Of a DNA stretch of 55,800 nucleotides, positions 1 to 55,800 are shown one piece after another. Each line of letters opens with the position of its first letter. The first letter of the stretch is position 1. The notes below the pieces were generated by a model. That model did not search any database. It saw nothing but the letters and a program-made list of their open reading frames with translations, and was not told where the DNA came from. A program made the translations under genes and the position numbers. The stretch is from Verrucomicrobia bacterium Ga0077533 (GTDB lineage: Bacteria > Verrucomicrobiota > Verrucomicrobiia > Opitutales > Opitutaceae). Where the stretch lies: assembly GCA_001464505.1 (NCBI GenBank), contig LNEH01000074.1, forward strand, positions 1 to 55,800, given 5' to 3'.

Positions 1-9
1 TCACCGAAA

Positions 10-43
10 GTTTCGCCCATTGGCGAAACTGATTAGTGGTTCC
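10..43. repeat. Palindromic repeat end with AACCACTAAT terminus
   Basis: A hairpin, GTTTCGCCCATTGGCGAAAC at 10-29, is followed by GATTAGTGGTTCC at 31-43. The reverse complement of this arrangement (GGAACCACTAAT followed by the GTTTCGCC/GGCGAAAC hairpin) recurs at 40147-40180, so this is one end of a dispersed repeat that probably continues beyond the left edge. Nothing else is recognisable between 44 and 175. Confidence 0.6.
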
Positions 44-175
44 AAAATATCCGGAGGTTGGGTTTCAGAGCAACCCACCGAAAGTAGCGAGGAACCTTAT
101 TTATCGCGCCAATGCCTCTCAAGTCATCTTCGGGCGCACCGGCACCCACAGTGATCTTTTCAGATAAGGTGACTG

Positions 176-361
176 CTAAATCAATGGATCAGCCTTAACC
201 GATAGCGTGACTACGCGGTCGCCTTCGTGAAAGGCTTCCTGCATCGCACTCTTGTTGGCCACCAGCGCGCGCAGTCTCATCCCCAGATCCGTCACGAGCC
301 GGAGCTGGTCGGTGCCACCCTGGAAAATCTCCGCCACGATGCGGGCTTTGAATCTGTTCAA
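176..361 (-). CDS. Orphan TOBE-like domain ORF (61 aa)
   Basis: The translation resembles the TOBE/Mop small-ligand-binding domain found at the C-terminus of ABC transporter ATPases: a beta-rich stretch with GGTDQLRLVTDLG, a variable loop, then EGDRVVTLSV. No ATPase portion is present. The only start in frame is a TTG at 361, two codons after the stop of the EF-G-like gene and in the same frame, with no clear ribosome binding site. It may be a free-standing TOBE protein translated by coupling, or the remnant of a transporter gene. The domain resemblance is seen in the sequence; expression is inferred. Confidence 0.4.
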   Translation of the reverse strand: MNRFKARIVAEIFQGGTDQLRLVTDLGMRLRALVANKSAMQEAFHEGDRVVTLSVKADPLI

Positions 362-364
362 TGG

Positions 365-2435
365 TTAATGGTTGTGCCGGGCGGTGCCGGCGGCGCGGGC
401 CGCCTGGTAGTCGGCCACGAGTTTCTTCTCCTGCTCGGCCACCAGCTCCTCGTAGTGGCTGAATTTCTCGCTGTGCAGGCCGCGCGCACCGGTCAGGGAC
501 CGCAGGGCCGTGCCGTAGCGGTAGAGCTGGGCGGCGGGCACTTGCGCGCGGATGACCTGCAGCCGGCCGTTGACATCCATCCCGAGAATCTTCCCGCGCC
601 GGCTCGAGAGGTCGCCGACCACGCGGCCGACGAATTCCTCCGGCACTTTGATCTCCAGTTCATGGATAGGCTCAAGCAGACACGGCCGGGCGTTTTGGAA
701 CGCCTCGCGGAAGGCGAAATAGCCTGCGATCTGGAACGCAATGTCCTTGGAGTCCACCGGGTGCATCTTGCCGCCATAGAAATCAACCTTCACATCGGTC
801 ACCCGGAAGCCGGCATGGATGCCCTCCTGGCTGAGCGTCTTCACGCCTTTCTCGACGGAGGGCACGAAGATGCGGTCCACATCCTGGCCGGTGAGCGACT
901 GGCTGAAGCCGAGGCCGCTGTCCCGCGGGCCCGGCTCGACGCGGAGCCACACCTCGGCGAACTGCCCGGCGCCGCCGGTCTGCTTTTTATGGCGGTAGCG
1001 GGCTTCACCCCGGCCCCGGATCGTCTCGCGATACCGGATCTTGGGTTGCTCGAGCGAGACATCGACCTTGTAGCGGCGTTTCAACCGTTCAAAGAGCACC
1101 TCCAGGTGCAGCTCCCCCTGCGCCGCGATGATGAACTGGTGGATCTCGGGGTCGGTCCGGTAGGCAAAGGCCGGGTCCTCCTCGTGCAGGGCCGCGATCC
1201 CGGCCGCCAGCTTTTCCTCATCGCCCGGCGCGTTCAGCCGGAGGGCCGCTTCGGTGTAGGGCGTGGGATAACTGACCTTGGGCAGCACGATGGCGTGCCG
1301 GGCATCGCAGAGGGTGTTGCCCGTGTGCGTGTCCTTGAGTTTCACCGCCGCCCCGATGTCGCCGGCGGTCAGGGCGTCGACCTGCGTGCGCAATTTGCCG
1401 TTGAGTCGGTAAAGCTGGCCGCAGCGCTCCGTGATCCGCCGCTCGCTGTTGTAGAGTTCCAGGCCCGGGCGGATCGTCCCGGAGTAGACCCGGAAAAACG
1501 ACAGGTCGCCGCTCAGCGGATCGGTCAGGGTCTTGAACACGTAGGCCACGGGCTCCGTGCCGTCGAGGCGGACGAGACACGGCTCGTCCGTGTCGGCGGC
1601 GGTGGCCCCGACGGTCTGCCGGTCGACGGGTGACGAGCCGTATGACGTTGGTCTCCCCGGAAGCGCAGAGCAGCGGCACGAACACCTGCTGCTGCACGGC
1701 GGGATGGATGCCGGTGCGCATGACATCCTCGGGCAGGCCGCCCTCGGCGAAAAATTTCTCGAGCAGTGCATTGTCGCTCTCGGCGATGTGCTCGATCAGC
1801 TCCTGGTGCAGCCGGGTGACCTTGTCCTTCCAGCTCCCCTCGGCCGGCTGCTCCTGGTATTTGCCCGACCGGTCGGTGGCGTAGCTGACCACCTCGCTGC
1901 GGAGCACGTCGAGCACCTGGTGAAAACCCGGGCCGGAATCCATGGGCACCTGCATCGGAAACACCGCGGCACCGAAGCGGCCGCGCACCTCCGCCAGCAG
2001 CCCGTCGAAATCCACCCTTTCCTTGTCGAGGCCGGTCACGACGATGATCTTCGGAATGCCGTAGGTGGTGGCGTATTCCCACATCAACTCCGTGCCGACG
2101 CCGATGCCGTGGCCGGCGTTGACCACCACGAGGGCGAAGTCGGCGACGTTCAGCGCGTTGATGGCCTCGCTGCTGAAATCGAGGTAACCGGGCGCGTCGA
2201 TGAAATTGAAACGCCGCCCCTGCCATTCGCAGTTGAGCGGCGTGCCGTGGATCGAGATGTGCCTTTGCTGCTCGCCCACGTGGTAATCCGAGACCGTGGT
2301 GCCCTGGGCGATGGCACCCATGCGATGGATGGTGCCGCTGCACAGGAGCATGGCCTCGGCCAGCATCGTCTTGCCGGCGGCCGCATGGCCCACGAGGGCG
2401 AAGTTTCTGATCTCTCCCGCTCTTTGGCCGTTCAT
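365..2435 (-). pseudogene. EF-G-like translational GTPase, frameshifted
   Basis: A translational GTPase of the EF-G-like (EF-G2/FusA-like) family, about 700 residues if repaired. The N-terminal frame carries the P-loop GHAAAGKT (residues 16-23) and the G3 motif DAPGYLDF (80-87). The C-terminal frame carries domains II-V, including VFKTLTDPLSGDLSFFRVYSG and GGAGQFAEVWLRVEP. The frames meet near 1641-1644: after SGETNV the conserved LL-D-x-I helix is missing and the protein resumes at YGSSPVDR, so a block of 3n+2 bases (roughly 25-35) seems lost. The expected NKxD motif reads TGLD (134-137), which would weaken guanine specificity. The start at 2435 is the ATG of MNGQRAGEIRNFAL. As given it encodes only a truncated GTPase; a sequencing or assembly deletion is equally possible. 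Confidence 0.8.
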
Positions 2436-2648
2436 GGGATGGGTTTCCTGGTTTGGTTCCGGCCCGGCCGTGGGGCGGTGCCGGCGAAGCGATGGGGGCA
2501 AACTAACCGCGCCGGGCGCCGGGTAAAGTCTTCATCTCGCGCGTAATTTGCCTGAATCTGCGCGTCCCTTAGCGCGCCCGGGGCAAAGCCCGGCCGGAGC
2601 CGCCACCCCCTGCAACCCGCGAATGGGCCCGGTGAACCAACCGGCCGG

Positions 2649-5600
2649 TCAATTTTCCGGCGCGAGCAGATCGGCGAGTTTCGCGGTGGCGAGGCGGGTG
2701 AAGAAGGCCGTGGGGTCCGGCCGGGCCAGCGTGCCTCCAAGGGTGAGGGTTTCCTTGGTCTTGGCATAGTCGCGGTCATCCCGCGCCCCGTTGAGCAGGC
2801 GGAGCTTGCCGAGCTGCTCCTCCACCTTGCCGCGACCGGCAACCGAGAGCGACAGGCTCAGCGGCTGCTGCAGCAGGGGCATGTCTGTCACATGGGTCAC
2901 CGTGCCCTTCCCGATCAGTCTGATTTCCGGCGCGACCAAACTGATGTCCTCCAGGGCGACGTTGAGCGACTGGTCGCGCACCAGCTTCACGTTCAGTTGC
3001 TCGTAGTGTAGTTCGCCGAGAGTCTGCGCCAGTTGATCCACGTGATAGGCCGCCCCCGCCACCTTCTCGACGACCTTGGAAGAGCCAAACAACGAACCGA
3101 CCAAATCCACCGCCTTGGTGGCCAGCGAGACCTTGTTGGTCGTGCGCTGCAATCCGCGGAATACGCCCTGCCGGCCGGTCAGTGCGAAAGTGCCGTGGCT
3201 GCGTTCGAGGGTGCGGCCCAGCGTCTCGCCGCTGCCGGTGAAGCGCCCGGCCACCGTGAACACGCCCTCGAGCGTCGCCGGCTTGGCCGGATCGAGCGCC
3301 TGGAAGAGTTTGCCCGCGTCGAATTCGGTCAGGGAGAAATCACCGGCCAGGTCATAAGGCTGCGGGCCCTTGGTAAAACTGACCAGACTCTTGGCCGCGA
3401 ACCGTCCCTTCTCCCCGAAAGTAGCCTCCAGTTTCTGCAGCGTGATGTCCGCCGGTTCGATGACCACCAAGCCGGTCAACCCCGACATCGTCCAGTCGGC
3501 GCCGCGCACGACTGACTTCACCTCCAGCGCCAGCCGGCCGGTGAGGCGCGACCAAGCGGGCCTGGTGTCCGCCACCACCGGCCCCGCGGGTTCCGCCCGC
3601 CGCGGGGTCGCAGCGTCCGATGCCCTGAAGACCCCGAGCACCGCCAGCACATCGGTCAATTCCACCTGCTCTCCCGTCAGTTTGCCCTCGAGCAAATAGC
3701 CCCGGCCGGCTGGGGTGAGGTCGACGGCAAGATCCAGATCGGAGCGAAAGCCCGCGCGATCAAGCAAGAGGGGTGCCTGCACGGCTATTTTCCCACCGGG
3801 TTGCGCCACGGCCCGGAAACTGAGGTTGGCCACCGGCAGTATTTCGCCGTTGGCCGAGGCCACCAGTCCGTTGACCGTCAGCCGTGCCTCCACCTGGCGA
3901 GTCGATCCAAGCGCCACGCGGACTTCCCCGCTGGCCCGGCCGGCGGAGACAAGCTGCGCGCCGGCAAAAACCGGCTGGGCTGCGAGTGCCGGCACTTCCA
4001 GCGCGAAATTCAAAGAGCCCCTGATGCCGGACGCGGAGGATTGCGTGGCCTCGGCATTGAACCGGCCTAACATGGCCCCGTTGCTGTCCGTGACCGCAAG
4101 GGTGCCCGATTCGAACCTGGCACTGGTGTTGCCCGTCAGCTCCAGCAAGGGCTGTGCCTCCACCCTCAAGCCCGTCAGAACCTGCCGGCCATTTTGCTGG
4201 AGCGAGACATTATTCAATAGGAATGGGCGCGACGCCCTCACGCTGGTTTTTTCACCTTCCACCGCCAGCACCAGCTCACCATCCATGGCCAAGCCATCCA
4301 GCTTGGCTCCCGCCAGGGTCAGGGGCAAGGCGGCCAGCGGCAGTCGCCCGATATCCAGTCGCAATAGCGTCGTGCTCCCGGGTTTTCCGCCGGTCGCCAC
4401 CCGGTAGGTCGCCAGATCCAGGGTGAAGGGCTGCAATGCGGTCGCCTTGATTATGTCCTGCCCGGCGGAATCAGTCATGGCGGCCAGCAGCCGGCGCAGC
4501 TCGATTTTCCCGCCGGCCAGCGTGAAGTCCGCCTCGCCCGCGGCATGGATCCGTCCCAACGGCAGCCAGGGAGCAAGCATGGTCGGCAGATCGGCCTGGT
4601 AGTTGGCCACGATGGTGACGGACGGAGCGGGACCGACGGGCAGCGTGACTTCCGCCTGCGCCGTCAAAGCGTCGCCCGAGGGTGTTTTAAGCGTGAAACT
4701 GCCGACGGTGGCCTGCAGTTCCGTCTTCGTCAGCACGGCGTTGAAATCCACGGCGACATCGGCCTTGTGCAGCAGCAATTGACCGGCCTGGACCACGTTC
4801 AGCTGGCTCACGCGCAGCGGTTGTCCGGCCCGCAGCAGCAGCCTGTCTGACTGGCCGGTGACGGCCAGCTGGCCGGTGATCATCCCGCCGGAGAGATCCA
4901 CCGCCTGCACAAACGGCCGGACCCACGCCATCGGCAGGCCGTGCAGCGCCAGGGTCAGGGCCGCGCCACCGGCCGGGTGGCGGAGTTGGAGGTGGCGTTC
5001 CTTGAGATTGATTTCCGCGGCCTGCACCGCCGACAGTTCAAGCACGGGTTGGTCGCCCGCCACCGAGACATGGAGCTGATTGAACCGGGCGACACCGTCC
5101 ACTCCCGCGACATCGAATTGCGCTGCGAACTTCACCGCCCCGATGGCCCGCCAGGCCGGCTCCCAGGCCTCCAACCGGCTGATGTCCGCGCTGAGACTGC
5201 CCTGCAGGCCTGCGGCGCCGGTGAGGGGCGCAAAGGTGAAACGGCCATCGCCATGCGCGTTAAAGTCCGGCAATCCCGCGCCGAGGAAGAACGGTTCAAT
5301 TTGGGCCGTGCGCGCCAGCAGTTGCCAGCTTCCGGCGTAGTCCTTGCCCCCGGCGGGCAGCGTGGCGTTGAGAGCCAGCACTTTTTCCGCCACCCCGCCA
5401 ATCAGAGTGTCCACCCTGAACTCGTAGTTTTCCCCCGCCGCCGTCTTCGCAAGGCTGGCCGCGATCTTCAATTGCTCCGAGCCCGAGAGTTTCTTGCCCT
5501 CGGCCTCCACCACGGCGGTCAGGCTGACGTGGCTGAAGGTCTTTTGTTCGGTCTGCCGCACGCGCAGGCGCAGCTCGGCGCGGAGGGCGGTTACCCGGGC

Positions 5601-6179
5601 GGCCGTCGCGGGATTTTTCAAATCGGCCGCCAGCACCAATTCGCCCTCCTGCCCCGGGGCAATCTTCCCGCCGCTGATCCGGCAGGTCGCCTCCACCGGC
5701 GGCCCGCCGGCGCTGCCCGGAGGAAACAGAACCCGGCCTTCGAGCAAACAGTCGGCGAGCACGAGCGCGAAGGGCATTCTGATCTGGGTCAGCAGGCCCG
5801 GGGTGGCGGCGGGCGCTCCCGCGGCGGCGGCGTTGGCCCGGGCGGCGGAAAGCCGGCTGGCGTCGATGAACAAGCCGCGCCCGCTGAGCCGGCCGACCAC
5901 GAGCTGGCGTTTCAACAGCAACCGCCACAGCGAATAATCCGCCTCCAACTGCCCGACTTGCACGGTAAGGCCGCTTTGCTCGAGCCGCACGCCGCCGAGG
6001 CGAAGGTGCGAAAGTCCGGCCGAAACCGTGGTGACCTCGACTTTCAGGCCCGGCTGGGCCTGCACCGCGCGCAGCAGGGCCCGGCGCTGGACAGCGGGCG
6101 TGAGGAGCAGTCCGCCCGCCACAAGGACGAGCCCGAACAAGATTCCCAGGAGTATAAGCAGCGAACGGACTGGCTTCAT
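2649..6179 (-). CDS. Large AsmA-like protein (1176 aa)
   Basis: One N-terminal membrane anchor (about residues 5-27, LLILLGILFGLVLVAGGLLL) is followed by a very long periplasmic beta-rich region of repeated short strands. The C-terminal part (FTVAGRFTGSGETLGRTLE... and a final LTLGGTLARPDPTAFF) looks like the AsmA C-terminal region. AsmA/TamB-type proteins bridge inner and outer membranes and are linked to phospholipid transport and outer-membrane assembly. The chosen start is the ATG at 6179, one codon after a possible TTG. It stands alone: over 200 nt separate it from the EF-G-like gene downstream, and a repeat-filled gap lies upstream. Family assignment is by architecture and is fairly safe; substrate is unknown. 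Confidence 0.72.
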   Translation of the reverse strand: MKPVRSLLILLGILFGLVLVAGGLLLTPAVQRRALLRAVQAQPGLKVEVTTVSAGLSHLRLGGVRLEQSGLTVQVGQLEADYSLWRLLLKRQLVVGRLSGRGLFIDASRLSAARANAAAAGAPAATPGLLTQIRMPFALVLADCLLEGRVLFPPGSAGGPPVEATCRISGGKIAPGQEGELVLAADLKNPATAARVTALRAELRLRVRQTEQKTFSHVSLTAVVEAEGKKLSGSEQLKIAASLAKTAAGENYEFRVDTLIGGVAEKVLALNATLPAGGKDYAGSWQLLARTAQIEPFFLGAGLPDFNAHGDGRFTFAPLTGAAGLQGSLSADISRLEAWEPAWRAIGAVKFAAQFDVAGVDGVARFNQLHVSVAGDQPVLELSAVQAAEINLKERHLQLRHPAGGAALTLALHGLPMAWVRPFVQAVDLSGGMITGQLAVTGQSDRLLLRAGQPLRVSQLNVVQAGQLLLHKADVAVDFNAVLTKTELQATVGSFTLKTPSGDALTAQAEVTLPVGPAPSVTIVANYQADLPTMLAPWLPLGRIHAAGEADFTLAGGKIELRRLLAAMTDSAGQDIIKATALQPFTLDLATYRVATGGKPGSTTLLRLDIGRLPLAALPLTLAGAKLDGLAMDGELVLAVEGEKTSVRASRPFLLNNVSLQQNGRQVLTGLRVEAQPLLELTGNTSARFESGTLAVTDSNGAMLGRFNAEATQSSASGIRGSLNFALEVPALAAQPVFAGAQLVSAGRASGEVRVALGSTRQVEARLTVNGLVASANGEILPVANLSFRAVAQPGGKIAVQAPLLLDRAGFRSDLDLAVDLTPAGRGYLLEGKLTGEQVELTDVLAVLGVFRASDAATPRRAEPAGPVVADTRPAWSRLTGRLALEVKSVVRGADWTMSGLTGLVVIEPADITLQKLEATFGEKGRFAAKSLVSFTKGPQPYDLAGDFSLTEFDAGKLFQALDPAKPATLEGVFTVAGRFTGSGETLGRTLERSHGTFALTGRQGVFRGLQRTTNKVSLATKAVDLVGSLFGSSKVVEKVAGAAYHVDQLAQTLGELHYEQLNVKLVRDQSLNVALEDISLVAPEIRLIGKGTVTHVTDMPLLQQPLSLSLSVAGRGKVEEQLGKLRLLNGARDDRDYAKTKETLTLGGTLARPDPTAFFTRLATAKLADLLAPEN

Positions 6180-6191
6180 CAAAGAGTGCGA

Positions 6192-6366
6192 TTATACCAA
6201 TCGCCGTTACCTTTTACCCTGTTGTCATCGCGAGGTGCGCGAAGCGCGCCGTGGCGATCCAGCCCCTCGACTGGCTCGGGGCCTTGAGCTTGTCGAAACG
6301 GCTGGATTGCTTCGTCGCTGCGCTCCTCGCAATGACAGGGTATTTTCATCGGGCTCTTGGTATTAG
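6192..6366. repeat. MITE-like inverted-repeat element
   Basis: The ends carry TTATACCAA (6192-6200) and TTGGTATTA (6358-6366). Inside is a long imperfect inverted repeat: TGTCATCGCGAGG... at 6223-6264 pairs with ...CCTCGCAATGACA at 6300-6337, and the loop holds a CTTGAGCTTGTCGAA motif. No ORF is convincing. It fills most of the 300-nt gap between the AsmA-like gene and tolC. The ATACCAAT ends resemble those of the element at 17822-17939. Confidence 0.7.
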
Positions 6367-6410
6367 GGGCAGCCAATGTGACGACGATGACCGGTGGGCG
6401 GCGACAGAAA

Positions 6411-6478
6411 ACTGTCGCGGCGGTCTGCGACCGCCGACCCATCCTGCAACGGCGCTCAGAGAGCGGCCGCTACAGGGA
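6411..6478. repeat. GCGGCGGTCTG repeat, copy 1
   Basis: The stretch GCGGCGGTCTGCGACCGCC forms a hairpin and is followed by GGCGCTC and GCGGCCGCTACAGG. A closely related unit (AGCGGCGGTCTGTGACCGCC, then GGCGCTC) lies at 43010-43060 just after tsaE. It is probably a dispersed palindromic unit; it ends 6 nt before the tolC stop and could act as a transcription or mRNA stability barrier. Confidence 0.55.
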
Positions 6479-6483
6479 TCCAA

Positions 6484-7869
6484 TTACTTGGCCGGCCAGG
6501 GCAGCTCGTCGGCGGGCTTGAGCTCGTCGCCCAGGCCCATGGCGCGGCGCACGAGCGCGGTGGCGACGTTGTGGCTGTAGTAGGCCTGCAGTTGGTTCAG
6601 ACGGGAGGTGGTGAGATCGTTCTGCGCCGTGAGCACGTCGAGCTGCGTGGCGGTGCCGGCGGAGAAACGGGCGTTGGCCAGACGGACGGCCTCCTCGGCC
6701 TGTTCGACCACCTTGCCCGAGGCCTCGGCGAGCTCGGTGGCTTCCTGGAGCGAGGAGATGGCGCGCCGCACCTCGACATCCACGGTCAGTTGGAAATCCG
6801 CGGTGGCGAGCCGTGACTGCTCGAGCAGGGACCGGGCCTGGGCAACGCGTCCGGCGGTGGCGCGGCCATCGAAGATGTTCCACTGCGACTGCACCCCGGC
6901 GGTCCAGCCCTCGAGCGTGTCGCCAAAACTGTTCGAGCGGGGATCCTTGCGGAAATCATAGCTGCTGAATACGGAAACCTGCGGCAGGTAGCCTGACCGC
7001 CGGAGCTTCACGCCTTGCTCGGCGGCGGCTTCCAGCACGCGGAGCCGTTTGAGGTCGGGGCGCTTTTCGTGCGCGGAAGCCAGCGCGGAAAGGAGATCGT
7101 AGCTGACCGGCTTGAATTCGAGCGTGCCGATGAATTCGGGAACCTTCGCGACATCGGGCTTGTTGGCCGCCACAAAGCCGAGCGCCTGCCGCAGGCTGTC
7201 GATGGCGAGGCGGAAGCTGTTGCGCGCGGTGATGAGGGGGGTCCGGGCGTTGGCGAGAGCGACCTCGGCGCGGAGCACCTCGAAATTGGAGACGGTGCCG
7301 GCTTCATAGCGGTTCTTCACGTCCTGGAGCTGGCGGCGGAGAAGCTCGACGCTCTGTTCCTGCACCTTGATGCGCTCGCGGGTGACGAGCACGTCGTAGA
7401 AACGCTCGCGCACCGTGAACAGCACATCGTTGACGACCGACTGCATGGACAGGACGGCGGCCTGGCGGGCCAGATCCGCGCTCTTCACGCCGGCCGTGAC
7501 GCCGCCCCCGGCGTAGAGCACCTGCGTGGCGCGGATGGAGAGATTCCAATTGCGGTCGTTGCCGCCGAAGGAGGCGCCGGCGAGCGCGGGGTCGTTGCGG
7601 CTGTATTGCGCCGTGCCGGCCACGGTGGGGATGCGGCTGGCGCTGACCTCGACAACCACACCCTCCTGCTGGCGGATGCGCTCCTTGGCCTGGCGGATGG
7701 CGAAGCTGTTATCGAGGGCGAAGCCGAGGGAATACGGCAGGTCGAGCGCCTCGGGCACGGCGAACTCGGGATCGGGCTTGCCATCGTTGATCTGGGCGAC
7801 GGCGGGGAGAGTCGCGAGCAAGCTCGCTCCCACAAGAATGAAACAGGGCAGACGCATAAGGGTGTGCAT
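6484..7869 (-). CDS. tolC: TolC-family outer-membrane efflux protein
   Basis: A 461-residue outer-membrane channel of the TolC/OEP family. It has a signal peptide (MHTLMRLPCFILVGASLLATLPAVA, cut near A25/Q26) and two OEP repeats with long amphipathic helices, for example the stretch around LRRQLQDVKNRYEAGTVSNFEVLRAEVAL and its counterpart AEEAVRLANARFSAGTATQLDVLTAQ. It receives substrates from the RND pump encoded just upstream; the start at 7869 is 16 nt after the pump stop codon. The codons for V13-T20 of the signal peptide coincide with a dispersed repeat sequence (see 7812-7834). Together with the adaptor and pump it forms a tripartite export channel across the envelope. Confidence 0.9.
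   Translation of the reverse strand: MHTLMRLPCFILVGASLLATLPAVAQINDGKPDPEFAVPEALDLPYSLGFALDNSFAIRQAKERIRQQEGVVVEVSASRIPTVAGTAQYSRNDPALAGASFGGNDRNWNLSIRATQVLYAGGGVTAGVKSADLARQAAVLSMQSVVNDVLFTVRERFYDVLVTRERIKVQEQSVELLRRQLQDVKNRYEAGTVSNFEVLRAEVALANARTPLITARNSFRLAIDSLRQALGFVAANKPDVAKVPEFIGTLEFKPVSYDLLSALASAHEKRPDLKRLRVLEAAAEQGVKLRRSGYLPQVSVFSSYDFRKDPRSNSFGDTLEGWTAGVQSQWNIFDGRATAGRVAQARSLLEQSRLATADFQLTVDVEVRRAISSLQEATELAEASGKVVEQAEEAVRLANARFSAGTATQLDVLTAQNDLTTSRLNQLQAYYSHNVATALVRRAMGLGDELKPADELPWPAK
7812..7834. repeat. GTGGGAGCGAGC repeat inside tolC signal peptide
   Basis: On the minus strand this is TGTGGGAGCGAGC followed by TTGCTCGCGA, a palindromic unit whose relatives occur intergenically at 14992-15091. 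Here it is in frame and supplies signal-peptide residues V13 to T20 of the TolC protein. Confidence 0.6.
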
Positions 7870-7885
7870 GAGAGTGGACGGAGGG

Positions 7886-10800
7886 TTATTTGGCAAGGGC
7901 GGGCTCGGCGGTGGCGGGGACCAGGACGAAGACCGGCCGCGCCTGCTGGTCACGGGCGATCAGCATGTAGAACGCCGGCACGACAAACAAGGTGAAGACC
8001 GTGCCGACGGACATGCCAACCACAAGAATCCAGCCGATGCTGTTGCGGGAAGCGGCGCCGGGGCCGGTGACGAAGATCAACATCAGGTGGCCGAAGACGG
8101 TGGCGGCGGAGGTCATCAGCACGGGGCGCAACCGGGTGGCGGCGGCGCGGCGGATGGCCTCGGCCTTGGCGACGCCCCGGGCTTGGAGCGAGTTGGCGAA
8201 TTCCACGATGAGAATGCCGTTCTTGGCGATGAGGCCGACGAGCGTGATGAGGCCGATCTGCGAATAGATGTTGAGCGAGGTCTTCCAGAGAAAGATCGGC
8301 AGCATGGCGCCGAAGATCGCCAGCGGCACGGAGCCGAGCAGGATGATGAAGGGATCGCGGAAGCTGTTGAACTGGGCGGCCAGCACCAGGAAGATCAGCA
8401 GGCCGGCGAGGACGAAGGCCTTCCACAGCGCATTGCCTTCGTTGCGGAGCTGGCGCGACTGACCGCCGTAATCGATGGAGTAGCCGGGCGGCAGAACCTC
8501 GGCCGCCTTGGCCTCGAGTTTCTTGAGGGCGACGTCGATGCTCGGGCCGACGCCGGTAATCTTCACGGCGTTGAGCTGCTGAAAGCGGTTCAGGGTGCGC
8601 GGCTGGACCGTCTCCTTGAGCGTGGCGATGGTCGAGAGCGGGATGAGCTGCCCGTTGGGGCCGCGGACATGGTAGTCGAGGAGTTGGGCGGCGTTGAGGC
8701 GCTCGCCGCGCTCGACCTGCGGGATGACGCGGTAGCTGCGGCCCTCGTTGATGAAGCGGTTGACGTAGCCGCCGCCCAGCATGGAGCCGAGGTCGCGGGC
8801 GACATCGCTGAGATTGAGGCCCATCGAAGCAACCTTGTCCTTGTCGATCTCGATCTCAACCTGCGGGAGATCAAATTTCAGGTCGGAGTCGGCAAAATAG
8901 AAGGTGGGTTCGGCGTTGGGCGCATTGGCCCCGGTGTTGGCGTAGAGGGTCAGTTGGTCGGCGTATTCGAGCATCTGCTTGTGGTCGGCGGTCGAGCGTA
9001 GGACGAACTCGATCGGTAACGAGCCGCCGGAGGGCAGCGGATCGGGGGTGGTGATGATGAAATTCATGCCCGCGATGCCGCCGGCGGGGCCGAGTAGCGA
9101 CTGCTCGATCTCCAAGGCGGAACGTTTGCGCTCCGACCAGGGTTTGAGGATGATGCCGGAGAAGCCGAAATTGGCGCCCGTGATCTGGAACGACTGTTCA
9201 TATTCCGGCACGCTCTCGAACATCTTCTGCGCTTCCGCCGCGAAGAGGACGTTCTGGTCGATCGTCGCCGTGGGCGACGGTAGCATGATGCCGAAAACCA
9301 CGCCCTGATCCTCCTTGGGGGCGAGCTCCTTGTTGGCGAACATGAGGAATACAGGCAGCAACGCCGTGAGCAATACTGTCACCAGAAGTGTCACCGGCAC
9401 CCAACCCAGGCTGTGGCCGATGATGCGCTCATACTTGTTGCGGAAGCGATCGAACAGTCGGTTGATTTTACCGCTGAAACCCTGGTCCTCGTGGTCGTGG
9501 TCGTTGAGCATGTAGGCGCTCATCATGGGCGACAGCGTGAGGGCGACGAAACCCGACACCGCCACGGCGCCGGCCAGCGTGAAGGCAAACTCCCGGAAGA
9601 GCGCGCCGGTGAGACCGCCCTGGAATCCGATGGGGGCGTAGACGGCGGCGAGCGTGATCGTCATGGAGATGACGGGTCCAACCAGCTCCCGCGCGCCGAG
9701 GATGGCGGCATCGAAAGGTGACTGGCCTTCGCGGATGTGGCGCTCGATGTTCTCCACGACGACAATGGCGTCGTCTACCACGATGCCCACCGCCAGCACG
9801 ATCGCGAGCAGCGTGAGCAGATTGATGGTGAAACCCATCACCAGCATGAGGAACAGCGCGCCGACAAGCGACAGCGGCATGGCCACGATGGGGATCAGGA
9901 CGGAGCGGAACGAGCCCATGAAAAGGAAGATGACGATCATGACGATGAGCAGGGTCTCCAGCAGGGTCTTCACAATCTCACTGAGCGCGTCCTCGATGTA
10001 TTTCGAAGCATCATAGGCGATGGAGGCCTTGAGTCCGGCGGGCAGGCTGCGCTGGATCTCCGGCATGGCGGCTCGCACCCGCTGGATGACCTCGACGGTG
10101 CTCTCGGAAGGGAGCACCCAGATGCCCATGAAAGTGGCGGTCTGGCCGCCGAACTTGACCTCCTCGTCATAGCTCTCGGCGCCAAGGACGACGTCGGCCA
10201 CGTCAGCCAGACGGATGATGGTGCCATTTTTCTCGGCCACGACCATCTGCTTGAACTCCTCGACGCTCTTGAGATCGGTGTTGGCGATGAGCGAGACGGA
10301 AAGCATGGAGCCCTTGGTGGAGCCGACGGCGGCGAGCGCGTTGTTGGCCGCGAGCGCGTTGCGGACCACGGCAGGGCTGAGGCCGCGGGCGGCCAGTTCG
10401 TCCGGCTTCAGCCAGACCCGCATGGCAAAGACCCGGCCGCCCAGCACATCGGCTTTCTGCACGCCCTTCACGGCGGAGAGGCTCGGCTGCACCATGCGGT
10501 TCAGATAGTCGGTGATCTGGTTCTGGTCGAGTGAGTCGGAGTAGAAGCTCAGATACATCGACGCGAACTGGCTGTCGGCGGTCTCGACGTTGATGGTGGG
10601 AGCCTCCGACTCGGGCGGCAGCTCGTTGCGCACCTGGTCGATCTTGGAACTGATCTGCGCGAGGGCGGCGTTGGTGTCGTAGTTCAGCCGGAGAAAGACC
10701 CGGATGGTGCTGAAGCCCGCGCGGCTCTCGGACTCGATGTAATCAATGCCATCGGCGCTCGCGATGACGCGCTCGAGCTGCGTGGTGATGTAGCCGCGCA

Positions 10801-10984
10801 CGGTATCGGCGCTGGCGCCAAAGTAGAGCGTGGTGACATTCACCACCGCGCTGTCGCTGCGCGGATACTGGCGGGTGTTAAGCTGGAAGTAGGCGACGAC
10901 ACCCAGGATGAGGATGACAATGTTGACCACGAGCGCGATGACGGGCTTGCGGATGAACAGGTCGGTGAAACTTTTTGAGACCAT
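7886..10984 (-). CDS. RND-family multidrug efflux transporter permease
   Basis: A 1032-residue HAE1-type RND pump of the AcrB/MexB class and of the usual family length. It has an N-terminal transmembrane helix after MVSKSFTDLFIRKPVIALVV, two large periplasmic loops, and a TM4 motif VGIVVDDAIVVVENIE with the paired aspartates of the proton relay. The second half repeats the fold and ends in RLRPVLMTSAATVFGHLMLI and GMSVGTVFTLFVVPAFYML. Start at the ATG at 10984. It lies between the adaptor gene (58 nt upstream) and tolC, all on the minus strand. Proton-driven export of hydrophobic compounds is the family role; the actual substrate is not evident. Confidence 0.95.
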   Translation of the reverse strand: MVSKSFTDLFIRKPVIALVVNIVILILGVVAYFQLNTRQYPRSDSAVVNVTTLYFGASADTVRGYITTQLERVIASADGIDYIESESRAGFSTIRVFLRLNYDTNAALAQISSKIDQVRNELPPESEAPTINVETADSQFASMYLSFYSDSLDQNQITDYLNRMVQPSLSAVKGVQKADVLGGRVFAMRVWLKPDELAARGLSPAVVRNALAANNALAAVGSTKGSMLSVSLIANTDLKSVEEFKQMVVAEKNGTIIRLADVADVVLGAESYDEEVKFGGQTATFMGIWVLPSESTVEVIQRVRAAMPEIQRSLPAGLKASIAYDASKYIEDALSEIVKTLLETLLIVMIVIFLFMGSFRSVLIPIVAMPLSLVGALFLMLVMGFTINLLTLLAIVLAVGIVVDDAIVVVENIERHIREGQSPFDAAILGARELVGPVISMTITLAAVYAPIGFQGGLTGALFREFAFTLAGAVAVSGFVALTLSPMMSAYMLNDHDHEDQGFSGKINRLFDRFRNKYERIIGHSLGWVPVTLLVTVLLTALLPVFLMFANKELAPKEDQGVVFGIMLPSPTATIDQNVLFAAEAQKMFESVPEYEQSFQITGANFGFSGIILKPWSERKRSALEIEQSLLGPAGGIAGMNFIITTPDPLPSGGSLPIEFVLRSTADHKQMLEYADQLTLYANTGANAPNAEPTFYFADSDLKFDLPQVEIEIDKDKVASMGLNLSDVARDLGSMLGGGYVNRFINEGRSYRVIPQVERGERLNAAQLLDYHVRGPNGQLIPLSTIATLKETVQPRTLNRFQQLNAVKITGVGPSIDVALKKLEAKAAEVLPPGYSIDYGGQSRQLRNEGNALWKAFVLAGLLIFLVLAAQFNSFRDPFIILLGSVPLAIFGAMLPIFLWKTSLNIYSQIGLITLVGLIAKNGILIVEFANSLQARGVAKAEAIRRAAATRLRPVLMTSAATVFGHLMLIFVTGPGAASRNSIGWILVVGMSVGTVFTLFVVPAFYMLIARDQQARPVFVLVPATAEPALAK

Positions 10985-11042
10985 GACGGGAGATTGGGAG
11001 GCTGGAAATGGGCCGCGGCTAATTCGCCATGGCTGCATCAAC

Positions 11043-12161
11043 TCAGGTGTTGCCCGGCTTGGGCGACGGATTGTTCGTCGGCTGGACGACGTTGTTGACC
11101 GCGACGGGGGCGCCGTTGCGCAGCTTGAAGACGCCGGCGGAGACGACCTGCTCGCCGGACTTGAGACCGCCGGTGACGGCAACCTGATCGCCGCGCGTGG
11201 CGCCGAGCTTCACGAACTGCTGCCGGACGCCGAGATATTCCTTGCCGTCCGCGCCCTTCATCTTCTCTACCACGTAAACGGAATTGCCGTAGGAGGCATA
11301 GGCGATGGCGGTGGCGGGCACCACCACGAGCGAGTCAGTGGCGGGCAGTTGCACCTCGACGCGGGCAAACATGCCGGCCCGGAGCAACTCCTGGGGGTTG
11401 GCCAGGGTCGCCTGGACGGAAATGTTGCGCGTGGCGGCGTCCACCTCTGAGTTGATGGCGGTGATCAGACCCGTGAAGGGCAGCTCAAAGGCGTCGATCA
11501 AGACCGCCACAGTCTGACCGAGGGCCAGCGCCGGCAGCTGACGCTGCGGGACGTTGAAATTCACAAATATCGGGTCGAGCTTCTGCAGCGGGAGCAGCGG
11601 CTGGCCTCGTCCGACAAACTGGCCGGTGTTGACGAGGCGTATGCCGACCCGGCCATCGAATGGAGCGCGCAGCTGTTTCTTGGCAATCAAGGCCTGAAGC
11701 GACGCGACATTGGCAACCGCCTGCTTGGCGGCGGCGTCCGCCCCGTCGTAGTCCGACTTGGCCATGGCCTGGCGGGCCCACAGATCCTGCGCGCGCTCCA
11801 GGTTGATGCGCGTCAGCTCGGCGGTGGCTTGGGCGGCATGGAGGTTTGCTACTTCGACTGATGTGTCCAACTCAACGAGCAAATCGCCGGCCTTCACCGC
11901 CGTCCCGCTGTCGGCCGCGATGCGGACGATGGTGCCGTCGGCATCAGCGCTGATAGTGACGCCTTGGACCGGAGCCAGTGTGCCGATGGACTTGAGCGTG
12001 GGATGCCAGGCCACCGCCTGGGCCTCGACCGTGGAAACGGTGGTCGGGGGCACGGAATGATCCGCCTTGGACATTTCCTTGAGCTGGGCGGCCTTGATGG
12101 CCCCCAGCGTCAGAACGACGACACCGAAGCCGCCGAGCGCGATGAGATATTTCTTAAACAT
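11043..12161 (-). CDS. RND efflux periplasmic adaptor (membrane fusion protein)
   Basis: A 372-residue HlyD/AcrA-type adaptor. An N-terminal membrane anchor (residues 6-22, LIALGGFGVVVLTLGAI) is followed by a lipoyl-like half motif (GTIVRIAADSGTAVKAGDLLVELD), a coiled-coil hairpin (NLHAAQATAELTRINLERAQ region), the second lipoyl half (LRAPFDGRVGIRLVNTGQFV), and beta-barrel plus membrane-proximal domains. It couples the inner-membrane pump to the TolC channel. It is the first structural gene after the MarR regulator and precedes the pump gene, so the four genes look like one regulated efflux operon. Confidence 0.93.
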   Translation of the reverse strand: MFKKYLIALGGFGVVVLTLGAIKAAQLKEMSKADHSVPPTTVSTVEAQAVAWHPTLKSIGTLAPVQGVTISADADGTIVRIAADSGTAVKAGDLLVELDTSVEVANLHAAQATAELTRINLERAQDLWARQAMAKSDYDGADAAAKQAVANVASLQALIAKKQLRAPFDGRVGIRLVNTGQFVGRGQPLLPLQKLDPIFVNFNVPQRQLPALALGQTVAVLIDAFELPFTGLITAINSEVDAATRNISVQATLANPQELLRAGMFARVEVQLPATDSLVVVPATAIAYASYGNSVYVVEKMKGADGKEYLGVRQQFVKLGATRGDQVAVTGGLKSGEQVVSAGVFKLRNGAPVAVNNVVQPTNNPSPKPGNT

Positions 12162-12200
12162 AAGTGGGGGAGTTTAGGATTCAATGGTTGGCCATTGAAA

Positions 12201-12743
12201 TCAGCCGACGGCCGCGGCGGCGGGCTCGCGCCGCGGGTTGAGTTCGGCGGCCTGCTGCTGCACCTTGTTGAGCAGGCGCACCAGCGTCTTGCGCTCGGGC
12301 TCGGAAAGCGGGGCCATGAGCTCAGAGATGAGCTTGAAGTGACCGGGCAGGAATTTCCCGAGAAATTTCCCCCCTTTCGTGGTAAGGCGGACCGAGATCG
12401 TGCGGCGGTCGGCGGGATCGGGCCCGGTCATCGTGGCGCGGGTGACGCCGGCGGCGTCCGCCAGCTCCGCCGGGGTGCGCGGACCGGGGATGCACAAATC
12501 CGGCGCCATCGGGCTGGCCGGGCGCGGCTGCCCGCCCTGCCAGAGCAGCATCAGCACACCAAAACGTCCGTGCGAAATATTATGGTCGCCCAGATTGCGG
12601 TCCGTGACGCCGAAAACCTCGTCACTGGTGCGCAAGAGGTGCAGGAACGCCTCGGCCGCCGAAGGATCGAGGTCGGGGAATTCCTTCGCCGCCTCCAGCA
12701 GGCAATCGTAGCGCGGCAGGTCTTTTAAAAGCAGGTAAGGCAT
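12201..12743 (-). CDS. MarR-family transcriptional regulator with shortened wing
   Basis: A 180-residue winged-helix regulator of the MarR family. Helices around DEVFGVTDRNLGDHNISHGRFGVLMLLW lead into the DNA-binding helix TPAELADAAGVTRATMTG. The family then has a recognition-helix/wing segment of about 14 residues (typically LLDxLERDGLVRRE) before DPADRRTISVRLTTKG, but here TMTG is followed directly by PDPADRRT. The in-frame gap lies near 12420-12426. The protein may therefore bind DNA poorly, or the gap is a sequence error. Encoded directly upstream of the efflux genes on the same strand, it is the likely local repressor. Confidence 0.85.
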   Translation of the reverse strand: MPYLLLKDLPRYDCLLEAAKEFPDLDPSAAEAFLHLLRTSDEVFGVTDRNLGDHNISHGRFGVLMLLWQGGQPRPASPMAPDLCIPGPRTPAELADAAGVTRATMTGPDPADRRTISVRLTTKGGKFLGKFLPGHFKLISELMAPLSEPERKTLVRLLNKVQQQAAELNPRREPAAAAVG

Positions 12744-12761
12744 GAGTAAGGCGGCTGACAG

Positions 12762-12773
12762 TTAGCCTCCTAA
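12762..12773. promoter_or_regulatory. Candidate MarR operator (TTAG-N4-CTAA dyad)
   Basis: TTAGCCTCCTAA is a short dyad with TTAG/CTAA half-sites, 19 nt upstream of the marR-type start codon in the presumed promoter. MarR proteins commonly bind such palindromes. The role is inferred from position only. Confidence 0.35.
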
Positions 12774-12881
12774 TGAAAATCGCAAGCAGAACTTTATAAA
12801 ACCAGACAGATGGATAACCCCGTCAAACTACAGATGAGCCTACCAGACGCTCTTCTGTGGAAAGCAAGCTTACTAGATGGC

Positions 12882-14870
12882 TTACAACAACTTGGCTGCG
12901 GCAACTACTGATTCCGCCGTGATACCAAGCTCCTTCATGGCGATGTTGCCGGGCGCGCTGAGGCCGAACCGGTCGATCCCGACCACCTTGCCGTCGAGAC
13001 CGACATACTTGCTCCACAAGCTGGTGACTCCGGCCTCGATGGCCACCCGTTTGCGGCACGAAGACGGCAGAATCGCCTCGCGATATTCCGCCGGCTGGCG
13101 GTCAAAGCGGAGGAATGAAGGCAGGGAGACGACGCGGGTGCCGGCACCGAGCGTCTTGGCCGCAGCTACGGCCCATTGCACTTCGCTGCCACTCGCGAGC
13201 AGGATGTGGGTGAGAGGTGCGGTTTCCGAAATTAGGACATAGCCGCCCTTGAGCACACCGGTGCGGCGGGTTTGCGGCGAGGCGTCGTTCAGCATCGGCA
13301 CGGCCTGGCGGGTGAGCGCCAACAGCGTCGGCCCATCGGCGCGTTCCAGTGCGGCGGCGAAGGCGCCGGCGGTTTCCTCGGGGTCGGCCGGGCGGATGAC
13401 ATCGAGGTTCGGTATCAGCCGCAGGGCGGAAACGGTTTCCACCGGCTGGTGGGTCGGGCCGTCCTCGCCCACCCCGATGGAATCGTGCGTGTAGATATAG
13501 ATGACCGGGAGCTTGGCCAGCGCGGCGAGACGCATCGAGGGCCGCGAATAATCGGCGAACACGAGAAAGGTCGCGCACGAGGCGTGGAAGATGCCGTCGT
13601 AGGCCACGCCGTTGCTGATGGCGGCCATGCCGTGCTCGCGGATGCCGTAGCGCAGGTTGCGCCCGGCGCGGTTGGTGCGGTCGAAATCCTTGTCGGCGGC
13701 GATGTAGTTGAGCGTCGAACCGTGCAGATCGGCCGAGCCGGAGATCAGCAACGGCACCTCGGCCGCGATGGGCTGGAGCACGTCCCGGCCGGCGGCGCGG
13801 GTTGCGAGTTTGGCATCGGCCGGGAACAGCGGGATTTTCTCCAGGAGATGCGCGGCGCTGGGCTGCTTGCCGGCACCGTCGAGCAGCGCGGCTTTGTCGG
13901 GATGGGCGGCGCGCCAGGCGGCGAAGGCCTTTTTCCATTTCCCATGGGCGCGCTTGAGGCGCTTCTTGTGGTCCGCAAAATAGGCGCGGACATTTTCGCT
14001 CACGTAGAAATGATCGGCGGGCAGACCGAGGCCTTGGCGAGCCGCGTCGGCAAACTTCGCCCCGCCCTCGCCGTGGCCCTTCGCCGTGCCGGCCACCTCG
14101 GGAATGCCTTTCGCGATGACGGTCTTGGCGATGATGAGCTGCGGTTTGCCGCTCTTGGCCTTCTTGGCCTTGTTGAGCGCCTTGAGGATGGCGCCCAGAT
14201 CGTGGCCGTCGGCCAGCGTCTGCACGTCCCAGTGCATCGCCTTGAAACGCAGCGCGGTGTTCTCGCTCTGCGTCTTGTCCGCCATCGCGTCGAGCGTGAC
14301 GTCGTTGGCGTCGTAGATGAGGATGAGGTTGTCTAGGCCCTGGTGGCCGGCGAACCCGACGGCCTCCATCGCCACGCCCTCCTGCATGCAGCCGTCGCCG
14401 GCAAGGCAGATGACGTGGTGGTTGAAAATCTCGTGGCCCGGCGCGTTGAAGCGCGCCGCCGCCATCTGGCCGGACAGGGCGAGGCCGACGGCGTTGCCGA
14501 TGCCCTGCCCCAGCGGACCGGTCGTGCACTCGACGCCGGGAGTCTCGTGAAATTCGGGGTGGCCGGGCGTCTTGCTGTGCAGGACACGGAAGTTCTTTAC
14601 CTCGTCGAGCGAGAGGTCGTAGCCGCTCAGATGCAGCCAGCTGTAGAGAAACATGGAGCCGTGGCCAGCCGACAGGACGAACCGGTCGCGGTTGAGCCAG
14701 TGCGGTTCATCGGGGTTATGCACCATCGCGTGGCCGTAGAGCACGGCCCCGATCTCCGCCGCCCCGAGGGGCAGCCCGAGGTGGCCGGAGGAACACTGGT
14801 GGACGGCGTCGATGGCGAGGCCGCGGGCTTGGGAGCAGGCTTGGGCGAGGATCTCAGTGTGAAGTTTCAT
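12882..14870 (-). CDS. tkt: Transketolase
   Basis: A 662-residue thiamine diphosphate enzyme that moves two-carbon ketol units between sugar phosphates in the pentose phosphate pathway. Visible signatures are the N-terminal [15 protein letters not shown] region, the ThDP-binding core [13 protein letters not shown], and the second signature [11 protein letters not shown] in the pyrimidine-binding domain. Length matches the family. It starts at the ATG at 14870 and stands apart: about 140 nt separate it from the marR gene downstream, and a repeat-filled gap lies upstream. Confidence 0.96.
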
Positions 14871-14991
14871 GGAAAAGAAGTGGAGGCGATGCGTGCTGAA
14901 TCAATTACGCCGCGCCCAGACGGCGTGCAAAGCCCAATTTGGGGCTTACCAATCCCCTGAACAAGCCCGGGCCTTTACCGGCCGAGTATTT

Positions 14992-15091
14992 TGTGGGAGC
15001 GAGCTCCAGGGTATTCCAACAATTCCGCTGCTGCCCGGTTTTTGTGGGAGCGACCTTGGTCGCGACAGTCGCGTGCAAGCACGCTCCCACA
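14992..15091. repeat. Cluster of GTGGGAGCG palindromic repeats
   Basis: The 300-nt gap 14871-15174 holds no convincing gene. It contains three relatives of one repeat: TTGTGGGAGCGAGCTCC (near 14991), TTTGTGGGAGCGACC with TTGGTCGCGACA (15041-15067), and an inverted CAAGCACGCTCCCACA (15076-15091). The second and third can fold into a hairpin. The unit matches the one found in the tolC signal peptide. Confidence 0.65.
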
Positions 15092-15174
15092 GATTCAAAC
15101 CAAGCCGGAGCATTCTGCTGGCCAGCAGAACGGGGTATTGGACCCAAAGGGAATAAAACAAACTGGCGAAAGGC

Positions 15175-15546
15175 TCAGGCCTTGGCGGCCGCGGCGTCGT
15201 AGCGCTTTTCCTTGACGGCCATGGCGGCCTTGCCGGAACGGTCGCGGAGATAATAGAGGCGGGCCCGGCCGGGCTCGGAATCCTTCTCGACCTCGATCCT
15301 CTCGACATTCGGGGAGTTGACCGGGAACACGCGCTCGACCCCCTCGCCATAGCTGATGCGGCGGACGGTGAAGGTCTCGTGGATGCCGCTGCCCTTGTGG
15401 GCGATGACGACGCCGGCGAAAACCTGCACGCGCTCCTTGTCACCCTCGCGGACCTTGGTATGCACGCGGACACCGTCGCCGACTTTGAACGGCGCTACTT
15501 TATGTTTCACCTGGTTGGCGGTGATTTCCTGGATGATGGGATTCAT
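15175..15546 (-). CDS. rplS: 50S ribosomal protein L19
   Basis: A 123-residue protein with the L19 signature: VGDGVRVHTKVREGDKERVQVFAGVVIAHKG region, then SYGEGVERVFPVNSPNVERIEV and RARLYYLRDRSGKAA. L19 sits at the 30S/50S interface and contributes to subunit bridging. The start at 15546 is 6 nt after the trmD stop codon, so it is co-transcribed as the last gene of the rpsP-trmD-rplS cluster. Confidence 0.97.
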   Translation of the reverse strand: MNPIIQEITANQVKHKVAPFKVGDGVRVHTKVREGDKERVQVFAGVVIAHKGSGIHETFTVRRISYGEGVERVFPVNSPNVERIEVEKDSEPGRARLYYLRDRSGKAAMAVKEKRYDAAAAKA

Positions 15547-15552
15547 GGCTGG

Positions 15553-16221
15553 TTATTTGAGTAAATCGGGTCTGACCTGCTGCGTTTTTTCCACCTGTCT
15601 CGCGTGCCGCCACTTCTCGATCTCGCCGTGGTTGCCCGAAAGAAGCACTTCCGGCACGGACATGCCGCGGTAAACGGCGGGACGCGTGTATTGGGGAAAG
15701 TCGAGCAACTTGCTGGTGAAACTTTCCGTCGTCAACGACTTTTCTTCCCCGAGCACCCCGGGGATGAACCGGGCCAGCGCGTCGATCAAAACCGCCGCCG
15801 CAAGTGTGCCGTTGGTAAGCACATAATCCCCGATGCTGACCTCCTGATCGATGACTTTTTCCCGGATCCGCTGGTCGATCCCCTCGTAATGGCCGCTCAG
15901 CAGCACCAGATGTTTCTGCTGCGCCAGCTCCAGCGCCAGCGTGGGTGACAGCGGGATGCCGTCGGGAGTCAGGTAAATGCGCCGGCAGCCGGGAGTCTGG
16001 ATCTGCTCGATGGCGTCGAAGACCGGTTCGCATTTCAAGACCATGCCCGCCCCGCCCCCGAACGGCCGGTCATCGGTGGTGTTGTGCTTGTCCTTGGTCC
16101 AGTCCCGGAGGTTGTGGATCTTGATCTCGAGCAGTTTCGCCTCCTGCGCACGGCCCAGCATGCTCTCGGACAGGAAGCCGTCGAGCATGGCGGGAAAGAG
16201 CGTCAGGACGTCGATGCGCAT
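15553..16221 (-). CDS. trmD: tRNA (guanine-37-N1)-methyltransferase
   Basis: A 222-residue SPOUT-class methyltransferase that modifies G37 next to the anticodon and prevents +1 frameshifting. Motifs: MRIDVLTLFPAMLDGFL at the start, RPFGGGAGMVLKCEPVFDAIE, and the knot region LLSGHYEGIDQR...EVSIGDYVLTNGTLAAAVLIDA. It lies directly before rplS. Unlike the common order rpsP-rimM-trmD-rplS, no rimM lies between rpsP and trmD; a 133-nt spacer with a terminator-like hairpin and a dispersed repeat takes its place. Confidence 0.97.
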   Translation of the reverse strand: MRIDVLTLFPAMLDGFLSESMLGRAQEAKLLEIKIHNLRDWTKDKHNTTDDRPFGGGAGMVLKCEPVFDAIEQIQTPGCRRIYLTPDGIPLSPTLALELAQQKHLVLLSGHYEGIDQRIREKVIDQEVSIGDYVLTNGTLAAAVLIDALARFIPGVLGEEKSLTTESFTSKLLDFPQYTRPAVYRGMSVPEVLLSGNHGEIEKWRHARQVEKTQQVRPDLLK

Positions 16222-16230
16222 GGTGATTTG

Positions 16231-16351
16231 TTAAACGCGGAGAACGCGGAGGGCACGGAGAAAACAGGCAGGGCCTAAAATAGAAAACCCCGGATTACTC
16301 CGAGGTTTGTCAGGCAGGGACTTCGCGTTCTCCGCGATCTCTGCGTTAAAA
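16231..16351. repeat. Paired GCGGAG-type repeats flanking a hairpin
   Basis: AACGCGGAGAACGCGGAG at about 16233 and the inverted version (CGCGTTCTCCGCGATCTCTGCG) near 16323-16345 face each other across the hairpin at 16285-16308. The same GCGGAGAACGC... units, again in opposite orientations, bracket the GxxExxY gene at 27416-27844. Confidence 0.55.
16276..16308 (-). terminator. Terminator-like hairpin after rpsP
   Basis: Read on the minus strand, AAACCTCGG and CCGGGGTTT pair around a short loop and are followed by TCTATTTT. The hairpin lies between rpsP and trmD and may attenuate read-through from rpsP into trmD. Confidence 0.5.
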
Positions 16352-16354
16352 TGC

Positions 16355-16618
16355 TCAGGCCGGGGTGGTCGCCGCCGCCGCGCGCTTGGCGCGCTTGATC
16401 ATCGAGTGCATGGTGGCGGATGGCTTGGCGCCTTTGGAGACCCAGTAGTCGACGCGGTCGAGCTTGATGGTCATCGGGTTGTCCTTGGCGCGCGGGTTGT
16501 AGGAGCCGATCTGCTCGACGGCGTCGCCATCGCGGCGGGAACGCCCCTCGGCGACGACCACGCGGTAATGCGGTTCGTTCTTGGTGCCGACGCGGGAAAG
16601 GCGGATTTTCAGGGCCAT
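16355..16618 (-). CDS. rpsP: 30S ribosomal protein S16
   Basis: An 87-residue small-subunit protein starting MALKIRLSRVGTKNEPHYRVVVAE, then RDGDAVEQIGSYNPRAKDN and the DYWVSKGAKPSATM segment typical of S16. The alanine/lysine-rich tail is short. S16 stabilises the 5-prime domain of 16S rRNA. The ATG at 16618 is preferred over upstream in-frame codons because it matches the conserved N-terminus. It heads the minus-strand cluster and is divergent from ychF. Confidence 0.96.
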   Translation of the reverse strand: MALKIRLSRVGTKNEPHYRVVVAEGRSRRDGDAVEQIGSYNPRAKDNPMTIKLDRVDYWVSKGAKPSATMHSMIKRAKRAAAATTPA

Positions 16619-16747
16619 TTGAGTGTGTCTGTTAGCTTGGCGGGAAGCGGGAGTTGGGTTGGAAAAGGGGCAGAATGGACGGAACAACTTTGCCCTTGTC
16701 AAGCCCCCAGTGCCCCCGCTGCATTCGACCCTTCACCCGCCCAACTT

Positions 16748-17816
16748 ATGCTCAAAGCCGGCATCGTCGGACTGCCCAATGTGGGCAAATCCACCCTCTT
16801 TAACGCCCTCACCCGCAGCCGCAAGGCCGAGGCGGCCAACTATCCGTTCTGCACGATCGACCCCAATGTCGGCGTCGTGATCGTGCCGGATGAGCGCGCC
16901 TACGTGCTCCAGAAGATCGCCAAGACGAATGTCGTTGTGCCGGCGGCGATCGAATTCGTGGACATCGCCGGCCTGGTCGCCGGTGCCAGCAAGGGCGAGG
17001 GTCTCGGCAACCAGTTCCTGGCGACCATCCGCGAGGTCGATGCCATCGTGCAGGTTGTCCGTTGCTTTGAGGACAGCGATGTCGTCCACACCATGGGCGG
17101 CGTGGATCCGGTGCGCGACATCGAGGTCATCACCACCGAGCTCGTGCTCGCCGATCTCGAGGCCGTCGCGAAGCGCGTGAGCAAGACGCAGAAGAACGCC
17201 AAGGCCGGCGACAAGGAGGCGATCATCGAGCTGGCGTTTCTCCAGAAGCTCGAGCCCCACCTCAACGCCGGCAAGACCGCCAATACTCTGCCCGCCACGC
17301 CCGAGGAGGTCGCGTTGATGAAACTCTTTCAGCTGCTCACGGAGAAACCCGTGCTCTTCGCCTGCAACGTCGCCGAATCCGATCTCGCCACCGCCGAACA
17401 GAACAAATTTGTGCAAAAGGTCGCGGAGTATGTCCGCACGCACCACGACGCTGCCTATGTGCCGATCAGTGCGAAAATCGAGGCCGAGCTCATCGACCTC
17501 CCGCCTGAGGGACTCCGGCGTGTCCGCGCTGATCAAGGGCACCTACACCCTGCTCGGGCTGATGACCTACTTCACCGCCGGTGAAAAGGAAGTCCGCGCC
17601 TGGACCATCAAGCAGGGCTGGAAGGCCCCGCAGGCGGCGGGTGTCATCCACACCGATTTCGAAAAGGGCTTCATCAAAGCCGAGATAGTCTCTTACGAGG
17701 ATCTCACCCGCCTCGGCAGCGTCGCCGCCGCGCGCGAGGCCGGCAAATACCGCCTCGAGGGCAAGGAATACATTTTCCACGACGGCGACGTCGCGCTTTT
17801 CCGGTTTAATACTTAG
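16748..17816 (+). pseudogene. ychF: Redox-regulated ATPase YchF, frameshifted
   Basis: An OBG-family P-loop NTPase of the YchF/Ola1 group, which prefers ATP and associates with ribosomes. Seen: P-loop GLPNVGKST (residues 8-16), the switch region [20 protein letters not shown], and, in a second frame, the C-terminal TGS part (LGLMTYFTAGEKEVRAWTI... then GVIHTDFEKGFIKAEIVSYEDL). The frames join near 17505-17515. After KIEAELIDLPPE the expected helical EE-x2-(F/Y)L-x2-LG segment of about 12 residues is missing and the protein resumes at DSGVSALIKG, implying loss of 3n+2 bases. Apart from this, the gene is intact. As given it would be truncated before the TGS domain. Confidence 0.9.
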
Positions 17817-17821
17817 GGCTC

Positions 17822-17939
17822 ATACCAATTACCATTTGGTTTCAGACTTTGTAGGGCTGCCGCTTGCGGCACGCCTCGCAGGGAAAAGGTGCGGCGCAAG
17901 CGCCGACCATACAGTCCAGAAGCAATGGGTAATTGGTAT
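17822..17939. repeat. MITE-like element with 12-bp perfect terminal inverted repeats
   Basis: ATACCAATTACC at 17822-17833 is the exact inverse of GGTAATTGGTAT at 17928-17939. The 118-bp interior has a further GCCGCTTGCGGC-type palindrome and a GCGGCGCAAGCGCCG hairpin but no ORF. It sits 6 nt after the ychF stop. Its ends resemble those of the element at 6192-6366. Confidence 0.8.
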
Positions 17940-18266
17940 CACTCTAAACGTTCGCGCACCAATCACTCGTCACTGGTATCGCGACCGCGTATCGGCGTAG
18001 TGCCCTTGACCTGACTTCGCAGACGAGGCCATCAACCACTTTTCTACCCCGCAGACTTGGGTCGAACGCGTTTTACACGTTATTGCATAAAATCCTGCAT
18101 GGTGGGATTATGGCCGCTAATCTCCTGCGCATCACAATGCTAAGGAATCCTGTCACTGTGTCGTTAAGTTTAGATCGCGCTCCAAGCCCAATGTAAGTCG
18201 AGCTGGTTGGGATTGCTTTTTGGGGGTAAATACCTATTCATTTGCTTTGTTGAAATCCAACTAATC
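17940..18266. other. Non-coding leader upstream of the PEP-CTERM gene
   Basis: This 327-nt stretch is more AT-rich than its surroundings and holds no supported gene. It presumably carries the promoter and 5-prime leader of the PEP-CTERM gene. A possible -10-like TAAATA occurs near 18226, but no confident -35 partner is visible. Confidence 0.4.
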
Positions 18267-20270
18267 ATGTTCGCCACACTCCATGTCATCCAGCCAGCTC
18301 TCCTGCTCGGCAGGAGACTATGGTTGGTTTTGGGTGCGAGCATTCTAGTTGGCGTTGCTCCGCTGGCGACAGAAGCTGCCACGATTGTCTGGGAAAATTC
18401 CGGCACGACGTTCAGCACCGGCGCCAATTGGGTCGGCGGAGTCGCGCCCGCCAACAACCTCACCACTGACATCGGCTCATTCCAGGCTGCGACGGCCAGC
18501 TTTAATCCCCGGCTCACCGCCAGCCGCAGCATCAATGGCTTGGAGTTCACCAGTGGCACGGGAGCTTGGACGTTCTCGGGCAACTCCGGCACGCGAGTCC
18601 TCACCATCGGTTCCGGCGGCATCGTAAGCAACGACGACTCCACCCAAACTTTCAACCAGGCAAACCTAGGAATCCGGCTTGGGGCCAACGCCGCTTTCAC
18701 CTCGAACAGCACCGGCGCCCTGCTTTTTGGCGCTACCTTGGCTTCCTTCAATCTGCAAACCTTCACCCTGACGCTGGCCGGCTCGAGCACGAACGCGAGC
18801 AATTCGATAGCCGAACCCATTAGCGGCACGGGCGGAATCACCAAGTCCGGCACCGGCACCTGGACGCTCTCCGGCGCGAGCACTTACACCGGCGTCACGA
18901 CGATCAACGCCGGCACGCTGAGCGTCGCGACCATCGGCGCTGGCGGCGTGGCCGGCAACCTCGGCGCGGCCACCACCGCCGCGACAAACCTCGTGCTAGG
19001 CGGCGGCACGCTGCAATACACCGGCGCAACGGCCTCGACCAACCGCAACTTCACCCTGACCACCGGCACGACCAGCACCATCGACGTCACGACCAACAAC
19101 CTGACCATTTCGGGTGCCAGCGCCAATACGACCGGCGGTCTCACCAAGGCCGGGGCCGGCACCCTCACCCTCTCCGGCGCCAACCTTCACACCGGCACCA
19201 CGACCGTCAGTGACGGCACCCTGGCCTACGGGGCTTCGAACGCCCTGTCCACCGGCGGGGTGACCGTGAGCGGCGGCACCCTGTCCATGGGCACCTTCTC
19301 CGACACCGTGGGGGCCGTCACGCTAACCAGCGGCAGCATCACCGGTTCGACCGGCGTGCTCACCGGCACGAGCTACGACGTGCAGAGTGGCTCGGTCACG
19401 GCCATCCTAGGTGGAGCCGGTGTCGCCCTCACCAAGACCACCGGCGGAACGGTCACCCTTTCCGGGGCCAACACCTACACCGGCGCCACGACGATCAGCG
19501 CCGGCACCCTCCAGCTCAATGCCTCGAATGTGCTTTCCGATTCCACCGCCGTCAGCGTCGCCTCCGGGGCCACCTTCAACGTCAACGACCAGACCGAAAC
19601 CATCGCCACCCTCGCCGGTGCGGGCGCGGTCAGCCTCGGCGCCGGCGCCCTCACCACCGCGGGCAACGCCGACACCACCTTCTCGGGCACCCTGAGCGGC
19701 ACGGGCAGCCTGACGAAATCCGGCACGGGCACCCTGACCATCGGCAGCGACCTCGGTTTCGGCGGCGACCTGAACCTGACCGCGGGCACGCTTCAGTTCG
19801 ACGTGGACAATGCCTTCACCGGCACCACGACCATCAGCGCCGGCACGCTCCGGTTGTCCAGCTCGACCCTCACCTTGGGCACCCTCAATGTCACGGGCAA
19901 CAGCACCATCGATTTCGCCGGCACCGCGAGCACCCTCAACGTCACGACCTTCAACATCAGCGTCGGGGTGGTCCTGAACATCATCAACTGGACCAACGCC
20001 ACCGATTATTTCTTTGCGCAGAACTGGTCCGGTGCCGTGGTCAATACCCGCGGCAGCGCGCCCATGAACCAGGTCGTCTTCACCGGCTTTACCGGCAACG
20101 ACACCCAATGGCAGAGTTACGACGACCAAGTCACACCTGTCCCCGAACCCGCCACTTATGGTGCGCTGCTGCTCGGGGCCCTCACCGGGTTCTTCGCCTG
20201 GCGTCGCGGCCGCCGCGCGGGATCAGTGGCCCGCGCCGCCGGCCACGCGCAGGTCGCGACGGGTCTTTAG
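18267..20270 (+). CDS. PEP-CTERM protein with autotransporter-type beta-strand repeats
   Basis: A 667-residue exported protein. The signal peptide ends near [10 protein letters not shown] (about residue 37). The body is made of repeated passenger-type strands of the pattern [30 protein letters not shown], for example around 230, 330 and 420. The C-terminus holds a sorting signal [17 protein letters not shown] then [12 protein letters not shown] motif, hydrophobic helix, arginines. PEP-CTERM proteins are processed by an exosortase and end up at the surface or in the matrix; no exosortase gene lies in this window. The final 16 residues extend past the usual RR end, because the stop lies 48 nt inside the convergent pcp gene. 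The ATG at 18267 is chosen because it gives the better signal peptide. Confidence 0.85.
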
Positions 20271-20978
20271 CGCGACGGCGATCGCGGTGCCGATGGCCCG
20301 GGTCATCGTCTCCAGCGGCAGGCTCGGCTGATCCGGCTTCGCCCGCCCTGTCGAAGACCCTGAGCGAGTCGAACGGGAGCCAAGTCGAAGGGCCTGTTCC
20401 GGCAGAAACGGCACGTGGATGAATCCGCCTCGCGGAGCGAGCCCTGAGCCCTGTCGAAGGGCGCGTTGCTTTGCCAGTTCGTGCATCAGTCCGTAAAACA
20501 GGTGATTGCAGACAAAGGTGCCGGCCGTCTGGGAGACACTGGCCGGAATGCCCTGCCGCGAGAGTGCCGCCACGATGGCCTTGATCGGCAGCGTGGACCA
20601 GTGGGCCGCGGGACCGCCGCGCACGACCGGCCGGTCCACCGGCTGACGCCCCGCGTTGTCCGGCATCCGGGCGTCGTCCACATTGATCGCCACCCGCTCG
20701 GGCGTGATCTCAGCCCGGCCACCGGCCTGACCGACGCAGATGACCAGCACCGGCTGAGTGGCCCGGATTTGCTTTTTCAATTCCAGGATCGCCGCGCCAA
20801 ACACGCACGGCAGCAGCGCGCCCGACACGCGGTGCCCGCCGATGATCTGGCCGTGCAACTGTCGGGCGATCTCGCCCGATGGATTGACCGGCTCGCCGCC
20901 AAACGGCTCAAACCCGGTGAGCAGCACCGTCCGCTTTCCTGTCATCCCGCGTTTCCGTGATGGGGTCGTCCTGCTCAT
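20223..20978 (-). CDS. pcp: Pyroglutamyl-peptidase I, with repeat-derived insertions
   Basis: A cysteine peptidase (C15 family) that removes N-terminal pyroglutamate. Core motifs: [14 protein letters not shown], Glu94 in TPERVAIN, Cys157 in [13 protein letters not shown] and His188 in [12 protein letters not shown] form the catalytic triad. Two segments look foreign: residues about 172-182 ([11 protein letters not shown]) and about 197-216 ([14 protein letters not shown]) coincide with a CTGTCGAAG-type dispersed repeat, making the protein longer than typical (251 aa against about 215). The start at 20978 follows the DUF979 stop by one base; an alternative ATG is at 20945. Last gene of the 5-oxoproline operon; overlaps the PEP-CTERM gene tail to tail. 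Confidence 0.85.
20340..20465. repeat. CCTGTCGAAG-type repeats inside pcp
   Basis: CCTGTCGAAGACCCTGAGC (from 20347), an inverted AGTCGAAGGGCC near 20391, and CCCTGAGCCCTGTCGAAGGG at 20442-20461 belong to one dispersed palindromic family, also hinted at in the 6192-6366 element. They lie in frame within the pcp coding sequence. Confidence 0.6.
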
Positions 20979-20979
20979 G

Positions 20980-21897
20980 TCAGAAGCGATAGACACAGGC
21001 ATACATCACGACGACATTGAAAATCCAGATGGCCGCCGCGAACGGCGCCTGCGCCTTGATGACGGCGAAGTCGTCCTTCAGCTCCAGCAGCCGCACGGGG
21101 ACGAGGTTGAAGTTCGCCGCCATCGGCGTCAGCAGCGTGCCGCAATAACCCGACAGCATGCCCAGCGTGGCCATGATGGCCGGGTTGCCGCCGTGCGCCG
21201 TGACAATGAACGGCAGCCCGATGCCCAGGGTCATGATCGGGAACGCCGCAAACGCATTGCCCATCAGAATCGTGAACAGCGCCATGCCCGCGCAATACGC
21301 CACCACCGCCACCAGCGGAAATTGCACCGGCAGGGACGCGGCCACGATTTTCGCCACTTCCTCGCCGACCCCGGCTTGGGCAAAAATCCCCCCGAGACCC
21401 GCGAGGGCTTGCGGCAAAATCAGCGCCCAGCCCAGCAGCTCCAGCAGGCGCCCGCCTTCCGTCACCGGGGCGACCGGTGTGTCCTTGGTCACCCACAGGG
21501 CGGCGGCGAGTCCGGCCAGACAACCGAGGCCCAGCGCCACTTGCGACCCGACGACAAAGCTGCCGGCGATGGCCGTCACCGGCACCAGCAGGATCGGCCC
21601 GAGCAGACGGTTGCCCAATTGCGCCGCCCGTATTTCCCGCCCGGCGCCGCGGGCGGGAAAATCGGGCGCCGCGACCTGCTTGGTTGCCACCAGCGCTCCC
21701 ATCGCCAGCGCCATCCAACCGGCCAGTTCGTGGGGCAGGATTTTGCCCGCCCCGATCGTGCTCGCCAGCAGCAGCCAGAATGCCGCCGAACCCCACCGCC
21801 GCGGATGCGCCGGATTCAGCCCGATGCGCACCGCGACCGCCGCCAGGAAAACGCCGATCAACCAGAAAAAATGTTCCAACGACAATCCGGAGCTCAT
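20980..21897 (-). CDS. DUF979 membrane protein, predicted 5-oxoproline transporter subunit
   Basis: A 305-residue polytopic membrane protein with about eight hydrophobic segments and the conserved [29 protein letters not shown] near the C-terminus, typical of DUF979. In many bacteria DUF969 and DUF979 genes sit beside pcp and the pxpABC genes, which has led to the proposal that they form a 5-oxoproline permease. The same context holds here. Its ATG at 21897 overlaps the DUF969 stop in an ATGA arrangement, indicating translational coupling. Transport function is inferred from context. Confidence 0.82.
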
Positions 21898-22592
21898 TTG
21901 CCACCGTCCTTCTGCTTGGCGAGCCAGCGGTCCAGGGCCCGATACCGCCACCAACCCACGAGCAACACCCACAGCGCGGTCGGCACGCTCCACAGCTTGA
22001 TGTCCGCCAGTGACACCGGAACGCCCGCCGCGTCCAGCATGCCTTTCACCAGCAACAGCGCGCCCACCGCCACGAGAATGTCATCCGAGAAGAAATTGCC
22101 CACGTTTTCCGCGGCGGCGCCGTGGGCGCGCAGCCGCTCGCGCCCCCCCTCGGTCAGTTCGCCGCGGCCTTTCGGCGCGCCTTCCGCCCGAAGCGCCCTG
22201 GCGGCACCTTCGGCCATCGGCACGATCAGCGGCCGGACCATGCCCGCGTGGCTGCCGAGGCTGATGCCCAGCACGCTCAAGCCTCCCCGCAGGGCCTGGT
22301 AAAGCCAGTAGACCTTCCCGGCGGTCGCCGTCCTGGTTTTGCGCATCAACCACGCGATTCGTTCCTGCAGGCCGTGTTTCTCGAGGAGGCCGACCACGGG
22401 CAGCATCAGCACGATGGGCAGGATCAGCCCGCGGTTCTCCACAAAAAACTTCCCCATCATGGTGACTGTCTCACGCAGGGAGAAACCGGCGGACACACCG
22501 GTCACCAGCCCGGCCACCAGCACGACCACCAAGGCGTTCACCCGAAAGCCAAACCCGATCGCGACCAGCAAAATGCCGAGCAGTTTGATCAT
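21894..22592 (-). CDS. DUF969 membrane protein, predicted 5-oxoproline transporter subunit
   Basis: A 232-residue integral membrane protein starting MIKLLGILLVAIGFGFRVN, with several hydrophobic helices and the conserved segment LRGGLSVLGISLGSHAGMVRPLIVPMAE characteristic of DUF969. It partners with the DUF979 protein encoded next and overlapping by four bases. The start at 22592 is chosen because upstream in-frame codons read through a dispersed repeat (22611-22719). The pxpA gene lies upstream in the same direction, separated by that repeat. Confidence 0.82.
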   Translation of the reverse strand: MIKLLGILLVAIGFGFRVNALVVVLVAGLVTGVSAGFSLRETVTMMGKFFVENRGLILPIVLMLPVVGLLEKHGLQERIAWLMRKTRTATAGKVYWLYQALRGGLSVLGISLGSHAGMVRPLIVPMAEGAARALRAEGAPKGRGELTEGGRERLRAHGAAAENVGNFFSDDILVAVGALLLVKGMLDAAGVPVSLADIKLWSVPTALWVLLVGWWRYRALDRWLAKQKDGGK

Positions 22593-22610
22593 GGGGACGA
22601 TGTTTCTTCT

Positions 22611-22719
22611 GTCATTCTGAGCGCAACGAAGAATCCAGCGGCACAAACGCCGACGCATATCATCCTGGATTTGAGCCCTGTCGCCTGCGGCTCGGTAACT
22701 TCACTCCGTTCAGAATGAC
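22611..22719. repeat. GTCATTCTGAGCG inverted-repeat element
   Basis: GTCATTCTGAGCGCAACGAAG at the left (from 22611) pairs with CTTCACTCCGTTCAGAATGAC at the right (ending 22719). The element splits the pxp operon between pxpA and DUF969 and could form a large hairpin in the mRNA. Confidence 0.7.
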
Positions 22720-22743
22720 CGGCTGTCTGGAATCCATCCGGGC

Positions 22744-23487
22744 TCATCCGTTAAATCCGTGGTCAAAGTTTTTCACCTCGATTCCCGCCGCGGTCAACTC
22801 GCCCCGCAGCCGCCGGGCAAACTCCACCGGCTGCGGTCCGTCACCATGCAGGCAGACGGTGTCAGCTCGGATGATCACATCGGTGCCGTCCGTCGCGCGC
22901 ACTTTCCCTTCCCGCACCATCCGCAGCACCTGGGCCACGACGGCGCTCTCATCCGTGATGAGTGCGTTCGGTTGCGTTCGCGGCGTCAGCGAACCGTCGG
23001 ATTGGTAGCTGCGGTCGGCAAAAACCTCGCTGGCCACCTGTAGACCGCAGGCCCGGCCGGCCTCGATCAGCTGGCTCCCGGCAAGCGCAAATAATATCAG
23101 CCGTGGATCAGCCTCGTAGACCGCCGAGGCCACCGCCCGCGCCAGCTGCTGGTCCCGTGCGGTCATGTGGTAGAGCGCGCCATGGGGTTTCACATGGCGC
23201 ACCGAAGCCAGAGCCTGCAGCCGTCGCGTCTGATCAAGCACCAGCCCATGCACCTCAGCCGGACTCACCGGAATTTCCCGCCGGCCGAAATTCACCCGGT
23301 CGACCAACCCCGGGTGGGCTCCGATGGCCACGCCGTGTTTTTTCGCCAACGCCACCGTCGCCCGCATCGTGGTCGCGTCACCCGCGTGGCCCCCGCTGGC
23401 GATGTTGGCCGAGGTGATGAGCGGCATGAGTTCTGCGTCATGGCCGGCGTCTTCCCCGAGATCGCAGTTGAGATCGATGCGCCACAT
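22744..23487 (-). CDS. pxpA: 5-oxoprolinase subunit A (LamB/YcsF family)
   Basis: A 247-residue LamB/YcsF-family protein. It starts MWRIDLNCDLGED and has SANIASGGHAGD, GAHPGLVDRVNFGRR, VKPHGALYH and VFADRSYQSDGSL, the hallmark metal-binding-fold motifs. With PxpB and PxpC it performs ATP-dependent hydrolysis of 5-oxo-L-proline to glutamate. The start lies 4 nt after the pxpC stop, so the two are translationally close. Confidence 0.93.
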   Translation of the reverse strand: MWRIDLNCDLGEDAGHDAELMPLITSANIASGGHAGDATTMRATVALAKKHGVAIGAHPGLVDRVNFGRREIPVSPAEVHGLVLDQTRRLQALASVRHVKPHGALYHMTARDQQLARAVASAVYEADPRLILFALAGSQLIEAGRACGLQVASEVFADRSYQSDGSLTPRTQPNALITDESAVVAQVLRMVREGKVRATDGTDVIIRADTVCLHGDGPQPVEFARRLRGELTAAGIEVKNFDHGFNG

Positions 23488-23491
23488 GGTT

Positions 23492-24481
23492 TCAGACAGT
23501 AAGCCGGGCCAGACCCAGCCGCACGCGGTTCAAGTCGCGCTCCCGCGCCAGATAAAGGTCATGGGCGGTTGCAATGGTGGTTTCCACAAAGCGCACCGGG
23601 TCACCCGGCCGCATCTGGGCAAACCGCCCGAGATCCGCGGTCACCACGGTCGCCAGCCGCGGATAGCCGCCGATGGATTGCCGGCTCGGCAACAGCACGA
23701 TCGGCTGGCCCGTCGGCGGCACCTGCACGACACCGGCGTTGACCGACGACGAGATCATCTCGCGCGGATTCGCCAGCGCGAGCTCCGGCCCCAGCAACCG
23801 CACGCCCATCCGGTCGGCTTCCTTGGTCGCCCGCCATTCCGCCGAGAAGAAAGCCCGCAGCGCGTCCTTGGTGAACCAATCGCATTCCGGCCCGCGCAGG
23901 GCTCGCACGGTGCCTGGTCTGGCGGGCTTTCCCATCACGTCGGGCCGGATGGTCCAGGCGACCGCACGTTTCCGCCCTGCAACCAGCGTCGCCAGCAGCT
24001 GCTTCGCCCAGGGCGTCGGTTCGAAAAGTTTCAACGCGTCGCCGGCCGCGAGCGTCCGGCCCTGATGGCCGCCGATCCCGCCGCGCCGGTAAGTCGAGCG
24101 GCTGCCCATGACGAGTGGCACGTCGATCCCGCCCGCGATGGCCAGCCACGCCCGCAGACCGCTGCGCGCCAAACCGAAACTGACCGGCTCACCCGCCGCG
24201 ATGCGCACCGCGCGATCGCGTGGCAGCGGTTCGTCATTCACCCGCGCCGCAAAGTCAGCTCCGCCCCACGCGACCAGCACATCCTGGTCAAAAACCAGGT
24301 CCGGCCCGGTCTGCGCCATTTCCAGCAGCGCGGCATTGTCGTCGTTGCCGACGGACAGGTTGACCGCCCGCGCGGCGAACCCGTCGAGTGCGCCGCCCAC
24401 GACAATGCCGTATTGCTGGTAGCCGGGCCGGCCGAGATCCTGCACCGTCGTCAGCAGGCCGGAGTGCCGCACGGTCAGCAT
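23492..24481 (-). CDS. pxpC: 5-oxoprolinase subunit C (biotin-dependent carboxyltransferase-like)
   Basis: A 329-residue protein of the KipA/UAHS family: MLTVRHSGLLTTVQDLGRPG at the start, GVVVGGAxDxFAxRxxN-like segment (GIVVGGALDGFAARAVN), WLAIAGGIDVPLVMGSRSTY, and SSSVNAGVVQVPPTGQPIVLL with GYPRLATVV. It forms the 5-oxoprolinase complex with PxpA and PxpB. It is preceded by pxpB with a 115-nt repeat-filled spacer and followed immediately by pxpA. Confidence 0.93.
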   Translation of the reverse strand: MLTVRHSGLLTTVQDLGRPGYQQYGIVVGGALDGFAARAVNLSVGNDDNAALLEMAQTGPDLVFDQDVLVAWGGADFAARVNDEPLPRDRAVRIAAGEPVSFGLARSGLRAWLAIAGGIDVPLVMGSRSTYRRGGIGGHQGRTLAAGDALKLFEPTPWAKQLLATLVAGRKRAVAWTIRPDVMGKPARPGTVRALRGPECDWFTKDALRAFFSAEWRATKEADRMGVRLLGPELALANPREMISSSVNAGVVQVPPTGQPIVLLPSRQSIGGYPRLATVVTADLGRFAQMRPGDPVRFVETTIATAHDLYLARERDLNRVRLGLARLTV

Positions 24482-24499
24482 CGGAGGCCTCCGCTACTG

Positions 24500-24630
24500 A
24501 AAGCTCCAAATCCCAAGCTCCAAGCTCCAGGGAAACAGCAGGCAAGAAACTTCCAAGCCGGGAACCGTTCTTTGCAGAGTTTCGCTAATTGGTGATTCAT
24601 TGGAGCTTGGATGTTGGAGCTTGGAGCTTC
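24500..24630. repeat. AAGCTCCAA inverted-repeat element, copy 1
   Basis: Runs of AAGCTCCAA on the left (24500-24530) are inverted as TTGGAGCTTGGATGTTGGAG on the right (24599-24630). A second copy lies at 35467-35595 between pyrB and pyrC, sharing the TCATTGGAGCTTGGATGTTG core. The right arm overlaps the 3-prime end of pxpB and encodes its last residues. Confidence 0.75.
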
Positions 24631-25334
24631 GCCTCTTGCGCCTCCAGTTGAACGAACTCCGCCGGCGTGATGGCGCGAAACTTCACCCGATCACCCGCGG
24701 TCAGCAGGACGGGCGGATGCTGTTCGGGTCGGAAGATCCGGAGCGGCGTGCGGCCGATCAGGTTCCAACCGCCCGGCGTCGCCAGCGGGTAGATGCCAGT
24801 CTGCTCGCCCCCGATGCCGACCGAACCGGGTGGCACTGACATCCGGGGTTTGGCATGTCTCGGCGTCTGCAATTCCTTCGGCAAACCGCCGAGATAGGGA
24901 AAGCCCGGCGCAAAGCCGATGAGATGCACCAGATACTCCGCCTTGCCGTGCCGCTTGATGACTTCCTCCGGCGTTAGTTTTGCCTGCGCCGCCACCCGCG
25001 CGAGATCGGGGCCAAACTCGCCGCCGTAGCACACGGGTATCTCCACCAGCCTGGATTTCAGTTTCTCGGTTTTGGGCGGATTCTTCAGCCGCTCGCGCAA
25101 TTGCGCCGCGAGCCAATCCGTGATGTTCTGCTCCGGTGCGCCGGCCTGCACCGCCGCCCAAGGATCGTAGAAGACCGTCACCGTCGTGTAGGCCGGCACG
25201 AGTTCGTTGACCGCCGGCAGCGGTGCCGCCGTCAGCGCCCGCCAGGCCGCCTGCACACGCCGGTGCGTGGGCTCGTCGATGACGTCCCCCACTTCCAGCA
25301 CCAGGGCGTTGTCGCCCAGCGGCGTGATCTGCAT
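24597..25334 (-). CDS. pxpB: 5-oxoprolinase subunit B (KipI family)
   Basis: A 245-residue KipI/PxpB-type protein: MQITPLGDNALVLEVGD, VNELVPAYTTVTVFYDP, VEIPVCYGGEFGPDLARVA, HLIGFAPGFPYLGGLP and GIGGEQTGIYPLATPGGWNLIGRTP. The ATG at 25334 is preferred over a GTG two codons upstream. The last residues (AKLQAPTSKLQ) are encoded by the dispersed AAGCTCCAA repeat, so the natural C-terminus has been altered. First gene of the 5-oxoproline operon, divergent from the lipoprotein gene at 25573. Confidence 0.93.
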   Translation of the reverse strand: MQITPLGDNALVLEVGDVIDEPTHRRVQAAWRALTAAPLPAVNELVPAYTTVTVFYDPWAAVQAGAPEQNITDWLAAQLRERLKNPPKTEKLKSRLVEIPVCYGGEFGPDLARVAAQAKLTPEEVIKRHGKAEYLVHLIGFAPGFPYLGGLPKELQTPRHAKPRMSVPPGSVGIGGEQTGIYPLATPGGWNLIGRTPLRIFRPEQHPPVLLTAGDRVKFRAITPAEFVQLEAQEAKLQAPTSKLQ

Positions 25335-25405
25335 GACCACTTGCTAAGTGCTGGCGGACGATTCGCAGCCAAAATCTCACGGGACCTCTTGCTGCCTGTC
25401 TTTGC

Positions 25406-25462
25406 AGGTCGGGGTTTATCCCCGACAGATTGCGTGAGGGTGTCGGGCATAAAGCCCGACCT
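25406..25462. repeat. AGGTCGGG hairpin repeat
   Basis: AGGTCGGGGTTTATCCCCGA and TCGGGCATAAAGCCCGACCT are two similar hairpins in opposite orientation, and the outer AGGTCGGG/CCCGACCT arms also pair. It occupies the intergenic region between divergent pxpB and the lipoprotein gene, where both promoters must also lie. Confidence 0.65.
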
Positions 25463-25572
25463 ACACCAAGACCCAAGGCCAGGAATCTCGCAACCAATCA
25501 TCCAGCGCCGTCCGGCTGATGGCTGCCACTTAGGGTTGCAGTTCTCCGGAGAACACTAATGTGGGGCCTGCC

Positions 25573-26214
25573 ATGCCCCCCCGTCCCCTGCTCTGTGCCG
25601 TCGTGTTGCCCCTGCTCCTGCTGGGCGGTTGCCGTGACCGTGAGATCACGGCCTACCGCGCGCCCAAGGATCCCGTGGCCGCCGCGCCCCTGCCGCCACC
25701 CACCACCGACACCCTGCCGCCCGGTCATCCCCCCGTCGGGGCTCCGACCACCCCCGGGGCCGACACCATGGCCAACACCGCCGTGCCCACCGGCAGCAAC
25801 AGCCTGGTCTGGACCGCTCCGACCCATTGGACCGTCAAGCAGGCCAGCGCCATGCGCAAAGGCAGCTTCGCCATCAAGGACGGCGACACCGAGGCCGACA
25901 TGGCCATCACCGCCTTCCCCGGCGACACCGGCGGCCTGCTGGCCAATCTCAACCGCTGGCGCGGCCAGGTTTCCCTGCCGCCTCTCGCGGAAAACCAGCT
26001 CGAAGCCAACCGCGAGCACCTCGACATCGGCTCCTTGCACATCGACCTCGTTGATTTCGCCGGCACCGCCAACGGCGTGCCGACCCGCATCATCGGTGCC
26101 GTCGTGCCGCTGGAGGGCGAGACCTGGTTCTTCAAACTCACGGGACCTGACGCCCTGGTGGCCGGCGAGAAGGCCGCCTTCCACGAGTTTATCCGCACCG
26201 TCCGCCCACGCTGA
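25573..26214 (+). CDS. Predicted lipoprotein next to cytochrome c biogenesis genes
   Basis: A 213-residue secreted protein. The N-terminus MPPRPLLCAVVLPLLLLGGC has a lipobox LLGGC with Cys20. A proline/threonine-rich linker (about 30-65) precedes a globular domain with LVWTAPTHWTVKQASAMRKGSFAI, DMAITAFPGDTGGLLANLNRWRGQV and an aromatic-rich end TWFFKLTGPDALVAGEKAAFHEFIRTV. I do not recognise a named family. The stop is 2 nt before the resB start, so it is probably co-transcribed with resB and may act in the periplasm during cytochrome c maturation; that role is inferred from context only. Confidence 0.78.
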   Translation: MPPRPLLCAVVLPLLLLGGCRDREITAYRAPKDPVAAAPLPPPTTDTLPPGHPPVGAPTTPGADTMANTAVPTGSNSLVWTAPTHWTVKQASAMRKGSFAIKDGDTEADMAITAFPGDTGGLLANLNRWRGQVSLPPLAENQLEANREHLDIGSLHIDLVDFAGTANGVPTRIIGAVVPLEGETWFFKLTGPDALVAGEKAAFHEFIRTVRPR

Positions 26215-26216
26215 GC

Positions 26217-27377
26217 ATGCATCCCGTTATCCGCCAATTCCGCGACTTCTTCGTCTCGCTCAAACTGACCGTGGTGCTCCTCGCCTTGTCGAGCATCCTG
26301 ATTTTCTGGGCCACGCTCGCGCAAGTGCAGCTCGGCATCTGGGGCGTGCAGGAAAAATTCTTTCACACCTTGTTTGTCCTCGGGAAAATCCCCGGCACCG
26401 ACCTGCCTGTCCCGGTGTTTCCCGGCGGCTACTTTCTCGGCGGTCTGCTGCTCATCAACCTGCTCGCCGCGCATATCTACCGCTTCCGGCTGGAATGGAA
26501 AAAGGCCGGCATTCAGCTCACCCATCTCGGCCTGATCCTCCTGCTGCTCGGCGAGCTCGTCACCAGCCTGCTCCAGGTGGAAAGCAATATGCGGATCGAG
26601 GAGGGCGGCACGCAACACTACTCCGAGAGCTACCGCATCAACGAGCTCGCGATCCTCGACACGACCAACCCCGGCTTTAACGAGGTCGTCGCCATCCCCG
26701 AGGCCGTGCTCGCCGACGGTGGCGCCATCCAGCACCCCAAGCTGCCCTTCCAGGTTCGCCTCAAGGACTATTACCCCAACGCCGCGCTCCAGCTGCGCGA
26801 AGGCCTGCCCAACGCCGCGCCGTCACTGGCCACGGTCGGCGTCGGTCCTCGCATCGCCGTCACCCCGCTCCGCCTTACTTACAAGCAGGACGAACGCAAC
26901 GCCCCCGCCGCGCACCTCGAGCTCGTCGGCCCCCAAGGCTCGCTCGGCACCTGGCTGGTCTCGCCGATCCTCAGTGCGCCGCAGACCTTCGACTACGCCG
27001 GCCGCACCTGGGAAATCGCCCTGCGCTTCAAACGCTACTATCACCCCTTCAACATCACCCTGCTCGACTTCGCCCATGACCGGTATCCCGGCACTGAAAT
27101 CCCGAAGAATTTCTCCAGCCGCATCCGCCTCAAGACCGACGATGGCCGGGGCGACCGCGAGGTGCTCATCTTTATGAACAATCCGTTGCGGCATGCCGGG
27201 CTGACCTTCTACCAGGCCAGCTTTGAAAGGGGCGACAAGGTCAGCATCCTCCAGGTCGTGCGCAACCCGGGGTGGGTGGTGCCCTACGTCTCATGCATCA
27301 TAATGGGTCTCGGGCTTCTGCTCCAGTTCAGCATCCACCTCGTCGGCTTCATCCGCCGGCGCGCGGCAACCACCTGA
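26217..27377 (+). CDS. resB: ResB-like cytochrome c biogenesis protein
   Basis: A 386-residue membrane protein of the ResB/Ccs1 type, one half of system II cytochrome c synthetase. It begins VIRQFRDFFVSLKLTVVLLALSSILIFWATLAQ, the typical first transmembrane helix, then has two more helices (GGYFLGGLLLINLLAAHIYRF and LTHLGLILLLLGELV), a large periplasmic domain with FMNNPLRHAGLTFYQASFERGD, and a last helix near the C-terminus. It acts with CcsA, whose gene follows after an inserted GxxExxY gene. The partner order resB-ccsA is standard; the intervening gene is not. Confidence 0.9.
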   Translation: MHPVIRQFRDFFVSLKLTVVLLALSSILIFWATLAQVQLGIWGVQEKFFHTLFVLGKIPGTDLPVPVFPGGYFLGGLLLINLLAAHIYRFRLEWKKAGIQLTHLGLILLLLGELVTSLLQVESNMRIEEGGTQHYSESYRINELAILDTTNPGFNEVVAIPEAVLADGGAIQHPKLPFQVRLKDYYPNAALQLREGLPNAAPSLATVGVGPRIAVTPLRLTYKQDERNAPAAHLELVGPQGSLGTWLVSPILSAPQTFDYAGRTWEIALRFKRYYHPFNITLLDFAHDRYPGTEIPKNFSSRIRLKTDDGRGDREVLIFMNNPLRHAGLTFYQASFERGDKVSILQVVRNPGWVVPYVSCIIMGLGLLLQFSIHLVGFIRRRAATT

Positions 27378-27382
27378 ATTCA

Positions 27383-27412
27383 AACGCGGAGAACGCAGAG
27401 CACGCGGAGATA
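27383..27412. repeat. GCGGAG-type repeat left of the GxxExxY gene
   Basis: ACGCGGAGAACGCAGAGC then ACGCGGAG lies immediately upstream of the GxxExxY start. It is the inverse of the unit at 27805-27839 downstream. Similar paired units occur at 16231-16351. Confidence 0.65.
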
Positions 27413-27415
27413 AAC

Positions 27416-27844
27416 ATGAGCGCTAAACCCATCAACGATCTATCACACGAACTCATTGGAGCGGCCATCGAAGTTCACCGGGAACTTGGTCCCGGACTTC
27501 TTGAGTCGGCCTACGAAGGCGCTTATTCGCACGAACTCACTCTGCGCCAGATTCCACATGTCCGCCAAAAGCTTATGCCTGTCACCTACAAGGGCGTCCA
27601 AATCGATACCGGATATCGCATCGATATTCTGGCCGAGGAGCGCGTTGTCGTAGAATTGAAGGCCGTGGAAAAACTTATCCCCATCTACAGTGCCCAGCTT
27701 ATGACTTATCTTCGCCTCGGTAAATATCCGCTCGGTCTGCTGATGAATTTCAATGTGCTAAAGCTCGTCGACGGCATCGAGCGTGTTTCCAACAACGCCC
27801 CCAATCTCTCCGCGTCCTCTGCGCCCTCCGCGTTAAAATCATGA
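27416..27844 (+). CDS. GxxExxY protein (PD-(D/E)XK nuclease-like)
   Basis: A 142-residue member of the GxxExxY family, abundant in Verrucomicrobia and Planctomycetes and assigned to the PD-(D/E)XK nuclease fold. The name motif is G27-L-L-E30-S-A-Y33. The nuclease-type signature follows as YRIDIL then VVVELKAVEKL (Asp, then Glu-x-Lys). Its last residues (SASSAPSALKS) are encoded by a GCGGAG-type repeat, and its TGA stop overlaps the ccsA ATG (ATGA). The gene thus appears inserted precisely between resB and ccsA together with two facing repeats. Biological role is not established; the activity is inferred from the motif. Confidence 0.85.
   Translation: MSAKPINDLSHELIGAAIEVHRELGPGLLESAYEGAYSHELTLRQIPHVRQKLMPVTYKGVQIDTGYRIDILAEERVVVELKAVEKLIPIYSAQLMTYLRLGKYPLGLLMNFNVLKLVDGIERVSNNAPNLSASSAPSALKS
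27805..27839. repeat. GCGGAG-type repeat right of the GxxExxY gene (inverted)
   Basis: CTCTCCGCGTCCTCTGCGCC then CTCCGCGTTAAAA is the inverse of the unit at 27383-27412. It forms the 3-prime end of the GxxExxY coding sequence and abuts the ccsA start codon. Confidence 0.65.
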
Positions 27845-29751
27845 AGCGTTGGCTGCCTATTCTCGTTCTCCTTCTCGCCGCCGGCTGGCTGGCGTCGTCG
27901 CTGCGCCCCCAGAAGAACCCGGGCGCACAAGACCTCGCCGCCTTCGGCCGGCTGCCGGTGCTGGTCAACGGCCGCCTCAAGCCGCTCGACACCGTCGCCC
28001 GCACCTCCCTGCTTGTCATGCAAGGCCGGCAGCGGGTCAGCGATCCGGCCAATCCCGGGCCGCTGGTCGCCACCCCGGCCGAATGGCTCGCCGACGTGCT
28101 TTTCAATCCGGCCAAGGCCGATACCTACCCGACCTTCCGCATCGACTCGCCCGATCTGCTCACGCTGATGGGCATCACGGAGGGCGACACCAGGATCAGT
28201 TACGACAGTGCGGCCAAGCGGATGATGGCGCTGGTCGGCTTCCTGCCCTCGAGCCGCTCCCGTTTCACGTTCAAGCAGCTTGAGCCCAAGCTCGCGGAAC
28301 TCGACCGCCAGGCCCAGCTCGCCGAGCCGACCGAGGTCCAGCTGCGCACTCCTTTCCAGAAAGCCGTCATCCAGTTGCGCGACCGCGTGCTGCTCTACCA
28401 ACGGCTCAAACACAGCGCGCAGACGCCCGACAGCGCCGATTTCCTCAGCGAGCTGGTGCAGTTCCAAAAAGCCCTGCCCGCCGGCGTCGCGGCGGTCCGG
28501 GCCCGCCAGAAGGGGGAGCCGCATGACACCGACGCCTTCAAGGCCATGATGACCATGGCCGGGCGCTACGATTTCATGGACAAGATGGGATACCTGCTCA
28601 CCGTGCCGCCCGCCAGCGACGAGCCGAACCCCACCGCGTGGAAATCCGTCGGCCACGCGCTGCTCGAGGCTTTTGAGGGCGGCAGCATCAATCCCAACGT
28701 CATGGCCTACGCCGCCCTGGGCCGGGCCTACCGCGACCAGCAGCCGACGCAGTTCAACGAGATCGTGCGCCTTTACCGCGACCAGCTGGCCAAGCGCTTC
28801 ACCCCGCAGCTGCGCAAAAGCGACATCGAGGCGCGCTTCAACGCCGCCGAGCCGTTCTACAAAAGCACGCAACTCTACGCCATCGCCTTCCTGCTGGCGA
28901 TCTTCTCCTGGCTCAAGTGGCCCGCGGTGCTCGGCCGCGGCGCCTTCTACCTCACTCTGCTGGCCTTCATCGCCACCACCGCCGGCATCGCCACCCGCAT
29001 GTGGCTCGAGGGCCGCCCCCCGGTCACCAACCTTTATTCGTCCGCCCTCTTCGTCGGCTGGGGCTCGGTCGGGCTCTGCCTGATCCTCGAAAAAATCTAC
29101 CGCAACGCCATCGGCTCCGTCGCCGCCGGCGTGATCGGTTTCGTCACGCTCCTCATCGCCCACCACCTCTCGCTCAGCGGCGACACCCTCGAGATGATGC
29201 GCGCGGTGCTCGACACCAACCTCTGGCTCGCGACGCACGTCGTCGTCATAACCATCGGCTACTCGGCCACCTACCTCGCGGGTTTCCTGGCGCTGATCTA
29301 CATCGTGCGCGGCCTCTTCACCCGCTCGCTCGACCCCGCCACGGCCGACGCCCTCACCCGCATGGTCTATGGCATCGTGTGCTTCGCCACGCTGTTCAGC
29401 CTCGTCGGCACCGTCCTCGGCGGCATCTGGGCCGACCAGTCCTGGGGCCGCTTCTGGGGCTGGGACCCGAAGGAGAACGGCGCGCTGCTCATTGTCATCT
29501 GGAACGCCATCATCCTGCACTGCCGCTGGGGCGGCCTCGTCAAGCAGCGCGGCCTCATGTGTCTCGCGGTCTTTGGCAACGTCATCACGAGCTGGAGCTG
29601 GTTCGGCACCAACATGCTCGGCATCGGCCTGCACAGTTACGGTTTCATGGACGCCGCCTTCTGGTGGCTCCTCGCCTTCGTCGCCACCCAGGTCGCCGTC
29701 ATCGCCCTCGCCCTGCTCCCGCTGGAAAAATGGCGGAGTTTTCGGGTGTAG
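27841..29751 (+). CDS. ccsA: CcsA/ResC-type cytochrome c synthetase with long N-terminus
   Basis: A 636-residue membrane protein. The C-terminal half (from about residue 340) is the CcsA core with multiple helices, histidines such as LLIAHHLSLSGD and NLWLATHVVVI, and the haem-handling tryptophan-rich WWD region WADQSWGRFWGWDPKENGA. The N-terminal 330 residues hold a signal-type helix and a soluble domain starting FGRLPVLVNGRLKPLDTVARTSLL, as seen in long CcsA forms of Planctomycetes/Verrucomicrobia. With ResB it ligates haem to exported apocytochrome c. Start ATG overlaps the GxxExxY stop. Its last about 55 nt are duplicated at 30541-30596. Confidence 0.92.
   Translation: MKRWLPILVLLLAAGWLASSLRPQKNPGAQDLAAFGRLPVLVNGRLKPLDTVARTSLLVMQGRQRVSDPANPGPLVATPAEWLADVLFNPAKADTYPTFRIDSPDLLTLMGITEGDTRISYDSAAKRMMALVGFLPSSRSRFTFKQLEPKLAELDRQAQLAEPTEVQLRTPFQKAVIQLRDRVLLYQRLKHSAQTPDSADFLSELVQFQKALPAGVAAVRARQKGEPHDTDAFKAMMTMAGRYDFMDKMGYLLTVPPASDEPNPTAWKSVGHALLEAFEGGSINPNVMAYAALGRAYRDQQPTQFNEIVRLYRDQLAKRFTPQLRKSDIEARFNAAEPFYKSTQLYAIAFLLAIFSWLKWPAVLGRGAFYLTLLAFIATTAGIATRMWLEGRPPVTNLYSSALFVGWGSVGLCLILEKIYRNAIGSVAAGVIGFVTLLIAHHLSLSGDTLEMMRAVLDTNLWLATHVVVITIGYSATYLAGFLALIYIVRGLFTRSLDPATADALTRMVYGIVCFATLFSLVGTVLGGIWADQSWGRFWGWDPKENGALLIVIWNAIILHCRWGGLVKQRGLMCLAVFGNVITSWSWFGTNMLGIGLHSYGFMDAAFWWLLAFVATQVAVIALALLPLEKWRSFRV
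29695..29750. repeat. Direct repeat A (ccsA 3-prime end)
   Basis: This end of ccsA (GCCGTCATCGCCCTCGCCCT... TGGCGGAGTTTTCGG) recurs in the same orientation at 30541-30596 as a slightly diverged copy. The PIN toxin/antitoxin pair lies exactly between the two copies. Confidence 0.7.
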
Positions 29752-29791
29752 GTTGCGTGCTGGCGCGCAACGTTGCCTGCGAGCAGGCAAC

Positions 29792-30238
29792 CTACCGCGC
29801 CGTCCGGATATCCGTGGTCTTCAATCCCGACGACGACGCCAAGGCCAGTTGGCGTTCATCGGCCGAGACAAATCGTTCGCAGCTCAGCTCACAAGCCGCC
29901 GCCACATGCAGGATATCCAGGCTCCGGCACAGCAGCCGCGCGGAATGGGCACGGGAGAGCTGGACGGATTCGTGAAAGATCTTCGGCCAGTCCAGCGGTG
30001 TCTCCGCCAGCCGGTGTGCCTGCCGGTCGTCCTCGATCTGCTCGCGCAATTGGTCCGCTTCCTTCGCCACCAGCAATTTTCGGCCGGTTAATACTTGGAG
30101 CGCATTGCCCAGTTCCAGCGCATGCAGCCAGGTGAACGGCAGTTGAGGCCACGCCTGCGCCTCCCGGCGGGCCCGCGGAGAGAATTCCTCGGTCACATAG
30201 AGCTTAACCAGCGCGCTCGAATCAAAGTAGGTTTTCAC
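29792..30238 (-). CDS. PIN-domain toxin (VapC-like)
   Basis: A 148-residue PIN-domain RNase. The acidic residues expected for metal binding are visible: Asp6 in MKTYFDSSALVKLY, a Glu in WLHALELGNAL, Asp in CRSLDILHVAAA and Asp in FVSADERQLALA. VapC toxins cleave tRNA or rRNA when freed from their antitoxin. Its start codon overlaps the antitoxin stop (ATGA), giving the usual antitoxin-first order on the minus strand. The pair is bracketed by a direct repeat derived from the end of ccsA. Confidence 0.88.
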   Translation of the reverse strand: MKTYFDSSALVKLYVTEEFSPRARREAQAWPQLPFTWLHALELGNALQVLTGRKLLVAKEADQLREQIEDDRQAHRLAETPLDWPKIFHESVQLSRAHSARLLCRSLDILHVAAACELSCERFVSADERQLALASSSGLKTTDIRTAR

Positions 30239-30480
30239 CGGTCGCCTCGGTCAGCCAGAATTTGCCACGCCGCCCCCGGGGCCACCACGCGCTTGCCCAG
30301 CACCCGCTCGGCCCGGGCGCGCAGATCCGGCCAGGGCTTGTGCGCGACCGATGGGCGCGCCGGAATGAGTTCCGCCACCGCCTGTCGGCGGCGCATCACC
30401 CGCAAGGTGGTCCCCCGTTGCACCCGGGCGAGTGTGTGCTTGAGGTTTTTTTGCAGGTCCCGGACTGAAATTGTTTCCAT
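30235..30480 (-). CDS. Phd/YefM-like antitoxin
   Basis: An 81-residue protein: METISVRDLQKNLKHTLARVQRGTTLRVMRRRQAVAELIPARP is the typical Phd/YefM DNA-binding N-terminus, followed by a C-terminal toxin-binding tail. It neutralises the PIN toxin encoded next and usually autorepresses the operon. The ATG at 30480 is chosen; another in-frame ATG lies at 30501. An upstream open frame exists but reads through repeat sequence. Confidence 0.82.
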   Translation of the reverse strand: METISVRDLQKNLKHTLARVQRGTTLRVMRRRQAVAELIPARPSVAHKPWPDLRARAERVLGKRVVAPGAAWQILADRGDR

Positions 30481-30540
30481 GCCGGACAATTTGCCGGACA
30501 TACCAATGATGTCAACCACCCGGTTTGCCCCAATCCGCTC

Positions 30541-30596
30541 GCCCTCATCGCCCTCGCCCAGCTCCCGCTGGAAAAGTGGCGGAGTTTCCGGTGTTG
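30541..30596. repeat. Direct repeat B (copy of ccsA 3-prime end)
   Basis: A diverged second copy of the last about 55 nt of ccsA, in the same orientation as 29695-29750. It has no coding role here and ends just before the DUF2283 stop codon. Confidence 0.7.
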
Positions 30597-30598
30597 AT

Positions 30599-30898
30599 TT
30601 AGGCGGCGCTCGCCGTAACGAATTTGGCTGTTTCAGCCAGCCGTGCGGGCGCTTTGATTCCCGCCTCTTTGAACAAAGCCTTGAGGGTAAAGGATCCCGC
30701 GCCGACGGACTCGAACCCAATCTCTCGTCCGTCAGCCGCTACGTCAACGGTCACAAGTGGCCACTCGTGCTTGACGATGGTGCGCGCGATCTTAAGCCCA
30801 CGCCGTAAGCTGACATAGACCGCATGCGGTGTCTTAGTGTCGAAACGGATTTCGACCGTAAGCCGCTCAGTTCCGGGAGATGTCAGGGCCTTCCTCAT
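30599..30898 (-). CDS. DUF2283-like protein, candidate antitoxin
   Basis: A 99-residue protein whose middle (VEIRFDTKTPHAVYVSLRRGLKIARTIV ... LVTVDVAADGREIGFESVG) resembles the DUF2283 fold: short strands with an A-x-Y-x-x-L pattern and a D-x-D-G-x-x-x-G-x-E segment. DUF2283 proteins are often found next to DUF4258 proteins and have been predicted as antitoxins. It overlaps the DUF4258 ORF by 32 nt, consistent with a coupled two-gene module. The toxin/antitoxin role is inferred. Confidence 0.6.
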   Translation of the reverse strand: MRKALTSPGTERLTVEIRFDTKTPHAVYVSLRRGLKIARTIVKHEWPLVTVDVAADGREIGFESVGAGSFTLKALFKEAGIKAPARLAETAKFVTASAA

Positions 30899-31145
30899 AG
30901 GTCGTTATCAGATGCAGCACCTTGCCAACCAGTTCGCCGATGACAACTATCTTTCTTTCTTGGTGCGCCTTTTCGAATCGCCGGATCGTGCCACCAAATT
31001 GCCCTCTGCCTAAGGTCTTCTCCGAACCAGTGCGAACCGTGTCCTCGACCAGTGGCATGGGAATGTCCCGCTCGGCTTGTCGCTCCATAATATGCAACCC
31101 GAGGCGCAACTCGAAGTCCCGCGGGAAGTTTCCTTTGGGTGGCAT
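30867..31145 (-). CDS. DUF4258-like protein, candidate toxin
   Basis: A 92-residue protein with the pattern of DUF4258: LGLHIMERQAERDIPMPLVEDTVRTG (H-x3-R-x3-R), then a GGTIRRFEKAHQERKIVVIGELVGKVLHLITTYEE strand region. DUF4258 is related to the RelE/BrnT-type toxin fold. The ATG at 31145 comes 2 nt after the recN stop, and the next gene (DUF2283-like) overlaps its 3-prime end, so the two are read from the recN transcript or from a promoter inside recN. Function is inferred from the gene pair. Confidence 0.6.
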   Translation of the reverse strand: MPPKGNFPRDFELRLGLHIMERQAERDIPMPLVEDTVRTGSEKTLGRGQFGGTIRRFEKAHQERKIVVIGELVGKVLHLITTYEEGPDISRN

Positions 31146-31147
31146 AA

Positions 31148-32806
31148 TTAATTCAGCAGCTCCTCGGCGTGGGCCAGCGCGCTCTTGGCGCTGCGATCAC
31201 CGAGCATCCGGGCCAGTTCGCCGACGCGAACCTTGCGGTTGCCATGGATCGGCTCGATGGCGACTGACGCGCGGTCGCCGCTCTGGTCCTTGGTCACGAC
31301 AAAATGATTCTGCGCTTGCGCCGCTACCTGCGGCAGGTGCGTGACGCACAGCACCTGGTGCCGCTCGGCGATGCCGGCCATCTTCTCGCCGACGATCCGG
31401 CCGATCTCGCCGCCGACATTGGCGTCCACCTCGTCGAACACCAGCAGCGGCACATCATCAATCTCGGCCAGCACGGCCTTCAGCGCCAGCATCACGCGCG
31501 CCAGTTCGCCGCCCGACGCGATGCGGTGCAGCGGCAAAACCGGTTCGCCCACATTGGGGGAAAAGAGAAATTCCACTCCGCAGTCGCCATGCGGCCCGAG
31601 TTCAGGGAGTGGCGCCAGCTTCACCTGGAAATCGGCCTTCTTAAAACCCAATTGGCCGATCAGCTTGGCCCCGGACTTCGCCAGTTGCCCCGCAGCCTTC
31701 TCGCGGGTGGCGCGCAGTTCCACCGCGGTTTTCTTCGCCGCCCGGTGCCCCTCGGTGATCTGCTTCTCCAGCTTCGCAAGCGAGCCTTCGATGTCGCCCT
31801 GCACGTCCAGTTTCAGCCGCATCTCGTCGCGCGCGGCCAGCACGGCCTCGACCTTCGCGCCGTATTTGCGCTTCAGTTCGAGCCAGGAGTTCATCTTGCC
31901 CTGCAGGGCCTCGGCCTGCTCGGGATCAAAGTTTAGTGACTGCGCCAGCGAGGAAAACTCAGTCTCAAGGTCGCCCAGCTCGACCGACGTGGACAGAAGC
32001 CGGTCGGCGAGCGGCTTGCTGGCGGCATCGAGCGATTCCAACTGCCGGGCCTGCCGGAGCAACGCCGCGAGGCTTCCGAGCAGCCCGTCTTCGCCGCTGA
32101 GCCCGTGGCTCAGGCCGGTGGCAAGCGCGGTGATTTCCTGGGCGCTTTGCTGCCGGGTGAAATCGCGCTCCAGCGCGGCCATGGCCTCCTCGGTCAGATC
32201 GAGGGCGTCGATCTTGCCGAGCTGCACTTTCAGGAAATCAATCTGGTCGGCGGAAAGTTTCTCCGCGCCGAGCAGCCGCTCGCGCTCCTCGGCCAGTTCG
32301 CGCCAGGCGCGGTAATGCAGCGTGTATTTCTCCCGCGCCGCCCCGTTTTTGGCAAACAGGTCGAGCAGCTCGCGCTGGCAGCCTTCCTTCAGCAGCCGGC
32401 GCGGTTCACCGGGACCGTGGAAGTCGATCCAGTGCTCGCCCAATTCCTGCAGCGCGGCGAGCGTGGCCATGCTGCCGTTGACTGATGTTTTAGGCGCCTT
32501 GTCGCGCGGCAGGCTCCGTTTGAGGATGAGCACGCCGTCGTCACATGGCGGCAAGTCGAGCCGCGTGAGCGCCGCGTCGAGCCGGCGGCTGTCGGAGAAG
32601 AACAGCGCCGCCTCAACTTCGGTCGCCGACGCGCCCTGCCGGATGATGGCCTTGTCCGCCCGCGCTCCGGCGAGCAGCGAGAGCGCCCCGAGCAGGATGC
32701 TCTTGCCCGCCCCGGTCTCGCCCGTCACCGCGGTGAATCCGGCCTCGAATTCCAGCTCAACCTCCTCAAGCAGGGCGAGATTGCGGATGCGGAGTGACTG
32801 GAGCAT
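31148..32806 (-). CDS. recN: DNA repair protein RecN
   Basis: A 552-residue SMC-like ATPase of recombinational repair. It has Walker A GETGAGKS (residues 29-36), long coiled-coil arms with the DLKRKYG-like segment SWLELKRKYGAKVEAVLA, the ABC signature RIASGGELARVMLALKAVL, and Walker B PLLVFDEVDANVGGEIG. It starts MLQSLRIRNLALLEEVELEF, as the family does. RecN loads at double-strand breaks. Two small toxin/antitoxin-like genes follow it without a gap. Confidence 0.95.
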   Translation of the reverse strand: MLQSLRIRNLALLEEVELEFEAGFTAVTGETGAGKSILLGALSLLAGARADKAIIRQGASATEVEAALFFSDSRRLDAALTRLDLPPCDDGVLILKRSLPRDKAPKTSVNGSMATLAALQELGEHWIDFHGPGEPRRLLKEGCQRELLDLFAKNGAAREKYTLHYRAWRELAEERERLLGAEKLSADQIDFLKVQLGKIDALDLTEEAMAALERDFTRQQSAQEITALATGLSHGLSGEDGLLGSLAALLRQARQLESLDAASKPLADRLLSTSVELGDLETEFSSLAQSLNFDPEQAEALQGKMNSWLELKRKYGAKVEAVLAARDEMRLKLDVQGDIEGSLAKLEKQITEGHRAAKKTAVELRATREKAAGQLAKSGAKLIGQLGFKKADFQVKLAPLPELGPHGDCGVEFLFSPNVGEPVLPLHRIASGGELARVMLALKAVLAEIDDVPLLVFDEVDANVGGEIGRIVGEKMAGIAERHQVLCVTHLPQVAAQAQNHFVVTKDQSGDRASVAIEPIHGNRKVRVGELARMLGDRSAKSALAHAEELLN

Positions 32807-32811
32807 TTTCC

Positions 32812-32903
32812 AACCACGAATGGACACGAATTAGCACAAATTCAAGCATCGCGGCGGTCCGAGCCGGTTATTCGTGTGTCTTCGTGTTCATTCGTGGTTT
32901 TCC
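32812..32903. repeat. CCACGAATGGACACGAA inverted-repeat element
   Basis: AACCACGAATGGACACGAAT at the left (from 32812) is inverted at the right as TTCGTGTTCATTCGTGGTT (ending near 32900). It fills most of the gap between recN and tRNA-Val. No ORF. Confidence 0.75.
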
Positions 32904-32956
32904 ACCTGAATTATTCTTGCACCACCCCGCGCGAACCGTTCACTCCTCGCCTTCGC

Positions 32957-33033
32957 GGACCTTTAGCTCAGTTGGTTAGAGCGTTTCCTTGACATGGAAA
33001 AGGTCACTGGTTCGAGTCCAGTAAGGTCCACCA
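32957..33033 (+). tRNA. tRNA-Val (GAC)
   Basis: A 77-nt cloverleaf including an encoded CCA. Acceptor GGACCTT pairs with AAGGTCC, the D arm is TAGCTCAGTTGGTTAGAGC, the anticodon stem TTTCC/GGAAA encloses TTGACAT (anticodon GAC), and the T arm contains GGTTCGAGTCC. Confidence 0.93.
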
Positions 33034-33066
33034 TCCTACGCCTTCATGCAATGAAGGTGGAGGATG

Positions 33067-33092
33067 TCCTCCGAAGCCTTGGCGTAGGAGGA
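33067..33092. repeat. GAAGCCTTGGCG palindrome after tRNA-Val
   Basis: TCCTCC and GGAGGA flank GAAGCCTTGGCGTA. Related GTAGCCTTGGCGTA or GTAGCTTCAGCGGA units occur at 43971-43997 and 45418-45445, the latter as a terminator hairpin after tRNA-Leu. Confidence 0.55.
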
Positions 33093-33140
33093 CATTGATG
33101 CGGTTTCGGCCGAGGCTTCGGATGGCAAGCCACCCGCCGG

Positions 33141-33171
33141 GCCCTTCCTGATTAAGGGGCTTTCTTTTTTT
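33141..33171 (+). terminator. Terminator downstream of tRNA-Val
   Basis: GCCCTT and AAGGGGC form a stem around CCTGATT, followed by TTTCTTTTTTT. It would end the tRNA transcript 8 nt before the SRAP gene. Confidence 0.65.
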
Positions 33172-33179
33172 ACCGACCC

Positions 33180-33842
33180 ATGTGCTATCGCTACACGCTG
33201 ACCGACCTGATGGCCGTGCGGGCCATGTTCGAGGCGGCCGGATTGCCCGCCGATCTCGTCCCTGCGGAATTCAGTCCGCGCTACAACGTCGCGCTCACGA
33301 ATTTGATGCCGGTGGTCTTGCACGACGGCCACGTGCGAGTGTCGCGCCTGCGCTTTGGCTTCACCCTGGCAGCCCGGGCGCAGGGCGAGAAGGCGCTGCT
33401 GGCCAACGCCCGGGCAGAGACTGTGCTGACCAAGCCCGCCTTTCGTGATGCTGCGCGGCATCGCCGCTGCCTCATACCAGCCGACGGTTTCTACGAATGG
33501 GAAAAGCAGGGCCGCACCCGCCTGCCCCATTATTTTACGCTGAAATCGGGCGGTGCGTTTTTCTTCGCCGGACTCTGGGTGCCAGAAGGCCCGGACCGAC
33601 CCGCCGCCTTTGCCATCGTGACCACCACACCCAATGCCTTGCTCCAGCCCATCCACGACCGGATGCCGGTCATTCTCGGGCCCAACAGCGGCCCGGCCTG
33701 GCTGGGCCACGAACCCTTGGATCCGGCCCGAGTGGCCCGATTGTGCCGGCCGCTGGCGGCCGACATGATGTCCGCCCGCCGGGTGGATCCCCGGGTGAAC
33801 AACGTCCGCTACGAATCCCCCGACTGCGTGGCGCCGGTCTGA
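33180..33842 (+). CDS. SRAP-family protein (YedK/HMCES type)
   Basis: A 220-residue SOS-response-associated peptidase. After removal of Met1, Cys2 of MCYRYTL is the residue that crosslinks abasic sites. Other hallmark residues are in FSPRYNVALTN, LLANARAETV, the Glu in LIPADGFYEW, and IHDRMPVIL with its active-site His. These proteins shield abasic sites in single-stranded DNA. It stands alone between tRNA-Val and pyrR. Confidence 0.92.
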   Translation: MCYRYTLTDLMAVRAMFEAAGLPADLVPAEFSPRYNVALTNLMPVVLHDGHVRVSRLRFGFTLAARAQGEKALLANARAETVLTKPAFRDAARHRRCLIPADGFYEWEKQGRTRLPHYFTLKSGGAFFFAGLWVPEGPDRPAAFAIVTTTPNALLQPIHDRMPVILGPNSGPAWLGHEPLDPARVARLCRPLAADMMSARRVDPRVNNVRYESPDCVAPV

Positions 33843-33902
33843 GCTGCGAAACTCGCCTTTGCGCTGGACGAGTCCCACACCGGCCCTCAATACCTTGGGC
33901 TC

Positions 33903-34475
33903 GTGGCCACACCTCCGAAGCACGACGCCAAAACGATCGACCAGGCGATCGCCCGCGTGGCTTCCGCGATTTCCCGACGTCACGCCAGTTCCGCCCACCT
34001 CCTGCTGCTGGGCATCGCCAACGGCGGCATCATCCTCGCCCAACGCCTCGCTGCGCAGTTGAAAAAATCCGGCCTGAAACCAGGGCTCGGCACCATCGAC
34101 ATCTCGTTTCACCGCGACGACATCGGCCGCAATCCCATCCCGAAGGAATTTTCCCCGACCATCATCCCACACGACGTGAACGGCGCGACCGTCATCCTCG
34201 TGGACGACGTGCTCCACTCCGGCCGCACGGTGAAGGCCGCGCTCGCCGAGCTCTTCGACCACGGCCGGCCCAGTTGTGTCGAGCTCGCCGTGCTGGTGGA
34301 CCGGGGTGGCCGCCGATTGCCCATCGCCGCGACCTACACCGGTCTCACCCTCGTCGCGGGTGATACGGAGAAAATCAAAGTCCGCCTCGACGCCGCGACC
34401 CCGGCCCGCGATACCCTTCTCACCGAATCAGTGGCCTCCGAATCGAAATCGTCGCGCCTTACCCCTGTCACTTGA
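33903..34475 (+). CDS. pyrR: PyrR-like uracil phosphoribosyltransferase/regulator
   Basis: A 190-residue type I phosphoribosyltransferase. The PRPP loop VILVDDVLHSGRTVKAAL is clear, with PyrR-type features GTIDISFHRDDI and ELAVLVDRGGRRLPI. PyrR proteins can bind pyr mRNA or act as uracil phosphoribosyltransferases. The start is a GTG at 33903. Position directly before pyrB and pyrC fits a regulatory role, but no clear anti-terminator structure is seen before pyrB. Confidence 0.87.
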   Translation: MATPPKHDAKTIDQAIARVASAISRRHASSAHLLLLGIANGGIILAQRLAAQLKKSGLKPGLGTIDISFHRDDIGRNPIPKEFSPTIIPHDVNGATVILVDDVLHSGRTVKAALAELFDHGRPSCVELAVLVDRGGRRLPIAATYTGLTLVAGDTEKIKVRLDAATPARDTLLTESVASESKSSRLTPVT

Positions 34476-34523
34476 GCCCTCAACCCTTTCACTCTCACTT
34501 TCCCTCTCCCCTCTCACTTCCGC

Positions 34524-35468
34524 ATGCCCTGGCATCGTAAACATCTTCTGACCATCGAGGAGCTCAGCCGCGCCGAGATCGAGCAGTTGCTCGCCACTGC
34601 CGGCGCGTTCCGCCGCATCCTCGAACGCAAGGTCAAGAAGATCCCCGCTCTCCGCGGCAAGACCATCGTCAACCTCTTCCTCGAGCCGAGCACCCGCACC
34701 CGCCTCTCCTTCGAGATGGCCGCCAAGCTCCTCAGCGCCGACGTCATCTCCTTCGACGCCGCCTCCTCCAGCACCAGCAAGGGCGAGACTCTGCGCGACA
34801 CCGCGCAGAACATTCAGGCGCTCAACGCCGACATGATTGTGCTGCGCCACTCCGCCAGCGGCTCCCCGCTTTACCTAAGCAAAGTCCTCGGCATCCCGGT
34901 CATCAACGCCGGCGACGGCGCGCACGAGCATCCCACGCAGGCGCTGCTTGATGTGTTCACGATGCGGGAAAAACTCGGCAATCTGAAGGGCCGCAAGGTG
35001 GTCATCCTCGGCGACATCCTCTTCAGCCGCGTCGCCCGCTCCAACATCCACGCCCTGACCAAGCTCGGCGCCGACGTCACCATCGTCGGCCCGTCCACCC
35101 TCGTGCCGCACTGGTTCGAGGCGATGGGCGTCAAGGTCTCGCACCACCTGCGTTCCGCCCTCGCCGACGCCGACGTGGTCATGCTCCTCCGCATCCAACA
35201 CGAACGGCAGGGTGTCAGCCACTTCCCCTCGCTCGGCGAATACACCAGCATGTTCGGCCTCAACTACACCCGCGCCGAGTGGATCAAACCCGACGCCATC
35301 ATCATGCACCCCGGCCCCATCAACCGCGGCGTCGAGATCGACAGCGACATCGCCGACTCCCCCCGCAGCGTCATCCTCCAGCAGGTGACCAACGGCATCG
35401 CCGTCCGCATGGCCGCCCTCTACCTCTGCGCCGGCGGCCAGCCGGAAAACGTGCTCACACCCGTTTGA
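34524..35468 (+). CDS. pyrB: Aspartate carbamoyltransferase catalytic subunit
   Basis: A 314-residue transcarbamoylase that condenses carbamoyl phosphate and aspartate. The carbamoyl phosphate motif FLEPSTRTRLSFE, the GDGAHEHPTQALLD segment and MHPGPINRGVEI identify it as ATCase rather than ornithine transcarbamoylase. It follows pyrR by 48 nt and precedes pyrC. A dispersed AAGCTCCAA repeat begins at its stop codon. No pyrI regulatory subunit is visible. Confidence 0.96.
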   Translation: MPWHRKHLLTIEELSRAEIEQLLATAGAFRRILERKVKKIPALRGKTIVNLFLEPSTRTRLSFEMAAKLLSADVISFDAASSSTSKGETLRDTAQNIQALNADMIVLRHSASGSPLYLSKVLGIPVINAGDGAHEHPTQALLDVFTMREKLGNLKGRKVVILGDILFSRVARSNIHALTKLGADVTIVGPSTLVPHWFEAMGVKVSHHLRSALADADVVMLLRIQHERQGVSHFPSLGEYTSMFGLNYTRAEWIKPDAIIMHPGPINRGVEIDSDIADSPRSVILQQVTNGIAVRMAALYLCAGGQPENVLTPV

Positions 35469-35595
35469 AACTCCAAGCTCCACCCACCAAGCTCCAAAGA
35501 ATTGCCAATGCCAGAAGCTCCAAACACCATTCAGTATTTTCCTGTTTTGACGCTTGAAGCTTCATTGGAGCTTGGATGTTGGCGCTTGGAGCTTT
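35467..35595. repeat. AAGCTCCAA inverted-repeat element, copy 2
   Basis: AACTCCAAGCTCC and related units at the left are inverted as TTGGAGCTTGGATGTTGGCG at the right. It shares sequence with 24500-24630 and fills the pyrB-pyrC spacer. Confidence 0.75.
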
Positions 35596-35605
35596 TACCC
35601 ACCTC

Positions 35606-36892
35606 ATGAGCAACTTGGTCATCAAAGGCGGAAGAGTCATCGACCCCGCCTCGAAGCGGGACAAGGTCGGCGACGTCTTCATCGCCGCCGGCAAGTTCGT
35701 CAAGTCTCTCACCGCCGCGCAGAAAAAAGACGCCCGCGTCATTGACGCCAAGGGCCTCGTCGTGTGCCCCGGCCTCGTGGACATCCACGTGCATTTTCGC
35801 GAGCCGGGCCAGACCCACAAGGAGACCATCCTCACCGGTTCGCAGGCCGCCGCCGCGGGCGGGTTCACCAGCGTCGTCTGCATGCCCAACACCTCGCCCG
35901 TCGTGGACAACGCCGGCACCGTCGCCCTCATCAAGTCCGTCGCCGCCACGGCCCCCGTCCACGTCTATCCCACCGGGTGCATCACCGTCGGCATGAAGGG
36001 CCAGCAGCTCGCCCCGCACGGCTCGCTCCAGAAAGCCGGCATCGTCGCCCTCACCGACGACGGCCTTTGCGTTCAGTCCAATGAGCTCATGCACCGCGCG
36101 GTCGAATACGCGAAGATGTTCGACCTGACCATCCTCGACCACTGTCAGGACGATTCCATGACGGAGAAGGCCGTGATGAACGAGGGCGTGGTCTCCACCC
36201 GTCTCGGGCTCAAGGGCTGGCCCCACGCCGCCGAGGACATCATCGTCGCCCGCAACATTATCCTCTCCAAATACACCGGCGCCCACATCCACATGCAGCA
36301 CATCACCTCGGCCCACTCGGTCGAGCTCATGCGCCGGGCGAAGCAGGACGGCATCAACGTCACGGCCGAGGCCACGCCGCACCACCTCGCGCTGACCGAG
36401 GAATCGCTCGGCACCTACGACACCCACTTCAAGATGAATCCGCCGCTGCGCACCGAGGCGGACCGTCGGGCCATCATCGCCGGCCTGCGCGACGGCACGC
36501 TCGACTGCATCGGCACCGACCACGCGCCGCACGCCCCCGAGGAAAAGGACTGCGAATTCGACTACGCCCCCAACGGCATCATCGGCCTCGAGACCGCCCT
36601 GCCCGTCTGCCTCGACGTTCTCGTGCAGAAAAACAAATTCAAGCTGCCGCACGTCATCGACCTCATGACGCGCAAGGCCGCCAACATCCTCAAGCTCCCC
36701 GCCGGCACGCTCGCCCCCGGCGCCACGGCCGATGTGTGCATCTTCGATCCCGCCGAGACCTGGCTCTACAAGACCTACGGCGGCTTCAGCAAATCCATCA
36801 ACTCCCCCTGGGATAACCGGCAGCTCACCGGCCGCGTGAAGACCACGATCGTCTCCGGCAAAGTCGTCTACGCCAATGGCAAGATGGTGTGA
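35606..36892 (+). CDS. pyrC: Dihydroorotase
   Basis: A 428-residue class I dihydroorotase (amidohydrolase fold), converting carbamoyl aspartate to dihydroorotate. Metal site VDIHVHFREPGQTHKE, substrate region AGGFTSVVCMPNTSPVVDN, ILDHCQDDSM, MQHITSAHSVELM and the catalytic aspartate in GTDHAPHAPEEKDC are all present. The chosen start MSNLVIKGGRVIDPA at 35606 avoids residues coded by the upstream repeat. Last recognisable gene of the pyr cluster. Confidence 0.96.
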   Translation: MSNLVIKGGRVIDPASKRDKVGDVFIAAGKFVKSLTAAQKKDARVIDAKGLVVCPGLVDIHVHFREPGQTHKETILTGSQAAAAGGFTSVVCMPNTSPVVDNAGTVALIKSVAATAPVHVYPTGCITVGMKGQQLAPHGSLQKAGIVALTDDGLCVQSNELMHRAVEYAKMFDLTILDHCQDDSMTEKAVMNEGVVSTRLGLKGWPHAAEDIIVARNIILSKYTGAHIHMQHITSAHSVELMRRAKQDGINVTAEATPHHLALTEESLGTYDTHFKMNPPLRTEADRRAIIAGLRDGTLDCIGTDHAPHAPEEKDCEFDYAPNGIIGLETALPVCLDVLVQKNKFKLPHVIDLMTRKAANILKLPAGTLAPGATADVCIFDPAETWLYKTYGGFSKSINSPWDNRQLTGRVKTTIVSGKVVYANGKMV

Positions 36893-36932
36893 AGGATTGA
36901 TCGGATCGCACTATTAAGGTAAAGAAAAACTC

Positions 36933-37220
36933 ATGCCCATTACGGACCCAGTTCAGAGAGTCGATTACATAAGACGCATGGTATCGTTAGTAGACCATTC
37001 ATCGACTGCATCCAGCATGTCGCCCGCGTTTGATAATATCCGAAGTGATCTCTCAGTGATAAAAACCGATGATGTTAGAAATGAAGCTGAAAGATTATTT
37101 CGATGGGTAACCGGATCAATCCACGTCCTCGAACGAGATCCAGCAAATTACCCGAAAACACTTCGAAAGGCGCTTGGTGATTTAGCAGACTACTTGGAGG
37201 TTCATGACAAAAACTCCTAA
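36933..37220 (+). CDS. Small protein of unknown function (95 aa)
   Basis: No family recognised. The protein is charged and helical by eye: IRSDLSVIKTDDVRNEAERLFRWV and PKTLRKALGDLADYLEVHDK. Base composition is clearly more AT-rich than in the neighbouring pyr genes, as for the next two genes, suggesting acquisition from elsewhere. The stop is followed by CTAACAAGCGTTAGCCGAC, which resembles one half of an integron attC site. Confidence 0.55.
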   Translation: MPITDPVQRVDYIRRMVSLVDHSSTASSMSPAFDNIRSDLSVIKTDDVRNEAERLFRWVTGSIHVLERDPANYPKTLRKALGDLADYLEVHDKNS

Positions 37221-37273
37221 CAAGCGTTAGCCGACATCCGCCTACCAAGAAGCTTCGGTGAGCCATTTTTATT

Positions 37274-37759
37274 ATGAATAGAACCGCGAAAATAATTCTC
37301 GTTGCTGCGATAAGCGGCATGTTATTCGCATCCGGGCCTGGATGCTCGACGCCACGTATCAATTCTGGTGTGATCCAAGTCTCGCCTGGAATATACATGA
37401 TAGCCACGTCTGGGCACTTCACGACGGACCTCGCGACACTGAAGGAGGTTGTCTTCCGTGATGCGAATGCTTTCGCGAAATCTCAAAACAAAGCAATGAT
37501 ATCGATCTCAACCAAGGAAGTAGAAAGGACGATGTCGCAGAATCCATCTTTCGAACTTCAGTTTCGACTTGCAGAACTCAACGATTCGTCGACTGCGGGT
37601 GGGCATTTGGTCCCTCGCGCCGACGTTGTTATCGAAAAGACGGAGGAAAGGAAGCCTGACCTATATACTGAACTCATGAAGCTGGATGACCTCCGAAAGA
37701 AAGGTGTCATCACGGAGGAAGAATTTGCTGCGCAGAAGAAGCGGTTGTTCGAGAAGTAA
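37274..37759 (+). CDS. Predicted lipoprotein with C-terminal SHOCT-like segment
   Basis: A 161-residue protein. The N-terminus MNRTAKIILVAAISGMLFAS then GPGCSTP gives a signal peptide with a possible lipidation Cys24, although the box is weak (GPGC). The central domain has SPGIYMIATSGHFTTDLATLKEVVFRDANAFAKSQNKAMI. The last 30 residues, ELMKLDDLRKKGVITEEEFAAQKKRLFEK, match the SHOCT oligomerisation motif. AT-rich like its neighbours. The stop is 2 nt before the next gene, so the two are co-transcribed. Function unknown. Confidence 0.7.
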   Translation: MNRTAKIILVAAISGMLFASGPGCSTPRINSGVIQVSPGIYMIATSGHFTTDLATLKEVVFRDANAFAKSQNKAMISISTKEVERTMSQNPSFELQFRLAELNDSSTAGGHLVPRADVVIEKTEERKPDLYTELMKLDDLRKKGVITEEEFAAQKKRLFEK

Positions 37760-37761
37760 AG

Positions 37762-38442
37762 ATGACCGAACAAGGCGGCACCGATATACAAAATACTCTT
37801 CCCATGGAATCTGGCGATCGACTCCAGATTATCCGCGATGTAATCTACCTCGCTGGTCAGATGCTTCATGCGGAGCGCTGTGTAGATCGAGTCGGTTATC
37901 TCGTGTTCTACTATGAGCGATGGGCACCTCCGAATGCTGTCCGACTGACATCCGGCGAGGAGAAATTCTTTAGTAATGCAATTCTTGAGACGTTCTTAGT
38001 GAGCTACCGAAATTTACTGGACTTTTTTCATCGTCCCAAGCGCCAGAGAGGAAATCCTCATCGGGATTCCATTGCTGAGTTCGATTTTAATTTTCGGAAG
38101 GAACTGGTGCCGGATACCGATGGTGAATTCTCCCGAGTTTCCAAGCATTTGGCTCATCTGTCCGAAGTTCGCAGAGTCAGGGATAGCAATGAGACTTGGG
38201 ATCTAACCTCTACTTTGATCGCCTGTCGCCCGACCATTAAAGAATTTCTAGCCCATTGCGTAAGCAATTACTCCGAGCTATGCACGCCGCTTCAACCACA
38301 AATCACTCACCTCGTAAGCGAATTAGAGCTTCTCGGAACGACAGAGCATTTCATTACTCACAAGCACGTGAGTGCGAGCCCGTTTATGGCGCATGCCGCA
38401 GCGACTAGCATTTCGATACCACCGCCAGTAGGCCGATCCTAG
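37762..38442 (+). CDS. Unknown protein with HEPN-like Rx6H motif
   Basis: A 226-residue, mainly helical protein without clear relatives that I can name. Residues R125 to H132 read RVSKHLAH, an R-x6-H pattern, in a helix following a YRNLLDFFHRPKRQRG segment. This arrangement resembles a group of uncharacterised HEPN-like proteins with xNKxxAHLT-type motifs. HEPN proteins are often RNases in toxin or defence systems. The gene is AT-rich and follows the SHOCT lipoprotein gene by 2 nt. The HEPN idea is an inference from one motif. Confidence 0.6.
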   Translation: MTEQGGTDIQNTLPMESGDRLQIIRDVIYLAGQMLHAERCVDRVGYLVFYYERWAPPNAVRLTSGEEKFFSNAILETFLVSYRNLLDFFHRPKRQRGNPHRDSIAEFDFNFRKELVPDTDGEFSRVSKHLAHLSEVRRVRDSNETWDLTSTLIACRPTIKEFLAHCVSNYSELCTPLQPQITHLVSELELLGTTEHFITHKHVSASPFMAHAAATSISIPPPVGRS

Positions 38443-38486
38443 GACGTCAGGCCTGATTCTTGACCAGCAGCCCGCGAGCCCGGCCC

Positions 38487-38552
38487 CCACCACCCGGCCC
38501 CGCGGACCCCGTCTCTCCGCCGCCGATTGCCAAGCTTGCCCCGCCGGCCCGG
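38487..38552. repeat. CCACCACCCGGCC repeat, copy 1
   Basis: CCACCACCCGGCCCCGCGGA, then GTCTCTCCGCCGCCGATT and CAAGCTTGCCCCGCCGGCCC. The same unit, nearly identical and in the same orientation, lies at 39181-39245. The MazEF-like pair sits exactly between the two. Confidence 0.75.
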
Positions 38553-38555
38553 CCA

Positions 38556-38894
38556 TCAACCCAGTCCGAGAAACGCCCGCACCTTGCGTTGGATTTCCTG
38601 CCGCCGGTTGAAAGTCACCGCTCCGGCGCTGCGCAGGATGGCGCTCTTTCGAGCCACAAAGACCAGCGAACAGTCCACCAGCGTCAGAAACTCAAGCCCC
38701 TCGGCACTGTTGAGAACGACGTGGTGGGCTCCGACGCTTTGGGCCGGCTGCTTCTTGGTGCCGACCAGCACGTTTATCCGGTCCTGCTTGGTGTCATCCA
38801 GAATACCCTCGTGGGAGAGGACAATGCCAGGATGCCCCGTCGCGTCGTTCGGTTCGACCCGCACAAACACCACATCCCAGCGCCGCAGCTTCAC
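38556..38894 (-). CDS. PemK/MazF-family toxin
   Basis: A 112-residue protein of the MazF/PemK/CcdB fold: MKLRRWDVVFVRVEPNDATGHPGIVLSHEG, then INVLVGTKK and a C-terminal LTLVDCSLVFVARKSAI strand region. The classic VRPGDVVLV-like start is modified to LRRWDVVFV. MazF toxins are sequence-specific mRNA interferases. It starts with a GTG that overlaps the antitoxin stop codon. Flanked by direct repeats at 38487-38552 and 39181-39245. Confidence 0.8.
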   Translation of the reverse strand: MKLRRWDVVFVRVEPNDATGHPGIVLSHEGILDDTKQDRINVLVGTKKQPAQSVGAHHVVLNSAEGLEFLTLVDCSLVFVARKSAILRSAGAVTFNRRQEIQRKVRAFLGLG

Positions 38895-39109
38895 AGGGTT
38901 TCCCCGAAGGTGTTGTGTAGTTTGATCTCCGCCGCCGTGAGCTTCAGGCTGCCCGGCGGGGCCGGGGGCACATCCTCGTTCAGTTCATAGGGCGAGATCT
39001 GCACGGCCCCTTCGCGCGTCTCGACGATCACCGGATTGCGGGTCTTGAGCACCTTGCGGGTAACCCGGCCGAAACTCGCCCGGGCTTTGGCAGCAGTCAG
39101 CGTTTGCAT
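38891..39109 (-). CDS. Antitoxin partner of the MazF-like toxin
   Basis: A 72-residue protein, MQTLTAAKARASFGRVTRKVLKTRNPVIVETREGAVQISPYELNED, with the Phd-like pattern of a small DNA-binding N-terminus followed by a tail. It precedes and overlaps the toxin gene by four bases, the usual antitoxin-toxin coupling. Pairing of a Phd-type antitoxin with a MazF-type toxin is somewhat mixed, but such combinations occur. Confidence 0.72.
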   Translation of the reverse strand: MQTLTAAKARASFGRVTRKVLKTRNPVIVETREGAVQISPYELNEDVPPAPPGSLKLTAAEIKLHNTFGETL

Positions 39110-39180
39110 GAATCCGAACTAATTCCTGTCCGCCGATGGGTCAAGGGCAGGCTTGAGGTTCTTTCCCGAAAACCCGGCCG

Positions 39181-39245
39181 CCACCACCCGGCCGCGCAGA
39201 CCCCGTCTCTCCGCCGCCGATTTCCCAAGCTTGCCCCGCCGGCCC
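39181..39245. repeat. CCACCACCCGGCC repeat, copy 2
   Basis: The second copy of the unit at 38487-38552, same orientation, directly upstream of the mazE-like gene and upstream of the addiction module at 39305. It contains an AAGCTTG core within CCCAAGCTTGCCCCGCC. Confidence 0.75.
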
Positions 39246-39304
39246 CTCCTCCAAGCCCCCACCGCGCAGTTGCCTCCGGCCCGAAAATCTGCACCGTTCC
39301 CGCC

Positions 39305-39583
39305 ATGAGCATGACCGTTGACCAGATCGTCCGGGAAACCCGGGCCTTGCCCGATGACGTGGTGGCCGAAGTGGTGGATCGCATTTTGTTGGAGATGCAT
39401 GGCCGTCCTGATGCCGCACAGGCCCAGGCTTGGTCAGAGACAGTGCAGAGGCGCGTGGCGGAAATCCGCAGCGGCCAGGTCGAGGGCATCCCCGGCGAGG
39501 TGACGGCGGCCAAAATCCGCCGGATCGTGGGCCGGCGAAACCGCACGCCTTCCATCCGGAAGCCGACGCGGAGTATGCCGTAG
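39305..39583 (+). CDS. Addiction-module antitoxin (TIGR02574-like)
   Basis: The N-terminal 75 residues, MSMTVDQIVRETRALPDDVVAEVVDRILLEM ... RRVAEIRSGQVEGIPGEV, match the small antitoxins that precede RelE/ParE toxins. In that family the protein ends soon after a xxRIxGR-like segment. Here it continues in frame with RNRTPSIRKPTRSMP, which overlaps the toxin reading frame. It looks as if a few bases that carried the antitoxin stop and toxin start were lost near 39530-39545. Confidence 0.75.
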   Translation: MSMTVDQIVRETRALPDDVVAEVVDRILLEMHGRPDAAQAQAWSETVQRRVAEIRSGQVEGIPGEVTAAKIRRIVGRRNRTPSIRKPTRSMP

Positions 39584-39831
39584 CAGCCGAGCAATACGCC
39601 GGACTGGGAGCTGACTTGGGCCGACGCTTTTACGACGAAATCGAACGGCTGATCGCCATCATCAAGGAAGGTCCTCATCGCTTCCGGGAGTATGACCCTC
39701 CGGCACGGCGGCTGCTGGCCAAGGGCTTCCCCTTTGCGGTGGTTTACCTGAACGAGCCGGATCGGATTTGGATCGTGGCCGTGATGCCGCTGCATCGTGA
39801 TCCCGATTACTGGAAACACCGTTTGCCTTGA
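39430..39831 (+). CDS. RelE/ParE-family toxin, start codon apparently lost
   Basis: The toxin domain runs from about 39532: KPHAFHPEADAEYAVAAEQYAG, FYDEIERLIAIIKEGPHRFREYDPPARRLL, FPFAVVYLNEPDRIWIVAVMPLHRDPDYWKHRLP, a standard ParE/RelE fold. The only start codon in frame is a TTG at 39430 deep inside the antitoxin, which would add about 35 unnatural residues. The expected start just before KPHAFH is missing, in line with a small deletion at the antitoxin-toxin junction. The domain identity is safe, the 5-prime end is not. Confidence 0.72.
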   Translation: MVRDSAEARGGNPQRPGRGHPRRGDGGQNPPDRGPAKPHAFHPEADAEYAVAAEQYAGLGADLGRRFYDEIERLIAIIKEGPHRFREYDPPARRLLAKGFPFAVVYLNEPDRIWIVAVMPLHRDPDYWKHRLP

Positions 39832-39867
39832 AACCTGCTGAGCCCGTAGGTAAGTGCTCATTGTCCG

Positions 39868-40086
39868 ATGAAACCCGAAGACAGCTATCGCTTGTTTGTC
39901 CGCTGGAGCGAGGAAGACCGCGCCTATGTCGGCCATTGCCCCGATCTCTTCCCGTGGGGCGGCGTGTGCCATGGCACCACCGAGGAGGCCGCCTACCGTA
40001 AACTTCACATCGGCTACTTCCGGCGCCGGCCGGCGGACTACGCGCAGGCCAATCGCGCCCTGATCAACCTCGCCCCAGTGCGTTGA
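39868..40086 (+). CDS. HicB-like small protein
   Basis: A 72-residue protein starting MKPEDSYRLFVRWSEEDRAYVGHCPDLFPWGGVCHGTTEEAA, which is the HicB-type RNase-H-like fold seen in antitoxins. After about residue 43 the sequence (RKLHIGYFRRRPADYAQANRAL) departs from the usual pattern and no HicA toxin gene is adjacent. It follows the ParE-like toxin by 36 nt and may be a decayed module or a solitary HicB. Confidence 0.6.
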   Translation: MKPEDSYRLFVRWSEEDRAYVGHCPDLFPWGGVCHGTTEEAAYRKLHIGYFRRRPADYAQANRALINLAPVR

Positions 40087-40146
40087 CAAAACAGGCTGCT
40101 CACACCTTTCAGTGGATCGTCGTTGAACTCAGACGGCTGAAGAGGG

Positions 40147-40355
40147 GGAACCACTAATGAGTTTCGCCAAAGGCGAAACTTGGTTCATCTCCTCCGACTA
40201 ATCGTCTCCGGTCCAGGTCTTGGGGTCTGCTGATCGCAGACCGGGAGCAATCTCGCCGGCAATTAGCCGACACCCCGGATCCCCGCAGCGGTGACGATTA
40301 GTCAGCGCACCTCTTCATGGATTCATCCTTTGATGAATCCATTAGTGGTTCAACC
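40147..40355. repeat. Element with AACCACTAATG inverted ends
   Basis: GGAACCACTAATGAG at 40147 and CATTAGTGGTTCAACC ending near 40355 are inverted. Inside are the hairpins GTTTCGCCAAAGGCGAAAC and GGATTCATCCTTTGATGAATCC. The left arm matches the reverse complement of 10-43. No ORF is convincing. Confidence 0.65.
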
Positions 40356-40644
40356 CTCCGAACGGCTGGCGCTGGGCTGATCGCTTTCCACTGAAACAAC
40401 GAGAACCCTGTTTTATCTGGTGCCCAAGACCGCATGCACTCCACCTCTGGGCAGTGTCAGCCTCGAACGCCGCCGGCTCATTGGCCGCAAGATCAACGAA
40501 GTGCTGCGCCTGCCCCGCTGAGAGACCATAGAAGTCGAGCGGGTTGCCGACACGCGTTCGGCCCGACAGGCGAACTCAAGTAAACCACCCGGGTCTTTCG
40601 GGTTGGTTTTTGCGGCGGAGCCCGCCAAGGATGGGGGCGCCTTC
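40356..40644. other. Non-coding region upstream of the CPBP gene
   Basis: Nothing is firmly recognised. A short plus-strand stretch ending near 40521 reads LERRRLIGRKINEVLRLPR followed by a stop, which looks like the tail of a vanished protein gene. The promoter of the CPBP-thiL pair is presumably here. Confidence 0.35.
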
Positions 40645-41517
40645 ATGCCCACCGAGCCCGCCCAGTTAGCCATCGCCCTCTTCGAAATCTGTCTGCTGCT
40701 CTCCGGCGCCGGGCTGGGACTCTGGCTGGTGTTCAGCCCCGTCGCCCGCGCCCGCTGGCTCAGCACCAACGCGTTGCCCGCCAACCCGGTCGCCCTTCCT
40801 GATTTCATCCTCATGGCGGTGCTGATCTTCCTCAGCGGTTTCGGTTTTCAGGCGGCCGCCCAACTCTGGCTCGGTCCGGTCATCGCCCGCTCCGCCGACC
40901 AACAAGGGCTCGCGCTCTTTGCCTACAGCGTGGCCAACTACACGGGCGCGTTCGTAGCGTGGCGGCTGCTTTTCCCCTCGTTGCGCCGCACGTGGCTGAT
41001 CGGCTCGGAGCCGGTTCCGCCGGTCCCATCACCTCCCGCGCTTCCGTGGGATCGGGTGATGCGCCACGCCGCCGGCACCCTGCTGGTCGCCCTGCCCGCG
41101 CTCATACCGGTAAGCCTCGGTTGGACCGCCCTCCTTGAGACAGTGAATCTTCCCCACACCCCGCAGGACGTCATCGCGATTTTCACGAACACGCGTTCAC
41201 CCTTTGTCATCGCCGGCATGCTGCTCGTGGCCTGTGTGCTCGCTCCGATCTACGAAGAGCTGCTCTTCCGCGCCGGGCTTTACCGTTTTTGCCGGCACAG
41301 GCTGGGTCGCGGCTGGGCGCTCGTCATCAGCGGTGTCTGCTTTGGCGCGCTGCACGGCAACTGGGCCGGCTTCCTCCCCCTGGCCATGCTGGGCATGGGA
41401 CTTGCGCTGGCCTATGAGGCCACGGGTTCCATCCGCGTTCCGATCATCGCCCACGGCTTGTTCAACCTGAACACGGTGCTCATTCTGCTGTCGGGCCTGC
41501 CCCACACTATGCGATGA
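40645..41517 (+). CDS. CPBP-family intramembrane metalloprotease
   Basis: A 290-residue polytopic membrane protein of the CPBP (CAAX protease and bacteriocin-processing, Abi) family. Conserved motif 1 is EELLFRAGLYR, motif 2 FGALHGNWAGFLPLAMLGM and motif 3 RVPIIAHGLFNLN; these supply the Glu and His residues of the metal site. About eight hydrophobic helices. It overlaps the thiL start by ATGA. Substrate unknown; possible roles include protein maturation or self-immunity. Confidence 0.88.
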   Translation: MPTEPAQLAIALFEICLLLSGAGLGLWLVFSPVARARWLSTNALPANPVALPDFILMAVLIFLSGFGFQAAAQLWLGPVIARSADQQGLALFAYSVANYTGAFVAWRLLFPSLRRTWLIGSEPVPPVPSPPALPWDRVMRHAAGTLLVALPALIPVSLGWTALLETVNLPHTPQDVIAIFTNTRSPFVIAGMLLVACVLAPIYEELLFRAGLYRFCRHRLGRGWALVISGVCFGALHGNWAGFLPLAMLGMGLALAYEATGSIRVPIIAHGLFNLNTVLILLSGLPHTMR

Positions 41518-42476
41518 CACCCTTCACCTCCAGTCGCGTCCAGTCCGTCACCGCCCAGGGAGAGCGGCGGCTGATTGCCGGCATCCGCCGGTGGCTGGGT
41601 CGGGCGTCGCCCGCGTCACCGTTCGGCATTGGCGATGACTGTGCCGTCATTCCGCCGACCAAGCATCGCCAACTCGTCACCACCGACCCCGTGATCCACG
41701 GTCAGCACTTCGATGCGACCGTGCCGCCGCGCGCGGTGGGTGCCAAGCTCCTCAAGCGCAACCTGAGCGACATCGCCGCCATGGGCGGCCGGCCGGTGGC
41801 CGCCGTCGTTTCCCTGGCCTTGGGGCCGAACACCAGCCTCCGCTGGTTGCGGGAATTTCATCTTGGTCTCGCCGCCTGTGCCCTTAAGCACGGCGTGAAG
41901 ATCGTCGGCGGCGACATCACGCAGGGACCGGCCGGTTTCTTCGGCGCCTTTCTCACCTTGCATGGCGAATCTGCCGGCCGCCGACTCGTCACCCGCAGTG
42001 GGGCCCGATTGGGCGACCTCATCTATGTCACCGGCACACTTGGCGGGAGTCTGCTGGGGCATCATCACCAATTCACGCCCCGGCTCGCCGAGGGCGCGTG
42101 GCTGTCCGAACGCGCGGATGTCCGCGCCATGATGGACGTGAGTGATGGCCTTGCCAAGGACCTCGACTCACTCACGCCCGCCGGACTGATGCCCGCGCTG
42201 CAAGCTTCAGCGATACCCATCAGTGCCGCCGCCCGCCAACGGGCGAAGGCCACCAAACGTTCTCCGCTTTTCCACGCCCTTGGCGACGGCGAGGATTACG
42301 AATTGCTGGTCGTCGCGCGGGCGCTGGCAGACACAACGCGGTTCGAGTCAGCGTGGCGCAAGCGATTCCCCAGGCTGAAGTTGTCCCGCCTCGGCCGTTT
42401 CGTGAGCAATAAAGTCCAATTGCCAGCCGGGGCGTTGCGCCTGAGCGACTATCAAGGTTATGAACACCTGCGCTAA
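41514..42476 (+). CDS. thiL: Thiamine-monophosphate kinase
   Basis: A 320-residue PurM-like kinase producing thiamine diphosphate. Motifs: FGIGDDCAVIPP near the N-terminus, KRNLSDIAAMGGRPVAAVVSLAL, GGDITQGP, MDVSDGLAKDL and GDGEDYELLV. The start overlaps the stop of the CPBP gene. Relevant to the thiamine-dependent transketolase but not linked to it genetically. Confidence 0.94.
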   Translation: MTPFTSSRVQSVTAQGERRLIAGIRRWLGRASPASPFGIGDDCAVIPPTKHRQLVTTDPVIHGQHFDATVPPRAVGAKLLKRNLSDIAAMGGRPVAAVVSLALGPNTSLRWLREFHLGLAACALKHGVKIVGGDITQGPAGFFGAFLTLHGESAGRRLVTRSGARLGDLIYVTGTLGGSLLGHHHQFTPRLAEGAWLSERADVRAMMDVSDGLAKDLDSLTPAGLMPALQASAIPISAAARQRAKATKRSPLFHALGDGEDYELLVVARALADTTRFESAWRKRFPRLKLSRLGRFVSNKVQLPAGALRLSDYQGYEHLR

Positions 42477-42547
42477 TGGTGGAGCGCGTTGACCCCAACG
42501 CGCGTTGAACGTCTTGAGGCCAAGCCGTTCCACCCCAACTCTCAGAC

Positions 42548-43012
42548 ATGAACATTCTCGATCAACTCAAACACGGCGTCACCACGGAATCCGCCGGGCA
42601 GACCCGCGCGTTGGCGGCGGAGCTGGCCGCCGCGCTGCCACCCGACACCGTGCTCGCGCTGCACGGCGACATGGGCGTGGGCAAGACCACCTTCGTGCAG
42701 GGCCTGGCGCAGGGACTCGGCGTGAAGGAGCATGTCACAAGCCCGACCTTCGCCATCTACTCGGTTTACCAAGGCACGGCGCCTGCCCTTCGGAGCCCTG
42801 GCGAAACAGGGCGCAAACTGGTCCACCTCGACGCCTATCGCCTGGAAAGGGAAACCGAAATCGAAGCTCTGCTCCTGGAGGAATATCTGGTCAGCCCGTG
42901 GTGCCTGGCCGTCGAATGGCCGGAAAAAACCGGCACCTGGTTGCCCAAGGAGGCCTGGCACTTGGCGCTGTCGATCGTCGAAGGAGACAAACATCGGCTT
43001 CAGCTACTGTAG
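42548..43012 (+). CDS. tsaE: tRNA threonylcarbamoyladenosine biosynthesis ATPase TsaE
   Basis: A 154-residue P-loop protein required for the t6A37 modification of tRNAs with TsaB and TsaD. Walker A is GDMGVGKTT (residues 40-48), followed by VTSPTFAIYSVYQG, LVHLDAYRLE and VEWPEKTGTWLP. An extra stretch of about 12 residues (TAPALRSPGETG) sits before LVHLDAYR and may be a small insertion. The gene ends where a dispersed GCGGCGGTCTG repeat begins. Confidence 0.93.
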   Translation: MNILDQLKHGVTTESAGQTRALAAELAAALPPDTVLALHGDMGVGKTTFVQGLAQGLGVKEHVTSPTFAIYSVYQGTAPALRSPGETGRKLVHLDAYRLERETEIEALLLEEYLVSPWCLAVEWPEKTGTWLPKEAWHLALSIVEGDKHRLQLL

Positions 43013-43060
43013 CGGCGGTCTGTGACCGCCGAACGACGGCGCTCACCCGCTCGGTTTGAG
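43010..43060. repeat. GCGGCGGTCTG repeat, copy 2
   Basis: TGTAGCGGCGGTCTGTGACC then GCCG, followed by GGCGCTC, overlapping the tsaE stop codon. It matches the unit at 6411-6478 and lies between the convergent tsaE and the 662-residue protein gene, where it could act as a terminator-type hairpin. Confidence 0.55.
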
Positions 43061-43078
43061 CGGGCTTGGAAACTAATT

Positions 43079-45067
43079 TCAGGCTGTGGCCTCAGGCTTG
43101 GACTCCGCCGCCGGGACGACCTCCGGAGCTGGGGCGGCCGGTTCCGGCGATGCGGGCTCGGCAACAACCTCGGCCGGTTTGGCTTCGATCGCAGCAGGTG
43201 CCGGGGCCTCGGGAAAGTCGACCGGGTCGTGCTCTTCGTCGCCAGCCTCGGCTTTCTTCGCAGCCTGCGGAGCCATCGGCGGCGGGGCGAAGAGCTTGCC
43301 GTCGGAAAACTCGGTCACATAGCCCTCCATGACCAGCCAGCGGAGGTCGTTGCTCATCTTGCGGAGCTTTTCGGCCTGTTCGGGTGCCAGAGCCGCAAAC
43401 GGAGTCTGCGACGGCGTTGATCCCTCAGCCGGCTTGCCAGCCGGCTTGTCCGCCATAGCTGTTCCAGCGACGGCGGAAGGCTCGGCGGAGGCAGGGGCGG
43501 GTGGAGGAACCTCGATCGCGAGGAAACTCTTCGGGAGGTTTTTCACGTGCACCATCGGATTCTTCTCAATGAAATCGATGAGCGCGGAGATGGTCTCGGA
43601 GAACACTTGGCCCGGGACGCGGAAGCGGCGCTTGACGGCACAGACGTAGGAGACGCCGCGCGAGCCCTTCTTGAAGATGGTGAAGCCCTCGCGGCGCAGG
43701 CGGCCGCGGAGCGCATTGGCGGTGTCGAGCGGGAAACGGCGCTGGCGCTCCACGTGGCCCTCGAGGGCGCGGCGAATTTCGCCGGGCGGCAGTTTCTCCA
43801 GGAGCTTGCCGTGAAACCGGACATTTTCGACCGCGCGCACAACTTTGTCCCGCGCGTTGGCGAGCAGGTGCAGGCGGGCGTCCTCGATGTTGTCGAAGGT
43901 GAGCGGCGCGGGGGCGTCGGGGACCGGCGTGGTGGCGGCCGCCGCAGCGGCTTGTGGTTCGGTCGGCTTGCCCTCCGTAGCTTCAGCGGAGGAGGGCGCG
44001 GTCTCGGCAGAGACGGTCGGCGCCGCAACCTCCGTTGGCGGATGGGTGACGGGTTTGACCACCGGGGGCTTCCAGGTGTAGCGTGTCGCCTTCTTCATCT
44101 TTTCCATCCACGCCGCGATGACCTCGGGCTCGCGGACGGAGATGATGCTCTCGCGGAAACGCTCAAACGGCATGCGGCCGAGCTTGGCGGCGTGATGCTG
44201 CTGCAGGATCTGCTGGTAGCGATGGTGATTCGGCGGCCCGAGCAGCTCGCCGGTGATGCCGCATTTGTTGATGATCGGGAAATTGCCCTTCGGGGCTTCG
44301 ACCTCAACTTCCTGCATGTCGAAGAAAGCGCCGAGATTGTTGGTGAGCGCGTGCTGGATGGCGGCGTCCTCGGTGTCGAACGGGAGGTGGTCCGGCAGCG
44401 ACATGAACATCGGGTTGGGCTTGTTGGACCCGGGCTGTTTCGCCGGCGCGGCGCCCTCGGCAACCGGGGCCGGACGTTCGGGGCGTTCCGGGCGGGCCCG
44501 CTGGACCACGACGACAAAGCGGTCGTTCTTTTCCAACACGGCCTTGGTGATCTCGAACAACTGGTAGGTGCGGCACGAGGCGCGCACGGCTTTCACCAGG
44601 GCGGCGAAACCGGTGTCCTCGGGGTAGCAGGTAGCCACAAAATACGGGCTGACGTAGGGCGCGCGGTCAAACTGGTGGCCGCCTTCGCGCCGGTCGTGAC
44701 CTTCCCGACGCTCACCGCCCTGGAACTCGCGGCGCGGCCCGTCTTCGCGGCGCTCAAAACGGCGGCGCTCGCCACCTGGCGGCTGGCCTTCCCGGGCCGG
44801 AGCTCCGGGCGCGGGGCCCGGACCGCCCGGCGCAGGGCCGGCGGGCTTGCGGAAGACCCGGCGATCGCGCGCCGGCGCCCCGTGCCCGCCGCCGTCGTCG
44901 CGGCGGGGTGGCCGGTCGCCGCGGTCGTTGTCGCGATCGCGACGGCCGGGGGAGACCGGCTTCACCTCGGTCCATTGGGTGCCGAAGTTAAAGGTCTGCA
45001 ACTGGCTGAGGTCGATTTTATTCAACCCCTGCTCGTTGGGTTCGTTCGCAGGCTGGGAGTCGTCCAT
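43079..45067 (-). CDS. 662-aa protein with RG-rich N-terminus, unknown function
   Basis: No named family recognised. Architecture: a short acidic start (MDDSQPANEPNEQGLNKIDL), an Arg/Gly/Pro/Asp-rich disordered zone (about 40-140, many RR, RGDR and GGERR units) like RNA-binding tails, a folded domain starting PYVSPYFVATCYPEDTGFAALVKAVRAS, a second segment with PIINKCGITGELLGPPNHHRYQQ, an Ala/Pro linker, a further folded part (LLANARDKVVRAVENVRFHGKLLEKLPPGEIRRALEGHVERQRRF) and a Pro/Ala/Glu-rich tail. The linker includes SSAEATEGK, coded by a dispersed palindrome (43971-43997). A nucleic-acid role is plausible by composition, unproven. It is isolated, ending convergently with tsaE. Confidence 0.75.
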   Translation of the reverse strand: MDDSQPANEPNEQGLNKIDLSQLQTFNFGTQWTEVKPVSPGRRDRDNDRGDRPPRRDDGGGHGAPARDRRVFRKPAGPAPGGPGPAPGAPAREGQPPGGERRRFERREDGPRREFQGGERREGHDRREGGHQFDRAPYVSPYFVATCYPEDTGFAALVKAVRASCRTYQLFEITKAVLEKNDRFVVVVQRARPERPERPAPVAEGAAPAKQPGSNKPNPMFMSLPDHLPFDTEDAAIQHALTNNLGAFFDMQEVEVEAPKGNFPIINKCGITGELLGPPNHHRYQQILQQHHAAKLGRMPFERFRESIISVREPEVIAAWMEKMKKATRYTWKPPVVKPVTHPPTEVAAPTVSAETAPSSAEATEGKPTEPQAAAAAATTPVPDAPAPLTFDNIEDARLHLLANARDKVVRAVENVRFHGKLLEKLPPGEIRRALEGHVERQRRFPLDTANALRGRLRREGFTIFKKGSRGVSYVCAVKRRFRVPGQVFSETISALIDFIEKNPMVHVKNLPKSFLAIEVPPPAPASAEPSAVAGTAMADKPAGKPAEGSTPSQTPFAALAPEQAEKLRKMSNDLRWLVMEGYVTEFSDGKLFAPPPMAPQAAKKAEAGDEEHDPVDFPEAPAPAAIEAKPAEVVAEPASPEPAAPAPEVVPAAESKPEATA
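43971..43997. repeat. GTAGCTTCAGCGGA palindrome inside the 662-aa gene
   Basis: CCCTCCGTAGCTTCAGCGGA followed by GGAGGGC belongs to the GAAGCCTTGGCG family of palindromes seen next to both tRNA genes. In frame it adds SSAEATEG to the linker of the 662-residue protein. Confidence 0.55.
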
Positions 45068-45164
45068 GTAAGGGCGGAAAACGGGCGTGGTTACCCGGTA
45101 AGTCTCGGAGGATGGCTTGGTGTTCCGCTACGTCAGGTCGGACGCGCGGTAAAGTGGTAGTTTT

Positions 45165-45202
45165 CCCCGAGATGAAACCGCGAAGCAAGCGCATTTCGGG
45201 GC
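45165..45202. other. Stem-loop upstream of tRNA-Leu
   Basis: CCCCGAGATG and CATTTCGGGG pair around a 17-nt loop and are followed by CTTT. It lies between the 662-residue gene promoter region and tRNA-Leu. It could be a terminator or regulatory hairpin; nothing more can be said. Confidence 0.35.
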
Positions 45203-45252
45203 TTTACAAGCTCCGGTCGATTTACCTAAGTCACCGCTCCTATCGTTGGAAC

Positions 45253-45337
45253 GCTCGGGTGGTGGAATTGGTAGACACACACGTTTGAGGTGCGTGTGCC
45301 GTAAGGCGTGCAGGTTCGAGTCCTGTCCCGAGCACCA
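45253..45337 (+). tRNA. tRNA-Leu (GAG)
   Basis: An 85-nt class II tRNA with an encoded CCA. Acceptor GCTCGGG pairs with CCCGAGC, D arm GGTGGAATTGGTAGACAC, anticodon stem CACGT/GCGTG around TTGAGGT (anticodon GAG), long variable arm TGCCGTAAGGCGT and T arm GGTTCGAGTCC. Confidence 0.93.
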
Positions 45338-45338
45338 G

Positions 45339-45375
45339 CCTTCGCTCCGGCGGAGCTTCGGCTGGCAGGCCAGCC
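45339..45375. repeat. CCTTCGCTCC repeat, copy 1 (left of GIY-YIG gene)
   Basis: CCTTCGCTCCGGCGGAGCTT then CGGCTGGCAGGCCAGCC. It has a near copy, same orientation, at 45702-45737. The two copies bracket the GIY-YIG gene body. Confidence 0.7.
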
Positions 45376-45417
45376 CGCAGAAATGGAAAAGATCCCCGCC
45401 GCGCGGCGGCGAAGGCT

Positions 45418-45449
45418 GCCGTCCGTAGCCTTGGCGTAGGACGGCTTTT
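45418..45449 (+). terminator. Terminator hairpin after tRNA-Leu
   Basis: GCCGTCC and GGACGGC form a 7-bp stem around GTAGCCTTGGCGTA, followed by TTTTCCC. The loop is the core of the GAAGCCTTGGCG repeat family, so a dispersed repeat serves as terminator here. Confidence 0.65.
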
Positions 45450-45465
45450 CCCTCACGCTGTCGTC

Positions 45466-45807
45466 ATGACTTACGTCTACCTCATCGAAAGCACCTTGCA
45501 GAGGCAGCAGCATTACGTGGGCGTCACTCCCGACCTGAAGCAGCGCTTGACCGATGACAACGATGGCAAGTCGCCGCACACCCGCAAATTCAGGCCGTGG
45601 AACCTGGTCGCCTACATTGGGTTTGCCGACGAACCGACGGCGCATGCTTTCGAAAAGTATCTCAAAAGCGGCTCGGGGAAGGCGTTTCTTCGGAAACGCT
45701 TCCTTCGCTCCAGCGGAGCTTTGGCTGGTAGGCCAGCTCCCGGTAAGCGAAGTTACGGCCGTGAGTGGTGGCGAGGGTATGTCGGGAATCCCGTCCAACG
45801 CATTTGA
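45466..45807 (+). CDS. GIY-YIG nuclease-superfamily protein
   Basis: A 113-residue single-domain UPF0213/YhbQ-like protein. The GIY-YIG core reads VYLIES ... HYVGVTPDLKQRL (a VYL/YVG variant), then HTRKFRPWNLVAYIGFADEPTAHAFEKYLKSGSGKAFLRKRF. The C-terminal residues from about 80 (SSGALAGRPAPGKRS) are coded by the repeat at 45702-45737, so the natural tail has been replaced or extended. It lies between tRNA-Leu and the serine acetyltransferase gene, framed by direct repeats. Possible role in DNA processing; not established. Confidence 0.85.
   Translation: MTYVYLIESTLQRQQHYVGVTPDLKQRLTDDNDGKSPHTRKFRPWNLVAYIGFADEPTAHAFEKYLKSGSGKAFLRKRFLRSSGALAGRPAPGKRSYGREWWRGYVGNPVQRI
45702..45737. repeat. CCTTCGCTCC repeat, copy 2 (in GIY-YIG 3-prime end)
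   Basis: CCTTCGCTCCAGCGGAGCTT then TGGCTGGTAGGCCAGC, nearly identical to 45339-45375 and in the same orientation. It supplies coding sequence for the GIY-YIG C-terminus. Confidence 0.7.
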
Positions 45808-45843
45808 CCGCAACTCTTTTTTGGGGAAGCTTCTCCCGCTGCC

Positions 45844-46761
45844 ATGACCATGACCCCCGACGCCATCAAACAGGCCCTGTTGCAATCCTATGCCAGTGAC
45901 GGCGGCATCAACCATCTCGATGGCGTCAACCTGCCCTCGCAGGACAGTGTGGCCGAGCTGGCCCGCAACTTCATGCACGTGCTTTTCCCGGGTTATTTCG
46001 AGAACACGAGTCTCGCGAAGAGCGATGTGCCCGCCTGGCTCAATGGCATGCTGTCCAAAATCGACGCGCAACTCACCACCGAAGTCGAGAAGAGCCTGCT
46101 TTTCGCCAAGGATCCCGCCCCGGCGGCCAACGCGCGACGCATCACCACCGCGCTGCTGGCCAAACTGCCGGATATTCGCCGTGTCGTGCAGACCGACGTC
46201 AATGCCGCCTACACCGGCGACCCGGCGGCACGCTCCGTTGAGGAGATCATTCTCGCCTACCCCTGCGTGCTGGCCATCTCGCTCCAGCGCATCGCCCACG
46301 TCCTCTACGGGCTCGGGGTGCCCTTGCTGCCGCGCATGTTGACCGAATACGGCCACGAGCGCACGGGCGTTGATCTCCATCCGGGCGCGAAGATCGGCTC
46401 CCACTTCTTCATCGATCACTGCGTGGGCGTCGTCATCGGAGAGACCGCCGCGATCGGCAATCACGTCAAACTCTACCAAGGCGTCACGCTCGGCGCAAAG
46501 TCCTTCGAGGTCGATGGCGCGGGCAACCCGGTCAAGGGCGTCAAGCGCCACCCCGACATCGGCGACCACGTCACCATCTACGCCCACGCGACGATCCTCG
46601 GCGGCGAAACCCGCATTGGCGAACACACCGTCATAGGGGGCAACGTCTGGCTGCTCGAGTCTGTCGCCGCCCACAGCGTTGTTTATTTCAAGGGCGACGA
46701 CCTCGTCATCCGGCCGCGCCGCGCCCAGGAGACGGTCTTGGGAGGCGACTGGACAATTTGA
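45844..46761 (+). CDS. epsC: Serine O-acetyltransferase
   Basis: A 305-residue left-handed beta-helix acetyltransferase of the CysE/EpsC group. It makes O-acetylserine, the acceptor for sulfide in cysteine synthesis. Motifs: RIAHVLYGLGVPLLPRMLTEYGHERTGVDLHPGAKIGSHFFIDH, GVVIGETAAIGNHVKLYQGVTLGA, and hexapeptide repeats to GGNVWLLESV. An N-terminal helical domain of about 150 residues is typical of the EpsC form. It lies next to, and convergent with, the sulfate assimilation operon, which fits the pathway. Confidence 0.9.
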   Translation: MTMTPDAIKQALLQSYASDGGINHLDGVNLPSQDSVAELARNFMHVLFPGYFENTSLAKSDVPAWLNGMLSKIDAQLTTEVEKSLLFAKDPAPAANARRITTALLAKLPDIRRVVQTDVNAAYTGDPAARSVEEIILAYPCVLAISLQRIAHVLYGLGVPLLPRMLTEYGHERTGVDLHPGAKIGSHFFIDHCVGVVIGETAAIGNHVKLYQGVTLGAKSFEVDGAGNPVKGVKRHPDIGDHVTIYAHATILGGETRIGEHTVIGGNVWLLESVAAHSVVYFKGDDLVIRPRRAQETVLGGDWTI

Positions 46762-46804
46762 GCGGGCCGCGACGCGATCAGTCGCGCCGAGCAGCCCCGG
46801 GCGG

Positions 46805-47218
46805 TCAGATGTGATACATCTCGGCTTCGCGATGCACGGAAAGCGACTCCAGGGTGTAACTGCCGGCGCGCTCGGCCACAAGTTGGCGGAGCTCGGTCCA
46901 GACTTGGCGCATCCGGCGGCCGGAGCGACCGCCGTGGTTGCCACTCAGTTCGAGCAGTTCGCCCTCGGTGGCCTTGATGATGTCGCGGAGGGTGATGCGA
47001 TCAGGAGCCCGGGCGAGGAGGAAACCGCCTTGCACGCCGCGTTTGCTGACCACGAGCCCGCCGCTTTTCAACTCGCCGAGGAGCTGGGCGAGAAAGTTCG
47101 CCGGCACTTCCTCGATTTTTGCCAATTCCTCGATGCGGGCCAGCTCGCCGCGGCTGTGGCGCCGCGCGAGTTCGCAGAGTATCCGGCAGGCGTATTCGAG
47201 TTTGACGGTGATTTTCAA
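46805..47218 (-). CDS. Rrf2-family transcriptional regulator (CymR-like)
   Basis: A 137-residue winged-helix protein: MKITVKLEYACRILCELARRHSRGELARIEELAKIEEVPANFLAQLLGELKSGGLVVSKRGVQGGFLLAR is the Rrf2 DNA-binding domain. The three cysteines that bind an Fe-S cluster in IscR are absent (only C11 and C15 occur, at the N-terminus). This makes it more like CymR, which senses the cysteine synthase/O-acetylserine state. It follows the TauE gene on the minus strand at the end of the sulfate operon and opposite epsC, so a role in sulfur regulation is plausible. Confidence 0.88.
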   Translation of the reverse strand: MKITVKLEYACRILCELARRHSRGELARIEELAKIEEVPANFLAQLLGELKSGGLVVSKRGVQGGFLLARAPDRITLRDIIKATEGELLELSGNHGGRSGRRMRQVWTELRQLVAERAGSYTLESLSVHREAEMYHI

Positions 47219-47276
47219 GCCACCGCAGTCAGGCAGCCGAGCAGGCAGGCGGCAATGCTTTTGGCACGCTGGCGAC

Positions 47277-48017
47277 TCAGGTTAGCGCATGCCACAGGGT
47301 GCGCACACTGAGTGTGATCACCAGAGCACCGACCAGGACCATGAACGGCCGGCGCGGCACCCGGCCGCAGAGCCAGGCGCCCAGGGGCGCGGCGAGCAGC
47401 CCGCCCAGCGCCAGCGCCACCATGATTTTCCAGTAGCCCAGACCGAGAGTGGCCAGAAAGACCGCCGAGGAGGCCAGCGTCACGAAGAACTCCACGGCGT
47501 TCACACTGCCGATGGTCGCGCGCACGTCGTTGCCGCGGGCGAGCAAATTGGAGGTCACGATCGCGCCCCACCCACCGCCGCCGATGGCGTCGAGCAGCGC
47601 GCCGCAGAAAGCGAGGGGCGTGAGGTGCGTGGTGACCTCCCGGGGGACGAAATCACGAAATGCCTTGGCTATGATATAGAGGCCGAGCAGCAGCAGATAG
47701 CCTGCAATCCAAGGTTTGATGGCCTCGCCGGAGATGGCGGTGAGGACGTAGGCGCCGATGAGGGCGCCCACCACACCCGGCAGGAGCAGCCGGCGAAACA
47801 GGGTCTTGCTGATGTTGCCGAAGGCGCGGTGCGACAACGCGGACGCGCCGGTGGTGAAACACTCGGCGGCATGCACGGTGGCGCTGGCGGCGGCGGGTGG
47901 CACGCCCACACTCATCAACAGGCTCGAAGCGGTGATGCCGAATGCCATCCCCAACGCACCATCGACCACCTGTGCGAGAAATCCGGCGGCGAAATAATAC
48001 CACAATTCGGATGTCAT
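47277..48017 (-). CDS. TauE/SafE (TSUP) family sulfite exporter-like permease
   Basis: A 246-residue membrane protein with about eight helices. The duplicated TSUP motif is visible as FAAGFLAQVVDGALGMAFGITASSLLMSVGVPPAAASATVHAAE and, in the second half, LDAIGGGGWGAIVTSNLLARG. TSUP proteins move sulfite, sulfonates or other sulfur anions. The start overlaps the cysN stop by four bases, so it is a member of the sulfate operon and may import sulfate or export excess sulfite. Confidence 0.9.
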   Translation of the reverse strand: MTSELWYYFAAGFLAQVVDGALGMAFGITASSLLMSVGVPPAAASATVHAAECFTTGASALSHRAFGNISKTLFRRLLLPGVVGALIGAYVLTAISGEAIKPWIAGYLLLLGLYIIAKAFRDFVPREVTTHLTPLAFCGALLDAIGGGGWGAIVTSNLLARGNDVRATIGSVNAVEFFVTLASSAVFLATLGLGYWKIMVALALGGLLAAPLGAWLCGRVPRRPFMVLVGALVITLSVRTLWHALT

Positions 48018-49351
48018 ATGGTGTAGTCGGTGGGCTCGGAACAGAGAGTTTGGGTGGGCGGGTGCAGCATACCAGCCCCGACGGTGGCGTTGGTGCCGGG
48101 TTCAATCAAGAGAAAGGAGCCGGTCAGGCGGTTGGTGGCGTAGCCGTCAAAGAATACCGGGCGGGCGGTGCGCAACCGGATCTCGCCGAGGTCATTCAAG
48201 CCGAGTGCATCGGGCGCGATCCTGGTCTCGAGTGAAGCGATGTCGAGCCGGTGCTCGATCTCGGTGACGACCGCCGGCACCGTATTGGTGGTATGCTTAA
48301 ACAGGAGTTTGTGGCCGCGCCGCAGCGGGCGCGGATGCATCCAGCAGATCCGGGCATGCAGATCGGTGCCGCCACCGGGTAGATTCTCCAGACCCACGAG
48401 CATGCTGCCGCGGCTGATGTCGATGTCGTGTTCCAACCTCAGGGTGACGGATTGGGGGCAGAACGCTTCCTCCACCGGGCCGTCAAAAGTATGGATCTCC
48501 TTGACCCGTGTCCGCAGTCCGCCCGGCAGGGCGACGACCGCCTGGCCCCGGCGCACGATGCCGCCCGCGATCTGCCCGCTGAATCCGCGGAAGTCGTGGT
48601 GTCGCGCGTCGCCTGGCTGGTTGGGCCGGTTGACCCATTGCACGGGCAGCCGGAAATCCTGTAGGTTCCAATCGCTGCCAATGTGGACTTGCTCGAGATG
48701 CCCCAGGAGCGTCGGACCCGCATACCACGCTGTATGAGGCGAGCGTTCGACGACATTGTCGCCGTTCAACGCGCTGAGCGGTATGAACTGCACATCCTTC
48801 ATGTCGAGCCGCGGCAGAAACGCCTCGAATTGCGCCCGGATTTCCAGGAAGCGCTCCTCGCTCCAGCCGACCAGATCCATCTTGTTCACGGCCACCACGA
48901 GGTGCGGGATGCGCAGCAGCGCGGCGATGGCGGTGTGGCGGCGGCTTTGCTCGATCACCCCGGTGCGCGCGTCAACGAGGACGATGGCGAGGTTGGCCAG
49001 GCTCGCGCCGGTCACCATGTTGCGCGTGTATTGGACGTGCCCGGGAGTGTCGGCGATGATGAACTTCCGGCGGGGGGTGGCGAAGTAGCGGTAGGCGACG
49101 TCGATCGTGATGCCCTGTTCACGTTCGGCCCGCAGGCCGTCGGTGAGGTTGGCCAGGTTGATCCGGCCGCCGCCGGACAGGTCGGCCGAACGCTCGAGCG
49201 CCTCCAGTTGATCCTCCATGAGCGACTTCGTGTCGTAGAGCAGCCGGCCGATGAGCGTGGACTTGCCGTCGTCGACGCTGCCGCACGTGTTAAAACGCAG
49301 GATGTCGGCCACCGGCTGCGCGGACAGGGGCATGATCATGGCGTGCTGCAT
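48014..49351 (-). CDS. cysN: Sulfate adenylyltransferase large subunit (GTPase)
   Basis: A 445-residue translation-factor-like GTPase. P-loop GSVDDGKST (24-32), effector region DGLRAEREQGITIDVAYRYF, G3 DTPGHVQYTRNM and G4 NKMDL. CysN drives APS formation by CysD through GTP hydrolysis. No fused CysC kinase domain follows. The start is 7 nt after the cysD stop, and the stop overlaps the TauE gene. Confidence 0.95.
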   Translation of the reverse strand: MQHAMIMPLSAQPVADILRFNTCGSVDDGKSTLIGRLLYDTKSLMEDQLEALERSADLSGGGRINLANLTDGLRAEREQGITIDVAYRYFATPRRKFIIADTPGHVQYTRNMVTGASLANLAIVLVDARTGVIEQSRRHTAIAALLRIPHLVVAVNKMDLVGWSEERFLEIRAQFEAFLPRLDMKDVQFIPLSALNGDNVVERSPHTAWYAGPTLLGHLEQVHIGSDWNLQDFRLPVQWVNRPNQPGDARHHDFRGFSGQIAGGIVRRGQAVVALPGGLRTRVKEIHTFDGPVEEAFCPQSVTLRLEHDIDISRGSMLVGLENLPGGGTDLHARICWMHPRPLRRGHKLLFKHTTNTVPAVVTEIEHRLDIASLETRIAPDALGLNDLGEIRLRTARPVFFDGYATNRLTGSFLLIEPGTNATVGAGMLHPPTQTLCSEPTDYTI

Positions 49352-49358
49352 TGGTGAA

Positions 49359-50207
49359 TTAGAAATAGCCCGCTTTCTTGCGGTCCTCCATCGCCGCCTC
49401 GGAAGCGCGGTCGTCGGCGCGCGCCCCGCGCTCGGTGACCCGCGCGGCCGCGACTTCGGCGATGATGTCGTCGATGCTGCTGGCTGGCGACTCGATCATG
49501 CCGGTGCTGATGATGTCCCCGATCGTGCGGACGCGCACGACGAGTTCCCGCACTTCCTCACCGGGCTTCGGCGGCGCGAGGCCGTTGACCGGCAGCCACT
49601 GCCCGCCCCGTCGCACGCACTGGCGCCCGTGGCTGAAATAAATCGGCGGCACTTCCAGCCGCTCGCGGCGGATGTATTCCCACACGTCCACCTCCGTCCA
49701 ATTGCTGAGCGGAAAGACCCGCATGTTTTCCCCGGGATTGAGCCGGGCGTTGTAGAGATTCCATATCTCCGGGCGCTGGTTCTTCGGGTCCCACTGGCCA
49801 AAGCCGTCGCGAAAACTGAAGAACCGCTCCTTCGCCCGCGCTTTCTCCTCGTCGCGCCGGGCGCCGCCGATGCAGCAGTCGAAGCGATACTCCTCGATAG
49901 CCGCGAGCAACGTGGGGATCTGGAGACGGTTGCGGCTGATCTCACCGTTCGCCGGGACGGCGATGCCGCGTGCGATCGCCTCCTCGACGCGCCGCACAAT
50001 GAGCCGGGCGCCCAACTGCGCGGCCCGGCGGTCCCGAAATTCATTCAATTCGGGAAAGTGGTGACCGGTGTCCACATTCAGCAGCGGGAACGGCATGTCC
50101 GAGGGGTGGAACAGCGCCGGCCGCTCGAATTCGCCCGCGACCTCGCGCATGATATGGATCGCCTCCGTCTCCAGATGGGCGAGATGGTCGAGATGATAGC
50201 CGCTCAT
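49359..50207 (-). CDS. cysD: Sulfate adenylyltransferase small subunit, PP-loop missing
   Basis: A 282-residue CysD-type ATP sulfurylase subunit (family about 300). It begins SGYHLDHLAHLETEAIHIMREVAGEFERPAL and normally continues with a short block containing the SGGKDS PP-loop that binds ATP. Here PAL is followed directly by FHPSDMPFPLLNVDTGHHFPE. About 18-20 residues are missing in frame near 50110. The rest (CIGGARRDEEKARAKERFFSFRD, FPLSNWTEVDVWEYIRRE) is intact. Without the PP-loop activity is unlikely. The start overlaps the cysH stop (ATGA). Confidence 0.93.
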   Translation of the reverse strand: MSGYHLDHLAHLETEAIHIMREVAGEFERPALFHPSDMPFPLLNVDTGHHFPELNEFRDRRAAQLGARLIVRRVEEAIARGIAVPANGEISRNRLQIPTLLAAIEEYRFDCCIGGARRDEEKARAKERFFSFRDGFGQWDPKNQRPEIWNLYNARLNPGENMRVFPLSNWTEVDVWEYIRRERLEVPPIYFSHGRQCVRRGGQWLPVNGLAPPKPGEEVRELVVRVRTIGDIISTGMIESPASSIDDIIAEVAAARVTERGARADDRASEAAMEDRKKAGYF

Positions 50208-50878
50208 GGCGCGTTGACGGCAAGCTGATCGGCGGCGGCGCGGCCCCACACGGCGTGCAGGCCGCACTCGCGTTTCTCGTCGGCTTTTGCCGGATCGAAG
50301 TAATCCCACTCGTTCGGCAGTCCGTGAGTCGTCAGGTAATCCTCCAGATCCGTGTCCTTCCATTCGAAGACCGGACTGACTTTCAGCACGTTGAAATTCC
50401 CGTCGCGCGACACCAGGTTGAGGTCGGCGCGCTGGGGGTTCTGGGTGCGGCGCAGCGCCGTGATCCACACGGTCGGCGCGAGCTCGCGCATGCCGCGCTG
50501 GAACGGCTCAAGCTTCATCACCGCGCTGAACCGCTTGAGCCCCGCTTCGTCAGCCAGGCCGGGCACCGGGCCGTGCAGCGCGTCGCGGTGCGCGGGCGTG
50601 AGCTTCGGCAGGTAGGTCTTGAGGTTCAGGCCCAGCAGCGTGCGCAGCTGCTCGGCGTGGAGGTAGGTCGCCGGTCGATTGTAGCCGTGGTCCACCCAGA
50701 GGACGGGGATGTCGGGCTGAGCCTGCGTGGCGAGATGGAGAACCACGGCTTCGTAGGGCCGAAAGTTCGTCGACACGAGCGCTCGTCCCCGGGCTTGGGC
50801 CACCGCCCAGCGCGTGACCTCGATCGGCGATTGCAGACGCAACGCCTCGTTCCAGCCAATAACAGCCTCCGGTGTCAT
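50204..50878 (-). CDS. cysH: Phosphoadenylyl-sulfate/APS reductase
   Basis: A 224-residue CysH-family protein that reduces activated sulfate to sulfite with thioredoxin or glutaredoxin. It has the modified PP-loop region ALVSTNFRPYEAVVLHLATQAQPDIPVLWVDHGYNRPATY, then ITALRRTQNPQRADL and the C-terminal catalytic KRECGLHAVWG with its cysteine. Only this Cys is evident and no CCxxRKxxPLx[RK] iron-sulfur motif is seen, so PAPS or APS preference cannot be read directly. The ATG at 50878 lies 5 nt after the sulfite reductase stop. Confidence 0.92.
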   Translation of the reverse strand: MTPEAVIGWNEALRLQSPIEVTRWAVAQARGRALVSTNFRPYEAVVLHLATQAQPDIPVLWVDHGYNRPATYLHAEQLRTLLGLNLKTYLPKLTPAHRDALHGPVPGLADEAGLKRFSAVMKLEPFQRGMRELAPTVWITALRRTQNPQRADLNLVSRDGNFNVLKVSPVFEWKDTDLEDYLTTHGLPNEWDYFDPAKADEKRECGLHAVWGRAAADQLAVNAP

Positions 50879-50883
50879 GGTGT

Positions 50884-52575
50884 TCAGGCTGGGACAGGAG
50901 TTGCGGCTAGCCCGGGAAGAATCACCCGGGCGGCAAAGTCGCCGAAACGCTCGCCGGCGCTGCGCTCCTCGCGCCATCGGATGAGCAGCGGACGCAGTTC
51001 GGTCTCAACGTCATCCTCCTTGATCATCTCCTTGAAGACCCGATTGAGCCGCGTGCCAGCCGCATTGCCACCGAGCCAGAGTTGGTAGCGACCGGGCGCT
51101 TTGCCGACGAAGGCGATCTCGGCCATATAGGGCCGCGCGCAACCGTTGGGGCAGCCGGTGGAGCGGATGACGATCTCCTCCCCCGCCACGCCGACCTCCG
51201 CCGCGAGCCTCTCAATGCGGTCGATGAGCCCGGGCAACATGCGCTCGGATTCGGCCAGCGCGAGGCCGCATGTCGGCAACGCCGGGCAGGCCATCGAGGC
51301 GGCGTGGAGCACGCTGGCTTGATCGGTGCTCTTAACGCCGTGTGCCTGGAGCAGCTCTTCAATCCCGGTCCGGTCGCCAGCCGCGACATTGGCGAGGATC
51401 ACATTCTGATTGGCGGTAAGCCGGAACTCGGTCTGCGGGAACTTTTCCGCCACGGCGAGCAACGCCGATTTCTGGCGGCGGCCCGCGACATCCTTGATGC
51501 GGCCCGTCTCGACAAATAGCGCGAGAAAATGCGACCCGTCGCTTGCCCGATGCCAGCCGAGCGGATCCCCGGTGGTGGTGAAGCGATAGGAGCGCGGCGG
51601 AGCGAGGGTGAGTCCGGCGCGCTGATTCACCTCGGCGCGCATCCAAGCGACGCCCCGTTCCTCGACGACGTATTTCAAGCGGGCGTGCTTGCGATTCGTG
51701 CGGTCGCCAAAATCCCGGTGGGTCGTCAGCACGGCCTTGGCGATGTCGACGAGATTTTCGCGCGGGAAGAAGCCGAGTTCACTGGCGAGGCGCGGATAGG
51801 TGACCGCGTTGCCGTGGCTGCGGCCCATGCCGCCGCCCACCGTAAGATTGTAGCCGACCAGCTGGCCGTCCTCCACGACGGCGATGAAGCCGAGATCGTT
51901 GGTGAAGACATCCATGTCGTTCGACGGCGGAAGGACGAAGGCGATCTTGAATTTTCGCGGCAAATAAGTCTGCCCGTAGAGTGGATCGGTGAAACCGGTG
52001 TTTGCCTCCTCACTGAGATTGAGCTGCACGCCGTCGACCCAGATCGCGTGATAGGCCCGCGTCACCGGCGTGAGGGCATCGGCGACCCGCACGCAGTCGG
52101 CGTAGAGCTGTGTCCGCGCCGGCGTATCGGTGGGAGTCGGCGAGGTCATGACATTGCGGTTCACGTCGCCACAGGCCGCCAGCGTGGAGAGCAGCGCGTC
52201 GTTGATCTTTTTCATCAGCGGGCCGAGGCCGGACTTCACGACGCCGTGAAACTGGATGCTCTGGCGGGTGGTGAGACGGAGTGTGTCGTTGCCGTAGCGG
52301 GTTGCGAGATCGTCGAACACGATCCACTGCGCCGCGGTCATGACCCCGCCGGGGATGCGGCCCCGGATCATCATCTGGTATTTTTTCCCGGTTTTCCTCA
52401 GGTCACGGTCGTCCTGTTGGTAAATGCCGTGGAATTTGATGAACTGCTCATCGTCCTCGGAAAACCGGTCGGCGGCAGGGTCTGCAAGGGTCGCCGCAAT
52501 GTTGCCGGCCAGCGTCGGGATCCGCTGTTTAAGGTGCTCGTTCTTGGTTGGCTGGGCCGCGACGGATTGGGACAT
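50884..52575 (-). CDS. cysI: Assimilatory sulfite reductase (siroheme, hemoprotein)
   Basis: A 563-residue siroheme-[4Fe-4S] enzyme of the nitrite/sulfite reductase family. It has the duplicated ferredoxin-like region (RLTTRQSIQFHGVVK; GGMGRSHGNAVTYPRLASELG) and the cluster ligands C430 and C436 in ACPALPTCGLALAE, C475 and C479 in STGCPNGCARPYMAEI. It reduces sulfite to sulfide. The start at 52575 was chosen as MSQSVAAQ. First gene of the operon, divergent from cobA. Confidence 0.94.
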   Translation of the reverse strand: MSQSVAAQPTKNEHLKQRIPTLAGNIAATLADPAADRFSEDDEQFIKFHGIYQQDDRDLRKTGKKYQMMIRGRIPGGVMTAAQWIVFDDLATRYGNDTLRLTTRQSIQFHGVVKSGLGPLMKKINDALLSTLAACGDVNRNVMTSPTPTDTPARTQLYADCVRVADALTPVTRAYHAIWVDGVQLNLSEEANTGFTDPLYGQTYLPRKFKIAFVLPPSNDMDVFTNDLGFIAVVEDGQLVGYNLTVGGGMGRSHGNAVTYPRLASELGFFPRENLVDIAKAVLTTHRDFGDRTNRKHARLKYVVEERGVAWMRAEVNQRAGLTLAPPRSYRFTTTGDPLGWHRASDGSHFLALFVETGRIKDVAGRRQKSALLAVAEKFPQTEFRLTANQNVILANVAAGDRTGIEELLQAHGVKSTDQASVLHAASMACPALPTCGLALAESERMLPGLIDRIERLAAEVGVAGEEIVIRSTGCPNGCARPYMAEIAFVGKAPGRYQLWLGGNAAGTRLNRVFKEMIKEDDVETELRPLLIRWREERSAGERFGDFAARVILPGLAATPVPA

Positions 52576-52619
52576 GACACAGAAACCCAAACCGTGGCTT
52601 GACCGGGGGCAAGATATAA

Positions 52620-52637
52620 ACATGTCATAGGTCATGT
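52620..52637. promoter_or_regulatory. Dyad in the cysI/cobA divergent promoter region
   Basis: ACATG and CATGT half-sites separated by 8 nt lie between the divergent sulfite reductase and cobA genes and overlap the cobA start codon. An AT-rich patch (TATAAA at 52615-52620) is adjacent. It could bind the Rrf2 regulator encoded at the end of the operon. Entirely inferred from symmetry and position. Confidence 0.35.
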
Positions 52638-53434
52638 CCTTGCTATTGTTTAATAACCCGAGCGTCCCCCATGCCGGCTTCGTCTGGCTGGTCGGTGCCG
52701 GACCCGGTGCCGCCGACCTCATCACGCTGCGAGGACGCAATGCGCTGGCTGAAGCGGAAGTGGTCATCCATGACGACCTCGCCGGACAGGTATTGCTGAG
52801 TTTCTGCCCGGTTGGATGCCAGACCATCTACGCTGGCAAGCGGGCCGGACACCACAGCGCCACCCAAGACGAGATCAACCGCCTGCTCGTCGCCCACGCC
52901 CGGGCGGGAAAACGCGTCGTGCGGCTGAAAGGCGGCGACCCTTCGGTCTTCGGGCGTCTCGGCGAGGAACTCCAGGCCCTGCGTTCCGCTGGTATACCCT
53001 TCGAGATTGTGCCGGGTGTCACGGCGGCCTGCGCTGCGGCCGCCGCGGCCGGTGTCAGCCTCACGCAACGCGGCCTGGCCTCGGCCGCGATTCTGGCGAC
53101 AGGTCACGAATGTGCCGGAAAATCCGGTCCCGCCCTCGACTGGGACGCACTCATCCAACCGGGTGCCACCGTCTGTGTTTACATGGGCACCCGCAGTCTC
53201 GGCGCGCTCGCCGAGCACCTCCTCGCGAACGGCCACGACGCGAAAACCCCGCTTCTCATCATCAGTAACGCGTCACTACCCTCGCAAATTATCCGTTCGG
53301 GCACACTGGAGACCGCGCGAGAGCTGGCCCGCGAAGCCCAGGACACACCCTCATTGATCCTGATCGGTGCAATCGCCGCCCAAAATCGTGGGCTGTTCGC
53401 CGTCAAACAAATCACGGAGGCCGCTTATGTTTGA
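52634..53434 (+). CDS. cobA: Uroporphyrinogen-III C-methyltransferase
   Basis: A 266-residue SUMT that makes precorrin-2 for siroheme. Motifs: VWLVGAGPGAADLITLRGRNAL, RLKGGDPSVFGRLGEE, GIPFEIVPGVTAACAAAAAAGVSLTQRG and VYMGTRSL. Divergent from the sulfite reductase gene, whose product needs siroheme. The dehydrogenase step (CysG N-terminus) is not encoded in this window. Confidence 0.94.
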   Translation: MSLLLFNNPSVPHAGFVWLVGAGPGAADLITLRGRNALAEAEVVIHDDLAGQVLLSFCPVGCQTIYAGKRAGHHSATQDEINRLLVAHARAGKRVVRLKGGDPSVFGRLGEELQALRSAGIPFEIVPGVTAACAAAAAAGVSLTQRGLASAAILATGHECAGKSGPALDWDALIQPGATVCVYMGTRSLGALAEHLLANGHDAKTPLLIISNASLPSQIIRSGTLETARELAREAQDTPSLILIGAIAAQNRGLFAVKQITEAAYV

Positions 53435-53612
53435 AGCCCTTCTTCAGCGCTGGAATGCCGCCTGGGTTCGAATCATCGAGCGTCTGCCCCCATCGGACCA
53501 CACCATCACAGCGGAACTGCCCCCGGAAGCCTTTGGCGTGAAGTCGGTCCAAGCCGGTCCGCCTAAATCTACCTTGCCGCCGCTCGCCAGCGGTCAGCGA
53601 GGATCCCGATGA
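53427..53612 (+). CDS. Short ORF coupled to cobA, possibly truncated gene
   Basis: A 61-residue ORF starting ATG at 53427, overlapping the cobA stop. MFEALLQRWNAAWVRIIERLPP looks like a genuine helical N-terminus, but the rest (KSVQAGPPKSTLPPLASGQRG) runs into the 3-prime end of the convergent cbiX gene. It may be the beginning of a gene whose remainder has been lost. No family recognised. Confidence 0.35.
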   Translation: MFEALLQRWNAAWVRIIERLPPSDHTITAELPPEAFGVKSVQAGPPKSTLPPLASGQRGSR

Positions 53613-54372
53613 GGAGTGGATGCGCTCCGACCAAAGGCGTTATGTGAGTGCGCAGTCCCGCTCTTGTCGCCTCGGCTTGCCGGCAAATCTGCGCCACATC
53701 GCCATCCGGACCCGCATGCCGGCCCGGCAATAGGAATTGCAGCGCTACCACCACCTCACCGCTCCACTGCGGCTGCACCAAGAGGTTTTCCAGCAGCGGT
53801 TCGTTGAAATCGTATTCGGACCCCGGCCGCCGCTCCATGCTGCAAGCTGTCACGCGCTTCTCCGGCCCAAGTAACGTCTGCAGCTGGCCCGCCAGCGCGT
53901 CGCGCACGGCAGTCACTTCCCGCACCGGGCTGCCGTGGTCAACCAACGCTACCCGCCGGGAATTCACTGCCACCGCCTGCACCTGATCGGCCAGAATCCG
54001 AGCAAGCCGGTCATCATTTTTTTGAAACAGAGGCGCGGCGACTCGCACCCGCAGGGCGGGATGCTTCTCCGTCCAGAACGCGATTCGCCCTGGCAAATAA
54101 TCGGTCAAGGCACGGCTCGACCCGAAGAAGAGCGGCACCACGATAAAATCGGTTTGTCCTCCCGCGAGCCTCTGGACGAGCGCGGTTTCGAATATTTCCG
54201 CAGGAACCCCGTCCAATTGCCCGACGGCAACCGCACTGGCATGCAGAAGCGACACCGGAACGAAGGCCTCGCCAATACGATCAGTCAAGGCCCGCGCGAT
54301 TCCGCGCAAAGCCAGAGTGGCGGCCGGTTCGAGTGAACCATTATCAACGAGGAAAGTGACTGCCCCGTCCAT
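53569..54372 (-). CDS. CbiX-like sirohydrochlorin ferrochelatase
   Basis: A 267-residue two-domain CbiX-type protein. The first half begins VTFLVDNGSLEPAATLALRGIA and has FIVVPLFFGSSRALTDYLPGRI, the second half VALVDHGSPVREVTAVRDALAGQL and VVALQFLLPGRHAGPDGDV. It inserts ferrous iron into sirohydrochlorin to make siroheme. In the first half the usual HGS is NGS, so only the second half keeps that histidine, together with PGRHAGP. It sits convergent to cobA and 2 nt downstream of pyrD. Some members insert cobalt, so metal choice is inferred from the sulfite reductase context. Confidence 0.83.
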   Translation of the reverse strand: MDGAVTFLVDNGSLEPAATLALRGIARALTDRIGEAFVPVSLLHASAVAVGQLDGVPAEIFETALVQRLAGGQTDFIVVPLFFGSSRALTDYLPGRIAFWTEKHPALRVRVAAPLFQKNDDRLARILADQVQAVAVNSRRVALVDHGSPVREVTAVRDALAGQLQTLLGPEKRVTACSMERRPGSEYDFNEPLLENLLVQPQWSGEVVVALQFLLPGRHAGPDGDVAQICRQAEATRAGLRTHITPLVGAHPLLIGILADRWRAAAR

Positions 54373-54374
54373 GG

Positions 54375-55436
54375 TCACTCCCGCTGCCGCTGCGCCAGCG
54401 CGCGCGCCACCTCGGCGGCGAAGCATGGGCCGCGATAGATCAACCCGGTGTAGAGCTGCACCAGCGAGGCGCCCGCATCCAGTTTCTCGCCCGCCCCCGT
54501 CTCGTCCATGATGCCGCCCACCCCGATGATCGGCAGCCGGCCGCTCGTGGCCCGGGCGATGTAATTGATTATCTCCGTCGAACGCCGCCGCAACGGCGCC
54601 CCGCTCAGGCCGCCGGCCTCGTTGACCGCAGCAAACGGACCGGGCCGCGCCAAGGTGGTGTTGGTGGCGATGATGCCATCCAGCCCGAGGTCGGCGATCA
54701 CTTGCAACACGGCGTCGATCTGGGGAAACGAGAGGTCCGGCGCGATCTTCAGCAGCAGCGGCCGGCGCGGCTTGCCGGCGGCGGTGCGCGCCTTGTTTTC
54801 ATCAACGAGGGCGGCGAGCAACGGCGACAGCCATGCCGCGTCCTGCAGTTCACGCAGGCCCGGCGTGTTCGGGCTGCTGACGTTGACCACGACGTAGTCC
54901 GCATGATCCGCGAGCAGACGAAAGCTGCCCAGGTAGTCTTCCGTCGCCTGATCAAGCGGCGTGACTTTGCTCTTGCCGAGGTTGATGCCGAGCGGGATCG
55001 AGCGCCGGCCCGGGCCGGGCAGCTGCGCCAGCCGGCCCGCGAGCGCGGCGGCTCCGCCGTTGTTGAAACCCATCCGGTTGACGACCGCCCCTTGCGCGGG
55101 ATAACGGAAGGCGCGCGGCCGCGGGTTGCCCGGCTGGGCGTGAAAGGTGACCGTGCCGACCTCGACATGGCCAAAGCCCAGCGCGGCGGCGGCGGGCCAG
55201 GCCCGGCCATCCTTGTCGAAGCCCGCGGCCAGACCGACGGCGTTGGGGAACTTCAGGCCAAAACACTCCACCGACCGGTGCCGGGCCGGTGACAGCCGGT
55301 TCATTCGCTCCAACAGGGCGCACAACGGCCTCACCCGCCCGAGCAGCGCGAGGGCGTCGACACCGAGCTCATGGGCCCGCTCGGGCTCGAGCCGGAAGAG
55401 CGCCGGTTTGAGAGCGTTTTGATAGAGCCAGCCCAT
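54375..55436 (-). CDS. pyrD: Dihydroorotate dehydrogenase (quinone), class 2
   Basis: A 353-residue FMN enzyme. The N-terminal helix MGWLYQNALKPALFRLEPERAHELGVDAL is typical of membrane-associated class 2 enzymes. AVGLAAGFDKDGR, FRYPAQGAVVNRMGFNNGG, YVVVNVSSPNTPGLRELQ (with the catalytic Ser), DGIIATNTTLARPG and PIIGVGGIMDETGAGEKLDAGASLVQLYTGLIYRGP complete the signature. It transfers electrons to quinone during pyrimidine synthesis. Unlinked to the pyrR-pyrB-pyrC cluster 19 kb away. The cbiX gene follows immediately. Confidence 0.95.
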   Translation of the reverse strand: MGWLYQNALKPALFRLEPERAHELGVDALALLGRVRPLCALLERMNRLSPARHRSVECFGLKFPNAVGLAAGFDKDGRAWPAAAALGFGHVEVGTVTFHAQPGNPRPRAFRYPAQGAVVNRMGFNNGGAAALAGRLAQLPGPGRRSIPLGINLGKSKVTPLDQATEDYLGSFRLLADHADYVVVNVSSPNTPGLRELQDAAWLSPLLAALVDENKARTAAGKPRRPLLLKIAPDLSFPQIDAVLQVIADLGLDGIIATNTTLARPGPFAAVNEAGGLSGAPLRRRSTEIINYIARATSGRLPIIGVGGIMDETGAGEKLDAGASLVQLYTGLIYRGPCFAAEVARALAQRQRE

Positions 55437-55615
55437 GAGCGCGGACGATGCCCGCCCGCCGGCAACTTACAAGCCCCCGCCGGGCCAAACCGGGCCCTGC
55501 CGGCGAATTTCTCCGTCCGCAACGGACCGGAAAAGATTTTCCAGCTTTTGGCGTTTCAAGATTTGACAAGGCCTCCACCGGGCCCATTTGGTGCAGCGAA
55601 TTCAGCAACATCCTT

Positions 55616-55800
55616 ATGGCGAAAGGTTCCCCTCAACTCGAATGGTGCATAGTGCGGCTCGGCGAAGACCACAACTGGTGGGTCGACGAGATCAGCGATC
55701 CCGTGCACTGGGACGTGGACGGCCTCAGCATCATCGACCCGCGCCAAGTGGACCACATCATCGAGCTGATCGACCCTCTGCGCGAATACGGCTTTGACTC
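55616..55800 (+). CDS. 5-prime end of an unidentified protein gene (runs off the window)
   Basis: An open frame from the ATG at 55616 to the right edge reads MAKGSPQLEWCIVRLGEDHN, then WWVDEISDPVHWDVDGLSII and DPRQVDHIIELIDPLREYGFDS. It has the codon use of the neighbours and no stop within the window. A TTGACA hexamer occurs at 55563-55568. No family recognised; it is a partial gene divergent from pyrD. Confidence 0.5.
   Translation, partial: MAKGSPQLEWCIVRLGEDHNWWVDEISDPVHWDVDGLSIIDPRQVDHIIELIDPLREYGFD

Follow-up and report, generated by a model that had tools for sequence, protein, structure and literature searches.

A widely conserved Verrucomicrobiota protein family with a finger-like module, probably metal-free in Opitutales, and predicted tandem winged helices

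The gene considered here raises a simple question: what is the role of a 662-residue protein that is retained by many Verrucomicrobiota as a single copy and matches no named family? The window, by which we mean the whole 55,800-nucleotide stretch of DNA that was analysed, carries this gene on its minus strand, and a preliminary description made from the letters alone had proposed a lineage-specific RNA-binding or ribosome-associated factor. That reading is partly supported by the analysis presented here, which combines family searches, alignments, structure models and genomic comparisons.

The gene, its surroundings and its distribution

43079–45067, minus strand: whole gene, 662 aa (ORF call; codon-position differences; single copy in its own genome)

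The 662-codon ORF starts with an ATG at 45067, ends with a stop codon at 43079–43081, and is overlapped by an opposing plus-strand ORF of 537 aa (43547–45160). A same-genus homologue of 626 aa shares 83% identity across residues 1–662 of the window protein, and among the 440 core codons compared between the two genes, differences number 40 at first, 17 at second and 137 at third positions. Because differences pile up at third codon positions, the minus-strand frame is the one under selection, and the 662-aa ORF is a genuine gene despite the overlap; the ORF call, the homologue and the codon positions all confirm the 662-residue protein named in the preliminary description. Codon bias of the gene lies mildly above background, exceeding that of 56 of 67, 44 of 64 and 42 of 70 ORFs in three genomes, and below that of ribosomal-protein ORFs in all three, in a test based on crude ORF picking and a ribosomal reference of 10–16 ORFs.

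On its 3' side the gene is met by two convergent neighbours, tsaE and a thiL-like gene with an AIRS domain, and a tRNA-Leu(gag) gene is located 185 bp upstream on the opposite strand, an arrangement of neighbours from which we conclude that the studied gene stands alone. Of 29 loci scanned, 15, every one from Opitutales, have a divergent tRNA-Leu gene no more than about 0.3 kb away. Across 70 loci, thiL-like genes recur in 28 and tsaE in 27; within the 40 loci L118–L157, these two neighbours were seen only in L156, and no neighbour cluster was common to more than 5 loci, so that no conserved operon partner emerged there. Ten neighbours drawn from deeper and order-level loci were scanned against Pfam, yielding no match for 3 and TPR, ferritin, YjgF and other families without a theme for the rest. 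An assignment of function from gene neighbourhood was rejected on these results. Among RNA elements close to the gene only the tRNA was found, a promoter scan of the region gave nothing, and terminator-like sites did not exceed those in shuffled sequences.

Several other features of these genomes deserve mention in their own right. Just downstream of tRNA-Leu(gag), and divergent from the studied gene, the window encodes a small GIY-YIG domain protein (45466–45807, plus strand), and the interval 45844–49351 contains a hexapeptide-repeat transferase, an Rrf2 regulator, a TauE/SafE exporter and an EF-Tu-type GTPase. The latter group resembles a gene set for sulfate assimilation and cysteine, within which CysE and CysN are names that we assume. 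Elsewhere in the window's own genome (G000:C140:20411-20607), the N-terminal domain of ribosomal protein L2 is matched in two overlapping pieces, which suggests a frameshift in the assembly. Finally, a 595-aa protein with no Pfam family at E≤0.001 is encoded just upstream of, and divergent from, the studied gene's homologue at L128 (L128:3841-5625); relatives of it were found in 5 of the 70 loci compared, namely L128 and four other deep loci.

Whole-protein matches, nearly always one per genome, were found in 56 of 61 genomes of the family Opitutaceae, 75 of 87 genomes of the order Opitutales (including 11 of the 13 small genomes of 0.8–1.1 Mb in the order sample) and 71 of 93 genomes at class level. 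At phylum level, a profile of domain D1 (aa 137–332, described below) built from 28 order rows matched 118 of 194 genomes, and one built from 48 diverse rows matched 119 of the same 194, a count that includes one weak match in G262 (48 residues, E 2.7e-4). The latter profile gave one match per genome except for a split match in G304. The 75 genomes of the 194 that lack a match to the D1 profile, among which the rows listed include groups f60, f65, f35 and f40, indicate that the protein is dispensable in some lineages. In one genome of the same family, the single-contig G049, neither TsaE nor the studied gene was found, though the two are usual neighbours in the family; since TsaE is missing as well, the absence of the gene there may be a data gap.

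A search of genome contigs with the window protein returned 31 loci, all titled Verrucomicrobiota (Opitutaceae and others), and no relative turned up when plasmid and phage collections were queried with one relative or when viral contigs were queried with a profile. The HMM search across Verrucomicrobiota that the preliminary description had called for thus located the family in 119 of 194 genomes, and its claim of lineage specificity is borne out as far as these searches reach. No published description of the protein was found in open-access literature. As far as our searches show, this is an undescribed, widely conserved family that presents known fold elements in a new combination. A single-copy protein kept in so many lineages, 11 of the 13 small genomes of the order sample among them, probably belongs to core cell biology, although the Pfam, NCBIfam, PHROGs and PADLOC scans put no family name to it, and it offers a concrete entry to the peculiarities of information processing in Verrucomicrobiota. 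A TraDIS study of Verrucomicrobium spinosum (PMC12283558) counts 644 genes as essential and lists 100 essential proteins whose function is unknown, and the full data set of that study may already contain a key fact on an orthologue, if there is one.

Domain architecture of the family

44972–45016, minus strand: family-specific N-terminal peptide, aa 18–32, a probable docking peptide (pattern search, alignment)
44660–44965, minus strand: arginine-rich mixed-charge region, aa 35–136, taken as disordered and outside the structure models (composition)
44072–44659, minus strand: domain D1, aa 137–332, the most conserved part of the family (alignments, profiles, structure models)
44336–44410, minus strand: C2H2-finger-like beta-beta-alpha module, aa 220–244 (degenerate ligands S223, D226, H239, N244)
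44183–44275, minus strand: second beta-beta-alpha module, aa 265–295 (alignment, model)
43640–43888, minus strand: predicted winged helix 1 (WH1), aa 394–476, basic (assigned from model topology only)
43274–43597, minus strand: predicted winged helix 2 (WH2), aa 491–598, mostly acidic in the family (model, Foldseek, VIA)
43082–43261, minus strand: Ala/Pro/Glu-rich acidic tail, aa 603–662, net charge −10 (composition)

Searches against known families placed the protein in none. The window protein matched no Pfam family at E≤10 and gave only noise against NCBIfam; 28 order-level members searched singly against Pfam gave scattered single matches, and 16 diverse members gave several C2H2 models (best E 0.0091), each in 1–2 members. 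The family scans contained no match to an enzyme family or to an RNA-specific domain, the PHROGs and PADLOC scans gave nothing convincing, and profile searches of PDB sequences identified no family for the order-level D1 or for the C-terminal half. Matches to NCBIfam TraF-like (E 0.078) and MazG (0.025) models, to PADLOC PDC-S27 (4.4e-4, across WH2 of one relative) and to a PHROG MarR model (0.016) were treated as generic or due to chance. In short, profile searches did not assign the protein to a characterised family devoid of a nucleic-acid role, the outcome by which the preliminary description proposed to be judged.

At the N-terminus, a short peptide takes the general form LxLxFxPxWAR, in which the window protein has T instead of P; Opitutales have LDLSxLxxLSFGPxW, and the deeper branches LxLNFVPxWARxPP. 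With a loose pattern, the peptide was located in 54 of 56 homologues picked, a count that is somewhat circular because the same pattern helped to choose start codons. Among 42 aligned sequences from the 54 pattern-positive proteins, the W is invariant and the P is present in at least 90%. No second copy of the peptide was detected at E<0.1 in 7 genomes. Conservation of this kind implies a partner.

The region that follows (aa 35–136) is 23.5% R and 19.6% G in the window protein and contains many acidic residues alongside arginine, with a DRR at aa 68–70 that is invariant in a 28-row alignment. Arginine is preferred over lysine: in 108 of 110 proteins, R/(R+K) in this region exceeds the downstream value (median 0.91 vs 0.55). 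The set omits 10 loci that are duplicates or fragments and 7 in which the limits of the region could not be set. The preference extends beyond GC content, since 13 low-GC loci show the same excess (0.75 vs 0.46 downstream). In the 110 relatives, RG/GR dipeptides fall below shuffled expectation (478 vs 781) and RGG lies slightly above it (109 vs 86); the region in the window protein itself contains 0 RGG and 2 RG/GR dipeptides. This is a region of the R-D/E-R-R type and not an RGG box. The ‘RG-rich tail’ of the preliminary description is therefore apt for composition and fails as an RGG box; it is located at the N-terminus.

An AlphaFold2 model of aa 137–620, computed from 99 aligned rows, has a mean pLDDT of 87.4 and a pTM of 0.76, with ordered blocks mostly at 93–98, and D1 of the relative L130 modelled alone reaches a pLDDT of 93.4 and a pTM of 0.68. 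Structure prediction, which had been suggested as a check, thus gave confident predictions for both D1 and a tandem winged-helix half. D1 is modelled as a beta-alpha-beta-alpha-beta unit followed by a beta-beta-alpha module (aa 220–243), strands and a helix (aa 266–295), and two more helices. The stretches quoted in the preliminary description are all present, and YFVATCYPEDTGF and INKCGITGELLGPPNHHRYQQ, which it had assigned to separate elements, are parts of this one domain and not two.

The centre of D1 resembles C2H2 fingers. Foldseek returned 159 matches to the D1 model at E≤10, and C2H2 fingers make up 47 of the 50 matches listed, among them 1kls (probability 0.90, rmsd 1.1 over 26); no match reached E≤0.001 for either the D1 model or the winged-helix model. 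A diverse-row D1 profile matched 41 of all PDB sequences at E≤10, of which 40, labelled as zinc-finger proteins by name or common knowledge, overlap the finger columns, the remaining one being FlhB. Six of these sequences score better than E 0.01 (6.1e-6 at best), but they do so only by adding up repeated weak matches; individually passing stretches begin at E 0.056. VIA gave a best Z of 3.5 for D1, so that D1 as a whole is without a recognised counterpart among the chains compared. Additionally, the D1 finger helix (aa 220–270) and the start of the WH1 half (aa 390–440) can be aligned by hhalign, a weak match (probability 9.8%, E 0.0033) whose score of 24.9 compares with at most 19.5 in 60 column-shuffled controls; this similarity is a lead to a possible old internal duplication.

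In the C-terminal half, the model places three helices and a beta wing twice, at model residues 258–340 and 355–462, the second unit (WH2) being split by a low-confidence loop at about aa 517–561. What had been described as a C-terminal helical part comes out in the model as two winged helices. Of the two ‘unfamiliar folded segments’ noted at the outset, unfamiliarity holds for D1 as a whole, which has no convincing PDB match, and does not extend to its C2H2-like centre or to the tandem winged helices. VIA relates WH2 to MarR/BlaI/MecI with Z 8.1–8.4 over 66–71 residues (within model residues 342–462), although a Z of about 8 may mean a common arrangement only, and Foldseek matches to the C-terminal half are weak: ESCRT-II at E 0.22, MukE from 0.28, a Wadjet JetABC chain at 1.4 and Nse/ScpAB chains at 4–6.5. 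Net charge differs among the domains: 97 of 99 rows have a positive WH1 (median +9 in Opitutales) and 1 of 99 has a positive WH2 (medians by group −4 to −5), and D1 is close to neutral (group medians −1 to +2).

Metal-site states across the family

The 99-row alignment, prepared from 105 rows with 7 loci (duplicates, fragments) left out beforehand, comprises 25 deep rows, 13 class-level rows and 61 Opitutales rows, the window protein included. A full CxxC-x(10-15)-H-x(3-6)-H pattern is present in 22 of the 99, distributed as 21 of 25 deep, 1 of 13 class-level and 0 of 61 Opitutales rows, and the ligand spacing in deep rows is CX2C-X12-HX4H. CxxD, in which the first cysteine is retained, occurs in 5 class-level and 2 Opitutales rows, and xxxD in 5 class-level and 54 Opitutales rows. 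At the two cysteine positions, Opitutales have S in 57 of 61 and D in 56 of 61; H239 is retained in 90 of the 99 rows and the last H in 77.

On a tree calculated without the finger columns for 58 of the 99 rows (20 of the 61 Opitutales and all 38 others), the four metal-site states require 12 changes vs 29.0 in shuffles, and 25 rows, 21 of them CxxC, form one supported group, with the 20 Opitutales rows forming another. From this tree, which is midpoint-rooted, has 20 weak inner branches among 55, and places the outlying CxxC row L155 on a long branch, we infer that the direction of change was loss, not gain, of metal ligands. In deep branches, the ligand pattern and the fold matches together point to a beta-beta-alpha C2H2-type finger. 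Three of the four ligands are gone from the window protein, whose module is a relative of the finger, not a canonical finger. The degenerate ligands and the precedent of Ros/MucR, discussed below, suggest that this module is finger-derived and probably metal-free.

The second beta-beta-alpha module, with C269, P278, N280 and H282, may once have had a metal site too. Conserved positions in this part of D1 are G261 (99 of 99 rows), C269 (95), P278 (98), N280 (97) and H282 (98). A cysteine at position 265 is confined to deep rows, 19 of the 25, and all members of a C265-x3-C269-x12-H282-x9-H292 set occur together in 9 of those 25 and in none of the 74 others; the window protein, with I at position 265, does not have this second set of zinc ligands.

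One speculative scenario, which we regard as conceivable and put forward tentatively, would join these patterns: the family may represent a phylum-level chromosomal (or ribosomal) architectural factor in which a classical C2H2 finger arose or became fixed early, and in which the metal was afterwards lost in steps (CxxC, CxxD, SxxD) with the fold kept, independently of Ros/MucR, and in which the N-terminal peptide would dock to a core machine. If true, the family would constitute a natural series of a C2H2 finger turning metal-free.

Proposed function and relation to known systems

We propose, with moderate confidence, that the protein may act as a single-copy, housekeeping-type nucleic-acid-binding factor, with DNA a somewhat likelier target than RNA or ribosomes. 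Deep conservation, the finger matches of D1, the WH2 fold, the basic WH1 and the arginine-preferring N-terminal region favour a nucleic-acid reading; counting against it are the 75 genomes without a match, the mild codon bias, the weak E-values, the three lost ligands and the missing operon partner. The charge split between WH1 and WH2 suggests a likely division of roles. WH1, through a basic helix and wing, and the arginine-rich region would grip nucleic acid, more likely double-stranded DNA (in the nucleoid or in transcription) than RNA; D1 would set the geometry or recognise the target, with the help of zinc in deep branches and probably without metal in Opitutales; and the acidic WH2 together with the N-terminal peptide would dock a protein partner. 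Our leaning toward DNA stems from the fact that DNA is the most frequent ligand of winged helices and C2H2 fingers, both of which can also serve protein contacts.

The strongest competitor, possible if doubtful in our estimation, is the RNA-binding or ribosome-associated factor of the preliminary description, in which the arginine-rich region and WH1 would bind rRNA or mRNA and D1 would recognise structured RNA. The preference for arginine over lysine fits such a role, as do, weakly, the tRNA-Leu (15 of 29 loci) and tsaE neighbours in Opitutales, an adjacency that carries little weight because these genes are not co-transcribed. In addition, D1 weakly matches small C2H2 proteins with ribosome-style chain names in the PDB (6skg_Bo, 9sra_Bk and 9qf4_Bk, E 0.1–1.1), entries that we take to be archaeal ribosomes. 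Against this stand the family scans, which found no RNA-specific domain, the N-terminal region, which is not rich in RG dipeptides (although RGG is slightly above expectation), and codon bias that stays under the level of ribosomal-protein ORFs in each of the three genomes. Of the earlier proposal, then, binding to nucleic acid is plausible from the predicted folds, the basic WH1 and the arginine preference, and nothing favours its RNA or ribosome specificity over DNA.

A role confined to protein contacts appears unlikely. The winged helices and D1 would then be interaction modules of an adaptor or scaffold, and the N-terminal region a solubility or condensate tail, which is consistent with the rarely positive WH2, the many acidic residues beside arginine, the partner implied by the N-terminal peptide, and the presence of ESCRT-II winged helices, which are protein-interaction modules, among the top Foldseek matches. 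The basic character of WH1 in 97 of 99 rows argues against this role.

Very improbable is membership of an SMC complex as a KITE-type (kleisin-interacting tandem winged-helix) subunit. Foldseek lists MukE, Wadjet JetABC, ScpAB and Nse1-Nse3-Nse4 chains (E 0.28–6.5), VIA relates MukE to the C-terminal half at Z about 7, and ScpB, present in 107 of the 194 genomes, is found together with the family in 101 (ScpB only in 6, the family only in 18, neither in 69). Yet those 101 of the 119 family-carrying genomes already possess a ScpB, hhalign of the family against 16 ScpB proteins (16 rows out of 20 regions fetched) gives a probability of 0.5% and E 0.12, and 17 of the 18 family-only genomes belong to genus g96, where the protein is present in 17 of 17 genomes and neither ScpA nor ScpB is matched in any of them. 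An obligate Smc-ScpAB subunit is excluded for these 17 genomes by the missing ScpA and ScpB and by the failed profile comparison. As an observation in its own right, the absence of ScpA and ScpB matches from all 17 sampled g96 genomes (e.g. G298) raises the possibility that this genus has lost or replaced Smc-ScpAB.

Least probable of all is an enzymatic D1 in which C269, N280 and H282 would make up an HNH- or treble-clef-like site for catalysis or metal: the near-invariant G261, C269, P278, N280 and H282 (95–99 of 99 rows) and a weak VIA match of model residues 106–159 to an IscB-entry chain speak for it, but that match (Z 3.3) lies within noise, the near-invariant potential metal ligands beyond deep rows are C269 and H282 only, and no enzyme family was matched.

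Compared with known systems, our preferred reading of a nucleic-acid-binding factor combines familiar elements in an unfamiliar arrangement. RGG-box RNA-binding proteins differ in the very motif that defines them, RGG being missing from the arginine-rich region of the window protein. The family resembles, by description only, the signature proteins of the PVC superphylum in being lineage-restricted and of unknown function; the literature describes a small PVC signature protein that also occurs in Chlamydiae and Planctomycetes (PMC3444138) and Minf_1886, a Methylacidiphilum protein that also occurs in Planctomycetes (PMC2474590). Like KITE proteins (ScpB, MukE, Nse1/Nse3), it is predicted to carry tandem winged helices, but it has no profile similarity to ScpB and occurs in g96 without detectable ScpA and ScpB. 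The likeness of WH2 to MarR/BlaI/MecI is one of fold and is generic, and WH2 differs in being mostly acidic, split here by a long loop and part of a multi-domain protein. Classical C2H2 fingers (CTCF, ZFY, PRDM9, Kaiso) have the same beta-beta-alpha module and ligand spacing, whereas the family has a single, domain-embedded bacterial module whose metal site is lost in most rows examined.

The closest parallel is Ros/MucR, likewise a bacterial C2H2-type finger with a similar ligand series. Published work on Ros homologues describes a progression from CysCysHisHis to CysAspHisHis and on to no metal, with folding and DNA binding kept (PMC9779718, PMC5745721). Pfam ROS_MUCR gave no match for the window protein (E≤10) or among the families listed for the 28 and 16 members (E≤1), in searches whose HMMER filters may drop very weak matches. 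The published Ros fold is beta-beta-beta-alpha-alpha, whereas the family module is beta-beta-alpha, is embedded in a larger domain followed by tandem winged helices, and has CX2C-X12-HX4H spacing in deep rows. The family may provide a second bacterial example of a C2H2-type module that has decayed from a metal-binding to a metal-free state.
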